From positions 1 through 40,665 of the IMG/VR virus record IMGVR_UViG_3300028025_004032: a stretch of DNA of 40,665 nt, one strand, 5' to 3'. The DNA comes from a virus. Position numbers and translations under genes: made by a program. The notes below the pieces were generated by a model, which did not search any database, had not been told where the DNA came from, and saw only the letters and a list, made by a program, of their open reading frames with translations. Shown here one piece after another: positions 1 through 40,665 of the stretch (positions within the stretch are counted from its first letter, which is position 1; each line of letters starts with the position of its first letter).

Positions 1-251
1 TCTAATAATTCTGGAATCTTAACGCCTTCGCTTTCCAATTCGATTAAGACTTGGAGTCTCTGATGACCATCTACAACAAAAACATCTTCACCATTTTGCC
101 AACCGAAAAAAGGCATAGCAAAGTTGTTTTCAATTAATGACTGCTTTAGATAGGCTATATTGTAAGGTAGTTTTAAATTATCAGGCTGCAAACTTTGCAT
201 TTTTCGCCATTCAATTAAAACCTTTTCACCTAATATGCTTTTAATTTCCAT
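1..251 (-). CDS. ParB/sulfiredoxin-like domain protein, C-terminus outside window
   Basis: The 83 visible residues contain the ParB-type core VVDGHQRLQVL at about residues 59-69, preceded by a helix in which NIAYLKQSLIENN fits the ParB N-terminal fold. ParB/Srx domains bind nucleotides; phages often carry them as regulators or fused to a DNA methyltransferase. The reading frame is still open at window base 1, so a C-terminal domain may follow. The ATG at 251 sits only four bases after a perfect TATATTTG box (256-263), so the mRNA is probably leaderless. Domain assignment is good; function is inferred. Confidence 0.7.
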   Translation of the reverse strand, partial: MEIKSILGEKVLIEWRKMQSLQPDNLKLPYNIAYLKQSLIENNFAMPFFGWQNGEDVFVVDGHQRLQVLIELESEGVKIPELL

Positions 252-255
252 ACTG

Positions 256-263
256 CAAATATA
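256..263 (-). promoter_or_regulatory. Bacteroidetes -7 promoter element, leaderless
   Basis: Perfect TATATTTG on the minus strand, followed by C and three bases and then the ATG of the ParB-like gene at 251. The expected transcription start falls on or next to the start codon. No clear -33 element was found. Confidence 0.55.
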
Positions 264-479
264 CTAATTTAGTTCTAATGTTTTTATTTTTCTATCTAAA
301 TACCAAAGTGCCTTTTTTAGGTCTTCAATCTCTTTTGCTTTATCTTTTTTGCCTGCTCTTGATATATATTTTATAGTATTGCCTAGGCTAAAATCCAATT
401 CCCATGCCTCAATTACTTTGATAGCTTCGTATGTATTGTCCCCTCCGTAGTGTTCAGGGTGGTTTATGCTTTCATTCAT
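264..479 (-). CDS. DUF3310 family protein
   Basis: A 71-residue protein with the hallmarks of DUF3310, a small family common in phages: an N-terminal NHPEHYGG segment, a central helix IKVIEAWELDFSLGNTIKYI, then SRAGKKDK and LKKALWYLDRKI. The biochemical role of the family is not established; some annotations call it nucleotide-kinase-like without proof. It stops just before the ParB-like gene and its promoter. The repeats at 492-524 lie directly upstream and may control it. Confidence 0.85.
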   Translation of the reverse strand: MNESINHPEHYGGDNTYEAIKVIEAWELDFSLGNTIKYISRAGKKDKAKEIEDLKKALWYLDRKIKTLELN

Positions 480-491
480 TAACTTTTTTTT

Positions 492-524
492 ACTTGTTTT
501 TACTTGTATACAACTTGTTTTTAC
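492..524. repeat. 12-bp direct repeats around a palindrome
   Basis: ACTTGTTTTTAC occurs exactly at 492-503 and 513-524, a 21-base period (two helical turns). Between them lies TTGTATACAA (504-513), a perfect 10-base palindrome. The array fills the gap between the homing endonuclease stop and the DUF3310 start, as an operator would. Confidence 0.6.
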
Positions 525-525
525 G

Positions 526-1098
526 CTATATATTTATCCATTTATGTGATTTTTTATTAATTATATTTGATATTGTTTTTCTATTCTCACCTAATAATTC
601 GCCTATTTTTTCATATGTCATATTTTGATTTCGATATTCAATAGCTGCTAATATTTTTTCTTTATCTATTTTGGTATTATTACAGTATTTGCTTTTACAC
701 ATTGTACACTTTACTCCCTTTTTAATACAATGCATTACATTTTCTTTTTGCGTAGCCCATTCTAAATTGTCAACCATATTGTTTTGTTTATTACTGTCAA
801 TATGATTTACCGTTAATTTATTATCAGGATTTTCAATAAATGTTTCCGCTACCAATCTATGAACTAATTTTTGATAAGGCTTTTTATCTTTATATAAACC
901 TACAACTAAATATCCATTGTTTGCTAAAGTTGTTTTCATTTGTTTTCCTTTAACTAATCTAGATATTATTTCTTGTTTTTTAGTTCCACCGCTTGTAAAT
1001 AATGGAAAATCTTGCAACTTATCTAAGCTCCTAATATTACCATAATTACTTACTTCATATAATCCTTCATACCCTAAAATTGGCAAATATTTTTCCAT
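526..1098 (-). CDS. NUMOD4-HNH homing endonuclease
   Basis: A 190-residue free-standing homing endonuclease. A NUMOD4 motif opens the protein (LGYEGLYEVSNYGNIRSL). The HNH core follows at about residues 78-118: HRLVAETFIENPDN, VNHIDSNKQNNMVDNLEWAT. The C-terminal 50 residues (ILAAIEYRNQNMTYEKIGELLGENRKTISNIINKK, given here only as a description of a helix-turn-helix) probably contact the target DNA. The start overlaps the endolysin stop by one base (TAATG), so translation is coupled. Such genes are selfish elements cutting related phage genomes; a second one lies at 26136-26681. Confidence 0.9.
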   Translation of the reverse strand: MEKYLPILGYEGLYEVSNYGNIRSLDKLQDFPLFTSGGTKKQEIISRLVKGKQMKTTLANNGYLVVGLYKDKKPYQKLVHRLVAETFIENPDNKLTVNHIDSNKQNNMVDNLEWATQKENVMHCIKKGVKCTMCKSKYCNNTKIDKEKILAAIEYRNQNMTYEKIGELLGENRKTISNIINKKSHKWINI

Positions 1099-1517
1099 TA
1101 TCCTATTTTTAAAATTTGTTTTCTATTTTTTCCGTTAGCTTTAAATGAAACGTGAACCCATGCTGGTTCTTTTGATGTGCCATACTCCCAAATAAGTTGG
1201 TCAAAATTTAAATTATCTTTAATATATCTGTAAATATCAGCATTTGTAACTCCATTTATAGCTTGTATATCCATAGCCTCACCTGTCATGTGCTGTGAAG
1301 TCTTTGAACCGCCAACCGCTGTATTTAATTTTTTGCCACGATAAAAACTTGACAATCTTAATTTTCCATTAAATTGGTCAAAAATAATATCAAAAAAACT
1401 AGCTGTATGTTTAATATTATCTAAGTGTTCGTTTTCTGGAGTATTGTCAATTTTTTTTCTAATAGCAGTTTGACTATGACTGACTTGTTTTAAGTCTAAA
1501 TATTTACTTATTTTCAT
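1098..1517 (-). CDS. M15-family peptidase, probable endolysin
   Basis: 139 residues matching the peptidase M15A (D-Ala-D-Ala carboxypeptidase or L-Ala-D-Glu endopeptidase) fold. The zinc-site motif SQHMTGEAMD lies at about residues 74-83 and the second motif WVHVSF near 121-126, giving the two histidines and one aspartate expected to bind zinc. RLSSFYRG precedes the first motif as in the family. There is no signal peptide, so it would need the holin at 3130-3582 to reach the peptidoglycan. It sits in the lysis region. Confidence 0.85.
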   Translation of the reverse strand: MKISKYLDLKQVSHSQTAIRKKIDNTPENEHLDNIKHTASFFDIIFDQFNGKLRLSSFYRGKKLNTAVGGSKTSQHMTGEAMDIQAINGVTNADIYRYIKDNLNFDQLIWEYGTSKEPAWVHVSFKANGKNRKQILKIG

Positions 1518-1528
1518 TTAAGATTATT

Positions 1529-1867
1529 TTATTCAAAGTTTAATTCATTGCTCGAATATATGCTAAGGCTTCCCATTATATCTAGGTTATGCTTTTGGAA
1601 TATTTCGTCAAACAATAAGACCAGTATATTAGTTATGATATTAGCCTGGTGGACTTGCTTTATATACTTTGGCATTATATTGTCAAGCTCCCACAAATCG
1701 TATGTCTCACTAAAGGTTAATAAGTACCCTTTATTTTCAAAGTAATCATTCAAAGTATATTCGACTCCATACTTTTTAGCCAACTCCATTATATCTTTGA
1801 GCAATTCAGAATCTCTTGACCAATTACGAAGTGAAGTATTAAGCGAATTATTTAGAGACTCGTTCAT
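1529..1867 (-). CDS. hypothetical protein, lysis region
   Basis: 112 residues, no family recognised. The N-terminus repeats Asn/Ser/Leu (MNESLNNSLNTSL), followed by a likely helical region and a hydrophobic stretch ANIITNILVLLFDEIF at about 76-91 that could be amphipathic or membrane-associated. It is one base away from the metallophosphoesterase stop and 11 bases before the endolysin, so all are probably co-transcribed. A role in lysis timing is possible only by location. Confidence 0.6.
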   Translation of the reverse strand: MNESLNNSLNTSLRNWSRDSELLKDIMELAKKYGVEYTLNDYFENKGYLLTFSETYDLWELDNIMPKYIKQVHQANIITNILVLLFDEIFQKHNLDIMGSLSIYSSNELNFE

Positions 1868-1868
1868 A

Positions 1869-3053
1869 TTAAAAATTATGAGTTATTCTTGCAATTTGAC
1901 CATCTTTTTTATGATGTATAAAGGCTTCTATTGCTACTGGAGCGTGTTGGTAGCCTTGGCGATGATGCCAACTATCTGCACCGCTTGGACTTCTTAATGT
2001 TTCAACAGTTATTCCTATATAGTCCTTAGCTATTTTATGGTGTACGTGGTGACCATAAATATACCTTCTTGTGGTTTTGTCCCACATTTTGCTTTCTTGA
2101 GCTGCAAGGCTTGGCAGTAAATCCATTTTAGCTCCGTCCATGTGAGTAGTGGCTATCAAATTATCATGGTATTGAGTGTACTTTCTGTGGCTCATATCAC
2201 AATTGAAAGTAACATTCTCAGATAGCCTAAACCATGAATTTATACTATCTAATAAAAAGAATCCACTCATATAGTCATGATTTGAGGGATTATAAACCAC
2301 TTCCACAGGTGCTATCTGCATAAGTGTTTCGATTATTTCGACTAATAACTTTTTAGCCATGATAAAACTATCATACCACATTCCATTTACGTCTTGTCTA
2401 GTTCCGCTCGTTGTAGTATTTTGAGCATTGTCAACGTGCAATATGTCATTCCCTGCTATAAATATAATCTTATCAAAGTTAAAACCCTTTGACTTGCACA
2501 ATATACCATTCAGACCTTCCAATACTCGCTTAACTGCTATTTGACTGTTATAATCCTCACCAGTTTCAAAAGAAGACGCTATTTTGCCTATGTGAATATC
2601 GGCAGGGTCAAAGACTAGGCAGCATGAATCGGTTTTATTTTCGTAATTTATCTTATCATATTTCGGAGAATGCTTATCCATTTCTGCAATAATCAAATCT
2701 CGCAGTTCTAAATAATCACTTTCGGAACTTTTTTTGGTTGGTGCGTATTGAATCCACTGCTGACCAGTAGTTTTTGACGTGGATATTTTTGTTATTTCAA
2801 AATTGGAGGGTACGTCTATAGGTTCGCTTTGCAATTTCTCAATAGTAGACAATACATTGCCATTCTTATCTATTTTCTTTTGAGTTTCTACAAATTTTCT
2901 ATCACCGCTTACCCCTCTGAGCTCATTGATAGAGTCATTTTCTGCAAATGAAATCCAATATTTAGCCTGTTTCCTCCCAAATTCATGACCCTTTATTGGC
3001 AAGCCTAAATAATTAGCCTCGTAATCACTTAATCTTCTGCATAGTTTATTCAT
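1869..3053 (-). CDS. calcineurin-like metallophosphoesterase
   Basis: 394 residues. The C-terminal two thirds carry the metallophosphoesterase signature in order: DPADIHIGK (about 149-157), FIAGNDILH (about 199-207), NPSNHD (about 256-261), TTHMDG and GHHVHHK near the C-terminus. These supply the Asp, His and Asn ligands of a dinuclear metal centre. The first 130 residues are not recognised. Phage members act as nucleases or phosphodiesterases; the substrate here is unknown. A TACTTTTG box at 3081-3088 precedes it. Confidence 0.8.
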   Translation of the reverse strand: MNKLCRRLSDYEANYLGLPIKGHEFGRKQAKYWISFAENDSINELRGVSGDRKFVETQKKIDKNGNVLSTIEKLQSEPIDVPSNFEITKISTSKTTGQQWIQYAPTKKSSESDYLELRDLIIAEMDKHSPKYDKINYENKTDSCCLVFDPADIHIGKIASSFETGEDYNSQIAVKRVLEGLNGILCKSKGFNFDKIIFIAGNDILHVDNAQNTTTSGTRQDVNGMWYDSFIMAKKLLVEIIETLMQIAPVEVVYNPSNHDYMSGFFLLDSINSWFRLSENVTFNCDMSHRKYTQYHDNLIATTHMDGAKMDLLPSLAAQESKMWDKTTRRYIYGHHVHHKIAKDYIGITVETLRSPSGADSWHHRQGYQHAPVAIEAFIHHKKDGQIARITHNF

Positions 3054-3080
3054 TGCTTATTATTTTGTTTATTACTTCGC

Positions 3081-3088
3081 CAAAAGTA
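3081..3088 (-). promoter_or_regulatory. -7 promoter element with AGTAAT extension
   Basis: TACTTTTG on the minus strand, followed four bases later by AGTAATAAA, matching the extended motif seen at five early-gene promoters. It lies 28 bases before the metallophosphoesterase ATG at 3053. Confidence 0.5.
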
Positions 3089-3129
3089 CGTACTATTTTT
3101 CTATTTTAGCACGCTATTTTAAAAATATA

Positions 3130-3582
3130 CTAATCTTTTAAACCAGTCATATCTTTCTTTAGCCTAGTAAAGACTCCTATGATTTCTTTTATCAATGTTA
3201 ATAACGGTTTATTGCCTAATTTAATAGACGTTTCGTCAATAGATTTAACTTCTATATATATCCAAAGCACCGCCACCGCTTTACTAAATAGCAAATCTAT
3301 TCCGAACATTGTATTTGAGCTTACTATGACCGTATCTATCGTAAAGGCTAGCAATAGTGACCCCATGTAAAAGAATGTCTTTATAGCGAGGTTAAATAAC
3401 TTATTGCTTTGAAAGCTATTGATTCCGTTTAGTTTTATAGTAGCGTAAATTGCAAAGATAGTATCTGCAAAGACTGCCATACTTAGTAATGAAATTATTC
3501 CATAAATAGGACTTAGAAAACTTAAAGCAATTATAAAAATTGATTTCAAAAAAGCAGTAGGGTCAAAGCTATATAGTTTCAT
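3130..3582 (-). CDS. phage holin family protein
   Basis: 150 residues with three to four hydrophobic segments: FLKSIFIIALSFLSPIYGII (12-31), LLSMAVFADTIFAIYATI, FFYMGSLLLAFTIDTVIV (70-87) and LLFSKAVAVLWIYIEV (97-112). The C-terminus is basic (TRLKKDMTGLKD). The EVKSIDETS segment after the last membrane helix is typical of the toxin-secretion/phage-lysis holin group. It would permeabilise the inner membrane for the M15 endolysin. Family assignment is fairly secure; pore formation is inferred. Confidence 0.8.
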   Translation of the reverse strand: MKLYSFDPTAFLKSIFIIALSFLSPIYGIISLLSMAVFADTIFAIYATIKLNGINSFQSNKLFNLAIKTFFYMGSLLLAFTIDTVIVSSNTMFGIDLLFSKAVAVLWIYIEVKSIDETSIKLGNKPLLTLIKEIIGVFTRLKKDMTGLKD

Positions 3583-3591
3583 TATTTATAA

Positions 3592-3804
3592 TTAAAAAGG
3601 TCTTTCAATTGGTTTGGGTTCATATTCTATCTGCTCTAAATCTTTTACCCATAGTATGTCTTCATTCTCTGCATTCAATACTTCATATTCACTTATAATC
3701 CAATTGTCATTAATATCTTGAATAGGATTAAAATAGGAATCTATTATATATTCCTTGCCAACTAACAATTCTTTTTGCTGCTCTGTTAATAAATATACTA
3801 TCAT
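3592..3804 (-). CDS. small hypothetical protein next to tail fibre
   Basis: 70 residues, acidic, no recognised domain. The start overlaps the stop of the fibre gene by four bases (ATGA). Small acidic proteins directly behind a receptor-binding protein are often fibre chaperones or accessory tail proteins; here that is inference from position alone. The KEYIIDSYFNPIQDINDNW segment hints at a small beta domain. Confidence 0.6.
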   Translation of the reverse strand: MIVYLLTEQQKELLVGKEYIIDSYFNPIQDINDNWIISEYEVLNAENEDILWVKDLEQIEYEPKPIERPF

Positions 3805-4580
3805 ACGTTTCGGCTTAAAGTGGTTTCAAATGCTATAATAGCAGTTCTAAAATTAGCTTCCTCAGTGTCATTAAGTGATTCTTGAATACTAGCAAATGCT
3901 AAATTGCCTACAGAATATTCAGCTCCAACTGTATTATTTGACGCTAATAAATAGTAGGTTCCATTTATATTCGCTTGGTTAGTTGCTGTAGATGTTATAG
4001 CCGATGTACCTGGTCTGTAATATCTAAAACTACCTGATGCACTTTTACTCATTGTAAAAACTCCTCTTTGTGTTCCAGCTTTAGCTCTTCCAACTTGGCT
4101 AGTTCCTAAGCTAGAATAATCGACATTTGAAAACTCAGGATAAAATCTATTAAATGCCGTACCTCCACTATTAACAACTCCCATTGGCGATCCTACTGTT
4201 AATATATTTCTTATATACATTGAAATGGATTTATTTGTATTTGTTAAATGAGTTGAGTCATTTAAAAATGTATCTGCATAAGCATTCGTTCCATTACTAG
4301 TTATTCCATTTGAATCATGAGTTACCCCGCCAAAAAATTGTAATCTATATGCAGCGTTTAAATCTCTAGGGTCTTTTAAGTTCCATTTGTGAGTGCTAGC
4401 CGTTCCTCCAACTAAAGGATAAATAGCTTTCATTTTAGTCCATATATTGTCAGCTTTCATTTGAACTACCAAAGTATTAATAGCTCCTGAAATAGTAGCG
4501 TCTGTAATTCCAGCAGCGGTTAAGAAAGCCTGCGCATCAGCGTCATAAGGAACTCCAAAAGAATAAGGATTAATTATCAT
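3801..4580 (-). CDS. tail fibre / receptor-binding protein
   Basis: 259 residues. The start resembles N-termini of phage fibre proteins (MIINPYSFG), followed by a helical spacer (QAFLTAAGITDATISGAINT) and then a Ser/Thr/Asn/Gly-rich region with the alternating pattern of a beta-sandwich, for example FRYYRPGTSAI and GTYYLLASNN. LRDLNAAY-like and WNLKDPRDLNAAYRLQF segments recur in Bacteroidetes phage tail proteins. It probably binds the host surface. It overlaps the next fibre gene by four bases. Confidence 0.6.
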   Translation of the reverse strand: MIINPYSFGVPYDADAQAFLTAAGITDATISGAINTLVVQMKADNIWTKMKAIYPLVGGTASTHKWNLKDPRDLNAAYRLQFFGGVTHDSNGITSNGTNAYADTFLNDSTHLTNTNKSISMYIRNILTVGSPMGVVNSGGTAFNRFYPEFSNVDYSSLGTSQVGRAKAGTQRGVFTMSKSASGSFRYYRPGTSAITSTATNQANINGTYYLLASNNTVGAEYSVGNLAFASIQESLNDTEEANFRTAIIAFETTLSRNV

Positions 4581-5518
4581 CTAGCACCAATTAAAGTTAT
4601 TTTTAAACCTTTAGCCGTTCCATTTCCTATCTGGTCAATATCTATTGTAATTTCAGCATCGTCAGTTATTGCACTTGTAGATATTACGGCAGGCGTTGCA
4701 GCTGTTACGCTTGTCTTTTCTGTATTGTCTATTGTCAATTTAGTACTTAATACCGAACTTCCATTTTGATTTATATCGACTGTAAATATACTGCCTGAAC
4801 TTTGAGCGGTTGTAAGTGAAGCACGAACACCTGTCAAAGTAAATGCGCTTGGTACTCTAAAAGTTACTTTTCCAGTTCCTGTAGTTAGTGCTGTAGTTTC
4901 ATCTGAAGCAGCGGCTTGAATATTTACTGGAATACCTGCATGATTATCATATTCCCAAATAGCCGCACCTGTTGTAGAATCAGTACATACATAAATAGTT
5001 CCATCATCTAATGACCAACGGCTTCCTGGCAAATAACCTTTTGTGCCGTCTTCATTTACGGTTGGGGCAGTTGTAAAATTATACAAAGAATGTCTAATAT
5101 AAATACCATTTCCATCCATTACGTAAAGCCTTCCAGCTTCCCACTTTAATTCATAGCCAACTGCACAAATTTGAGCAATACCTTTTGTCCCTCCAAGTCC
5201 TGCATCTATAGTTCCCTCTCTTAGTCTTGAGGTGTTGTCAAAAAGTAATCCTTGACCAGCGTCAAAGCTTATATCATTAGCTCCAGAGGTATTTCCTTCG
5301 TCTAATACCGATTGTAAAGTTGGCACTTCCATTGGAGAAATCTCTACATAAGTAGAACCTGACCATCTGTATAGTTTATTAGTGTCTAAGGTTACATATA
5401 TTATGCTAGTTGAGCCTGTGACTGGCAAAGCTGCATAGTTAGCTACTTCTATAAATTCTTGAGTTCCGCCACCGCCAAAATCAAATATTTTTCCTTTATA
5501 TTCAAAATTTGTTATCAT
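4577..5518 (-). CDS. tail fibre / adhesin-type structural protein
   Basis: 313 residues. The segment ALPVTGSTSIIYVTLDTNK followed by LYRWSGSTYVEIS (about 29-61) is a widely repeated phage tail-fibre motif that forms a small beta-stranded, sometimes trimerising, unit. The C-terminal half is Thr/Ala/Ser-rich beta structure ending in KITLIGAR, like other fibre tips. An N-terminal glycine stretch (FGGGGTQEF) is a flexible joint. It is expected to be a distal tail or receptor-binding component. Confidence 0.65.
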   Translation of the reverse strand: MITNFEYKGKIFDFGGGGTQEFIEVANYAALPVTGSTSIIYVTLDTNKLYRWSGSTYVEISPMEVPTLQSVLDEGNTSGANDISFDAGQGLLFDNTSRLREGTIDAGLGGTKGIAQICAVGYELKWEAGRLYVMDGNGIYIRHSLYNFTTAPTVNEDGTKGYLPGSRWSLDDGTIYVCTDSTTGAAIWEYDNHAGIPVNIQAAASDETTALTTGTGKVTFRVPSAFTLTGVRASLTTAQSSGSIFTVDINQNGSSVLSTKLTIDNTEKTSVTAATPAVISTSAITDDAEITIDIDQIGNGTAKGLKITLIGAR

Positions 5519-5528
5519 TATATTTTAT

Positions 5529-6098
5529 TTAATATGTTTTATTTAGTATGAAAATATCACTATATATTGAGTTTCCTGCATTATTAGACCCCCATTGTAG
5601 GGTAACGTCTAAAGTATTGTTTATTGTAGTATTAAAGGTCGTATTATTAATAACATTAAACGCAAATCCTTGAGTAGATGCATTTGAAGTTTTAAGATAA
5701 TGAAACGAACCTAAGGAAACAATAGAGGCTACAGTTGCACCGCCTATTTGTCTAATAGTAAAATCAATATTTAAACTCCATACATCATTGATAATTGAAT
5801 TTGTTAAAGTTTGCACTCCGCTATCCAATAATACAATATTATTTGTTTTAGTTCTTATTCTTATGGTTTGATTATTTGCGGCATTTAATACTCCACCAAA
5901 AATACATCTAAAACTATCGCCAACTTGAAATCCATTTGCAGGAACGCTTAATGTTCCAACGCCTCCATTTATTAGACTACTTTCAGTTGTAGTTCCTGTT
6001 ATTACTGTACTATTGCCAGTTTGAGCAAATAAACCGTTTGTACTCCCATCTGTAAAGTCAAACAAATCACCAGTGAAGCTAAAACAGCACTTATCCAT
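5529..6098 (-). CDS. putative structural protein, jelly-roll-like
   Basis: 189 residues rich in Thr, Asn, Ser and Gly, predicted all-beta by eye (SLNIDFTIRQIGG, FAFNVINNTTF, LDVTLQWGS). The middle reads like a capsid- or tail-decoration jelly roll of the type that describes a smooth signal plus noise, common in phage fibre proteins. It begins MDKCCF, another cysteine-bearing virion protein. It overlaps the upstream gene by eight bases and stands at the head of the fibre cluster. Confidence 0.55.
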   Translation of the reverse strand: MDKCCFSFTGDLFDFTDGSTNGLFAQTGNSTVITGTTTESSLINGGVGTLSVPANGFQVGDSFRCIFGGVLNAANNQTIRIRTKTNNIVLLDSGVQTLTNSIINDVWSLNIDFTIRQIGGATVASIVSLGSFHYLKTSNASTQGFAFNVINNTTFNTTINNTLDVTLQWGSNNAGNSIYSDIFILNKTY

Positions 6099-6513
6099 TA
6101 CAATTTATTTTAGTTTTACAAATTATTTCCTCACTTTCTAAATCAACTATAACTACCCTGTAATTTACATAGGCATTGTCTTTGTTTAGTTCCTTTTTTA
6201 TATTATCCCATGAGTCTGGGTAGCTCTTCAATGGTTTTATGCTTATTATATTTTCTCTTGGAGCGGTCAATAATAAGTTCCCTATTGTGTTTTTAACGTC
6301 GGCATCGCATGTATCTTTAGCGAATAATATTACTAGCTTGTAGGTATTCTTTTCCATTTGCCGATTTAACATTTTAGGGTCAAAAAAGTAAGTAGTCTCT
6401 GTATTTCTTAAATAACCTTGATACTTTTTAGAATTAAATAGCTCATTGGACTCAGATAGATATATAAGCATATCCTTATCTTTAGGCTGCTTATAGATAC
6501 TAACTATATCCAT
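6091..6513 (-). CDS. putative tail terminator / neck protein
   Basis: 140 residues from the ATG at 6513; a longer form beginning with GTG at 6546 would overlap the preceding gene by 20 bases, so the ATG is preferred. No family is recognised by sequence. Its place directly behind a neck-type protein, mixed alpha/beta pattern (YKLVILFAKDTC, YVNYRVVIVDLESEEIICK) and length of about 140 fit a tail terminator or head-tail joining protein. That role is an inference from gene order. Confidence 0.5.
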   Translation of the reverse strand: MDIVSIYKQPKDKDMLIYLSESNELFNSKKYQGYLRNTETTYFFDPKMLNRQMEKNTYKLVILFAKDTCDADVKNTIGNLLLTAPRENIISIKPLKSYPDSWDNIKKELNKDNAYVNYRVVIVDLESEEIICKTKINCNG

Positions 6514-6526
6514 ATTTATTAAACTA

Positions 6527-7000
6527 CTAATTACCTTTGCTATCACCTATAATGTCTTTTAATAGATTTTGTTTTTCTTTTTCGCTCACTTTAAAAAAGT
6601 TCACAAAGTGACCTCTTATCTTATCTCCGTCTTCTTTTGTAACTACTATTTCGTACTCGTATGGATTTACTTCTCTTAATCCATTTTCAAAACTACTAAC
6701 AAGCCTTCCAGTTAATTCAATTGGCGGTCTGCCGCTTTCACTTTTTAGTTGACTATATCCACCCTCAAAGTATTTTGACTTACCTGACTCAGTTTTTTGC
6801 CCTCCTAATCTAACACCTTTATATCTTGCGACACTTGCATACATTGGTTCGGTGCTATACGGTTTCGGTTTATTCCCGTTTATGTCTTTATTATCTTTAA
6901 ATATTCTCTTCACCATTGCATCATGCATATCAAATACTGCCTCAGCAAAGTTCTTTTCTAGCCTCATTTGGTAGGCTTCAAAGACATTATCTAAACTCAT
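6527..7000 (-). CDS. putative neck / virion morphogenesis protein
   Basis: 157 residues from the ATG at 7000, which overlaps the upstream stop as ATGA; a TTG at 7009 is a weaker alternative. An N-terminal helix (VFEAYQMRLEKNFAEAVFDMHDAMVKRIF) is followed by PPIELTGRLVSSFENGL, matching the LxxTGxLxxS signature seen in HK97 gp10-like and phage virion morphogenesis (gpS-type) proteins. YEYEIVVTKEDGDKIRGHFVNFF gives the expected following strands. It would join head and tail. Confidence 0.6.
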   Translation of the reverse strand: MSLDNVFEAYQMRLEKNFAEAVFDMHDAMVKRIFKDNKDINGNKPKPYSTEPMYASVARYKGVRLGGQKTESGKSKYFEGGYSQLKSESGRPPIELTGRLVSSFENGLREVNPYEYEIVVTKEDGDKIRGHFVNFFKVSEKEKQNLLKDIIGDSKGN

Positions 7001-7785
7001 ACTAGCCAACTTTTAGCCTGTATTCTTGAGCTGCAATCAAAGCACCCACTATCTTTTAAACTTAATGAACTCAACTCTAAACTATATTGAGTTTCATATT
7101 CAGCTTTTAATTCTTTGTAGTCTTCATCTTGCATTATTCGTTGGTTAATTTCACCACTAAATAAGCCGTCAGTCAACAATATACTAGCTACCTTGTAATC
7201 CATTGCTATCTGAAATAATTCTTTATTAGCGCAGATAAAACTATGGTAATCGCAAAGGATAGAATAGTCTAGTAAAACTCCATTTATTCCAACTCTATAG
7301 TTAGTTCTGCCTTGTATGTTTTCGGCAAAATCAACTTCTACATATTTGAAATCTTTATTTAATATTATAGTAGTGGTAACTCCACTAACTACATTTACTG
7401 GTACTAATTCAACTACTGCCAACTCATTTGTAAATCTTAAATTCACCGTTCCTGTATATTGTACATTAACGTGAGCTTTATTAAATCTATAAAATTGTTT
7501 AGTAGCTGAGTTAAATTCATAGGTTTGTATTGTCGAATATGTATCCGTAAATCTCTCACCTAGAATCTCATTATATTTATTTAGACTTCTGCCCTCTTTG
7601 CTTAGTAATGCGCTTGTCATTGAGTTATAAGCTAGGTCAGTCGCCTTATCTATAGCATCCTGTGGATTGTCAAACATAGAGTATAAGTCTAGTTTGCTAA
7701 GGGTGTTGAACACACCGTCCAGAGTTCGTACTCCAGACGGTGCAGTTCCACACTTTATAAAAGAATAAGCAAAGCAGTTATTCAA
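6997..7785 (-). CDS. putative head-tail connector protein, uncertain start
   Basis: 262 residues if initiated at the TTG at 7785, two bases after the capsid stop; the first ATG in frame is at 7680 (227 residues). No family is recognised. It lies between capsid and neck genes and has a mixed alpha/beta make-up with a C-terminal CFDCSS motif. Connector or adaptor function is inferred from order. A strong symmetric hairpin (7708-7748) lies between the two possible starts: if the ATG is used the hairpin is untranslated. Confidence 0.5.
   Translation of the reverse strand: MNNCFAYSFIKCGTAPSGVRTLDGVFNTLSKLDLYSMFDNPQDAIDKATDLAYNSMTSALLSKEGRSLNKYNEILGERFTDTYSTIQTYEFNSATKQFYRFNKAHVNVQYTGTVNLRFTNELAVVELVPVNVVSGVTTTIILNKDFKYVEVDFAENIQGRTNYRVGINGVLLDYSILCDYHSFICANKELFQIAMDYKVASILLTDGLFSGEINQRIMQDEDYKELKAEYETQYSLELSSLSLKDSGCFDCSSRIQAKSWLV
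7708..7748 (-). promoter_or_regulatory. strong hairpin just after the capsid gene
   Basis: On the minus strand GAAC, CACCGTC and GAGT pair with ACTC, GACGGTG and GTTC around the loop ACGA: 15 base pairs broken by small TG internal loops. Plus-strand arms: 7708-7711 with 7745-7748, 7713-7719 with 7736-7742, and 7722-7725 with 7730-7733. No T run follows, so it is not a simple terminator. It begins about 40 bases after the capsid stop. Confidence 0.6.
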
Positions 7786-7787
7786 GA

Positions 7788-8942
7788 CTATGAGTTTTTA
7801 ATTTTGAATTGTTGTAATCCATTAACTCCATAGCCATAGTCACCAGAACACCATGTTTCAGGTCTAGTGTAAAGCTCTTCAGTTGCAGATACAGTCATGT
7901 TAACTTTAGTACCGCAAGCAGTTAAGCTAAATGCTACGTCCATTGCTCTACCTGTGAAAGGAGATACGATTGTAGTTCTGCTGAACATTGGGTTTGATAC
8001 TTCAAACATTCCTCTGTACTGAGCATAGTTTACAACTTGTATAGCTCCAACTTCGTAAGATACGAACCAAGGCATAGTTTTCAATGAAGTAGTAGAGTAT
8101 TCAGCATTGTAAACATTCGCTAAAGCGTCAGATTTAATAACTGGAAGTCTATTAGTTTCAAAGATTGTAGACAAGTCATATCCTGTAGAAGCACAACAAG
8201 AAGCTTGATTTAATTGCTGATATTGATTCAATAAGAAACCACCGATAAGAACTGGGTTGCTTCCGAATCTTGCAGTTTGTGCAGAGTAAATAACTTCAGA
8301 ATACAACTCGTTGAAAGAAGTTGAAGATACTTGTCCAAATGTTTTTACAGCCTTACCTTTGTCAGTAGCTCTATCTGGAATGTCAGCTAATTCTTTAGGA
8401 GAGAATCCAAAAGTAGAAGAAGAAATTGAATCAAAAATGAACTGAGCCATTCTAGCTTCGTGTGCTTTGTCTACTAAAGAGATAAGCTCAAATAATTTAC
8501 TTTCAATAGAAGTACCTCTTACTGTAGTTTCACTCAATGGAGCGTCCAATACTGGAAGCGTATCCATTAAAGCTGTCATAGCTTTGAAATCTGCATACTC
8601 GAAAGTTACTGTTTTTTTGAATGTGTTTGTACCGTCACAAGTGATAGTATAAGTTTCTGAATCCTGTGTAGCAGGTGAAGCACCTTCAGCACATAAATCA
8701 GTAGGACAACCAGATACGGCAGCCTCGCACTCTGGAAGGTTCCATACTAATTCAACGGACATTTTTTGACCGTTTTCTGCTAGTAATTTACCTTCTAATC
8801 TTGAAGAATTTACCTCACTGTTCATTACTATTGAAAGTGGAACGTCTAATTGAGGATTTGCGGTGATAACACCTAATGCTGATTGTGTTTGGAAAACACT
8901 TGATAGTCTATCTTGAAGACTATTCTTTAATACTAATGCCAT
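7788..8942 (-). CDS. probable major capsid protein
   Basis: 384 residues, the right size for an HK97-fold capsid protein, placed after a coiled-coil scaffold candidate and before connector genes. An N-terminal extension with a cysteine-rich stretch (PECEAAVSGCPTDLCAEG, about 68-85) is followed by mixed helices and strands, for example LFELISLVDKAHEARMAQFIF and NPVLIGGFLLNQYQQL. ASCCAS, TACGTK and WCSGDY add further cysteines, suggesting disulfide or metal stabilisation. Codon use is cleaner and less A+T-rich than its neighbours, as expected for a highly expressed gene. Confidence 0.7.
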   Translation of the reverse strand: MALVLKNSLQDRLSSVFQTQSALGVITANPQLDVPLSIVMNSEVNSSRLEGKLLAENGQKMSVELVWNLPECEAAVSGCPTDLCAEGASPATQDSETYTITCDGTNTFKKTVTFEYADFKAMTALMDTLPVLDAPLSETTVRGTSIESKLFELISLVDKAHEARMAQFIFDSISSSTFGFSPKELADIPDRATDKGKAVKTFGQVSSTSFNELYSEVIYSAQTARFGSNPVLIGGFLLNQYQQLNQASCCASTGYDLSTIFETNRLPVIKSDALANVYNAEYSTTSLKTMPWFVSYEVGAIQVVNYAQYRGMFEVSNPMFSRTTIVSPFTGRAMDVAFSLTACGTKVNMTVSATEELYTRPETWCSGDYGYGVNGLQQFKIKNS

Positions 8943-9085
8943 TTTATATTATTAATAGGGTTAAAAAATTGGTTTATGCTCGCTCTTCTTTTGCTTTGTG
9001 TGAGGTTAAGGTATCACGACCGCATCAGAAATTTAAGGCTTTCTAAACCGCATTTAAAACCTACTAATAATAGCAGGAAAGAAAT
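8943..9085 (-). other. untranslated spacer before the capsid gene
   Basis: 143 bases with stops in all useful frames. It contains ATGCGGT twice on the minus strand and a small GGTTT/AAGCC hairpin, but no convincing TAnnTTTG box (the nearest is TAAATTTC). It is likely a long capsid mRNA leader or carries a promoter type I do not recognise. Confidence 0.4.
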
Positions 9086-9889
9086 TTATTTTTTGCCTAG
9101 TGTTACTTTACTAGACATATCTATTCTATTGCTCAATATAGGCGCACTGTTTTGTGTTCTATCTATGTTCATAGTTCCAGTTCCTGTTACTTTTTTAAAC
9201 GCTCCACGCTTAGTATAAATAGATTCTAAAACCTCTTTATAAGAAGCAAACGCTCCAGCCTTTGCACTTGATAAAACTACTTGACCATTTATATCATAAA
9301 CTACTTCGTTTTGATTTTCGTCAAGTGTAAACTTATACTTGGTTTCGTCAAACGTGCAAGCGTCTCTTATATTCATGTCCTCAACTAAGACAAATTCATT
9401 TTTAGCTTGCCCTAATTTAGAACTAACTATAATCTGAATTTCTTTTTGAGTAAACTCTTTTTCGATATTTTGTTTCTCGTTTGAAACTAAATCAAAGTCA
9501 CCTCTTAGCTTTTCGTTTAATATATTTAAGTCATTAACCTTTTGAGTCAATTTTTCTATTTCATTTCTTGAAGCCTTGTCAGTGTTTTCTTTTAGGCTTG
9601 TATTTGCTTCGGTTAGTTCCACTATTTTAGCTTTATAAGTAGCTATTACAGTCTCTACATTGTCATGCAATTTGCCTTCTAATGTTAATCCTAATTCTTT
9701 AGCTTCTTTGTTTATACGACTATCAACCGCAGTTGCAGCCTTACCGTACAATTTATTTCTTTCAGTTTCGGGAAGTTCGCTAAATCTTTCTGCCACGCTT
9801 CCAATAGGTATATATACACTATTAAATTCAAGCATTGCATCTTCTGGACTAATTCCCTCTTCGCTAGGTACTATTTTAAATTTGCTCAT
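9086..9889 (-). CDS. probable capsid scaffold protein
   Basis: 267 residues with a long coiled coil (about 75-150: IVELTEANTSLKENTDK, IEKLTQKVNDLNILNEKL and following heptads), an acidic N-terminus and a basic C-terminal tail (SNRIDMSSKVTLGKK). This layout, plus the position immediately before the capsid gene, is typical of internal scaffolding proteins that direct capsid assembly and are then removed. No protease motif was seen in it. Assignment rests on composition and synteny. Confidence 0.6.
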   Translation of the reverse strand: MSKFKIVPSEEGISPEDAMLEFNSVYIPIGSVAERFSELPETERNKLYGKAATAVDSRINKEAKELGLTLEGKLHDNVETVIATYKAKIVELTEANTSLKENTDKASRNEIEKLTQKVNDLNILNEKLRGDFDLVSNEKQNIEKEFTQKEIQIIVSSKLGQAKNEFVLVEDMNIRDACTFDETKYKFTLDENQNEVVYDINGQVVLSSAKAGAFASYKEVLESIYTKRGAFKKVTGTGTMNIDRTQNSAPILSNRIDMSSKVTLGKK

Positions 9890-9899
9890 TATTTATTTA

Positions 9900-10283
9900 T
9901 TAGTTGGTTTTTTTTGGTCTTCCTTTTGCCTTAACTGTTGGTAAAGTTAATCCAATATGGCTTACTTCAACTTCATTAACTGGCTCGTTTAGCGGTTCTT
10001 CTATTTCAATTTCTGGCATTTCAACCGATACGCTTTCTGCCTTGCTTTCCACAACTTCCACACTCGGAGCTACTTTTTTTTTAATGTCAGCAGGCGTTCC
10101 TATTTGAGCCTGTAATTTCTCAGCTATGAATGCAGACTTAGCAAAAGTGTTCATTTCAACAAACTGATTTAATTCCTCATCTGAAATCTTGTAAAAACTA
10201 GGTTTATAAAAGTCTTCACTTCTTTCAGCTATCGTTCCTATATTTGATTTATTAGGACTTGTTAGTATTAGAAATTTTGCCAT
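9900..10283 (-). CDS. hypothetical protein at start of head operon
   Basis: 127 residues from the ATG at 10283. An in-frame TTG further upstream (10301) lies inside the -7 promoter box and so cannot be translated from this promoter. The N-terminus MAKFLILTSPNKSNIG is followed by a helical part and a Pro/Glu/Val-rich linker (EMPEIEIEEPLNEPVNEVEV), with a basic end KGRPKKTN. No family is recognised; small proteins with basic AT-hook-like ends near the scaffold may be minor head proteins. Confidence 0.6.
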   Translation of the reverse strand: MAKFLILTSPNKSNIGTIAERSEDFYKPSFYKISDEELNQFVEMNTFAKSAFIAEKLQAQIGTPADIKKKVAPSVEVVESKAESVSVEMPEIEIEEPLNEPVNEVEVSHIGLTLPTVKAKGRPKKTN

Positions 10284-10298
10284 GCTTTTATTTTTATG

Positions 10299-10328
10299 CA
10301 AATATACAATAAATTTTAAAAATGCAAA
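10299..10328 (-). promoter_or_regulatory. complete Bacteroidetes promoter for head genes
   Basis: Minus-strand -33 TTTG (10325-10328), 18-base spacer, -7 TATATTTG (10299-10306). It is one of the best consensus promoters in the window and would drive the 127-residue protein, scaffold and probably capsid genes, with a short A-rich leader. Confidence 0.7.
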
Positions 10329-10337
10329 TCACCTTTT

Positions 10338-11105
10338 TTATAGGGTGCAATCGGTATCGTTATATTTATTTAATCCATAAGCCAAAGCGGTTTTTTCGCT
10401 AACTGGTCTTATATTATGTCTACAATTCCATCCGCCTGCAACTTGAAATATATTTGTGCTATTAGTTCCCTTTATTTTTCCGCTCCATTCTAAGTTGGCC
10501 CAGCTTTCTATCTCTTCTTTTGTGTAAATATTCCCTATTCTTTGATCGCAAAAGCAGCGGCTAGTTTCTATTTCAGTTCCTGAGTATCGAAAATACTGTA
10601 CGTTAAATTTATTTGCTAGTATCTGACCTTGCGCACGCTTGTACTGAGTGGAATATTCGCGAGCTACTATATCTATATTGCCTTCTATCTTTTTAGTGGT
10701 AAGTATATCTTTTACCGTAGACTTAAAGTCATTATATTTGCCGCCACCTGCAACATATTGCAATAAAGCGTCTTTAATAGGCTGCTTTATGTTCGTATCC
10801 GTTACATTTACTGCTAAATTATTGTAGAAATTGTCAAAGGCTGCATTGTTAAATGCTTTTAAATCCTTTGTATTTATCTTTCCAAATGACTTATATTGGC
10901 TTATTATTTCCTGTAAATTCTCGTCAAATACCTTTCTATAGTCTTTAATTTTATCATAGTAACCCTCTTCTTTTAGGACTTCTTCTATGATTTCATTAAC
11001 TTTGTCTATATTTTCGAGATTGTCAATATCAAATACAAACGAGCCTCGAACTTGATACTCGTTTAATTTGTTAAGAATTTTATCTAATATTTTTTCAAAC
11101 TCCAT
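10338..11105 (-). CDS. MuF-like head morphogenesis protein
   Basis: 255 residues. The C-terminal half matches phage Mu gpF-like minor capsid proteins: a helix with AREYSTQYKRAQGQILANKF (about 154-173), then YFRYSGTEIETSRCFCDQRIGNIYTKEEIESW as the family's conserved Arg/Cys segment, and GGWNCRHNIRPV near the end. Such proteins are linked with portal function and packaging initiation. The start overlaps the portal stop by one base (TAATG), the usual portal-MuF pairing. Confidence 0.8.
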   Translation of the reverse strand: MEFEKILDKILNKLNEYQVRGSFVFDIDNLENIDKVNEIIEEVLKEEGYYDKIKDYRKVFDENLQEIISQYKSFGKINTKDLKAFNNAAFDNFYNNLAVNVTDTNIKQPIKDALLQYVAGGGKYNDFKSTVKDILTTKKIEGNIDIVAREYSTQYKRAQGQILANKFNVQYFRYSGTEIETSRCFCDQRIGNIYTKEEIESWANLEWSGKIKGTNSTNIFQVAGGWNCRHNIRPVSEKTALAYGLNKYNDTDCTL

Positions 11106-12913
11106 TAATTGGGTTCGCCAGTTATGACTACTTTACCGTCAACCTCTTCAACTTTCATTCCAGCGTCTTCGGTTTGTTTTTTTATTTGTTCGTATAAAGA
11201 TTCGTAGTCTTCTTCGGATTCATTTTCTGATTCCTCTTCTGATTCTTCTTCAGACTCTTCGTTTTCTTTATAAACAATTTCAGTATTTACTATACCACCG
11301 TTACTATCTACAGGAGTAGCCATTAATTCCATTGCTTTGTCTCGCAAATAGGTATCAAGTTGTTTCTCGTTCATATCCATAACGCCTTCGTCTTCTATCC
11401 ATTTCATAATATTGTCCGAGATTACAATATGAATCTTATCATAATAACCTAAAGAACCTTTTTTAATGTTCATGTCATCGGACTTGTATAGATAATACTT
11501 ATTTACTATCTTAAACTTCTCTGTTTCACCTATTGAATTATAGTACTCTCTAAGTAGGTTTATTAGTATATACTGAGGCGCATTATCTTTTTGTAATGCT
11601 GTAAATATTTCATTTACTTCAGCTGTTGAAGTAGTTCTAAAATTATTAAATGAATAAACGGATATTTCCCTTTCTTTTTCAAGTGGAAACATTAGTTCAC
11701 TCCAGTTATTAAACCACCACTGCATAGTCATTTCAACGTCTTGACTATACATTTTGTATGTAGAATAGGTTTTCTCCCTATCTATCATTTTGCCTAGAGC
11801 CGTTTCGCTTCCCTTGACTTCGCTATTTGAGTATTTTAAACCGATATAATCAAATGCAATGTCTCTATTTTCTCTTATTTCTGCACGTGTAGAATCAAGC
11901 GCACCCTGTGGAGGGTCAACCCAATAAACGTGAGGTGCTGGTGGTGTACTATTTTCTATAGCTCCTGAGCCTCTTACTACGTGAACTGCATTAAATGGAC
12001 TAAATAAGTTTTTAGAGCCTGTTCCCTTGCACGTTTGGCAAGTTTCGGTACAATATACACCCTCTTTATTTAAAACGTCAATAACACCGCCTCTACAACC
12101 TGATTCCTCACAGGCTTCACCTACGACTACAGGAATAGGATAGGTAGTTCTAGTTTTGGTGACTCCTACGTTTACTGAATCTATTATTATAGTGCTCAAA
12201 ATAGACTCACTAGGGCTAAAATAAGACCTAATGACTAGCTCATTATCATTAACTATTTTAAGACCGTCAGCGTTTCTATAATACTTTTTGCCTAAGTTAT
12301 TATTGAACTGCCAAAATAAAATAGGTTTAGTTTCGTCATTTGCTATGTCATACGAATAGTGTTCGTAAGTCAATAGATTATCTTCATTATAATATAAGGC
12401 TACAAAATTATTTCTTTTATCGCCCTTTACTTTATATACTAAAGTGGTTTTGTCTTTGTATATTATATTCTCAGTGGTTACAATATAAGGGTGCAAAGGT
12501 AAATACTCATTTCCACGCTCTATCCCAGCCTGTTTTTCTATAAATTCAGAATACTTTATATGGTAAGTTAGTACACTTCCTGAATCTAGTATTATGTTTT
12601 GCCAGTATATATTTTTAAAGAAACTCATTATTTCATAGCTATCTATGAAGTCTCTTATAGTTTCATTTTTTGTTTGAATCGAGTAGTTGCTGTCAGTGAA
12701 TATTTTTTGTGTTTCAAAGATAGCGTCACCTACTAATTTCTGAACTGGATTTACCCAGTTTTCCTCAATGTATTCGTATTCTTTTGGGTCAAGACCTGGA
12801 TGTCTCATTTTGTAAATCTCCGTTGGAAACTTACTGCTATAAAAAACCCCAAAAGACCGTTCAGCCTTTTGAGGTTTTCTCTTAGCAATATTTAGAAGTT
12901 CTTTTAGTTCCAC
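11105..12913 (-). CDS. portal protein with cysteine cluster
   Basis: 602 residues starting at GTG. Size, position before the MuF gene and an acidic C-terminal tail (EESEEESEEESENESEED) fit an SPP1/HK97-type portal, the dodecameric ring through which DNA is packaged. LKYSNSEVKGSETALGKM and YSTYKMYSQDVEMTMQWWFNNW match the long helices of portal stems. Unusual is a cluster of cysteines at about 266-296 (CEESGC, then CTETCQTCKGTG), a DnaJ-like zinc knuckle inserted in the middle. The start overlaps a 19-residue ORF. Confidence 0.75.
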   Translation of the reverse strand: MELKELLNIAKRKPQKAERSFGVFYSSKFPTEIYKMRHPGLDPKEYEYIEENWVNPVQKLVGDAIFETQKIFTDSNYSIQTKNETIRDFIDSYEIMSFFKNIYWQNIILDSGSVLTYHIKYSEFIEKQAGIERGNEYLPLHPYIVTTENIIYKDKTTLVYKVKGDKRNNFVALYYNEDNLLTYEHYSYDIANDETKPILFWQFNNNLGKKYYRNADGLKIVNDNELVIRSYFSPSESILSTIIIDSVNVGVTKTRTTYPIPVVVGEACEESGCRGGVIDVLNKEGVYCTETCQTCKGTGSKNLFSPFNAVHVVRGSGAIENSTPPAPHVYWVDPPQGALDSTRAEIRENRDIAFDYIGLKYSNSEVKGSETALGKMIDREKTYSTYKMYSQDVEMTMQWWFNNWSELMFPLEKEREISVYSFNNFRTTSTAEVNEIFTALQKDNAPQYILINLLREYYNSIGETEKFKIVNKYYLYKSDDMNIKKGSLGYYDKIHIVISDNIMKWIEDEGVMDMNEKQLDTYLRDKAMELMATPVDSNGGIVNTEIVYKENEESEEESEEESENESEEDYESLYEQIKKQTEDAGMKVEEVDGKVVITGEPN

Positions 12914-12963
12914 TTAATAGGTTTAGGTTTAGGTTTAGGTTTTGAAGGTTTACCGCAACACAT
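12904..12963 (-). CDS. candidate micro-ORF MCCGK(PK) repeat peptide
   Basis: An ATG six bases after the tail-tube stop opens a 19-codon frame beginning MCCGKPS, continuing with four Lys-Pro units and ending IKWN. Its TAA lies ten bases inside the portal gene. The Lys-Pro units give the DNA repeat TTTAGG on the plus strand. It could be a small structural or coupling peptide for portal translation, or chance. No promoter of its own is visible. Confidence 0.35.
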   Translation of the reverse strand: MCCGKPSKPKPKPKPIKWN

Positions 12964-12968
12964 AACTA

Positions 12969-13544
12969 TTATTGGAATTTAAAGATACCTGCTGGCTGAG
13001 TGTCAAATACTAACCAATATTCGTTTCTATCGAAGTTAACTTGAGCCTCAACAGTGAATTTTTGTGAAGTTCCGTACTCAATACCTGGTGATTTAACCAT
13101 TAGCATCATAGGTCTAGGACTTACTTGCATTCTTCCGTCGTTATAAGCTATAACTACCCATGCAGTTTTTCCATCTATCATGTTATAGAAATCATGATTG
13201 TCAGAGCTTACTTTAGGGTCAGTAATTGTAACTGTATGAGATTCGCCTGTTTTCAAGTTTGGAATACCGTTTTTCATTGGATTCTCAATAGTCAAATTCT
13301 CACCTTCTGGAAGTGCTACTAGTACATTGTTAATTACGTTCAAATCTTTGAATGAATCTACGCCTGCAATAGCTGTAGCCCATGCTCCTGAAGCAGTGTA
13401 ATTTACTTTTAAAAGGTCATTAGTATCCTCACAAAGAATGTAAGCTACTGAAGTTGAATTACCAAGTGCATAAAAGTTATTGCAATCTGGTTCTGTGTAT
13501 GCGACCATTGTTTTACCGTCGCATGTTGTTGTGCAAAGTGCCAT
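12969..13544 (-). CDS. probable major tail tube protein
   Basis: 191 residues, a size typical of siphovirus tail tube proteins. All-beta composition (AWVVIAYNDGRMQVSPRPMM, QKFTVEAQVNFDRNEYWLVF) and its own promoter (13599-13606) indicate a highly expressed structural protein. The N-terminus is cysteine-rich (MALCTTTCDGK, EPDCNN, ILCEDTND). The less A+T-rich codon usage matches that of the capsid gene. Function is inferred from size, expression signals and position in the tail/portal region. Confidence 0.55.
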   Translation of the reverse strand: MALCTTTCDGKTMVAYTEPDCNNFYALGNSTSVAYILCEDTNDLLKVNYTASGAWATAIAGVDSFKDLNVINNVLVALPEGENLTIENPMKNGIPNLKTGESHTVTITDPKVSSDNHDFYNMIDGKTAWVVIAYNDGRMQVSPRPMMLMVKSPGIEYGTSQKFTVEAQVNFDRNEYWLVFDTQPAGIFKFQ

Positions 13545-13574
13545 ATTAATTAAATTTTAAAGTTAAAAATGTCC

Positions 13575-13606
13575 GACATCTTCGCTATGTCTTGAATGCA
13601 AATATA
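13575..13606 (-). promoter_or_regulatory. promoter and leader hairpin for tail tube gene
   Basis: TATATTTG on the minus strand at 13599-13606; the leader then folds GACAT (13587-13591) with ATGTC (13575-13579) around a seven-base loop. A second partial copy GGACAT follows. The hairpin may stabilise an abundant mRNA. Confidence 0.5.
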
Positions 13607-13635
13607 ATGCATTTTTTATATATAAAAACATATTT

Positions 13636-15102
13636 TTAATTGCAGCAGTTTCTCCTTGCTGTTCTTATTGTGTCCTTTCTAATAACTGGAATCACTATCG
13701 TACCTAGTTTAGAGTTAAAGTTCCAAGTAGGAGTCAATGAATCAGTATCGATATAGTATTCTGTTGTAGGGTTTGAAACGTCTATATTGTCTACAACCTC
13801 TATCAAAACATTATCTGCAAGTAATTCCATTAATAGCAAATATGTTTCGTCTGAATACTCACTAAGCACTAAGTCATAAGTGGCTTTTATCTTTGTTATT
13901 GGTCTTATTATGCCGCCGCCTTGAGTAAATGTTTCACCTTCGATATTATACTTACCGTCTTGCACCATTAAATTAAACTTTAATGGGTAAGCATTTCCGC
14001 AGCTTTGGTGAAATATAATTGTAATACCGCCGCAACCATCTCCACATACGTCGCAAGGGCAGTCATAAGATTCTAAATCATATCTAAAATAAACGTATTG
14101 CTCACCACTTGAATTTTCTTGTATTCCACTATTCCATAATTCTAGGCTTGTATTAACACCACTAGGTGACAATGTAGGCACAAAGTCTATCCAGTCTATT
14201 AATCCATTAGCGTCACTTGGCTCGTTAAATACATAAATAGAGCCATCCCATAATTTAAAATCTAAAACTTGAGGCGGTACTTTTGGAATATTTATTTTAG
14301 CCTTGTAGATTCCTTCGTCTAACCAATAAGTTTTATCATTAGGCGAGAAATAAGCACTAGAAAAAATATTACTAACATAATAAACCGAATAACCTAGACA
14401 CGTTTGAGGCATTTTAGACGCCTCCTCTGGACCTAAATCGTATGGGTCATAAGTTGAGTTTCTTTTAGTTGAAACTACACTTTCTGCAAGAGGGTCTTCG
14501 CCATCTCCTATATATACACTTATCACTTCAGTAATTTCTTCCAATTCTGTTAAATGAGTTAGAGTACCGCCATAGCATACCTCTATTTCTATTGTAGCTG
14601 GTATTAATTGTTTTATGTTAAATACAATTTCTAATGTAAATGGAACTAAATCATCAGCTGCTATTTCTAATACTCTTACCGTATTAGCATAACTTCCACC
14701 GCAGTTATTCTCATTCATTATTATTTTATCACTAGAAACTACATTTTGAAACCAATTGTTTCCGCCTGATGTATAGGAAAATCTTTGTCTAATTACATTT
14801 AATGAAGGGCTTGAGCCTGCATAGTTTAGCAATATTTCTACTTCATAATCAAATCCATCTGCAAAAACGTCATCTGGAAGCGTTCTAAATGTAGGTAAAA
14901 TTTCCCATCCTCCTGTAAGCATATTAGGAGTGGCAACAATTGACCTAGTGAACTCATGTATCTTTTTCCATTTAGGTTGCACCGTTGCTAAACTAATAGT
15001 CTCCTCGCATGGCGTTTCTGCAATTATATTATCCGAGCCTGCTGGCAGCTCACCTACTGTCTTTTTAGTTTCTACTGTGTATCCTCCTAATGTTATACTC
15101 AT
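13636..15102 (-). CDS. tail structural protein, cysteine-rich
   Basis: 488 residues, predominantly beta structure, no family recognised with certainty. A striking metal-knuckle-like run CPCDVCGDGCGG (about 350-361) is followed by another Cys in IIFHQSCGNAYPLKF, and the protein ends RRNCCN. It sits between the large tail gene and the tail tube and is probably part of the distal tail or baseplate. Sequential beta modules such as YDLVLSEYSDETYLLLMELL suggest a dit-like or tail-hub domain, which is inference. Confidence 0.5.
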   Translation of the reverse strand: MSITLGGYTVETKKTVGELPAGSDNIIAETPCEETISLATVQPKWKKIHEFTRSIVATPNMLTGGWEILPTFRTLPDDVFADGFDYEVEILLNYAGSSPSLNVIRQRFSYTSGGNNWFQNVVSSDKIIMNENNCGGSYANTVRVLEIAADDLVPFTLEIVFNIKQLIPATIEIEVCYGGTLTHLTELEEITEVISVYIGDGEDPLAESVVSTKRNSTYDPYDLGPEEASKMPQTCLGYSVYYVSNIFSSAYFSPNDKTYWLDEGIYKAKINIPKVPPQVLDFKLWDGSIYVFNEPSDANGLIDWIDFVPTLSPSGVNTSLELWNSGIQENSSGEQYVYFRYDLESYDCPCDVCGDGCGGITIIFHQSCGNAYPLKFNLMVQDGKYNIEGETFTQGGGIIRPITKIKATYDLVLSEYSDETYLLLMELLADNVLIEVVDNIDVSNPTTEYYIDTDSLTPTWNFNSKLGTIVIPVIRKDTIRTARRNCCN

Positions 15103-15104
15103 AT

Positions 15105-17525
15105 CTAAGTTATTATTCTGTCTTTAAATCTTCTTAATAGTTTTATTTCTGTTACGTCGTCTTCTAGGTTTGCGCTTATTAAATTGCCATAATAGGTATT
15201 CGTTCCATCGCTAACTTTAAATAAATCGTACTGGTGCGCTCTCATAGCTATTAAATCCAAACTAGATAGCTTTGCAGTTTTGAATGTTATTTGACTTGGA
15301 ACGTATAGATTGTAATCTGTATTTACTGAGCCAAAACCGCTAATAGTTTGGTGAGTTCTTACAGGATTTGCTCTTGGCAACTTACACTCATTTAAACTTT
15401 GATAAGGCTCACCATAAGGATAAGCAGTTCCAGCGGTTGTTATTATATTACTGTTGTAAATTGTACTGCCTTCGTATTTATTGACGGTCAATACTTCTTT
15501 ACTAGCAAATAAACTAAAGCCCCACTTATATAAATGTCTAAATAGATTAAGTGCGGTTGCATATCTTTTATTTACTCCAGCAACAGCCAATCCATCTACT
15601 ATTACGTTGTCTCCTAAAAACCCGCTTGTCTGACTTAAAGTTACATTATAAGTTGTAGCTCCAGAAGCAACAGACGTCCCTGATAACAAAAATATATTTC
15701 TATCAAATTCAAGTTCATCATCTACAGTTCCTAGTCTTAAAGCTCTTGTTATAATGTATTGAGACGCTATAAAATCACTTACTTTTGAATAGTTAGACTC
15801 ACTATCATTGTCTATTGAGTACTGATTTTGCGAACAAAGCTCTTTAGGGCTATCTTTGCTATTGCTATAACCTATTTGAATTTCTTTATAATAAGGTGCT
15901 AAGAATGGAGATATTTCAATAATGCCATCTATTAAATCGGTATCTAAGAATTGATATTGACTTGGCACTAATGTATCCGAATAGAAATCATATACACTCA
16001 TTAATCTTTTTTCCCCTGCTGGGTCTGTGTCATAAAAATATCCAAGTCCGCAGCATACAACCTTTTCAAGTTCCCTAAAAAAGTCGCTAGGCTTAACAAT
16101 AAAATCTGCTATATTTATTTTGCCTCTTATAAAATCACCTCTCGAAAACCATAAGTCTGAAAAGCAATTAGTATCAGCAATGTTTGTATCAGTTCCAAAT
16201 ATTTCATTAAGCATATCCGTTCCTTTATATGCTTTTGTTTTAGTGTGGTATGGAACTATTTCGGAGGCGTTTACTATTGGAGCTTTTACATCTTTTGTCA
16301 ACTTAAATTCAATGTCTATTGTGTTTGATAGCCAATAAGATGCGTTTTTAAATTGTATTTGATTGTAAGGGTAATATTCCCACATACCGGATGAAGGGTC
16401 ATATGTTGGCGATGGGTCTTCTATTTGTTTGTATAAAATTTCGTAATAAATCCAAACTTTTTCCTCTTCTTTTACTTCTAAAGTTAACGAAATTGATTTA
16501 TTGTATGTTAATATATCAGTAGTTGGCGTTGATGTGTTTATTGTTCTACCTGTTACATCTAGTTGATTTTTCATTATGTATCTTGGACTCTCATAATTTT
16601 TCCCAAGAGCTATTATTTCATTAATTTCAGTAAGTTCACATTTAGCCGAAGTTACATCTATTAAATCTAAAGTCAATTGGTCATTAAATGTGTTAATAGT
16701 AAATTCTCCAGCTGATAAGTTATTTTCAAATACAGGCTCAGGCTCTATTTCAGAATATCTGCCACCATAATTAGTTGTTACGGTTCCAGATACGTCGCTA
16801 AAATTCATAATTTTTATTGGAGAACTAGAAGTTATATTAAAATAGTCCATTAATAATCCATTGCTATTTTCTAAATCATTTCTAGTTACATCTACTCTCG
16901 GAAAAATGTAATGAATAATATTTTTATAATAAAATCCTATTGGGAATGGGAGGTATGTATTCGGTATAACAGGAGGCGGACCACCTGGACCTACAGGCGG
17001 TGTTGAATTATATAAGACTGGAAATGGCACCCAACCTTGTGTATGCTCAGTATTTAATGTATCTTGGCTTATTTGAGCATATACATTTTCACTAGCGTAT
17101 GAATATCTTAAAGGTAAATTTCTAATATAAAAATCCTCAGCCGCAGGTAACAATGTGGTCAAATTAACTTCTTTATCTAAGTCTTTTTTCCATAGACTAT
17201 TAGCCTCAATAAGTCCTATTGTGGTATAGTCTCCAAGATTATTATACTTTTTGAAATCTAAATTAAATGTATAAGTTTCCGCATTAGGTCCGCAAGTGTC
17301 AGTTATTTCTATATAACCTGTGGCTTCCACGCCTTTGCTTTCATATTCGGCATCTAGTTCCGTTTTGCCACTCGCACAATAAAATCTTAGTTCTGCTTCT
17401 ATTTTTGTGTCAACACAGCTATATTGAAAGTCTCTATCTAAGGATAATTTAATCACTTCTAAGCCTATTGGCTTGTCTAAAGTGCTTATTTCAATGCCAT
17501 TAATGACTATTTTGGTTACTTCCAT
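15105..17525 (-). CDS. large tail / baseplate hub protein
   Basis: 806 residues starting at the ATG at 17525; a longer start at 17549 lies upstream of the promoter and is not used here. Position next to the tape measure module and a mixed beta composition fit a distal tail/hub protein. FIVKPSDFFRELEKVVCCGLGYFYD (described as about 490-515) and a C-terminal DLIAMRAHQYDLFKV plus YYGNLISANLEDD resemble hub proteins that join fibre and tube. A leaderless start is suggested by a TATATTTG box four bases before the ATG. Confidence 0.55.
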   Translation of the reverse strand: MEVTKIVINGIEISTLDKPIGLEVIKLSLDRDFQYSCVDTKIEAELRFYCASGKTELDAEYESKGVEATGYIEITDTCGPNAETYTFNLDFKKYNNLGDYTTIGLIEANSLWKKDLDKEVNLTTLLPAAEDFYIRNLPLRYSYASENVYAQISQDTLNTEHTQGWVPFPVLYNSTPPVGPGGPPPVIPNTYLPFPIGFYYKNIIHYIFPRVDVTRNDLENSNGLLMDYFNITSSSPIKIMNFSDVSGTVTTNYGGRYSEIEPEPVFENNLSAGEFTINTFNDQLTLDLIDVTSAKCELTEINEIIALGKNYESPRYIMKNQLDVTGRTINTSTPTTDILTYNKSISLTLEVKEEEKVWIYYEILYKQIEDPSPTYDPSSGMWEYYPYNQIQFKNASYWLSNTIDIEFKLTKDVKAPIVNASEIVPYHTKTKAYKGTDMLNEIFGTDTNIADTNCFSDLWFSRGDFIRGKINIADFIVKPSDFFRELEKVVCCGLGYFYDTDPAGEKRLMSVYDFYSDTLVPSQYQFLDTDLIDGIIEISPFLAPYYKEIQIGYSNSKDSPKELCSQNQYSIDNDSESNYSKVSDFIASQYIITRALRLGTVDDELEFDRNIFLLSGTSVASGATTYNVTLSQTSGFLGDNVIVDGLAVAGVNKRYATALNLFRHLYKWGFSLFASKEVLTVNKYEGSTIYNSNIITTAGTAYPYGEPYQSLNECKLPRANPVRTHQTISGFGSVNTDYNLYVPSQITFKTAKLSSLDLIAMRAHQYDLFKVSDGTNTYYGNLISANLEDDVTEIKLLRRFKDRIIT

Positions 17526-17529
17526 TGTG

Positions 17530-17537
17530 CAAATATA
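17530..17537 (-). promoter_or_regulatory. leaderless -7 promoter restarting the tail operon
   Basis: TATATTTG on the minus strand with C and three bases before the ATG at 17525. It restarts transcription of the tail genes beyond the plus-strand lipoprotein cassette and is divergent from the plus-strand box at 17581-17588. Confidence 0.6.
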
Positions 17538-17580
17538 CGAATAAAACATACAAAAAAAGGTGCAATTTGATTATAAGTTG

Positions 17581-17588
17581 TATATTTG
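17581..17588 (+). promoter_or_regulatory. plus-strand -7 promoter for lipoprotein cassette
   Basis: TATATTTG, the only well-placed plus-strand copy noted in the window, 33 bases before the lipoprotein ATG at 17622. The leader is A-rich and ends AAACAAATG, as in the host-type starts. Confidence 0.65.
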
Positions 17589-17621
17589 CAATTGTATTTA
17601 ATTAATCATAAACAAAAACAA

Positions 17622-17804
17622 ATGAAAAAAACACTATTTATTCTATCATTATTTATGATAGCCTCCTGTTCTAAAGATTGCCCGTACAGTAAAGCCGAAC
17701 TAGACAAAATGTTTGAAAGTGAAGTAAAAGCGGCTGGGAGCAATACCCAAAAGATTAATCTAATCATTCAAAAATACAATTTAAAATATAAAGACGCCTG
17801 CTAA
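17622..17804 (+). CDS. small phage lipoprotein, possible exclusion factor
   Basis: 60 residues from the ATG at 17622; an in-frame ATG at 17586 lies inside the promoter. The signal peptide MKKTLFILSLFMIASC ends with a lipobox, IASC, so Cys16 would be lipidated. The mature part starts CSKDCPYSK; Lys-Asp just behind the cysteine recalls the lipoprotein export signal of flavobacteria, hinting at the cell surface. The rest is a short helical domain. Small phage lipoproteins can block superinfection by masking receptors (T5 Llp is the model); that role is inference. Confidence 0.75.
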   Translation: MKKTLFILSLFMIASCSKDCPYSKAELDKMFESEVKAAGSNTQKINLIIQKYNLKYKDAC

Positions 17805-18274
17805 TGAAAAGACCACTCCCACACATTATAGCTGTATATAATTGCAATGCCTTTGGACTTGACGCTAAGGTTTACGATAAGATATACGGAAGCAAAGGAT
17901 ACGACCTGTATGCTGATTATTGCAAAGCCAATGAAACCGACAATTTAGAAACCGAGATACTAGACCAAAGTGAATTTAGAAGAATTGATAAGAGCAAGTA
18001 TTATGAAATAAATAAAGAGGAACTCGGTACTATCTATGAATACAAGGCAAACAAAATGCTGACATTTCAAATAGCTAAAAAGGAAATATCTAGGCTCAAT
18101 AGAGTTTTGCAATTATGCGACTTAGACCCTAGCGAACTAACTGAAAAGGATAAAAAGAGTTTAGAGCCTTATAGCGTCTTTATGCTTAAAGCCAAAAAGG
18201 AAATATTGCAGGATATAGACTACGTTAATAAATGCGTCGAGCTATGTAAGCTGAAGACCTTTTACCAAGTATAA
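17804..18274 (+). CDS. hypothetical protein paired with lipoprotein
   Basis: 156 residues, overlapping the lipoprotein stop by one base (TAATG), so the two are co-expressed. No family is recognised. It has no signal peptide; the C-terminal half is helical and charged (FQIAKKEISRLNRVLQLCDL, LKAKKEILQDIDYVNKCVELCKL) with several cysteines. The last 13 bases overlap the tape measure gene tail to tail. Its codon usage resembles the phage. A cytoplasmic partner of the lipoprotein, or a former part of a tail gene, are both open. Confidence 0.65.
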   Translation: MKRPLPHIIAVYNCNAFGLDAKVYDKIYGSKGYDLYADYCKANETDNLETEILDQSEFRRIDKSKYYEINKEELGTIYEYKANKMLTFQIAKKEISRLNRVLQLCDLDPSELTEKDKKSLEPYSVFMLKAKKEILQDIDYVNKCVELCKLKTFYQV

Positions 18275-21216
18275 TCTTTTTTAGCAAGTCCTTTTATGCT
18301 TTGGTTAGTCTCAACTAGCCTTCTATCTATTGACTTCAATGTAGAACTAGAAACCCTTGCTATGAGGTTATTTTCCGCTTCTATTATTGAACTCCTATAG
18401 TTTTGAGCGGCTTGACTTTCTTTAGCTTGTAGTGCTGGCATTACATAGTGTCGGTTAATGTAAGCGTCTCTTTCACTATCTGACATATTTATAGCCTCTA
18501 ATAAGCCTAGATTATCTCCTTTCATAGCTTGAGACCTTCTAGTTATAAACTCATTGCCTTCGGCTTCTATTAAGACCCCACCTGCAGCATGAGGCTTACC
18601 GCTAATCATTCCATTTATATCCGAGCTTGGAACTGCTCCACCCTTTGCAAACTTTGGTATAGGTTGTGCTGATATTAGTGCTATCTGTGCCGCTCCTAAT
18701 GCTGCTGCTATTGCTGCAAGTATAGGTCCCCCTTTAACAAATCCAGTTACAACCGCAACTGCTGTATTAATTATCGCATCAAATATAGCTTTACGTTTGT
18801 CCGCTTCGGCTTGTTTACGTTTAATTTCCTTTTCTTTTAATGCATACTTTTGTCTAATCAAATCCTTTTTCTGCTCGTTATCACCTGCTAATCTTAGCTC
18901 TTCTTCCTGTTGAGCTTGTAAGGCAGCCAACTCTTCTTCCCTACGTTTAGTGTCTGCAGCAAATAAAGTATTTGAAACGGTTTGAGCTACAGCTCCAGCG
19001 GCTTGTGCTGCGGCTGCGGCTTTTTCTCCAGGAGTTGCACCTTTTTTTTCTAAGGTCTTTTGCAAATTTTCAAGAGTACCCTTTACTTTGTTTACATCAG
19101 CAGGGTTTATTCCTATTTGTAAAAGTATTCCATTTTGAGCAAATTCTATTAATTCATTAACCGCTTCTTTTAATAATTTCTCTCTTTTTTTATTGTTTTC
19201 AATTTCTTTATCTAATCTCTTATCCGCTTCTTGATTAGTGAATGTAGTAATGTCTTCTGCTGCTTTTTTTACAGTACCAGACCATTTACTAGCTATTAAT
19301 ATTTTTGATTCTAATGTGGTTAATTCTAAATCTTTTATTTTTTCATTGTATTGTTCCTCACTTATTTCACCATTTGCTAACCTAGTTTTTAAAATTAGCG
19401 ATTCCTGTTTGGAGAAATTTTCAGCTTTTTGTATTTCATTTAGATACTTTTCCTCTAATTTTTTATCTTCAGCATCCTTTTTTTCTTTTAGATATTTGTC
19501 ATCAATGGCTTTTAAGTCAGCTGTTCTTTTAGCTTCTAATCCTGTTGTATCGAGTCCATATTGTTTAGCCGTTTCAATTAATTCAAAATACTTATCTTGA
19601 ACTTCCCTTTTTTCTAAATCTTGCTGGGATAGTGTAGCGTCAAAAGCATCTTGTTTTATTTTTGATTCTTTTTGAAATTGCTGTATTCTAAATTCTTCTA
19701 AATCCTTTGCAGCTTTTTTTTCCGCTTCTATTCTTTTCTTATTTTTTTCTTCTTGCGTTTGATTATCCTTTTCAGCTTGTTTTTCGGCTTCATCATTTTT
19801 TCTTTTAGTTTCAGCTGCGTCAATTACCGACAATTCATTTTGCAAGTCTTTGTATTTCTTTGCGTCTTCACCATATAGCGCACCTTTTTTATCAACTTTT
19901 TTAGTTAGTAGATTAATTTCATTTTGTGCTGCTTCTTTTTGAAGTTTAGCTATTTCAGCTTCTTTGCCACCCTGAGCAGTTAATAACTTAACTTGCCTTT
20001 CAATGCCTTGATTTTTTAGCTTGGTAAATTTATCTAATGCTGAAATTTGTCTTTCCGCTTGACTTGTTATACCTACTAAGTCTGTGAATTTTTGAACTAA
20101 ATTTCCCACTGACCTAGTGAATCCACCTAATGGACTTTTACTAATCCATGCAGATATAGAGTCAAAGTTAGCTATGACCATACCCAATCCGACTACTAAA
20201 GCTCCTATACCTGTGGATATTATAGCACCTCTCAATAATTTAAAACCTGTGGTAGTTACATTAGTTGCAACTCCGAAAGCGGTTTGAACTGCTGTTGCTA
20301 TAGTTGTAGCTCGATTATATAAAAATTGGAATGCAGTTGAATCTTTTATTACAGTTCCTAAGTTTTTAAAGCTATCTACGCTATCACCTACACTTTGCAA
20401 GCCTTGAGATAAAGCCATTGCAGAATTAACTTTCAATAGAGCCTTTTCGACTTCTTCACTCTTAACCCCAAAAGCACCGATAGCACCTTGAACGGCTGTA
20501 AATCCACCTACAACACCTTGAATACTTCCTGATAATGCTTTAAATTTAGCATCAGGATTAAATGCCTCAGTTAAATCCCTAGCATCTCCTATTGCATCTT
20601 TTAATTCTGAAGCTCTTTTTGCAGCTTCAATAGCTTGTACTGATGTAGCTCCGAACTTAATAGAAAGCTCTGCCACTTCTTGTTGAGCTTGTCTCATTTG
20701 AGCTTTTAATGAAACTACCCTCTCTTCACTTTTAGCAAATGAAGTTGTAGTAGTGTCACCAAGTTTCTTAGTTAATAGTTCCTGCTCTCTTAATAGTTTT
20801 GAAAATCCTTCGGTATTATCTAATCCAGCCTTTTGCCATTCTTTTATTTTGGTATTAACTACGTTAAGCCTATCTGTATATTTTTGAGTAACTGCATCAA
20901 GTTTAACGGTTTCTCCAGTTAGTTTAACTAATGCAGATTCGGTAAGTCTTATAGAAGCACTTAGCTCATTGAATGTTTTTTTATCTGTAGCTGAAGCGAG
21001 TTGAGTCTTTAAATTCTCCAGCATTGATTTTAATGCAGGTGCATTATTTGCTATCTTCTTTAACTCAGCATCTATTTTGCTAAAATCAGCTCCTAATTTT
21101 ATAGGGTTCTTTTCGATTTCAGTTATTCCTGTATCGACTATCTTTTTTGCATTTTGTACATCCGCTTGTAATTGTCCATTATCTAAGCGGACTTTGGCTA
21201 TTATTTCTTCAACCAT
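18262..21216 (-). CDS. tape measure protein
   Basis: 984 residues, the longest gene here. It begins with a short beta segment (IIAKVRLDNGQLQADVQNAK), runs through long coiled coils, has hydrophobic stretches near 320-350 (GAIISTGIGALVVGLGMVIA) and 810-860 (INTAVAVVTGFV, ILAAIAAALGAAQIALISA), and a Lys/Glu-rich central part. This is the classic layout of siphovirus tape measure proteins, which set tail length and enter the host envelope. At about 0.15 nm per residue the tail would be near 150 nm. It directly follows the chaperone frames. Confidence 0.9.
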   Translation of the reverse strand: MVEEIIAKVRLDNGQLQADVQNAKKIVDTGITEIEKNPIKLGADFSKIDAELKKIANNAPALKSMLENLKTQLASATDKKTFNELSASIRLTESALVKLTGETVKLDAVTQKYTDRLNVVNTKIKEWQKAGLDNTEGFSKLLREQELLTKKLGDTTTTSFAKSEERVVSLKAQMRQAQQEVAELSIKFGATSVQAIEAAKRASELKDAIGDARDLTEAFNPDAKFKALSGSIQGVVGGFTAVQGAIGAFGVKSEEVEKALLKVNSAMALSQGLQSVGDSVDSFKNLGTVIKDSTAFQFLYNRATTIATAVQTAFGVATNVTTTGFKLLRGAIISTGIGALVVGLGMVIANFDSISAWISKSPLGGFTRSVGNLVQKFTDLVGITSQAERQISALDKFTKLKNQGIERQVKLLTAQGGKEAEIAKLQKEAAQNEINLLTKKVDKKGALYGEDAKKYKDLQNELSVIDAAETKRKNDEAEKQAEKDNQTQEEKNKKRIEAEKKAAKDLEEFRIQQFQKESKIKQDAFDATLSQQDLEKREVQDKYFELIETAKQYGLDTTGLEAKRTADLKAIDDKYLKEKKDAEDKKLEEKYLNEIQKAENFSKQESLILKTRLANGEISEEQYNEKIKDLELTTLESKILIASKWSGTVKKAAEDITTFTNQEADKRLDKEIENNKKREKLLKEAVNELIEFAQNGILLQIGINPADVNKVKGTLENLQKTLEKKGATPGEKAAAAAQAAGAVAQTVSNTLFAADTKRREEELAALQAQQEEELRLAGDNEQKKDLIRQKYALKEKEIKRKQAEADKRKAIFDAIINTAVAVVTGFVKGGPILAAIAAALGAAQIALISAQPIPKFAKGGAVPSSDINGMISGKPHAAGGVLIEAEGNEFITRRSQAMKGDNLGLLEAINMSDSERDAYINRHYVMPALQAKESQAAQNYRSSIIEAENNLIARVSSSTLKSIDRRLVETNQSIKGLAKKDYTW

Positions 21217-21260
21217 AGTTAAATGAATTTAAGTTGTTATGAAATATCCTAAAGCCTTCG

Positions 21261-21563
21261 CTACTTATTGGATTTTTTACTTTCTTTTGGTATGCTTTGA
21301 ATGAACTTGGTCAGTGCGAAATAATAATCTCGCATTGTTCCGTTCCATACTCTATTATAGTCATCTACATTTTGGCAAATGTAAACTAACTGCTCTTTTA
21401 TTTTTTCGGTATATTCGTTATACTCTTGAATTGGTCTGAGTTGCGGATTAAATTCAGTGTCTCCTGTAATATCTCTAGGTTCTTTTCCGCTACTCGTGTA
21501 TATGAACTCCAGTCTATGTCCGATAGATTCGCCGACTTTAAAAAGTTCCTGAACTCTGGACAT
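21261..21563 (-). CDS. downstream frame of tail chaperone (-1 frameshift)
   Basis: 100 codons in the -1 frame relative to the 215-residue upstream gene, overlapping it by 166 bases. Its apparent ATG at 21563 follows immediately on the slippery run, so it is more likely the extension of a frameshift fusion than a separate gene. The fusion would be about 261 residues (253 from the inner start). A TGA at 21579-21581 closes this frame upstream, so the shift has to occur within the slip region. The position before the tape measure gene matches gpT-type chaperones. Confidence 0.7.
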   Translation of the reverse strand: MSRVQELFKVGESIGHRLEFIYTSSGKEPRDITGDTEFNPQLRPIQEYNEYTEKIKEQLVYICQNVDDYNRVWNGTMRDYYFALTKFIQSIPKESKKSNK

Positions 21564-22045
21564 AAAAAAAAACCAGTATCAGCCCCTCCACTTGCTCTCA
21601 TTGTGTTCTTTATATCCTTAGACTTTTCCTGTAAGAATAGTTGGTCTACAAATTCATTTTTCTCATCGCCTCGCAAATATAGAACGCTCATTATATCATA
21701 TATAATTCCTGTATCTAAGTTTAGTTTTGCTCGCTCCTCCATTACTAGGTGAGCCGCTTCGTATTGCTTTATGTTAGCATAACCCTTACACTTATTAAAG
21801 AATATATCTAATTCTGTTCGCTTAATACCTAAAAAGTACTCTTTGACCATTGGTAGATAGTATTCAATGTATCGAGCTGGGTTCATATCATTGGCAGCGT
21901 CGATATAGTGATAGTAATTATGACCACTTGCACCTGTAAAGGCATAGCGCATTTGAACGGTTCTACCTCCAGCGTCTACTTTTTTAGGGAATAATTTTTC
22001 TTTAATCGTTGCAAATTTCATATAGGTAGTCATTTTGTAAGTCAC
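21398..22045 (-). CDS. tail assembly chaperone, gpG-like
   Basis: 215 residues, or 207 from an inner ATG at 22021 that reduces the overlap with the preceding gene. The protein is largely helical (ANDMNPARYIEYYLPMVKEY) and lies right before the tape measure gene, the invariant place of lambda G/GT-type chaperones that coat the tape measure protein during tail assembly. Translation meets a slippery run at 21572-21563. The unshifted product is the shorter one, as in G; the -1 product is the longer, as in GT. Confidence 0.7.
   Translation of the reverse strand: MTYKMTTYMKFATIKEKLFPKKVDAGGRTVQMRYAFTGASGHNYYHYIDAANDMNPARYIEYYLPMVKEYFLGIKRTELDIFFNKCKGYANIKQYEAAHLVMEERAKLNLDTGIIYDIMSVLYLRGDEKNEFVDQLFLQEKSKDIKNTMRASGGADTGFFLCPEFRNFLKSANLSDIDWSSYTRVAEKNLEILQETLNLIRNSDQFKSITNIPKK
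21563..21569 (-). other. -1 slippery heptamer T TTT TTA
   Basis: Nine T residues and an A on the minus strand (21572-21563), in the zero frame GGT TTT TTT TTA. The last seven bases form T TTT TTA, the same heptamer as the HIV gag-pol site. A short stem AGTTC/GAACT (21551-21555 with 21544-21548) starts eight bases downstream; it is weak. After slipping the next codon is ATG at 21563. Confidence 0.75.
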
Positions 22046-22349
22046 AATCCATGAATCTTAATCGAATAACCTCTGCAAGTTGGTCATCTCCGTTGCAGTC
22101 TATATACATAAAATTTACAGGTGCATTATTACTATCTCTTAATTGTAGTTTAAAGGTAATGCCCTCAGCTCCAAAAGATAATATTTCATTGTCAGTCAAA
22201 ACTATATCTCCAGCTATCTCTGTTAGTTCTATATTACATTGTCTTATATTACCTTTGTAGACTATTAGTGTTAAGTCTGTTATGCTTTCAGCTATTTTGA
22301 CATTATAGTCACACATGGATAGCATTATTTTTGGTTCGCAAAGTGTCAT
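22002..22349 (-). CDS. hypothetical protein before tail chaperones
   Basis: 115 residues, no family recognised. It is acidic, mostly beta with cysteines spaced along the chain (TLCEPKIMLSMCDYN, RQCNIEL, YIDCNGDD, FMDCDLQ, YEICND). Its place between membrane protein and tail chaperones suggests a tail-associated role. It overlaps the chaperone gene by 20 to 44 bases depending on which start is used there. The FGAEGITFKLQLRDSNNAPVNFM-like centre suggests a beta barrel. Confidence 0.6.
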   Translation of the reverse strand: MTLCEPKIMLSMCDYNVKIAESITDLTLIVYKGNIRQCNIELTEIAGDIVLTDNEILSFGAEGITFKLQLRDSNNAPVNFMYIDCNGDDQLAEVIRLRFMDCDLQNDYLYEICND

Positions 22350-22645
22350 TATTCAAATATTTTATCTCTTATTAAAGTGGAAATTGTAACTGCAAAGATA
22401 CAAATAAAAAAAACTTTCCATATAGGCAAAATAAATAGGAGTGGTAAGCTATGTATTGAGGGCATACAAGTTCCGCAAGCGAATAGAGGTTTTCTTAGGT
22501 GCTTATGCTTTATATTCTTATCTAACCACTTATAGAGCGGCTCTAATATCATGCCTTCTCCAAAGGCTAAATGAATAGCGTTGATATAAAGTGATAGCCC
22601 TAATGCAAATAAAAGCAGCTCTGTTATTATAATTATATTAGTCAT
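22349..22645 (-). CDS. small membrane protein with CxxC
   Basis: 98 residues with two or three hydrophobic helices: IIIITELLLFALGLSLYINAI at the N-terminus and PLLFILPIWKVFFICIFAVTI at the C-terminus, bracketing a basic loop (KWLDKNIKHKHLRK) and ACGTCMPSIHS. The CxxC at the start of the last helix pair resembles small phage membrane proteins of unknown role. It overlaps the next upstream gene by eight bases. The function is unknown. Confidence 0.65.
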   Translation of the reverse strand: MTNIIIITELLLFALGLSLYINAIHLAFGEGMILEPLYKWLDKNIKHKHLRKPLFACGTCMPSIHSLPLLFILPIWKVFFICIFAVTISTLIRDKIFE

Positions 22646-22844
22646 TGATTAAGTATTTTATATCTGATATTGCTTTTTTGATTATGCCGACCACTGAACG
22701 GTTGTACGATCCGAAATGAACTTTGCACCTAGAACAAAAGATGCTATCATAAGGGAAGCCTATATGGTTAAATATGCCGTTATTATACCAGTTAGGACTA
22801 GAATCGCAGCCTATTAGCTTACATATTAGTTTACGCTTTCTCAT
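22638..22844 (-). CDS. small zinc-ribbon-like protein
   Basis: 68 residues. An N-terminal basic CKLIGCDSSPNW and an internal FCSRCKVHFG suggest a CxxxxC/CxxC metal site, the pattern of small phage zinc-ribbon proteins of the DUF1660 type; that family match is tentative. The ATG directly abuts the stop of the 46-residue gene upstream. The function is unknown. Confidence 0.6.
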   Translation of the reverse strand: MRKRKLICKLIGCDSSPNWYNNGIFNHIGFPYDSIFCSRCKVHFGSYNRSVVGIIKKAISDIKYLIND

Positions 22845-22985
22845 TTATTTTTTTTTAGAGTCATTTTTTTTTTCTTGACTAGCATAGTAGGCTTTCAATG
22901 CGCGTTCGCAATCTTGTAGTGAGGTGTAAACACATTTGCCGTTCCCTATTTTCCATTTATTAGTTGAGCATTTAATACAAGGCAT
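22845..22985 (-). CDS. 46-residue CxxC protein
   Basis: ATG at 22985 to TAA at 22845, overlapping nothing and touching the next ATG. The sequence begins MPCIKCSTNKWKIGNGKC, continues VYTSLQDCERALKAYYA and ends with a Lys-rich tail. The arrangement CxxC, Lys-rich, GKC, YxSxxxCERA is a pattern I recognise from short phage ORFs near portal or terminase genes. It may be a zinc-binding packaging accessory; the function is unproven. A TAAATTTG box lies 16 bases upstream. Confidence 0.6.
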   Translation of the reverse strand: MPCIKCSTNKWKIGNGKCVYTSLQDCERALKAYYASQEKKNDSKKK

Positions 22986-23001
22986 ATTTTATAATTTAGT
23001 G

Positions 23002-23009
23002 CAAATTTA
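23002..23009 (-). promoter_or_regulatory. -7-like element before 46-residue gene
   Basis: TAAATTTG on the minus strand between the terminase stop and the ATG at 22985. There is no visible -33 element, so it is a weaker candidate. Confidence 0.35.
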
Positions 23010-23016
23010 ATGATTT

Positions 23017-24420
23017 TTAGATAGTTATACCGAATTTAATTGGATTTTTATATACATTATCATTGAGGAAAAAGTGCCAATTTGCTAAATAACGCCAGCA
23101 ATCCACAAAGTCAGCTCTCTGTGTAGCGTCATCCCTTTTGTCCTTTAGTAGCCCTCCGTCAGCATCTCTTTCAGTATTTTGTAGTTCAAAGATTAAGTTT
23201 TCCATTGACGGGTCTATTAATATATCAGGGTGGTGATAAAATAAATAATTGCAAAGCTCTACGCTATCTTTTACTTTCGGGTTTACACTTGGAGTTTGAA
23301 GTCTCCGACCTAGATTAAATGCTTTGTTTAGTTGTAGTATATTTGACAAACCAGCTGCAGTTTTTTGGCTTCCCGTAGCATCCGTAGTCATGCAAAGCGA
23401 ATGTACATGATTAGGATAATTAGCTTTTATAAAGTCTATTAGTAATTGAGTGTTATGTATTCCGTCCTTTGGTGTGATTTTTATTTCTCTTAAACCTCTA
23501 ATTTTGTGACCATTTGAATCACGATATATTTGAAATACAATACAAGCGAGAGGATTATTGTTAAAATCTATTCCGAATAGCAATGGAATCCCTGAGACCA
23601 TTTCAGTTTTACCGACGTGCTTATTAACGTCAAATGTAGGGAACGCTGGACTTTGCACCTCTCTAATGCCCCATTCACCCTTTGCGTAAGGTAAGTATTT
23701 CGCTGGGTTGGTGAATTTTAAGTTATGATAATGTGCCTTTCGCTCTGGTGGGCAAAATGGATTGTCTTCAAATGTAGTGTGAGTTGCTCGGTACTTAATA
23801 GATAGCTGCTTAATTATCCCATTCTCGACGTAATCGATTATTTTGGTATGGGTAAATGACTTTTCGCTTGTATGGCTAAACCAATCCTTCCATAGCCACC
23901 AGTCTTCTTTCTTATTGACCCCTTTCGGCATTTCAGGATTAAACATGAACACCACTTTTGTTTTGATAGAGTTATGCCTTAGCGTGGTGAGTATCATTGT
24001 CATGTCTTCGCTTGTAATCTGGTCGCCTTCTTCTATCAATGCCATTGTAGGATTCATTAATGACTTGAGCTTGGCTGGTTCGTCAAGACCTCTACAAATG
24101 AAAATGCCATTGTCTAATACTGAGCGCACCTCCATAGGACTTTTGGAGCTATCAAAATATGAATCCAATCTCCATTCTTGAATTATATCTAATACATTTG
24201 AGTAAATAGAATCCTTAATCGTGTCTTTTACCTTACGTATTAATATACATTTAAAGTCTTTGCGAGTCTTCGTGTAATCATATAAGGCTAATTGACTCCC
24301 TGCTTTTGTTTTGCCTGAGTCTCTAGTTCCATATAAGAACTCTATTTGAATGTCATTGTCTTCAAATAAATGCTTATAGCATGGTAAAATCTTATTTACT
24401 AGCGTTCTAGTCGCCTGCAC
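23017..24420 (-). CDS. terL: terminase large subunit
   Basis: 467 residues. Walker A GTRDSGKT at 31-38 and Walker B MALIEEGDQ at 126-134 define the packaging ATPase; the nuclease domain starts near LLFGIDFNNNPLACIVFQ (Asp), with TTDATGSQ and KRDDATQRADFVDCWRY further on supplying acidic metal ligands. It starts at GTG, and the TAGTG overlap with the small subunit gene couples translation. It cuts the concatemer and pumps DNA into the head through the portal. Confidence 0.95.
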   Translation of the reverse strand: MQATRTLVNKILPCYKHLFEDNDIQIEFLYGTRDSGKTKAGSQLALYDYTKTRKDFKCILIRKVKDTIKDSIYSNVLDIIQEWRLDSYFDSSKSPMEVRSVLDNGIFICRGLDEPAKLKSLMNPTMALIEEGDQITSEDMTMILTTLRHNSIKTKVVFMFNPEMPKGVNKKEDWWLWKDWFSHTSEKSFTHTKIIDYVENGIIKQLSIKYRATHTTFEDNPFCPPERKAHYHNLKFTNPAKYLPYAKGEWGIREVQSPAFPTFDVNKHVGKTEMVSGIPLLFGIDFNNNPLACIVFQIYRDSNGHKIRGLREIKITPKDGIHNTQLLIDFIKANYPNHVHSLCMTTDATGSQKTAAGLSNILQLNKAFNLGRRLQTPSVNPKVKDSVELCNYLFYHHPDILIDPSMENLIFELQNTERDADGGLLKDKRDDATQRADFVDCWRYLANWHFFLNDNVYKNPIKFGITI

Positions 24421-24785
24421 TATTCAATAATTATGTTTATTCCTTCTACTGTTGTTTTTTGCTCTATTTGTTTTGGCAGCATCATATCCCTCTTTACTTT
24501 CAATAACAGGTCAAACCATTTAGGGTCTTTGCTGGCTTTATTCCATAAACTTATAGCCATAGCCATATCACTAGGTAGATTTATCCTTACAACTTCTATT
24601 TCATTTCCTGATTTATCTATCTTATTTAATATCGTAAACTTATCAAATTCCATTGCACCGTCATTCGCTGAAATGTCGTCTAGTATATCTGCAAAAGTTG
24701 GTTTTGGTTTGCGACCATTGCTCTCAGGCTGATAGTCTTTGCTGAATTTCTTACCTTTGCCCTTTAAATTATCTATTCTGCTCAT
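24420..24785 (-). CDS. probable terminase small subunit
   Basis: 121 residues, basic N-terminus (KGKGKKFSKDYQPESNGRKPKPTFADIL) with the NGRKP element of DUF5681-type proteins, a helical centre and a C-terminal IEQKTTVEGINIIIE strand. Position directly before and coupled to terL is decisive for the call. It should bind the packaging initiation site. A typical helix-turn-helix is not obvious by eye, so this remains a synteny-based assignment. Confidence 0.65.
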   Translation of the reverse strand: MSRIDNLKGKGKKFSKDYQPESNGRKPKPTFADILDDISANDGAMEFDKFTILNKIDKSGNEIEVVRINLPSDMAMAISLWNKASKDPKWFDLLLKVKRDMMLPKQIEQKTTVEGINIIIE

Positions 24786-24847
24786 TTAATCGTTTTTAGG
24801 TCGTTTTTACTAAATATCATTGTTGATATATAATACCTTCATTATCA

Positions 24848-25114
24848 TTAAAATGGCGTTTCCTCTTTTTTAGGAGCTACAGAAATAGTCTTACTAGAAT
24901 CTATGAACACTACCTTTCCATTACCTGAGAATATTCTAGTGGCTTTTGATTCGCGTTCTTCTTTTGTTTGACCTATCCATTCGCTTACATTGTTTCCGAA
25001 ATTGTCTAATCGGTCATTTATGCTTATTGTAGTGGATATTCCTTTGCCATTCTTTTTGGCTGCTTCTAAAAGTGCTTCTAGTTGTTTGATGCTTCTGTAG
25101 TGATTGATTAACAT
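24848..25114 (-). CDS. hypothetical protein
   Basis: 88 residues, no family recognised. Two helical parts (YRSIKQLEALLEAAKKNGKG and NNVSEWIGQTKEERESKATRI) are followed by a short beta hairpin (GKVVFIDSSKTISVAP). It is preceded by a TATCTTTG promoter at 25151-25158 and stops 62 bases before the small terminase gene. It may be a DNA-binding regulator but nothing identifies it. Confidence 0.55.
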   Translation of the reverse strand: MLINHYRSIKQLEALLEAAKKNGKGISTTISINDRLDNFGNNVSEWIGQTKEERESKATRIFSGNGKVVFIDSSKTISVAPKKEETPF

Positions 25115-25150
25115 ATTGAATTTTTTAAGTGGTTTATTTAATTACTTTTG

Positions 25151-25158
25151 CAAAGATA
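25151..25158 (-). promoter_or_regulatory. -7 promoter with AGTAATTAA extension
   Basis: TATCTTTG on the minus strand, then four bases and AGTAATTAAAT. It lies just behind the stop of the 102-residue gene and 37 bases before the ATG at 25114. Confidence 0.55.
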
Positions 25159-25467
25159 CTAATTTATTTCTTCAACTTCCAGGCTTTTTTCAAAGTCTAA
25201 GCATTGTGATTCGGTCATTAATATCATTTTATACATAACTGAAATCATTGTGAATATCTTTTCATTAGATAGGTCTTCAAATATTGCATTATAGTCTGGA
25301 GTTCGTCTTTTTATATCCAGTTTTAATACATTGGCTTGGTTTCTTATGGCGTTTAGCTTATCCCAGACGCTTCTATCTATATTTGCCTTATTGGTAAATT
25401 CCACTTCATACTTGAGCATTTCTAAGTAGTGGGTTATTCTGTACAATCTTAATGCATCTTCATTCAT
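25159..25467 (-). CDS. hypothetical helical protein
   Basis: 102 residues, helical throughout by eye (DALRLYRITHYLEMLKYEVEF, WDKLNAIRNQANVLKLDIKRR, NEKIFTMISVMYKMILMTE), no family recognised. It overlaps the 77-residue gene upstream by eight bases. A helical bundle with an acidic end could be a small protein-protein interaction module. Confidence 0.6.
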   Translation of the reverse strand: MNEDALRLYRITHYLEMLKYEVEFTNKANIDRSVWDKLNAIRNQANVLKLDIKRRTPDYNAIFEDLSNEKIFTMISVMYKMILMTESQCLDFEKSLEVEEIN

Positions 25468-25693
25468 TTGTTTTGGTTTTAATTACTGAGAAGGTTAGTT
25501 TACGGTTGTCCTTAATCTGTTTGAACATATCTAGGTATAAATAGTCGGTTTCAATTGTATTGAGGTATTCGATAAACTTTTTCTTACCTATTCTTATCTG
25601 ACCATAGTATCTTGGATTCCTTAGTTTCTTTTGCCCTTCTATTGCAGGTTCTCCGAATATGCCTTGTGGGAAGTTTATTTTTGTTTCGTCCAT
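25460..25693 (-). CDS. hypothetical protein
   Basis: 77 residues, not recognised. The N-terminus is PQGIFGEPAIEGQKKLRNPRY, then a basic stretch (QIRIGKKKFIEYLN) and a helix. It has its own promoter element (25714-25721) and heads a three-gene run. The basic middle suggests nucleic-acid contact; that is inference. Confidence 0.55.
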   Translation of the reverse strand: MDETKINFPQGIFGEPAIEGQKKLRNPRYYGQIRIGKKKFIEYLNTIETDYLYLDMFKQIKDNRKLTFSVIKTKTNE

Positions 25694-25713
25694 TGTTTTA
25701 ATTAATTACTTTG

Positions 25714-25729
25714 CAAAATTACAAATTTA
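25714..25729 (-). promoter_or_regulatory. tandem -7 boxes with AGTAATTAA extension
   Basis: TAATTTTG (25714-25721) and, directly upstream, TAAATTTG (25722-25729), both on the minus strand. The first is followed by three bases and AGTAATTAAT, then AAAACAATG into the 77-residue gene at 25693. Confidence 0.5.
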
Positions 25730-25732
25730 TTT

Positions 25733-26086
25733 TTAAATGTCTTTATTATTTATGTAGTTGGTTATTTCGGTTCTGAACTCTTCAAAGCTGCGGCAGATAA
25801 CGTACTTATATTTGGTCAGTTTTACCTTTTTTTCAAATGCTTTCTGGCTTTGAGATTGCACTCCTTTGTCCGTTTTTAGCTCAATTAGCAGTCCATTATA
25901 CTTATCGTTGCCAAATAACAGAATCAAATCAGGGAATCCAGCTCGGCATCCTAATCTTTTAAATAGCGCACCTTCAAACTTAGTTCTGCGACCTCCATTA
26001 GGTGAGTGGTGCAATATGTACATTGGAAATTGTAGGTCAAACCATTTTATGCAGGCTTCCTGTATCGAGTCTTCTAAGTGTTTCAT
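25733..26086 (-). CDS. VRR-NUC domain nuclease
   Basis: 117 residues, a stand-alone VRR-NUC protein. An N-terminal helix with E (LEDSIQEACIKWFD), then HSPNGGRR, RLGCRAGFPDLILL and GLLIELKTDKGVQSQSQK form the PD-(D/E)XK active site: Asp in GFPDL, then Glu and Lys in IELK. Such phage nucleases act on branched or junction DNA in replication and packaging. It lies between a homing endonuclease and small unknown genes. Confidence 0.9.
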   Translation of the reverse strand: MKHLEDSIQEACIKWFDLQFPMYILHHSPNGGRRTKFEGALFKRLGCRAGFPDLILLFGNDKYNGLLIELKTDKGVQSQSQKAFEKKVKLTKYKYVICRSFEEFRTEITNYINNKDI

Positions 26087-26135
26087 ATATCTAATCTATT
26101 TAATGAATATCCGTTTTCCTTTGCCCATAGAGAGT

Positions 26136-26681
26136 TTAAATATGACACCATCTTTTGTTTTTAATTATCTTATGTATTGTTGTGTCTCTAACATTTAATT
26201 TTTTAGCGACCTTTGTTTTATTGAATTTTGGATTAATTTTATTTAGCCTTCTAATAGCCAACACTTGTTTTTCTGTTAATTTAGCGTTTTTAGAATTTTC
26301 CCCTTTTGCATTTATTAATTTTTTTTCTATTGCATGTTTGATGTTTTCAATACGAGAACACCACTCTAAATTATTAAAAACATTGTTTGATTTATTGCCA
26401 TCTTTATGATTTACCTGAGGCTTATTGTCAGGATTTTCTATAAAATGTATAGCAACAAGCCTATGTATATAAAATAATTTTCTTTTATTATTTATTGAAA
26501 CATAAATTTGTTTATATCCTTTTCCATTATCTTGTGACTTGCAAATTCTATCTGATATTGTCCTAAAACCAGATTTTTGAATAAATGAATTTACATTTCT
26601 TTTTTTTCTTTTAACTCTACCTAAATTAGATATTTGATAAAATCCTTGATATTCAGGAATATCCTTCCATATTTCTTCCAT
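26136..26681 (-). CDS. NUMOD4-HNH homing endonuclease, second copy
   Basis: 181 residues from the ATG at 26681 (MEEIWKDIPEYQGFYQISN), which fits the NUMOD4 start; an upstream in-frame GTG at 26726 falls in the structured leader. HNH core HRLVAIHFIENPDN and VNHKDGNKSNNVFNNLEWCS at about 92-130; a C-terminal helix-turn-helix (KVAKKLNVRDTTIHKIIKNK) for DNA binding. Only the HNH core is clearly shared with the copy at 526-1098. The leader with an eight-base stem precedes it. Confidence 0.9.
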   Translation of the reverse strand: MEEIWKDIPEYQGFYQISNLGRVKRKKRNVNSFIQKSGFRTISDRICKSQDNGKGYKQIYVSINNKRKLFYIHRLVAIHFIENPDNKPQVNHKDGNKSNNVFNNLEWCSRIENIKHAIEKKLINAKGENSKNAKLTEKQVLAIRRLNKINPKFNKTKVAKKLNVRDTTIHKIIKNKRWCHI

Positions 26682-26711
26682 ATATTTAAAAAAATAAAGC
26701 CCATTTATTAT

Positions 26712-26799
26712 CATTGAGGGTCTCACTTCTCAAATCAAACAAACAGGCTATGTTCTTTATTCCGCTATTGTGAGACCGCAGATTTTCAATGCAAATATA
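26712..26799 (-). promoter_or_regulatory. promoter and paired leader before homing endonuclease
   Basis: A TATATTTG box (26792-26799) is followed by a leader in which GGTCTCAC (26770-26777) pairs with GTGAGACC (26719-26726); CATTGA and TCAATG (26786-26791 with 26712-26717) form an outer six-base match. The loop is 43 bases. The pairing could fold the leader RNA or mark insertion borders. Confidence 0.5.
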
Positions 26800-26803
26800 A
26801 TAC

Positions 26804-27259
26804 TTATTTTTTTAATTTGTCTATTTTTTTACCTCCGTGAATTTTTGATAGTTGATATTTTTTACTTAATTCTGGATTATTTTCTAGTTCTAAGTTGTGT
26901 TCTAAGCAGCAAGGTTTCCAAGTATCTACGTTTAGATAGTTTATTCCTCTCCCTGCGGTGTGTTCTATTGTGTTGGCTACCTTATTGCAGCCTTCGATAA
27001 AACAAGTGGTATTTTCAGCTAAAAATGTTTTTCTTAGCTTACTATAGTCTTTATTCTCAACTTTCCTTTTATCACTTACTTTTTTAATAGGCTCAGGACT
27101 TTCAAACCATGAATAAAAACATTTGCAGCCTGTAGTCCCTAATCCGAATTTAGAAAAATAGACTTTCATGCCTCCACGCTCAGTATATTCTAATTCTTTA
27201 CCGCAGCCTTTAAAGTTAGCAGCCTTTCCAGTTCCTTTACACTTTTTTAAAATGGACAT
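26804..27259 (-). CDS. HNH/NinG-like zinc finger protein
   Basis: 151 residues. Cysteines at CKGTGKAANFKGCGKEL and GCKCFYSW form an N-terminal metal site; the second half CFIEGCNKVANTIEHTAGRG with PCCLEHN resembles an HNH zinc-knuckle core. The overall architecture recalls lambda NinG (Rap), a Holliday-junction endonuclease used in phage recombination, but the match is by pattern only. It overlaps the ribbon-helix-helix gene by 13 bases. Confidence 0.6.
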   Translation of the reverse strand: MSILKKCKGTGKAANFKGCGKELEYTERGGMKVYFSKFGLGTTGCKCFYSWFESPEPIKKVSDKRKVENKDYSKLRKTFLAENTTCFIEGCNKVANTIEHTAGRGINYLNVDTWKPCCLEHNLELENNPELSKKYQLSKIHGGKKIDKLKK

Positions 27260-27429
27260 TCTATATTTTTATAGTTAGTTATTATTTCGGCTTTTTCTCG
27301 TTGCAACTTCTCTTTAATTGCATTTCGCACAAACTGAGCTACGTTAACATTATACTCTTTTAATTTATCTAAGGTCTGCTTTTGCTCTTTACTTATCCTT
27401 ATGTTTAATATTTCAGTATTTATCTGCAT
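27247..27429 (-). CDS. ribbon-helix-helix DNA-binding protein
   Basis: 60 residues. The pattern LNIRISKEQKQTLDKLKEY then NVNVAQFVRNAIKEKL matches a CopG/Arc-type ribbon-helix-helix fold: one beta strand and two helices that dimerise to bind an operator. It is a candidate regulator for the early or late promoters of this phage. The gene is followed with overlap by the HNH/NinG-like gene. Confidence 0.8.
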   Translation of the reverse strand: MQINTEILNIRISKEQKQTLDKLKEYNVNVAQFVRNAIKEKLQREKAEIITNYKNIECPF

Positions 27430-27495
27430 TTAGGTTTAATTTGTGTTACAAAAATTTCGTAAAGCAGCGAGTTACCAGCAATGCCACTGATACCG
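27430..27495. other. G+C-richer spacer behind DNA methyltransferase
   Basis: 66 bases between the methyltransferase stop and the ribbon-helix-helix start. It is less A+T-rich than other spacers and contains GGTAACTCGCTGC and a second GTAAC. No terminator or promoter is seen. It may be a relic of acquisition of the methyltransferase. Confidence 0.3.
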
Positions 27496-28209
27496 CTAAA
27501 ATAACCGCAGTTGTGATTTAAAGTCATTAAAACGCTTTTCTTGTTTCTCATAATATTCTTGGTCTATTTCAAATCCTATAAAGTTGAACCCGCCTTTATA
27601 TGCTGCAATCCTACTACTTCCACTTCCTAAATGTGTATCTAAAATCAAATCTCCCTCCTTCGCATATTTTGAAAGTATCCATTCATATAACGCTACTGGC
27701 TTTTGTGTGGGATGTATTCTAATTTCTTTGTCCTTCATATTTTGCTGTAACATTCCATTCCATCGGTAAGTGAATTTCCTAACCGCACTTTCAAAACTTG
27801 TCCAAGCTAATTCACAATCAGCAAAATCTGCAGAGTTTAATTTGTCCCACACAAGCCAGCAACTTGATGGCTGTAATCCAAAATAATTTCCTCCCCAAAT
27901 GATTTGATTTTTAGATACTCTTTGAAGCTCCAAAAAATATTCCTCCGTTGGTATTGCCTTGTCCCAATCTTTTTTTCCATAATCAGTAACCTTTCCTTTG
28001 TTGGAGCTTCCCCACGTTCCTTTGCTTGCGTTAATGCCATAAGGCGGGTCAACTATTGCCAAATCAAAGTGGTTATCGTTAAAGCGTTTTAATGCCTTTA
28101 CACAATCTTCCAAATAAACCTCCGAAGAAGGCACTGCTGGTAACACGTGCTTTGCAAAAGCGGGGGTTTCCGTTTTCAAAGGAACATTCTCGTTAAATAT
28201 ATCATTCAT
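27496..28209 (-). CDS. DNA methyltransferase (beta-class, N6-A or N4-C)
   Basis: 237 residues. DLAIVDPPYGI at about 49-59 is catalytic motif IV; the SAM-binding motif I follows near the C-terminus as THLGSGSSRIAAYKGGFNFIGFEID, and HPTQKPVALYEWIL is the usual preceding helix. This order (IV before I) marks the beta class. No restriction partner is present, so protection from host restriction or gene regulation are the likely roles. Both flanks are G+C-richer than the surroundings. Confidence 0.9.
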   Translation of the reverse strand: MNDIFNENVPLKTETPAFAKHVLPAVPSSEVYLEDCVKALKRFNDNHFDLAIVDPPYGINASKGTWGSSNKGKVTDYGKKDWDKAIPTEEYFLELQRVSKNQIIWGGNYFGLQPSSCWLVWDKLNSADFADCELAWTSFESAVRKFTYRWNGMLQQNMKDKEIRIHPTQKPVALYEWILSKYAKEGDLILDTHLGSGSSRIAAYKGGFNFIGFEIDQEYYEKQEKRFNDFKSQLRLF

Positions 28210-28268
28210 CTTTCTAATTTAATTTAGTGGTTAAATGCCCCGCCTTCGCAAAGCACCATACGTTATAA
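28210..28268. other. G+C-richer spacer before DNA methyltransferase
   Basis: 59 bases with a small minus-strand hairpin around GCTTTGCGAAGGC (five pairs, one wobble) and GGGGC. I see no TAnnTTTG box here. Confidence 0.3.
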
Positions 28269-30029
28269 TCAATCATTGAATGGGTCTATATTTTTTGCAG
28301 TTATCCAATTATGATTGTCCCATGTTGAGCTTTCGTTTACGGTAGGTTCATTAGGTTGAAAGTCTTCTTCAAACCTTCCATTTTTAAAATTATAGCAATG
28401 GTCGGCTATTCCTTGCTCACCTAAATTCTTAAATTTAACTTTCTGCACTGATATAGAACCTTTGTTTATAAATACTCTATTACCATCTTGCTTTCTGCTC
28501 ATAGCTATTCCATAGTCAGTCTTATTCCAAAAGTCAGCCGAACCTGCTATATCGTACATAGTCGGCATAGGAAATTTGCCGTCTTTGTCCTTTTCCAATT
28601 TTCGAGGGTGAGCTACTAAATGTACTAGAACGTCATTAACCTTTGCGAACCATATAATTTTATCCAGCACTTGAGATATGTAGTCTAGTTTAGTTTGACC
28701 AGCTCCGAGCCTGTATTCTAATTTATTGAATGGGTCAATTACGCATATCTTAACGCCTTTTGTTTTTACTAGATATTTGAACTTGTCCAATATATTGTCT
28801 AGTGTGAAGTCATTATCAAGATTAACCCAAAAGAAATTTTTAGCTATGTATTCATGTGCCTCCCAAAATTCAGCTTCCGTTAAAAAGTCTTTTTTAAATG
28901 TTTTTCCGGTTAGCTTTTCAGCTATTTTTGAGTAATGGTATTGAGTAGGGAAGTTTTCAGGTGTCCAATATGCTACCTTCCAGTTGTGTTCAAAGTTTAA
29001 CTTACAATTCACCATGTCTACAAACTCTGACTTACCAGAACTTGGAGTTCCTGTCCACGTTGCTAATCTTTTAGTCTCCCATGTGATTAAAGTATCTAAC
29101 CATTTTAAGCCTGTAATTTTGCCTTTTTGCATTCCTTTCTCGTATAAGTCCATAATGTCGGACAAATAGTCTTCAGCTTCTAATATGCCTTCTATTTTTG
29201 GAACTCTAGCTTTGTTAATGAACTCTTTTAATACTCCATATCCGTTATTCATTAGGCAGTCATTAGCGTCTTTGTATTCGTTAAATTCCACTATATAGCA
29301 TTTCTCAAATCCAAAACGTCTTATTAATTCGGCTCTTAATTCTAATCCTTTTTCATCATTATCCACCGCAATATAGATTTTTTCCATAGCGTCAAATAGG
29401 TTTATGGTCTCATCTAGGTAGCTCATTTTGCCTACGTTCGCTCCATTGGGAACTGATATAACATTTTGAAATCCATCAGCCATAAAGCTAAGTGCATCCC
29501 ACTCACCTTCAACTATTATAATCTCCTTAGTGTTTAGAATAGCATCGTAATTATACCATATCAATTCAGCTCCCTTAGATAGTTTGAAGTTTTTTTTGCC
29601 GTCTCGATACTTTACATTGACAAGTTCACTGTTCCTGTAGTAAGGAAAACAAATACAGCGTTCTATCTTATTTGATTGCGGCATAAATTCCTCTGCGCTG
29701 CTTATTTCCATTTTAATTAGCGTTTCACTGTTAATCATTCGAGAGTGCGCATATTGCACCGCTTTTTCAGATAGCTGAGTTTTGTTTTCAAACTTTGGAA
29801 TTTCATATATAACCTCTTTTGAATATGGCTTGTATTCATGGAATCGAGATTGGCAGTGATTACAATATCCTTGAGCTTTTTCTGCATTGTAGCTAAATGA
29901 CTTTGCACTCTTTTTCCTTCTATCTTGTGCGCAGTCTGGACAAGGTTGTGCATTTTCACCTTGCTTATGAATATCTATTTCAAATATTCTATCTGAGCCT
30001 ACTTTTTTTATTTTAATACTAGAACTCAT
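28269..30029 (-). CDS. TOPRIM primase-helicase, T7 gp4-like
   Basis: 586 residues. A zinc ribbon (CPDC at 30-33, CNHC at 56-59) is followed by a TOPRIM primase core with IIIVEGEWD (170-178) and YIAVDNDEKG (about 219-228), then a RecA-like helicase with Walker A TGTPSSGKS (about 316-324) and Walker B KICVIDPFNKL. The protein would make primers and unwind DNA at the fork. No DNA polymerase is visible in the window. It overlaps the organiser-like gene by 11 bases. Confidence 0.9.
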   Translation of the reverse strand: MSSSIKIKKVGSDRIFEIDIHKQGENAQPCPDCAQDRRKKSAKSFSYNAEKAQGYCNHCQSRFHEYKPYSKEVIYEIPKFENKTQLSEKAVQYAHSRMINSETLIKMEISSAEEFMPQSNKIERCICFPYYRNSELVNVKYRDGKKNFKLSKGAELIWYNYDAILNTKEIIIVEGEWDALSFMADGFQNVISVPNGANVGKMSYLDETINLFDAMEKIYIAVDNDEKGLELRAELIRRFGFEKCYIVEFNEYKDANDCLMNNGYGVLKEFINKARVPKIEGILEAEDYLSDIMDLYEKGMQKGKITGLKWLDTLITWETKRLATWTGTPSSGKSEFVDMVNCKLNFEHNWKVAYWTPENFPTQYHYSKIAEKLTGKTFKKDFLTEAEFWEAHEYIAKNFFWVNLDNDFTLDNILDKFKYLVKTKGVKICVIDPFNKLEYRLGAGQTKLDYISQVLDKIIWFAKVNDVLVHLVAHPRKLEKDKDGKFPMPTMYDIAGSADFWNKTDYGIAMSRKQDGNRVFINKGSISVQKVKFKNLGEQGIADHCYNFKNGRFEEDFQPNEPTVNESSTWDNHNWITAKNIDPFND

Positions 30030-30762
30030 ATTGTTGTTGTTTTAATCTGTCACTTAAACTAGGTTGTGAATCACAGAGCGCAAAATAAGGATTGTTAGAT
30101 ACGAACTCCTTTTTTACATATTCCACTGGTTTGTTTTTTTCATAACCCGCCAAAAATACATCAATGTATAAAACTCCGTCTTTATTTTTTGTATTTAACT
30201 TTGCTGGACTTAAAAACTGAGCATTCCAAAAATTATCTCCCTTTGCCCATTTGATAGCATTTATTATTTGCTCTTTTTTATAGCTGCTTAAAAGTAAAGT
30301 CAAAGTAGATTTTGTTTTTTCTGATAAATATTTACTATCAAATATATTATCTATATCAGTTATAATTTCATTTACATCTTCATTTACAATTAGCTTTTTT
30401 GTAGGTTTGGCTGTAGGTTTAGCTAATGGTAAACCTATAGGTTTTTCTTCTTCTGTATTTTCTTTTTTAGGTCTTCCTCCTAAACTTCCGTTAGTTCTAC
30501 GAGTTCCAACAAAATTAGCTCTTTTTTCAATCTCAATTTCTAATCGTTCATTATAAAATAAGCCATTTTCATCTTTTTTAAATTTAGATAGAATATCATC
30601 CGAAACTATACCTACAGATAACCTAATGGTTTTTTCAGATAAATGTCCAGTTTGATGCTGAATGCAAAGTAAAGAAATGTATTGTCCACGTTCCTCCATA
30701 GTCAAGTTAGTACAACCTGTAAGGAAGTCACTAGAATAAAATAAAAATGCTGGGTCTTTCAT
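30019..30762 (-). CDS. DUF1376-type replisome organiser-like protein
   Basis: 247 residues. The N-terminus (PAFLFYSSDFLTGCTNLTME, then ERGQYISLLCIQHQTGHLS) matches DUF1376-type winged-helix domains found in phage replication initiators; the central linker is Lys/Pro-rich (KPIGLPLAKPTAKPTKK) and the C-terminus ILxxYKKxxIINAIKWAKGDNFW resembles the part that recruits a helicase. It probably loads the primase-helicase encoded right after it. It overlaps the nuclease gene by four bases. Confidence 0.75.
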   Translation of the reverse strand: MKDPAFLFYSSDFLTGCTNLTMEERGQYISLLCIQHQTGHLSEKTIRLSVGIVSDDILSKFKKDENGLFYNERLEIEIEKRANFVGTRRTNGSLGGRPKKENTEEEKPIGLPLAKPTAKPTKKLIVNEDVNEIITDIDNIFDSKYLSEKTKSTLTLLLSSYKKEQIINAIKWAKGDNFWNAQFLSPAKLNTKNKDGVLYIDVFLAGYEKNKPVEYVKKEFVSNNPYFALCDSQPSLSDRLKQQQYEF

Positions 30763-31271
30763 ATTAGCTTATCTTTAAATCCTGAATCAATTAATTTATA
30801 TCCAGAAATATTTTTAAAATTAATTCCATTTACATCGTATGAAACTTTATAAAAGTTAAGGCTTCCATACAAATCATAACATTCGTTATTTAATCTTATT
30901 AGGTCAGGTAAATATATGAAATTTGACATATCTACACTAGTTCCTATTAATGTAATATTAATTCTAAATTCAAAAAAATGTCTTTTATATAAATATTCAG
31001 TAATGCCTTTTGCATATTTAATGGATTGTAAAAAAGTTTGAATATTTACAATGTCTTGCTTAAGTTCAATAATATCTATATCTAATATAGAAGTAGTATT
31101 ACCTTCAATTTCCTCTACAGCTCTACTAAAAGTAACTATGTCAGCAATACCATAGTTTCCTATTTTTAATTGCCTAATTTTTCTACCAAAAATTTCAAGA
31201 CCTTTTTCTTGTAATGCTTGATTTGAACTTTCAAAGACTATGTCTTCTAATTCTTTTTCAGATAATTTCAT
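30759..31271 (-). CDS. PD-(D/E)XK-like nuclease-fold protein
   Basis: 170 residues. An N-terminal helix with Glu (KELEDIVFESSNQALQ) is followed by YGIADIVTFSRA (Asp), and DIIELKQDIVNIQTFLQSIKY (Glu, Lys, Gln), the order of a PD-(D/E)XK core. It is the first gene of the replication block and is preceded by an unusual 117-base leader with interleaved complementary segments. Endonuclease activity is inferred; a similar fold also occurs in inactive regulators. Confidence 0.6.
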   Translation of the reverse strand: MKLSEKELEDIVFESSNQALQEKGLEIFGRKIRQLKIGNYGIADIVTFSRAVEEIEGNTTSILDIDIIELKQDIVNIQTFLQSIKYAKGITEYLYKRHFFEFRINITLIGTSVDMSNFIYLPDLIRLNNECYDLYGSLNFYKVSYDVNGINFKNISGYKLIDSGFKDKLI

Positions 31272-31274
31272 AAT

Positions 31275-31393
31275 GTAGTGTGTTTAATAAAAAGAGTGCC
31301 TTAGCCACACTACTAGCACGCAACTTATAAAAGTTACTTTCAGCACTCCGTATTGTTAATAAAAAATTTCTTGACATTTTGTAGTGTATTAGT
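31275..31393 (-). ncRNA. structured leader RNA, pseudoknot or switch candidate
   Basis: Transcribed from the promoter at 31397. In RNA order: GAGTGC (31348-31343), hairpin GTAACTT/AAGTTGC with loop TTAT, GTAGTGTG (31313-31306), GCACTC (31299-31294) followed by TTTTT, and CACACTAC (31282-31275) just before the ATG at 31271. The two pairings interleave (A-B-A'-B'), so they form a pseudoknot or exclude each other. A further ACACTAC (31387-31381) can also pair with B. Confidence 0.6.
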
Positions 31394-31396
31394 ATG

Positions 31397-31424
31397 CAAA
31401 TATAATACATTTTTTTTAAATCAA
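31397..31424 (-). promoter_or_regulatory. promoter of structured leader
   Basis: TATATTTG (31397-31404), 17-base spacer and TTG (31422-31424) on the minus strand. Confidence 0.6.
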
Positions 31425-31436
31425 TCAACTATTTTT

Positions 31437-31703
31437 TTAATTTGCCTTACTAAATGATTTTAAAATCCTAGTCACTTTGGCTTTATCCTTTGCCATTAGC
31501 GAATAATTAAGATAGGTTACAGGCTCACCATATCTATTTTTGGAGCTTACCTTTTCTCTTTTAAGTGTTATTTCAAAAGGCTGCTCAATTTTGCGGATAA
31601 TTTCTCGACTGGCGTTTGAATATCCAAAGTCTTTCATAATAGTTTTGCAATTTAGGATTTTGCCCTCCAAAAGGCTTTGAAGTAATTTGATTGTGCTTTT
31701 CAT
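31437..31703 (-). CDS. helix-turn-helix-like DNA-binding protein
   Basis: 88 residues: STIKLLQSLLEGKILNCKTI and MKDFGYSNASREIIRKIEQ look like a winged-helix or helix-turn-helix unit, then a beta hairpin with basic residues (EITLKREKVSSKNRYGEPVTYLNY). This layout occurs in small phage HTH proteins. It may regulate the next promoter (31397), which lies right behind its stop. Confidence 0.6.
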   Translation of the reverse strand: MKSTIKLLQSLLEGKILNCKTIMKDFGYSNASREIIRKIEQPFEITLKREKVSSKNRYGEPVTYLNYSLMAKDKAKVTRILKSFSKAN

Positions 31704-31707
31704 TCTT

Positions 31708-32007
31708 TTATAATTTAATTTGTGAATTTAATTGTTTATTGTATTGAGCGTCTTTTCTGCGTTGAATCCATTCACTTGAGGTCATTTTTTTTCTTTTGTA
31801 TATAACCTCTCGGTTTATGAATGGAATTGAACCTACATACTGTATTTTCTCGTGCTTTACTTTGTTATAGCTGTAAGGATTGTGGTCTGCTATACTATCT
31901 GCCCAAGTCTTCCAAGCTCCGTTCTCAACTTCTCTTTTACGTTCAGCTGGACATTCAGGCGAGTTGGCAAAGGCTAGCATTCTATCTAGTAGTTTATCTG
32001 GTTTCAT
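31708..32007 (-). CDS. hypothetical basic protein
   Basis: 99 residues, basic, no family recognised. Helical N-terminus (DKLLDRMLAFANSPE), Trp-rich middle (GAWKTWADSIADHNPYSYNK) and a Lys/Arg-rich C-terminus (YKRKKMTSSEWIQRRKDAQYNK). It overlaps the 47-residue gene by 14 bases and lies four bases before the HTH gene. Nucleic-acid binding is plausible from charge. Confidence 0.55.
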   Translation of the reverse strand: MKPDKLLDRMLAFANSPECPAERKREVENGAWKTWADSIADHNPYSYNKVKHEKIQYVGSIPFINREVIYKRKKMTSSEWIQRRKDAQYNKQLNSQIKL

Positions 32008-32137
32008 ATAAAGCTATAAATTGAGCGTTTGGATATTCGTTTCTCCACTTGTTATAAGCCTCGCATACATCGCCTTCGTATGTTTTGCCTTCGCTATAGT
32101 AGTCATTTTCGCTGGTCTTAAATAAAATATGTATCAT
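31994..32137 (-). CDS. 47-residue hypothetical protein
   Basis: ATG at 32137, TAA at 31994. It begins MIHILFKTSENDYYSEGKTY and ends FIALYETR; the centre is EGDVCEAYNKWRNEYPNAQ. It fills the only gap in this operon and overlaps the next gene by 14 bases, which is why I accept it. No family is recognised. Confidence 0.5.
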   Translation of the reverse strand: MIHILFKTSENDYYSEGKTYEGDVCEAYNKWRNEYPNAQFIALYETR

Positions 32138-32140
32138 AAT

Positions 32141-32353
32141 TTAAAATTTTTCGATTTCTTCTTTTACGGATTGCCAATACTCACGCTCATCTAACGTTTC
32201 AAAAATATCCTCGATTGCTTCTATTATCTCATTTACTGCAATTAAAGAACACCTTTTACTTTCATTTGAAGTTTGAAACATTTTATAGCCTTCTGGAGTT
32301 TTCTCAAAGGCAAATTTATTAAATAGCTCTTTTGCTTTTTCTTGTGGTATCAT
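32141..32353 (-). CDS. hypothetical protein
   Basis: 70 residues: PQEKAKELFNKFAFEKT at the start and a long acidic helix near the end (LIAVNEIIEAIEDIFETLDE). This short protein type is recurrent in Bacteroidetes phages and prophages, but has no known function. Its start overlaps the exonuclease stop (ATGA). Confidence 0.6.
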   Translation of the reverse strand: MIPQEKAKELFNKFAFEKTPEGYKMFQTSNESKRCSLIAVNEIIEAIEDIFETLDEREYWQSVKEEIEKF

Positions 32354-33090
32354 TTCTTTATGTAAAATTCGTTATCAAATCTAAATACTTCCGTTTCGTT
32401 ATTCACCCACCAATCTTTCAGAGGCTTATAGTGAATACCATTTTTAAGCTGATTATAGAAAAACTCCATTTCATCTAAAATAGTAGCGTTTGCCATTTGC
32501 TGATAAGCTACATTAATCATAGGGTGGTATTGTTCAGCCTTAGTCAAAATCTCGTCGCAGATAGCCTCATCTTTGCTTATTTCATGAATATAAAACCGCT
32601 CTTCTAATGGAAACGGATACTCAGTCCAATCGTCTTGACCGAATTTCTCTGGCTTAGTTAGGTAGTTAATAAGGTAGGCTTTGTCAACTTTCAATGCGAG
32701 CATTTGAGTTTGTACTTGATAGTTATATGCTTTCGATATTTTGGAGCTTTGTTCGATAAATCCTTTAATTGAGTATTGGCATTTAGCATCCCCTGTCCAA
32801 ATACCTTCCTCGTATGCGTCTGGCGTTGCACTCAAATAGTCATTTACTTTGAATGATTCCTGTCTGCCAGTATCAAAATTAAAGTTATGCTGACCGCCTT
32901 TGACATTAATAAGTATATCTAAGGCTGCGGCTTCGTTATTTATTCCGTGATACATTGCGCTGGTCGTTATATCAGGTTTGCAGTCTACTAGATCTAAGGC
33001 AATCTCATAGATATACCCTAGTCTTGTAGCTCCAGTACCTTCTGCGCATAGCTTTGAAACGCCACTTGCTGAGAATCTGCCTTTTTCCAT
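32350..33090 (-). CDS. YqaJ-type phage exonuclease
   Basis: 246 residues. The motif ATPDAYEEG with GDAKCQ (about 89-107) matches the YqaJ/lambda-exonuclease core, followed by YQVQTQMLAL with the conserved glutamine. An N-terminal Ser/Arg element (GRFSASGVSKLCAEGTG) precedes it. With the ERF annealing protein at 33917-34429 it should form a two-component recombination system. The start overlaps the DGQHR gene stop by one base (TAATG). Confidence 0.85.
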   Translation of the reverse strand: MEKGRFSASGVSKLCAEGTGATRLGYIYEIALDLVDCKPDITTSAMYHGINNEAAALDILINVKGGQHNFNFDTGRQESFKVNDYLSATPDAYEEGIWTGDAKCQYSIKGFIEQSSKISKAYNYQVQTQMLALKVDKAYLINYLTKPEKFGQDDWTEYPFPLEERFYIHEISKDEAICDEILTKAEQYHPMINVAYQQMANATILDEMEFFYNQLKNGIHYKPLKDWWVNNETEVFRFDNEFYIKK

Positions 33091-33893
33091 TACTTAGCTT
33101 TTATATTTTCGTTATCTGAATTATATTTCAATATAGAAACTTCAACTCCTGACCTAAAATGATTCCAAGCTTTTATCATATATGCGCTCTTTGCAACAAT
33201 TGGGATTTTTTTAATTTGCAATTTATCATCTATTAGTTTTTTTCGCAAAACTAAAATAGTTTTATTGCTAATATTTTCACCAGTGCATAATTGATTTATA
33301 AATGATTCAGCAGAAACTGGACATATATCATAAAAGTGTGCATACATACCTCCAATCAATGCGTGTGATAAAATTTTAGAAAACTTCTCATATAGATAAG
33401 CTGTTTTTGCAGCGGCTTTATCCCAAAAGAAACTATTTTCATAATACTTTGATAGTAATTCATTATTACTAAGTTTTTCGTCTTTATGTAATCCTCTTGC
33501 AGTTATTCTATTATTTTTCATAGCATAATATTGCTGAATAATTGAAGGCATTGAAGCAGAATACTGTACGTTGTTTAACTTAAATACATCTGATGAACTT
33601 CTATTCGAACCAGTGTCTAATACGTCTGTAATGTTTTCTTTTAAATTTTTGGCTACATGAAAATAAATTGAAACTCCTGATAATATTACTGCTTCCAATC
33701 TATGCTGACCATCGATTAAGTTCCCATTTTCTGAAAACTTTATAAGTTCTCCAGTGTTTTCACGCCACCTACCTAATTTCATTTCTTTTGCATACTTAGA
33801 CACGGCAGATTGTCTAAGATTTCTATTTTTTACATTTTTAGATAAAAAACCTTCTGCTATTGCAGGACTTACTAATACTTTTTCTATTGTCAT
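33090..33893 (-). CDS. ParB-like DGQHR domain protein
   Basis: 267 residues. LIDGQHRLEAVILSG (about 58-72) is the ParB/sulfiredoxin DGQHR motif; a helical C-terminal two thirds (KILSHALIGGMYAHFYDICP and others) is not recognised. It is embedded between annealing protein and exonuclease, translationally coupled to the exonuclease. DGQHR proteins occur in DNA modification or mobile-element gene clusters; role in recombination here is inference. Confidence 0.7.
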   Translation of the reverse strand: MTIEKVLVSPAIAEGFLSKNVKNRNLRQSAVSKYAKEMKLGRWRENTGELIKFSENGNLIDGQHRLEAVILSGVSIYFHVAKNLKENITDVLDTGSNRSSSDVFKLNNVQYSASMPSIIQQYYAMKNNRITARGLHKDEKLSNNELLSKYYENSFFWDKAAAKTAYLYEKFSKILSHALIGGMYAHFYDICPVSAESFINQLCTGENISNKTILVLRKKLIDDKLQIKKIPIVAKSAYMIKAWNHFRSGVEVSILKYNSDNENIKAK

Positions 33894-33916
33894 TTTGTTT
33901 GATTTTATTGTTTAAT

Positions 33917-34429
33917 TTAATTGTTTTTGCTTAATTCTAATTTGCGTTTAGTAAACTTTTCTATTGTAGCTGCATCTTTTGGATTAATATCGCTAAATAA
34001 CTTAGTTAGGTCGCCTTGAGTTTTACAGCCTGCTATCCTGCTATCTGTATCACCTTTGATTTGCTCACCTGCAGCGTCAATATCTGAATCTGTAATAATA
34101 CCTAGAGCCGAACTAAGTGCATAGCGTCTCATGTAAGTTATTGCAGAACCTAATACTTGAAACTCATTCATTTTTGCTAGTTGCACTCCCTGTGGTATGT
34201 CAAATATGCTTTCTAAGGTCTCACCACTTTCAATATGAAATACAATAGTCTTAATAGATTTGCCTTCACCTAGCTGAGTAAAGCCTATACCATTCTTTTT
34301 TAGCAATGGATTAATGACCTTAAAGATTGCAGGAAGGTCGGCAAATTTATAGCCGTATCCGCTGGTGTCTTTTAAAATAACTGGAACTTCGTTTTGGAAG
34401 TCGCTTAATGCTTTGAATAAATTTTTCAT
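33917..34429 (-). CDS. ERF family ssDNA-annealing protein
   Basis: 170 residues with the ERF core: YKFADLPAIFKVINPLLKKNGI (about 27-48), then FHIESGETLES and QVLGSAITYMRRYALSSALGI, followed by an Asp-rich segment (TDSDIDAAG). Single-strand annealing proteins of this family pair with an exonuclease for phage recombination. The C-terminal 40 residues form a linker/helix. It lies upstream of the DGQHR and YqaJ genes. Confidence 0.9.
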   Translation of the reverse strand: MKNLFKALSDFQNEVPVILKDTSGYGYKFADLPAIFKVINPLLKKNGIGFTQLGEGKSIKTIVFHIESGETLESIFDIPQGVQLAKMNEFQVLGSAITYMRRYALSSALGIITDSDIDAAGEQIKGDTDSRIAGCKTQGDLTKLFSDINPKDAATIEKFTKRKLELSKNN

Positions 34430-34432
34430 TTG

Positions 34433-34651
34433 TTAATTGGTTTTATTGTGATTAATTACTTTTTCGATTCTTACTAATAACCATAGCGGCATTGACTTTT
34501 GATTTTCTTTGCGCTCGAAATATTCATGAATGTCTTCGAGTAGTTCTAGTTTTTCGCATGGCTTGTCAGCTGGTTTATACTTATCTATTATAAATTGTGC
34601 GCTATCCATAAGGATTTCTAATTCGGGCAATGTTTGTGTGAATACATTCAT
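34433..34651 (-). CDS. hypothetical protein
   Basis: 72 residues, helical (PELEILMDSAQFIIDKYKP, KLELLEDIHEYFERKE, WLLVRIEKVINHN), no family recognised. It is the first gene behind the early promoter at 34689-34717 and stops four bases before the annealing-protein start. It may be a small early regulatory protein. Confidence 0.55.
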   Translation of the reverse strand: MNVFTQTLPELEILMDSAQFIIDKYKPADKPCEKLELLEDIHEYFERKENQKSMPLWLLVRIEKVINHNKTN

Positions 34652-34674
34652 TTGTTTTAAATTTTATTGTTATT

Positions 34675-34749
34675 GATTAATTACTCTACAAAGATAAAAC
34701 ACTATTTTAAAGTGCAACCTTTTATTTTTACTTTTTAATAATTATTAAC
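34675..34749 (-). repeat. duplicated early promoter region, copy 1
   Basis: Aligns without gaps to 36397-36471, 75 bases. Both flanks are highly similar (the 28-base start differs at two bases), the centre differs. It contains the -7 TATCTTTG (34689-34696), 18-base spacer and TTG (34715-34717). Confidence 0.65.
34689..34717 (-). promoter_or_regulatory. early promoter with AGTAATTAA extension
   Basis: Minus-strand TTG at 34715-34717, 18 bases, TATCTTTG at 34689-34696, then three bases and AGTAATTAAT. It drives the 72-residue gene and probably the recombination genes. Confidence 0.7.
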
Positions 34750-34948
34750 AGGTATATGGTGTTTCCATTGCGCTTTGCTGATTGCGAATTAATTGCAAGT
34801 CGCCATTAATAGCCTCCTGTATTTCAGCTTTTTTCAATTCAGTTAAGCGTGCTTTCACATTAGATATAACTTGCAGCTTTTGAGGTGTGGTCAATTCGGC
34901 TTCGTTTAGAATGTCTAAAATCTTTTCCACTAAATAGTCTCTAGTCAT
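34745..34948 (-). CDS. hypothetical protein
   Basis: 67 residues, helical, with DYLVEKILDILNEAELTTP and KLQVISNVKARLTELKKAEI. It ends METPYTC. The stop lies next to the duplicated promoter region. It overlaps the upstream gene as ATGA. No family is recognised. Confidence 0.55.
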   Translation of the reverse strand: MTRDYLVEKILDILNEAELTTPQKLQVISNVKARLTELKKAEIQEAINGDLQLIRNQQSAMETPYTC

Positions 34949-35169
34949 ATTATGTCCTTTTCGTTTATTGCTATTATTTGATTGATTTTTTTGCCTTCCA
35001 GAATTTTGGCTAAGAAAATAATGTCATTCGTGGGAGTTAATCCACTTGAATACATTAGTTCCACCTGGCATTCTATTACCTCTTTTCTGGTTACCATTTT
35101 CTTTTTGATTCTTACTTTTTGCGTTGGTATTACGTCTTTCTTTTCATTTACCCTGTACTCTTCAAACAT
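34945..35169 (-). CDS. hypothetical protein
   Basis: 74 residues, basic start (VNEKKDVIPTQKVRIKKKMV) and hydrophobic end (FLAKILEGKKINQIIAINEK). The ATG lies four bases behind a TATATTTG box, a third leaderless-type start. No family is recognised. Confidence 0.55.
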   Translation of the reverse strand: MFEEYRVNEKKDVIPTQKVRIKKKMVTRKEVIECQVELMYSSGLTPTNDIIFLAKILEGKKINQIIAINEKDII

Positions 35170-35173
35170 TCAG

Positions 35174-35181
35174 CAAATATA
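35174..35181 (-). promoter_or_regulatory. leaderless -7 promoter
   Basis: TATATTTG on the minus strand with the ATG at 35169 after four bases, the same spacing as at 251 and 17525. Confidence 0.55.
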
Positions 35182-35182
35182 G

Positions 35183-35461
35183 CTATTTTCGCTTATTTAC
35201 TATCCGAAAATCATGCTTGACTTCAATATGAGAATAATGCGCTATGTTTTGAGTATTTTTCAACTTTATTAATTTAGTTAACCCTGCGAGCTCTATTTTT
35301 AGATTTGCATTTTCTTTTGATAGTTCGCTAATTTTATCCTCTTGCTCGCTGTCATTAGATTTAATTAAATGGGTTTCTTTGTAATTCATTCCGCACATAA
35401 AGGAAAAACCTAGAGCCGAAATTAAGGCTAACAATAATAATTGATTGTATGTAATTTTCAT
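35183..35461 (-). CDS. membrane-anchored coiled-coil protein
   Basis: 92 residues: an N-terminal membrane helix (LLLLALISALGFSFMCGM, about 7-24), then a periplasmic-looking coiled coil (QEDKISELSKENANLKIELAGLTKL). This is the layout of an inner-membrane spanin, but it lies in the early region far from holin and endolysin, so a membrane-linked early function is equally possible. Confidence 0.55.
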   Translation of the reverse strand: MKITYNQLLLLALISALGFSFMCGMNYKETHLIKSNDSEQEDKISELSKENANLKIELAGLTKLIKLKNTQNIAHYSHIEVKHDFRIVNKRK

Positions 35462-35464
35462 TGT

Positions 35465-35806
35465 CTAGTTTAAGGTTATTCTAAAACATTTCTTTTCAAT
35501 AAGCGTTTCACATGACCTCCAGTCACTTAGATACTTTTGAGCGGCTTCGGCATTATCATCTGTATCTGATTCATTAGTGTACCATATATCGTATCTTGAT
35601 TCTCTGCCTTTAATAGCGTGTTCTGGTACGCTGTCAACCTTTTCAAATGAATGAAAGCTAAATGTATGGAACGGTGCAATTGACTGCTCTAATTCTAACC
35701 ATTTAACCTCCGAATAAAAGTTGAAGTCTTTGCTATTTGATACCTTAACTATATCGCCTTGCTTCAATTCAATTCCGTTTCTATCGTATAATTTTAATGT
35801 AAACAT
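35465..35806 (-). CDS. hypothetical protein, YopX-like start
   Basis: 113 residues. The beginning (LYDRNGIELKQGDIVKVSNS) resembles YopX-type phage proteins (xxGxElxxGDIV), followed by a strand-rich region and RYDIWYTNESDTDDNAEAAQ, WRSCETLIEKKCF. The function of this family is unknown; the match is weak and by eye only. Confidence 0.5.
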   Translation of the reverse strand: MFTLKLYDRNGIELKQGDIVKVSNSKDFNFYSEVKWLELEQSIAPFHTFSFHSFEKVDSVPEHAIKGRESRYDIWYTNESDTDDNAEAAQKYLSDWRSCETLIEKKCFRITLN

Positions 35807-35811
35807 ATTTT

Positions 35812-36015
35812 TTAACTTAAAGTGATTAATAAATTTTCTTCTGCTACTAGTATATCTGCATTTGGGTCTATAGTTTTATATACCTGTAGTATAATTTCTT
35901 TTTCCCTTATTGCACGTTGGCGGATTATAAACTGCGCACCTTTGGACTCCTTCATTAAGGTCTCGAGCGTGTGCATATCGCGCTCGAGAATTGCTATGGC
36001 TTCTTTAACTTTCAT
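35812..36015 (-). CDS. hypothetical helical protein
   Basis: 67 residues from the ATG at 36015; an extension begins with TTG at 36048, which overlaps the upstream gene. Sequence is almost wholly helical (KVKEAIAILERDMHTLETLM, IIRQRAIREKEIILQVYKTI). The gene contains a nine-base-pair G+C-rich hairpin (35961-35989) covering the codons for LERDMHTLE. No family is recognised. Confidence 0.5.
   Translation of the reverse strand: MKVKEAIAILERDMHTLETLMKESKGAQFIIRQRAIREKEIILQVYKTIDPNADILVAEENLLITLS
35961..35989 (-). promoter_or_regulatory. perfect nine-base inverted repeat inside gene
   Basis: TCTCGAGCG (35961-35969) and CGCTCGAGA (35981-35989) with an 11-base loop: a G+C-rich stem in an A+T-rich gene. 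Confidence 0.5.
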
Positions 36016-36025
36016 TGGATTAGAT

Positions 36026-36373
36026 TTAATTTCCACGATTTGATTCAAATTTCTGTTCCTCTCTAAACTCTATCTCAGCTTGTTTACTATCATAGTCGCC
36101 ATCGTATGCCAAATTGGATAATCTAAGGTCTAAAAAACTAAGCAATGTAAATCCGAAGTCTTTTAGATTAGTGATTTCAAAATGCTTGTATTCTATTAGC
36201 TCTTCTTCTTTGGCGTTGTCATAGCCTTCCGACCAGATAATAGTTACGTCGTAGTTTTTTGATAATTCATTAAAGTAGACATTAGCTTTAACGTCTAATT
36301 CTGGGAAGATGTTTTCTGTTGTGTCAATTAAAGCCTGACAATAGCCTTCGATAAATTCTTTTGAGTAGTTCAT
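36026..36373 (-). CDS. hypothetical protein
   Basis: 115 residues from the ATG at 36373; the in-frame ATG at 36433 lies upstream of the promoter box (36411-36418) and is not used. Acidic, with NYSKEFIEGYCQALIDTTEN and a beta part (NVYFNELSKNYDVTIIWSEG). No family is recognised. It is the first gene behind the second copy of the duplicated early promoter. Confidence 0.6.
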   Translation of the reverse strand: MNYSKEFIEGYCQALIDTTENIFPELDVKANVYFNELSKNYDVTIIWSEGYDNAKEEELIEYKHFEITNLKDFGFTLLSFLDLRLSNLAYDGDYDSKQAEIEFREEQKFESNRGN

Positions 36374-36396
36374 TTGTTTAATTTTTATTTGTTTGT

Positions 36397-36471
36397 GATT
36401 AATTACTCTGCAAAGATAAAGCACTTTTGACAATATGAACCTTTTTTATTTACTTTTTAATAATTTTTAAC
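36397..36471 (-). repeat. duplicated early promoter region, copy 2
   Basis: Ungapped partner of 34675-34749. It carries TATCTTTG (36411-36418) and, at the same 18-base spacing as in copy 1, GTTC instead of GTTG. Confidence 0.65.
36411..36440 (-). promoter_or_regulatory. early promoter with AGTAATTAA extension
   Basis: TATCTTTG (36411-36418) followed by three bases and AGTAATTAAT on the minus strand. The -33 position reads GTTC, and a TTG lies nearer (36431-36433). Confidence 0.6.
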
Positions 36472-36507
36472 TAAACTAATTCACAAAGCATTGATAATCA
36501 ATGCAAC

Positions 36508-36738
36508 TTATTTTGCTTTTTCTGGCTTTATTTCGTACAAAAACTTAGAAACATAGGTTATTTTGCCAGTAAATTGAGCTAATCTTATAGCCTCTTTTAG
36601 CGCTTCTTCCTCTGAGGCGTGGATAAATTTAGGCACGTTGGTATTCTTTACAAATACTCTATAACCTTCACCTAGCTTGTAAACATTAGAAGTTACTAGG
36701 CTTATTCGTTCTTCTTTTTTTGTGATGCGTGGTCTCAT
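36508..36738 (-). CDS. hypothetical protein
   Basis: 76 residues with a basic N-terminus (MRPRITKKEERI), a beta hairpin (YKLGEGYRVFVKNTNVP) and a helix (SEEEALKEAIRLAQFTG). No family is recognised. Single-gene unit behind the promoter at 36762-36769, directly downstream of the intrinsic terminator that closes the glycan operon. Confidence 0.6.
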   Translation of the reverse strand: MRPRITKKEERISLVTSNVYKLGEGYRVFVKNTNVPKFIHASEEEALKEAIRLAQFTGKITYVSKFLYEIKPEKAK

Positions 36739-36761
36739 TTATTTTTAATTTAATTACTAAG

Positions 36762-36769
36762 CAAATATA
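36762..36769 (-). promoter_or_regulatory. -7 promoter with AGTAATTAA extension
   Basis: TATATTTG on the minus strand, then three bases and AGTAATTAAAT, 24 bases before the ATG at 36738. Confidence 0.6.
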
Positions 36770-36792
36770 TAGTTTATTTTTTTAATGGACAT

Positions 36793-36819
36793 AAAAAAAG
36801 CCACTTTTTAGGGTGGCTT
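36793..36819 (-). terminator. intrinsic terminator of glycan operon
   Basis: On the minus strand AAGCCAC (36819-36813) pairs with GTGGCTT (36804-36798) around an eight-base loop, and a run of seven T (36799-36793) follows. It is the clearest Rho-independent terminator in the window and separates the right-end operon from the early genes. Confidence 0.9.
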
Positions 36820-36868
36820 GCGTAATTAAAACAAACAAATACCTACCATTGCGGTAAGTTCAAATGAA
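36793..36868 (-). ncRNA. predicted small RNA
   Basis: The promoter at 36873-36902 and the terminator at 36793-36819 enclose about 75 bases without a credible gene (only a seven-codon frame MVGICLF). A further hairpin CTTACC/GGTAGG (36858-36853 with 36847-36842) lies in between. An attenuator of the next gene is the alternative. Confidence 0.55.
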
Positions 36869-36872
36869 TGCA

Positions 36873-36902
36873 CAAAGATAATCATTATTTTTTAAAGACA
36901 AA
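36873..36902 (-). promoter_or_regulatory. consensus promoter inside glycan operon end
   Basis: TTTG (36899-36902), 18-base spacer, TATCTTTG (36873-36880) on the minus strand, overlapping the end of the methyltransferase gene. Confidence 0.65.
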
Positions 36903-37451
36903 TAGCGTATTTCTAAACCAGTGTGCCTTATCTTCTATAACCGCTCTCACTTCTTGAGTCTCGGATTCCATTAATTCAAAACCTCTCTTTTCAAATTCTG
37001 GTATTATTTCATGATTATCTAAACAATTAACGTGTCCAAATCCAGCCTGACCTCTAACTGCCCATGAAGTAATTAAGTATTTTTCTGCGTGCTTTGTTAT
37101 ATTGTCTAAGTATATTTTCATAAACTTTTTAGGTATATGTTCACCTACTTCCAAACTAATAGCCAACTCACATTGATAATATTTATCACTCAAGTCAGTT
37201 GTTAAATCATCTTCATATATATTTTCAAATGCTGCAAACTTAGGCTTATTACCTTCAACTCCTATTGCAAAGTCTAGTATAGGCGATAGGTCTTTTAAAT
37301 AGTTACCAAGTCCGCAGCCGAAGTCAGTTAGTGATTTAATCTTTTTAATTTCGCAAAAGTCATAAATCCATTTACTTAAATTCTCTGAATGTACATGGTG
37401 ATTGTGCGCAGTCTCACCATTCCAAAATCCTGTATTTGCTATTTCGTTCAT
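36885..37451 (-). CDS. SAM-dependent methyltransferase (class I)
   Basis: 188 residues. SLTDFGCGLGNYLKDL (about 40-55) is the SAM-binding motif I, then ELAISLEVGEHIP as the motif after strand 4. The C-terminal half (GFGHVNCLDNHEIIPEFEKRGF) fits small methyltransferases acting on sugars or lipids. Last gene of the glycan operon, overlapping the previous gene by four bases (ATGA). Substrate unknown; sugar methylation is inferred from its neighbours. Confidence 0.75.
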   Translation of the reverse strand: MNEIANTGFWNGETAHNHHVHSENLSKWIYDFCEIKKIKSLTDFGCGLGNYLKDLSPILDFAIGVEGNKPKFAAFENIYEDDLTTDLSDKYYQCELAISLEVGEHIPKKFMKIYLDNITKHAEKYLITSWAVRGQAGFGHVNCLDNHEIIPEFEKRGFELMESETQEVRAVIEDKAHWFRNTLFVFKK

Positions 37452-38014
37452 ATTACTTTTTTAAACCAACAATCGTTACTTATTTTATCTGGAGTTCCTA
37501 GCAGTTCATTGACCGCTTTATTGACTCCTTCCCATGCATTATAATCATGCCCTGATATTACACCGCCTTTTTTCATTTTAGGTAGCCAACTTTCAATATC
37601 TTTTTTCACCGCTTCGTAGCTATGTCCAGCGTCTATGAAACAAATGTCCACTGAATTATTATCAAATAAATTTGCAGATTCATGAGATAGTGACTTAATC
37701 TTTTGAAATTTGCCCTCCAAGTGCTTAGTATTCGTATCAAAATCTATTTCAATATCTGATATTCCTTTGTATGCTTCCACTTCCTTATTGTCATTGCTAT
37801 CGGTATGACCTTCAAAGCTATCTACTGTGTAATATTTAACCAGCTTTCCACTATTGACAATTTCGGTGACTATAAATGAAGTTGATTTGCCTTTAAAGCA
37901 ACCTAGCTCCACAAATGTACCGCCCTCTGGACATTGCTCTAATAGTTCTAGGTATTCATTTTCCATGTTAAACCAACCTTCTATAGATTGGTAATTGTGT
38001 TTTATTTTTTTCAT
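37448..38014 (-). CDS. SAM-dependent methyltransferase (Methyltransf_24 type)
   Basis: 188 residues. GTFVELGCFKGKSTSFI (about 32-48) is motif I; DICFIDAGHSYEAVKKDIESW with GGVISGHDYN is the catechol-methyltransferase-like pattern of Methyltransf_24 proteins, which often methylate sugars. Both overlaps to neighbours are four bases. It probably works on the same glycan as the glycosyltransferases of the operon. Confidence 0.8.
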   Translation of the reverse strand: MKKIKHNYQSIEGWFNMENEYLELLEQCPEGGTFVELGCFKGKSTSFIVTEIVNSGKLVKYYTVDSFEGHTDSNDNKEVEAYKGISDIEIDFDTNTKHLEGKFQKIKSLSHESANLFDNNSVDICFIDAGHSYEAVKKDIESWLPKMKKGGVISGHDYNAWEGVNKAVNELLGTPDKISNDCWFKKVI

Positions 38015-38712
38015 CTTATTAATTTAGCTAGTTCTAATCCGTGTTTATAATTTGCTCTAACAGTCTCTTCATTTTGTAAATAATGGTGTCCCCATTTATT
38101 TCTTTTATTCTCATCCGACATTCTATCTGCATTCCTTTTGTATTTGTCTACTAGAAATTGCTCATTAATTAAAATCATGTGGTATAGATTAACCAATCCT
38201 TTTGCATAATTTACCACTCCTTTCGGTGTGCAAGTATGGCAGCCAGCTTCGTAGTTTATTTCATTAATATATTTCTTATTAAATAGTATTGATTTATCGT
38301 ATTGCTCCGCTCTAACTCCGTGCTTTATATCTTCAAGTTCAGTTAAGCCTTCCACATTGCACATATTATATCCAGTTGCTGAAATTATTGTCTTTTTGCT
38401 CGTTTCTAATTTGATTAAATCACTTTCGTTAACGTCTACAAATTCGTCACAATCTACCACCATAACCCAGTCAGTCTCTGCTAACTTCCACACATTGTTT
38501 TTTATTGTCAAATAAGCACTATCTGATAGCTTATTATCTGTTGAATAACTAACCACTTCACAAGCTAAATCATAGGCTATATGCTCTGTACTATCTGTGC
38601 TTTCATTATCATAAACTACTATTTTGCAATTAGGAAAACGCTCTCTATACCACTTTACAAAGTAAGGCAAAACCATTTCCTCGTTATAGCAAATTGTATA
38701 AATTGTTAACAT
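38011..38712 (-). CDS. GT2-type glycosyltransferase
   Basis: 233 residues with a GT-A fold: LTIYTICYNEEMVLPYFVKWY at the N-terminus, IVVYDNESTDST (about 31-42) and WVMVVDCDEFVDV with the DxD motif (D93-x-D95 region) for metal and nucleotide-sugar. The C-terminus has GCHTCTPKG and WGHHY. No membrane helix, so it acts in the cytoplasm. It could glycosylate virion protein or a surface polysaccharide precursor. Confidence 0.85.
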   Translation of the reverse strand: MLTIYTICYNEEMVLPYFVKWYRERFPNCKIVVYDNESTDSTEHIAYDLACEVVSYSTDNKLSDSAYLTIKNNVWKLAETDWVMVVDCDEFVDVNESDLIKLETSKKTIISATGYNMCNVEGLTELEDIKHGVRAEQYDKSILFNKKYINEINYEAGCHTCTPKGVVNYAKGLVNLYHMILINEQFLVDKYKRNADRMSDENKRNKWGHHYLQNEETVRANYKHGLELAKLIR

Positions 38713-39374
38713 AAGTCCAAAGTTTTTATTCCTTTATTGTCTATCCATACACTTAATAACCTCTCTAAAATAAACGTGTGCATAGTATAATGGTCTAATC
38801 CTGTAGCTTCTTTTAATCTTTCCTTTGGCAAACCTTTGTATCCTGAATCCATCCACGCCAATTCTTTATACTTACCTTCCAATAATTCTACAGCTTGTCT
38901 TAATAGGTTTTGGTATTCGACAAATACTCCCTTTTTAGCTATGAAAAAATTAGAATAGATAGTGTGCTTAGGTTCGCTAACTTTAAGCCCTAAATCGGTG
39001 CAAATATTAGTGAATAGTTCCGTAAATCCACCGTGATTAATTTCGCTCAATTCTAAGTAAGGTTTTGCCAAAGGTTCGCAAAGGTTAATGACCTCATACT
39101 GAGTGTAGGCTTTTTCTTTAAGTAGGTTAAATAAAACTCGCTTATTCATTCCTGTCTTTGCTCTGAACTTCCAACTAAAAAAGCCTGTGTATTTGCTTAC
39201 TATCTCAGTGTTTAGGATTACATTGTACTCAAATAGATATGACTTTTCGGCTATTGTGCTAACCTTATTGTCAATTCTTATGTACTCTGTATTTTGCGAA
39301 TCCTTAAAACATATTCCATATATGTCTATGTCTAATTTCGTTGGCTTATTAAGGCTCTGAATGTATTTTATCAT
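38706..39374 (-). CDS. probable glycosyltransferase, DUF4422-like
   Basis: 222 residues. FSWKFRAKTGMNKRVLFNLL, then YSNFFIAKKGVFVEYQNLLRQAVELLE and TMHTFILERLLSVWIDNKG follow the order of DUF4422-type capsule glycosyltransferases (N-x-F-I/M, Y/F-xx-Y, F-xx-ERLL-x-V-W). The match is by pattern. It overlaps the GT2 gene by seven bases and the methyltransferase by four, inside the glycan operon. Confidence 0.6.
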   Translation of the reverse strand: MIKYIQSLNKPTKLDIDIYGICFKDSQNTEYIRIDNKVSTIAEKSYLFEYNVILNTEIVSKYTGFFSWKFRAKTGMNKRVLFNLLKEKAYTQYEVINLCEPLAKPYLELSEINHGGFTELFTNICTDLGLKVSEPKHTIYSNFFIAKKGVFVEYQNLLRQAVELLEGKYKELAWMDSGYKGLPKERLKEATGLDHYTMHTFILERLLSVWIDNKGIKTLDLC

Positions 39375-40132
39375 TTGAAAATATTTGTTTGATTTTTTTT
39401 ATGCCATTCTTCGACCCTATTTAAAATAATATCGTAATACTTTTGTTCCTTTTCCATTACTATAAATTGTCTATTGGTATTCAAACAAGCAATAGCAGTC
39501 GTTCCGCTTCCAGCACAATTATCTAAAACCAAATCATTCTCTTTACTGTAAGTTTTTGCAAGGTATTCAAACAACGCAACAGGTTTCTGAGTTGGATGCA
39601 ATCCAACTTCTGTATTAAATTTCTGTATACTACTTGGTACTCTTAAATCTTCATTTAATACTCTTGTTTCGGTTTCAGTCATACCGTTGTACGATTCTCT
39701 TTTCCCTGTATTACTTGGGTTTATAGCATACTTTGCCCTTGACTTTCCACCTTCTGCTCTTGGTTGCATTATTGGGTAATAATTAGATACTCCTTTACAA
39801 AAAACAATAACGCTTTCGTGTTCCTTCATAGGTTGGTATTTTGTTGTTGCAAAATTACTACCTCGGTTCTTTTGCCAAATCCACTCACACTTAAATATTT
39901 TCGGATTACTCATTATCAATGCACTTGTAAAAGGTTGTGAAGCAGTCAGCACTATTGCTCCGTTTATCTTTATAATTCTTTCATATTGTTCCCATAGTTT
40001 GTCAAAAGGTATAACTGCATCCCATTTGCAAGCCGTTGTTCCGTAAGGTAAATCACAAAGTATCATATCAATACTTCCGTTTGGTATATCCTTCATAAGT
40101 TCTAAACAATCGCCATTTAATATTTGATTCAT
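39371..40132 (-). CDS. DNA methyltransferase (beta-class, N6-adenine type)
   Basis: 253 residues. ILCDLPYGTTACKWD (about 24-38) is catalytic motif IV; LDNCAGSGTTAIACLNTNRQFIVME near the C-terminus is motif I, with HPTQKPVALFEYL before it. Motif IV before I marks the beta class. It differs clearly from the methyltransferase at 27496-28209. Its place inside a glycosyltransferase operon with four-base overlaps on both sides is odd for a pure protection gene. Confidence 0.9.
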   Translation of the reverse strand: MNQILNGDCLELMKDIPNGSIDMILCDLPYGTTACKWDAVIPFDKLWEQYERIIKINGAIVLTASQPFTSALIMSNPKIFKCEWIWQKNRGSNFATTKYQPMKEHESVIVFCKGVSNYYPIMQPRAEGGKSRAKYAINPSNTGKRESYNGMTETETRVLNEDLRVPSSIQKFNTEVGLHPTQKPVALFEYLAKTYSKENDLVLDNCAGSGTTAIACLNTNRQFIVMEKEQKYYDIILNRVEEWHKKNQTNIFK

Positions 40133-40665
40133 TTCAAACTATCTATTATCTGCAATCTTTTTTGAGTTATTTTTTTAATGTCGTTTCGCTCAATAAACCA
40201 TTCTACTTGTAATGCTTGCATATCTGAATAATAGTCTTTAAAATTAATTAGTCTTTTTACCGTCTTTTCAAAGGTTTTATCATTTACTTTTAGTGCCTTG
40301 GTACGTTCATAGCAACCTCCGTTGGTAACACCTACAATTCCCATACTTGCATACTCTAAAGCTCTTAAATCACTTTTGCATAGCGTGAAAGTATCATTAA
40401 AGCTAGGCAGCAGTCCTATGGTTATATCTTTGTAAAGCTCCATGTAGTTTTGATTTGTAGGCTTTCGCACTCCAATATCGTACTTATTATTCCCTGACAT
40501 TATTTTTAGATACCATTCGCTTTGAATCTCGTCTTTTGTATAGCCTCCTAAAATCCTTTTAGCTTTGTACTCAGCTTGCAAAGGTTTTGACATTGTGAAT
40601 AGATTATTGACGTGACCAGCTCCACCTACCCAGCCTATGGCGTGTTCTGTAGGTTCGTTTTTTAA
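40129..40665 (-). CDS. GT4-like glycosyltransferase, N-terminus outside window
   Basis: The frame is open to the right edge, giving at least 178 residues; an inner ATG at 40593 is not the real start, since the upstream part reads ...HAIGWVGGAGHVNNLF, the GT-B nucleotide-binding start of the C-terminal domain. IGLLPSFNDTFTLCKSDLRALEYASMG, then IVGVTNGGCYERT carry the K-S-x-L-R-x-L-E-Y-A-x-x-G pattern of GT4 proteins. First visible gene of the glycan operon. Confidence 0.75.
   Translation of the reverse strand, partial: LKNEPTEHAIGWVGGAGHVNNLFTMSKPLQAEYKAKRILGGYTKDEIQSEWYLKIMSGNNKYDIGVRKPTNQNYMELYKDITIGLLPSFNDTFTLCKSDLRALEYASMGIVGVTNGGCYERTKALKVNDKTFEKTVKRLINFKDYYSDMQALQVEWFIERNDIKKITQKRLQIIDSLK

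What the first reader, a model, noticed from the sequence alone, without database searches (positions are those of the whole stretch)
17530..18274. Inverted two-gene lipoprotein cassette (moron) in the tail operon
The only plus-strand genes here sit inside the late minus-strand operon, between tape measure and hub gene, with a promoter of their own and a fresh minus-strand promoter behind. The first encodes a 60-residue lipoprotein with lipobox IASC and CSKD, possibly surface-exported in flavobacteria; the second is a coupled unknown. Such cassettes typically change the host: superinfection exclusion or envelope effects. The pair is new to me.
Basis: partly seen in the sequence, partly recalled or inferred. 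Interest (0 to 1): 0.7.

Follow-up and report, generated by a model that had tools for sequence, protein, structure and literature searches.

The report
Phage lipoprotein resembling tape-measure hairpin
A small optional gene cassette, sitting backwards in a bacterial virus's tail operon, makes a membrane-anchored protein whose outer part resembles a conserved piece of the tail protein that guides viral DNA into cells, so it may stop other viruses from injecting their DNA into an already infected cell.

Summary
On the plus strand, a 60-residue lipoprotein gene (17622-17804) and a coupled 156-residue gene (17804-18274, stop/start overlap TAATG) lie between tape-measure (TMP) and next tail gene of a minus-strand phage. 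Both are under purifying selection. The cassette behaves as a moron. It is absent from two relatives, where the flanking genes are 53 bp apart. The lipoprotein is itself optional: present in the window and 3 of 8 relatives, both states at the two ends of one contig. It recurs (75-80% identical) in unrelated ribonucleotide-reductase phages.

New finding: the lipoprotein's mature part is a predicted two-helix hairpin significantly similar to residues 764-797 of the phage's own TMP (about 50% identity over 34 residues; 19-22 bits, at most 8 in shuffled controls; hhalign P = 6.5e-7). In the TMP this hairpin opens the conserved C-terminal block, just before the hydrophobic segments. Other Flavobacterium-phage TMPs carry a related module.

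Best reading: a lipid-anchored TMP mimic causing superinfection exclusion at genome injection. It works like Streptococcus Ltp (reported target: TMP) but is not a member of that family. Exclusion and TMP binding are inferred, not shown. The surface-export claim is weak (CSKDC lacks the second acidic residue). The 156-residue protein stays unexplained.

The parts
17581..17588 (+). Bacteroidota-type -7 promoter box TATATTTG for the cassette
   Evidence: Motif scan; conserved in L002 and L010, TACATTTG in the L003/L005/L009 clade; no -33 TTG at the usual spacing; not tested experimentally
17622..17804 (+). 60-aa lipoprotein, signal peptide 1-15, lipidated Cys16, predicted helical hairpin 24-57, invariant Cys20 and C-terminal Cys60
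   Evidence: hairpin resembles TMP 764-797
17804..18274 (+). 156-aa soluble protein of unknown fold, overlapping the lipoprotein stop by TAATG; core residues 55-86 nearly invariant
   Evidence: no family match
18262..21216 (-). tape-measure protein, 984 aa; its 3' end overlaps the end of the second cassette gene by 13 bp
   Evidence: tblastn to annotated tape-measure proteins; length and hydrophobic segments
18826..18927 (-). TMP residues 764-797, the hairpin that the lipoprotein resembles, just before the hydrophobic segments (about 809-854)
17530..17537 (-). -7 box TATATTTG of the next tail gene, 4 nt before its likely ATG (17525)
   Evidence: an equivalent box in cassette-free L025/L026
15105..17525 (-). 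next tail gene ('hub' by position only), variable between relatives (52-82% where full length; one N-terminal fragment at 93%)
   Evidence: no family match

Best explanation
A mobile moron site between TMP and the next tail gene carries a lipoprotein that acts on the envelope of the infected cell. Shown: the cassette is an optional insertion; the lipoprotein is under purifying selection, moves between unrelated phages, and has a mature domain similar to the conserved hairpin of the TMP that precedes its hydrophobic segments. [quoted passage not shown] It then interferes with an incoming TMP, either by binding it hairpin-to-hairpin or by occupying the host partner that the TMP hairpin uses, so that genomes of related superinfecting phages do not enter. 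The companion 156-aa protein is a soluble cytoplasmic accessory that also works without the lipoprotein; its role is not resolved, and host takeover or counter-defence is my guess.
For: Lipoprotein profile hits the TMP of every relative with a readable TMP, cassette-free ones included (E 1e-7 to 6e-5). In the window's proteome the TMP is the only other hit: 19-21 bits, next 4 bits, reversed TMPs below 0, 4000 locally shuffled TMPs at most 7.8. Single-stretch scores against 177,635 PDB sequences were under 6 bits in the alignments shown. hhalign 92%, P 6.5e-7. The hairpin starts the conserved TMP block (0.89 against a mean of 0.45), just before hydrophobic segments. A related module occurs in TMPs of other phages. 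AF2: confident two-helix hairpin. Empty sites and an 8-bp-bounded indel. Horizontal spread to unrelated phages and between clades. Precedent: Ltp of TP-J34 is reported to act on the TMP and to be overcome by TMP changes (PMC4465916, PMC10883804).
Against: No binding, localisation or exclusion was tested. Similarity over 34 residues could reflect a recurring helical module with another role. The lipoprotein is absent in about half the relatives with no obvious link to TMP hairpin sequence. Expression timing is unknown; a late-only promoter would weaken exclusion. No integrase was found among the genes scanned, so prophage immunity is not an obvious reason for it. The 156-aa gene, not the lipoprotein, is the more constant part of the cassette.
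Confidence: 0.45

Rival explanations
1. Receptor-blocking exclusion lipoprotein of the T5 Llp / Cor / Rtp45 kind: it binds an outer-membrane receptor from the periplasm and stops adsorption.
For: Same size class, lipid anchor, terminal cysteines that could form a disulphide like Llp Cys11-Cys58, and a place next to a variable tail gene, as llp lies next to pb5 (PMC9586334; PMC12685063). The published surface signal is incomplete, which fits a periplasmic location.
Against: It does not explain the significant similarity to the phage's TMP. In the RNR phages the gene sits in a nucleotide-metabolism operon.
Confidence: 0.22
2. Decoy or counter-defence: the TMP-like hairpin occupies a host defence protein that senses tape-measure proteins at injection.
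For: SNIPE binds siphovirus TMPs during injection (PMC13190303). Optional, mobile genes are typical of counter-defence.
Against: A protein made after injection comes too late for its own genome, so it would help only co- or later-infecting phages. SNIPE is at the inner membrane, the lipoprotein probably at the outer membrane. No such defence was looked for in the unknown host.
Confidence: 0.08
3. Tail or virion component: the lipoprotein helps assembly or is packaged with the TMP.
For: Position beside the TMP gene and shared hairpin.
Against: Absent from close relatives with the same tail genes; opposite strand and own promoter; present in unrelated phages outside tail genes; carries a lipoprotein signal.
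Confidence: 0.05
4. Lysis gene (outer-membrane spanin subunit) with the second gene as partner.
For: About 60-residue outer-membrane lipoprotein, as lambda Rz1 (recalled from memory).
Against: The partner has no transmembrane segment (maximum mean hydropathy 0.78); optional in relatives; not next to a recognised lysis gene.
Confidence: 0.03
5. The TMP resemblance is coincidental (generic helical hairpin) and the lipoprotein's role is unrelated to injection.
For: Short, charged helical segments recur; Foldseek finds nothing significant.
Against: Order-dependent score far above shuffled and reversed controls; matches only this place in the TMP, in all relatives.
Confidence: 0.17

Closest known systems
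Ltp of Streptococcus thermophilus phage TP-J34
   Same: Phage-encoded lipoprotein with helical extracytoplasmic part; reported to block injection through the tape-measure protein (PMC4465916, PMC10883804)
   Different: Gram-positive prophage protein; no Pfam match here even at E up to 10; resemblance of the blocker itself to the TMP is not reported in the papers read
T5 Llp, T1/phi80/N15 Cor, Rtp45
   Same: Small phage lipoprotein of a Gram-negative host, 60-residue class, possible disulphide joining the ends, gene beside tail genes
   Different: They act on the receptor, with no TMP similarity reported in the papers read; here the mature part is a helical hairpin like the TMP
HK97 gp15 moron
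   Same: Moron in a phage genome that blocks DNA entry; escape by exchanging tail tube and TMP genes (PMC10883804)
   Different: gp15 is a predicted inner-membrane protein, not a lipoprotein
Tape-measure proteins of Flavobacterium phages (e.g. vB_FspS_hattifnatt9-1)
   Same: Share the hairpin module with this phage's TMP (37.7% over 53 residues, E 8e-3)
   Different: Full tape-measure proteins, not lipid anchored

Membership tests
Phage moron | Extra gene(s) inserted between two genes that are adjacent in relatives | tested here: met
   L025/L026: TMP stop and next gene 53 bp apart, no cassette
Phage moron | Own promoter | tested here: inconclusive
   Conserved -7 box 41 nt upstream, no -33 element; transcription not measured
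Phage moron | Own terminator | tested here: inconclusive
   One weak stem at 18303-18320, not above shuffles
Bacterial lipoprotein (signal peptidase II) | n-region, h-region, lipobox [LVI][ASTVI][GAS]C | tested here: met
   MKKTLFILSLFMIASC; conserved in all relatives
Bacteroidota surface lipoprotein (LES) | C-X-K-(D/E)2 or S-D-D type acidic signal after Cys | tested here: not met
   C-S-K-D-C: only one acidic residue; rule from PMC5080379
Ltp superinfection-exclusion lipoproteins | Sequence match to the Pfam model of that family | tested here: not met
   No Pfam family for any of six members at E up to 10
Ltp superinfection-exclusion lipoproteins | Blocks DNA injection via tape-measure protein | not testable with these tools
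   Only the sequence resemblance to TMP was shown
Llp/Cor receptor-blocking lipoproteins | Fold or sequence relationship | tested here: inconclusive
   No match by Foldseek, VIA-align or HMM; these cannot exclude a relationship
Two-component spanin | Partner with N-terminal transmembrane segment | tested here: not met
   Second gene has no hydrophobic segment
TMP hairpin module | Order-dependent similarity to TMP 764-797 | tested here: met
   19-22 bits against at most 7.8 in shuffles; hhalign P 6.5e-7

The most novel reading that the evidence does not exclude
A new class of superinfection-exclusion factor: a lipid-anchored copy of the tape-measure protein's own injection hairpin, spread horizontally among unrelated Bacteroidota phages, that acts as a dominant-negative on incoming tape-measure proteins or takes up their host docking partner.
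Probability: 0.35. Interest if true: 0.8.

Novelty: new variant of a known kind. Interest (0 to 1): 0.6.

Why it matters
How siphophage tape-measure proteins carry DNA through the periplasm and inner membrane is poorly understood, and very little is known in Bacteroidota. A natural fragment mimic marks the part of the TMP that probably makes the critical contact, gives a ready-made probe for the host partner, and suggests a simple way for exclusion genes to arise from the phage's own tail gene.

Tried and rejected
Second cassette gene as a mimic: profile comparison with the TMP C-terminus, and its profile against the translated window and nine related or reference loci, found nothing. Its AF2 model is too poor to search (mean pLDDT 51). 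Host copies: neither cassette gene was found in 84,980 bacterial and archaeal species genomes, which argues against a recent host origin but only covers close relatives. GenBank phages: no match to either cassette gene. PADLOC and NCBIfam: nothing for the cassette genes. Fold searches of the hairpin gave no significant match; one sub-threshold BFVD row (E 8, rmsd 0.5 over 33 columns) is a Flavobacterium phage tape-measure protein, mentioned only as consistent. Search for further lipoproteins beside 26 distant TMP loci found none. One search with a recalled lipoprotein leader was a wasted call. T5 gene order could not be read from a record, so it rests on PMC9586334. PHROG matches of the lipoprotein (phrog_15404, E 0.005; phrog_4895, E 0.03) are unknown families and too weak to use.

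Full report
What is there. The window is a 40.7-kb virus record whose genes run on the minus strand: large terminase, a tape-measure protein (TMP, 18262-21216), further tail genes, and replication genes including a primase/helicase and an Erf-like protein. The nearest named relative by primase/helicase is phage vB_RanS_PJN03 (51.7%), followed among named hosts by Tenacibaculum, Cellulophaga and Flavobacterium phages, so the host is probably a flavobacterium-type Bacteroidota. On the plus strand lie a 60-residue lipoprotein gene (17622-17804) and a 156-residue gene (17804-18274) that starts inside the stop codon of the first (TAATG). A Bacteroidota-type -7 box precedes them. Codon comparison shows strong purifying selection on both.

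The cassette is optional and modular. All eight related contigs in which the second gene was found, and a ninth that breaks off inside it, carry it inverted at the same junction. The lipoprotein is present in three of those eight and cleanly absent in others. One 43-kb contig (IMGVR_UViG_3300037485_000534) has the lipoprotein at one end and lacks it at the other; the two versions differ by a precise start-codon-to-start-codon indel bounded by the repeat AATGAAAA, most simply two co-existing strains. One relative (L009) adds a third plus-strand gene upstream. In L025 and L026 (TMP 63% and next gene 55% identical) there is no cassette at all: TMP stop and next ATG are 53 bp apart, and the next gene still has its own promoter box at the same spacing.

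The lipoprotein travels alone. It is also found, 75-80% identical, in three contigs of unrelated phages, beside ribonucleotide reductase genes and without the second gene. Between the two clades of the window's own family its synonymous divergence (dS 0.7-0.9) is lower than that of the neighbouring second gene, which is saturated, which fits recent exchange of the lipoprotein.

The lipoprotein resembles the tape-measure protein. Searching the related genomes with the lipoprotein profile gave, besides the lipoproteins, a single place inside the TMP gene in each genome where that part is held. In the window the match is lipoprotein 25-58 against TMP 764-797 (AELDKMFESEVKAAGSNTQKINLIIQKYNLKYKD / AALQAQQEEELRLAGDNEQKKDLIRQKYALKEKE), with pairwise identities to the various TMPs of about 50% over 34 residues. 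Controls: next window protein 4 bits, reversed TMPs below zero, 4000 locally shuffled TMPs at most 7.8 bits, against 19-22 bits observed; single-stretch scores shown for the PDB were under 6 bits; profile-profile P = 6.5e-7. In the TMP the N-terminal 675 residues vary freely, while this hairpin begins the strongly conserved C-terminal block and is followed directly by hydrophobic segments at about 809-854. More distant phages, including Flavobacterium phages with annotated tape-measure proteins, share the module; the search patterns included this motif, so its frequency there is not a measure. AF2 predicts a confident two-helix hairpin for the mature lipoprotein. The cysteines at 20 and 60 are invariant in all complete sequences and flank the hairpin; a disulphide is inferred.

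Mechanism. Tape-measure proteins are thought to form the conduit for DNA through the envelope, and superinfection-exclusion proteins are known that act there: Ltp of TP-J34 is reported to target the TMP and is overcome by TMP changes, and HK97 gp15 is escaped by exchanging tail tube and TMP genes (PMC4465916; PMC10883804). A lipid-anchored TMP hairpin in the periplasm could bind an incoming TMP or occupy its partner. The published lipoprotein export signal requires K-(D/E)2 after the cysteine (PMC5080379), which CSKDC does not meet, so a periplasmic location is more likely than surface export, as for T5 Llp (PMC9586334). That the protein is lipidated, periplasmic, made early and exclusion-active is inference. 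The role of the 156-residue protein is not known; it is soluble by sequence, has no family match, and its predicted structure is unreliable.

Verdict. The literature searches found no precedent for an exclusion lipoprotein that copies part of the TMP, but only open-licence papers were searched.

Noticed in passing
L009:7388-7720: A third plus-strand ORF (110 aa, MENTVKLFYEG...) with its own -7 box stands before the lipoprotein in one relative; no PHROG, PADLOC or NCBIfam match.
   Followed up: partly
L002/L010 and L005/L035: Two near-complete relatives (43.0 and 42.0 kb contigs) break exactly at this cassette; in one the two ends carry different cassette states, in the other the end runs into an Illumina-adapter-like sequence.
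   Followed up: partly
L031, L032, L033 around 4410-6066: RNR-encoding phages carry the lipoprotein between a 146-aa membrane-anchored protein and a 290-aa cysteine-rich protein (GCRDQNNNPYCQYCYVHRF) that looks like a radical-SAM-type enzyme.
   Followed up: no
window 15105-17525: The next tail gene is unusually variable among relatives (52-82% where full length) while several neighbours are 90% or more identical, and appears to be transcribed leaderless (box 4 nt before ATG).
   Followed up: no
window 19327-19395 (TMP residues 608-630): Weak SHOCT-domain match in the TMP (E 2.4e-5, below the curated cut-off).
   Followed up: no
window 526-1098 and 26136-26726: Two HNH endonucleases with the same PHROG matches; the second has a relative directly beside the terminase gene in L025/L026, suggesting mobile endonucleases.
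   Followed up: no
window 37448-40593 and 27496-28209: Several DNA methyltransferases and glycosyltransferase-like genes cluster at one end.
   Followed up: no

Follow-up and report, generated by a model that had tools for sequence, protein, structure and literature searches.

The window analyzed here is the whole 40,665-nucleotide stretch of the viral record IMGVR_UViG_3300028025_004032. On its minus strand, a leader extends from a promoter-like box at 31404-31397 to the ATG at 31271 of a gene for a 170-residue protein, and the genes that follow encode a replication-initiation type protein and a TOPRIM primase/helicase (Table 1). A replication protein and a primase/helicase were found downstream of the leader in relatives as well. 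The conserved residues of the 170-residue protein (E9, D44, E69-L-K71, and Q82) correspond to the pattern of PD-(D/E)xK nucleases. Its fold was predicted with confidence (pLDDT 88.5), and the best Foldseek matches were PD-(D/E)xK endonucleases at an E value, 0.02, that is not significant. In viral contigs, this protein has 11 close relatives and, in a wider circle, at least 80. The replication proteins of the window (30019-30762) and of two related loci, L105 and L202, have unrelated N-terminal parts and a common C-terminal module (...FVSNNPYFALCDSQPSLSDRLKQQQ), which points, judging from the sequences, to an exchange of modules within the replication operon.

Table 1. Positions of the two leaders and of the genes behind the first leader in the window
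Feature	Position	Strand	Basis
Promoter -7 box TATATTTG, Bacteroidetes TAnnTTTG type	31397..31404	-	sequence
Expected transcription start, a few bases past the box	about 31393-31390	-	expectation from box
Segment A (ACACTAC), complement of B, 3 nt upstream of the upstream ORF start	31381..31387	-	sequence; word-triple shuffle test
Upstream ORF, 39 codons (MSRNFLLTIRS...), ATG 31377, covers T, B, and C	31258..31377	-	ORF reading
Stem T, 5' strand GGAGTGCT (core GAGTGC 31348-31343), terminator-like	31342..31349	-	sequence; crossing-helix test
Seven-pair internal hairpin GTAACTT-TTAT-AAGTTGC (31337-31331/31326-31320)	31320..31337	-	folding, comparison
Segment B GTAGTGTG, inside the T loop; partner A or C	31306..31313	-	sequence; word-triple test; energies
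Stem T, 3' strand GGCACTCT (core GCACTC 31299-31294)	31293..31300	-	sequence; crossing-helix test
U-run (TTTTT) straight after T; possible termination point near 31289	31289..31293	-	sequence
Segment C CACACTAC, complement of B, 3 nt ahead of the ATG of the nuclease-like gene	31275..31282	-	sequence; word-triple test; energies
First gene, 170 aa, PD-(D/E)xK-type motif	30759..31271	-	conserved residues; predicted fold; Foldseek
Rest of operon	28269..30762	-	protein matches
Replication-initiation type protein	30019-30762	-	
TOPRIM primase/helicase	28269-30029	-	
Second leader, -7 box TATATTTG	26792..26799	-	scan
Second leader, A2 GGTCTCAC	26777-26770	-	scan
Second leader, T2 5' strand AGCCTGTTTGTT	26749-26738	-	scan
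Second leader, B2 GTGAGACC	26726-26719	-	scan
Second leader, T2 3' strand AATAAATGGGCT, then U-rich	26709-26698	-	scan

The box at the head of the leader agrees with the consensus TAnnTTTG of sigma-ABfr of the Bacteroidetes (PMC7366714); an earlier note on this DNA had placed a clear promoter here. The segments singled out in that note (GAGTGC and GCACTC with the five T, segments B and C, ACACTAC, and the seven-pair hairpin) were all found in the sequence where it had placed them. The pairings had been described as crossing, and so as forming a pseudoknot or competing, and this was borne out: A:B and B:C each cross stem T and are mutually exclusive, and the best crossing helix pair in the leader was superior to that of all 60 dinucleotide shuffles (z -3.1). 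The word A, repeated as C with the reverse complement between the two copies, occurred in only 3 of 5000 shuffles. The nested minimum free energy of the leader was ordinary relative to shuffles (z -0.10); plain folding of this kind gives no signal because the key pairings cross. The predicted energies of A:B and B:C are similar, with B:C about equal to A:B or stronger, and the T fold and the B:C fold were calculated at -19.6 and -20.7 kcal/mol, respectively. Stem T of the window is short (6-8 pairs) and encloses a loop of about 40 nt. By itself it is a weak terminator, and it was not reported in a simple-terminator scan of the window. The predicted energies do not show which of T, A:B, and B:C prevails in the cell.

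The same design was found ahead of almost every relative of the nuclease-like gene. In 78 upstream regions of this gene family, an A:B pairing that crosses T was present in about 60, and 61 regions surpassed all 60 of their own shuffles. Within these 61 strong regions, a U-run follows the stem directly in 57, the element lies no more than 30 nt from the ATG in 58, and a box is found within 45 nt upstream in 49. A score of -30 or better was reached by 0.9% of the regions before other ORFs of the same loci, compared with 73% here. The order of the parts is retained in other letters: box, A near the 5' end, 5' strand of T, B, 3' strand of T, U-run, and start codon. Segment A had been recognized in the earlier note as a third partner for B behind the promoter, and it is A:B across T that the relatives conserve. 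The note had put B:C first. The complementarity is present, but in the wider family B:C is an addition made by the subtype to which the window belongs.

Covariation was evaluated with 13 leaders of one subgroup, using a MAFFT alignment that was not fitted to the structure. The named structure was paired in 90.1% of the cells, versus 73.2% after shuffling, with double changes in 18 pairs and a covariation score of 0.557 against 0.229 in shuffles (0 of 500). When one side of the structure was slid along the other, pairing fell to 31-51%. The A:B helix was 97.8% paired, with double changes in six of its seven pairs. Stem T itself covaries, and nearly the whole family retains it together with the U-run. 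In this subgroup and in others, a small hairpin at the 5' end (GGAAT-GTTCAGG-ATTCC is one example) carries A in its loop, and thus A:B is a loop-loop kiss between the 5' hairpin and the terminator-like hairpin. A conserved unpaired aptamer core, as expected of a riboswitch or another leader that binds a ligand, was not found in the family: the pairing is kept while the letters are re-spelled, and conservation outside the stems is confined to subgroups. From these tests we infer, with very little doubt remaining, that a conserved structure exists. A lack of conserved pairing in homologues, which the earlier note had named as grounds for refutation, was not encountered, given the extensive compensatory change and the re-spelled triples described below.

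Three copies of one word beside a promoter, two direct and one inverted, would also co-vary if A, B, and C were copies of a repressor site in the DNA rather than pairing elements of an RNA. This explanation is highly improbable, since most of the family has only A and B, B is always enclosed by the covarying T stem as part of its loop, the 5' hairpins present A in a loop, and A and B of locus L244 are joined by a G-U wobble.

The leader is found ahead of quite different genes, so its occurrence does not depend on the nuclease-like gene. At loci where no nuclease gene is present, it stands before DUF6291, HNH, primase-operon, and other genes. Among 58 loci chosen by their DUF6291 replication-type protein, most of which lack a nuclease gene immediately behind the leader, about half carry a strong leader, and the box nearly always stands 7-20 nt before A. 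At L202, an HNH gene is next after the leader. The DUF6291 query did not retrieve named phages; DUF6291 was found in 5 of 199 Flavobacteriaceae genomes, with no boxed leader at those loci. Nor does the leader follow the nuclease-like protein everywhere, as the element is missing beside the homologues in BF1-TP2, Vibrio D279, and L007. Related leaders were also observed before ParB-like, DUF4373-like, methyltransferase, and small unknown genes (L230, L200, L208, L221, L226, and L248), which makes it probable that the family extends beyond the members analyzed here.

The variety of downstream genes bears on another explanation, a type III toxin-antitoxin system, in which the pseudoknot RNA would be the antitoxin and the nuclease-like protein the toxin. 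The order of promoter, pseudoknot RNA, terminator-like end, and small nuclease-type gene would suit it, and ToxI, TenpI, and CptI are likewise pseudoknotted phage or plasmid RNAs before a small gene. Unlike these, the leader is present as a single copy without tandem repeats, and the gene behind it varies and is not a ToxN-type toxin, with no ToxN/AbiQ-like Pfam match downstream. The occurrence of the same RNA before unlinked genes contradicts this explanation, and we give it hardly any credence.

The earlier note had described about 117 non-coding bases between the promoter and the gene. The interval is indeed a promoter-to-gene leader, but it is not purely non-coding, for it contains an ORF of 39 codons from ATG 31377. 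This upstream ORF ends at 31258 and overlaps the start of the main gene in the +1 frame. In leaders of this type, the start codon of the ORF lies within A or shortly behind it, and no stop interrupts the frame across the structure until the main start is reached or passed; in L113, the stop codon of the ORF overlaps the main start (TAATG). The ORF was open in all seven leaders of this type that were tested, compared with 2-23% of the shuffles for each, where only shuffles having an early ATG were counted. The peptide sequence is not conserved among the variants, and hence it is the act of translation, if anything, that matters. The openness of the 39-codon ORF in all of these relatives could also mean that the leader is a short protein-coding gene with accidental complementarities. 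That is very improbable: the variants preserve the pairings but encode unrelated peptides, an ORF at this place is lacking in most of the family, and the covariation contradicts such a reading.

The leaders of L013 and L014 are identical to that of the window, with flanks that differ by 8-17% (83-92% identity), and the gene after the leader in these two loci is a different one, of replication type. The words of L099 are nearly identical to those of the window. Re-spelled versions of the A-B-C arrangement were found by pattern searches and then subjected to the word-triple test against shuffles. The MAFFT alignment of window-type leaders shifts B by one column in some rows, and because of this misplacement the shuffle test was used in place of pair counts from that alignment. 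The triple is re-spelled in L193, L244, L202, L113, L168, and L157 (0-8 of 5000 shuffles each), and at least six spellings other than that of the window were found. For A, B, and C, respectively, the words are ATCGAC, GTCGAT, and ATCGAC in L101, L102, L193, and L219; AACACGGC, GTCGTGTT, and AACACGAC in L105 and L244; AATCCTACA, TGTAGGATT, and AATCCTACA in L202; CACCACA, TGTGGTG, and CACCACA in L113; and TGCGAAACAG, CTGTTTCGCA, and TGCGAAACAG in L168. L157 has the 5' hairpin plus C. A hairpin of other sequence occupies the site equivalent to the internal seven-pair hairpin in L193, L244, and L202. The triple is not present in most of the wider leader family, and many members have neither the upstream ORF nor C, so any translation-coupled part is limited to the subtype of the window. 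As a separate observation, a near-palindrome (ATACGGAAYGTATG or TAACGGAATGTTATG) lies over the start codon in L001, L002, L004, L005, L009, L015, L033, and others; its role is unknown.

In all leaders with the upstream ORF, A and C overlap the two start codons or are no more than 4 nt away from them. Since A and C each stand beside a start codon, B can cover either start. It is thus conceivable that the leader is a translational switch only, in which B masks the main start by pairing with C and the upstream start by pairing with A, T and its U-run being incidental. The strength of B:C, at least about equal to that of A:B, would be in keeping with this. We consider it unlikely, however, because most members of the family lack C, yet nearly all retain T and its U-run, and T covaries.

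A second leader was found in the window at 26799-26681 on the minus strand (Table 1), ahead of a NUMOD/HNH-type gene with its ATG at 26681 or 26670. The listed ORF at 26136-26726 probably starts at one of these two codons instead. The scan score of this leader was -32.0, and the number expected at -30 or below in shuffles was 0.0. It has no C element, and its kissing word (GGTCTCAC/GTGAGACC) is different from that of the first leader. Unannotated leaders were also found in phage isolates: Cellulophaga phages Nekkels_1 and phi10:1; Tenacibaculum phage JQ; and Flavobacterium phages elemoA, FCL-2, and snusmum6-1. The last of these (L265, MN812234) has three, at 9715, 13656, and 14691, each with its own word. 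A scan of the sequence behind each TAnnTTTG box was run on seven complete or near-complete phage genomes; it produced 9 hits with a score of -27.5 or better, where shuffles gave about 0.4 in all. In Riemerella phage PJN03, the closest by primase, there is no leader at the corresponding place. Upstream of its portal gene, at 10187, Nekkels_1 (L263) may have a second leader, one whose first loop contains an additional hairpin; this case is unsettled.

The kissing words do not cross-pair within one genome, either between the two leaders of the window or among the three of snusmum6-1. Between close pairs of leaders, the p-distance of the kissing word was 0.42-0.44, versus 0.05-0.34 for the other leader segments, which suggests, from few sequences, that the rate of change of the word is no lower than that of the rest, even though it must pair. 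Both observations would be compatible with an RNA that acts in trans: the terminated leader would accumulate as a small RNA and act on identical leaders carried by sister genomes or by incoming ones, for copy-number control or superinfection exclusion, as do P4 CI RNA or P1 C4 RNA, and the A-B-C layout equals seqA-seqB-seqC of P4. We think it unlikely that the leader functions in this way. A and B reside on the same molecule, where pairing in cis should win, and a search of the window for a further antisense copy of B gave none above chance level. The rate comparison rests on only 13 sequences. There is no integrase among the window proteins scanned, and the nuclease-type gene that is often next after the leader was found in one of about 85,000 cellular genomes; from these two results, the phages look mostly non-lysogenic.

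We very likely have here a real and apparently undescribed RNA switch. The reading that we favor, with some reserve, is that of a cis-acting leader RNA, belonging to a family ahead of replication and other operons of Bacteroidetes phages, that carries an antisense segment of its own and acts as an attenuator. Conserved pairings, a promoter-like box, a U-run, and an upstream ORF are observed directly, and the covariation is established. That the leader really terminates transcription or masks translation, and that it switches, is inferred in the absence of RNA data. The features of an attenuator are present, namely a terminator-like stem and U-run between the promoter and the first gene and an alternative pairing that crosses the stem. 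In the proposed mechanism, T would stop transcription about 100 nt after the start, with release of a short structured RNA, and the A:B pairing would set the frequency of termination. In the subtype of the window, A stands just before the start of the upstream ORF, and C, as a copy of A, just before that of the real gene. With the operon off, B would pair with A and block the upstream ORF, and T would form. With the operon on, ribosomes starting on the upstream ORF would open both T and B:C, and transcription would pass. Such a ribosome would end on top of the main start, a position that may favor coupled initiation or reinitiation.

A match to a known leader class had not been recognized in the earlier note, and none was obtained from Rfam, either at the gathering threshold or, in any meaningful form, up to an E value of 10. 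A match to TtnuHACA8 on L052 (28.5 bits, cutoff 50) was rejected as compositional. No description of this leader class was found in the literature, where only open-licence papers were covered. RNA control in the phages of Bacteroidetes is almost uncharted, and this strongly covarying class occurs in dozens of metagenomic phages, unannotated in isolates with named hosts, at the entrance to replication operons. Because the kissing words are orthogonal, action in cis and in trans can be distinguished by direct test. Natural switches based on terminator-loop kissing, available in many orthogonal words, would also be useful parts for gene regulation in Bacteroidetes. A bolder and doubtful proposal is that this large undescribed family, in which the 5' end kisses the terminator loop and several mutually orthogonal words per genome diversify between phages, provides RNA-based dosage control or self-exclusion of Bacteroidetes phages, each released RNA recognizing only its own operon and kind.

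Several known systems work in similar ways. In attenuators of the trp type, translation of a short ORF over the terminator region can likewise decide read-through; the present leaders differ in having no conserved peptide or regulatory codons, and A and C are start-site elements that share one anti-element, B. The isrK leader of Gifsy-1 (isrK-orf45-anrP) is likewise a phage leader; it either ends as a small RNA or is read through, and its small ORF is coupled in translation to the gene that follows (PMC4825925). The leader described here, for which such behavior is inferred, has no Rfam match. In isrK, we know of no kissing contact between the 5' end and the loop of the terminator.

The closest parallel is with CI RNA of P4 and with C4 RNA of P1 and P7. 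In P4, reportedly, translation over the termination region prevents termination. Pairing of the CI RNA with two segments, seqA on its upstream and seqC on its downstream side, shuts off the replication genes through premature termination (PMC4825925). Features in common are the location in an untranslated leader before phage replication genes, an antisense segment inside the leader that is complementary to a segment on either side of it, and premature termination as the proposed outcome. Unlike CI RNA, to which there is no homology in Rfam terms, the leaders described here carry the antisense segment in the loop of a U-run hairpin terminator, have the upstream partner at the very 5' end and mostly no downstream partner, can occur in several orthogonal copies in one genome, and also precede genes other than replication genes; a stable trans-acting RNA has not been demonstrated for them. 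Because there is no Rfam match and the phages look mostly non-lysogenic, the resemblance to P4 is a likeness in working and not membership.
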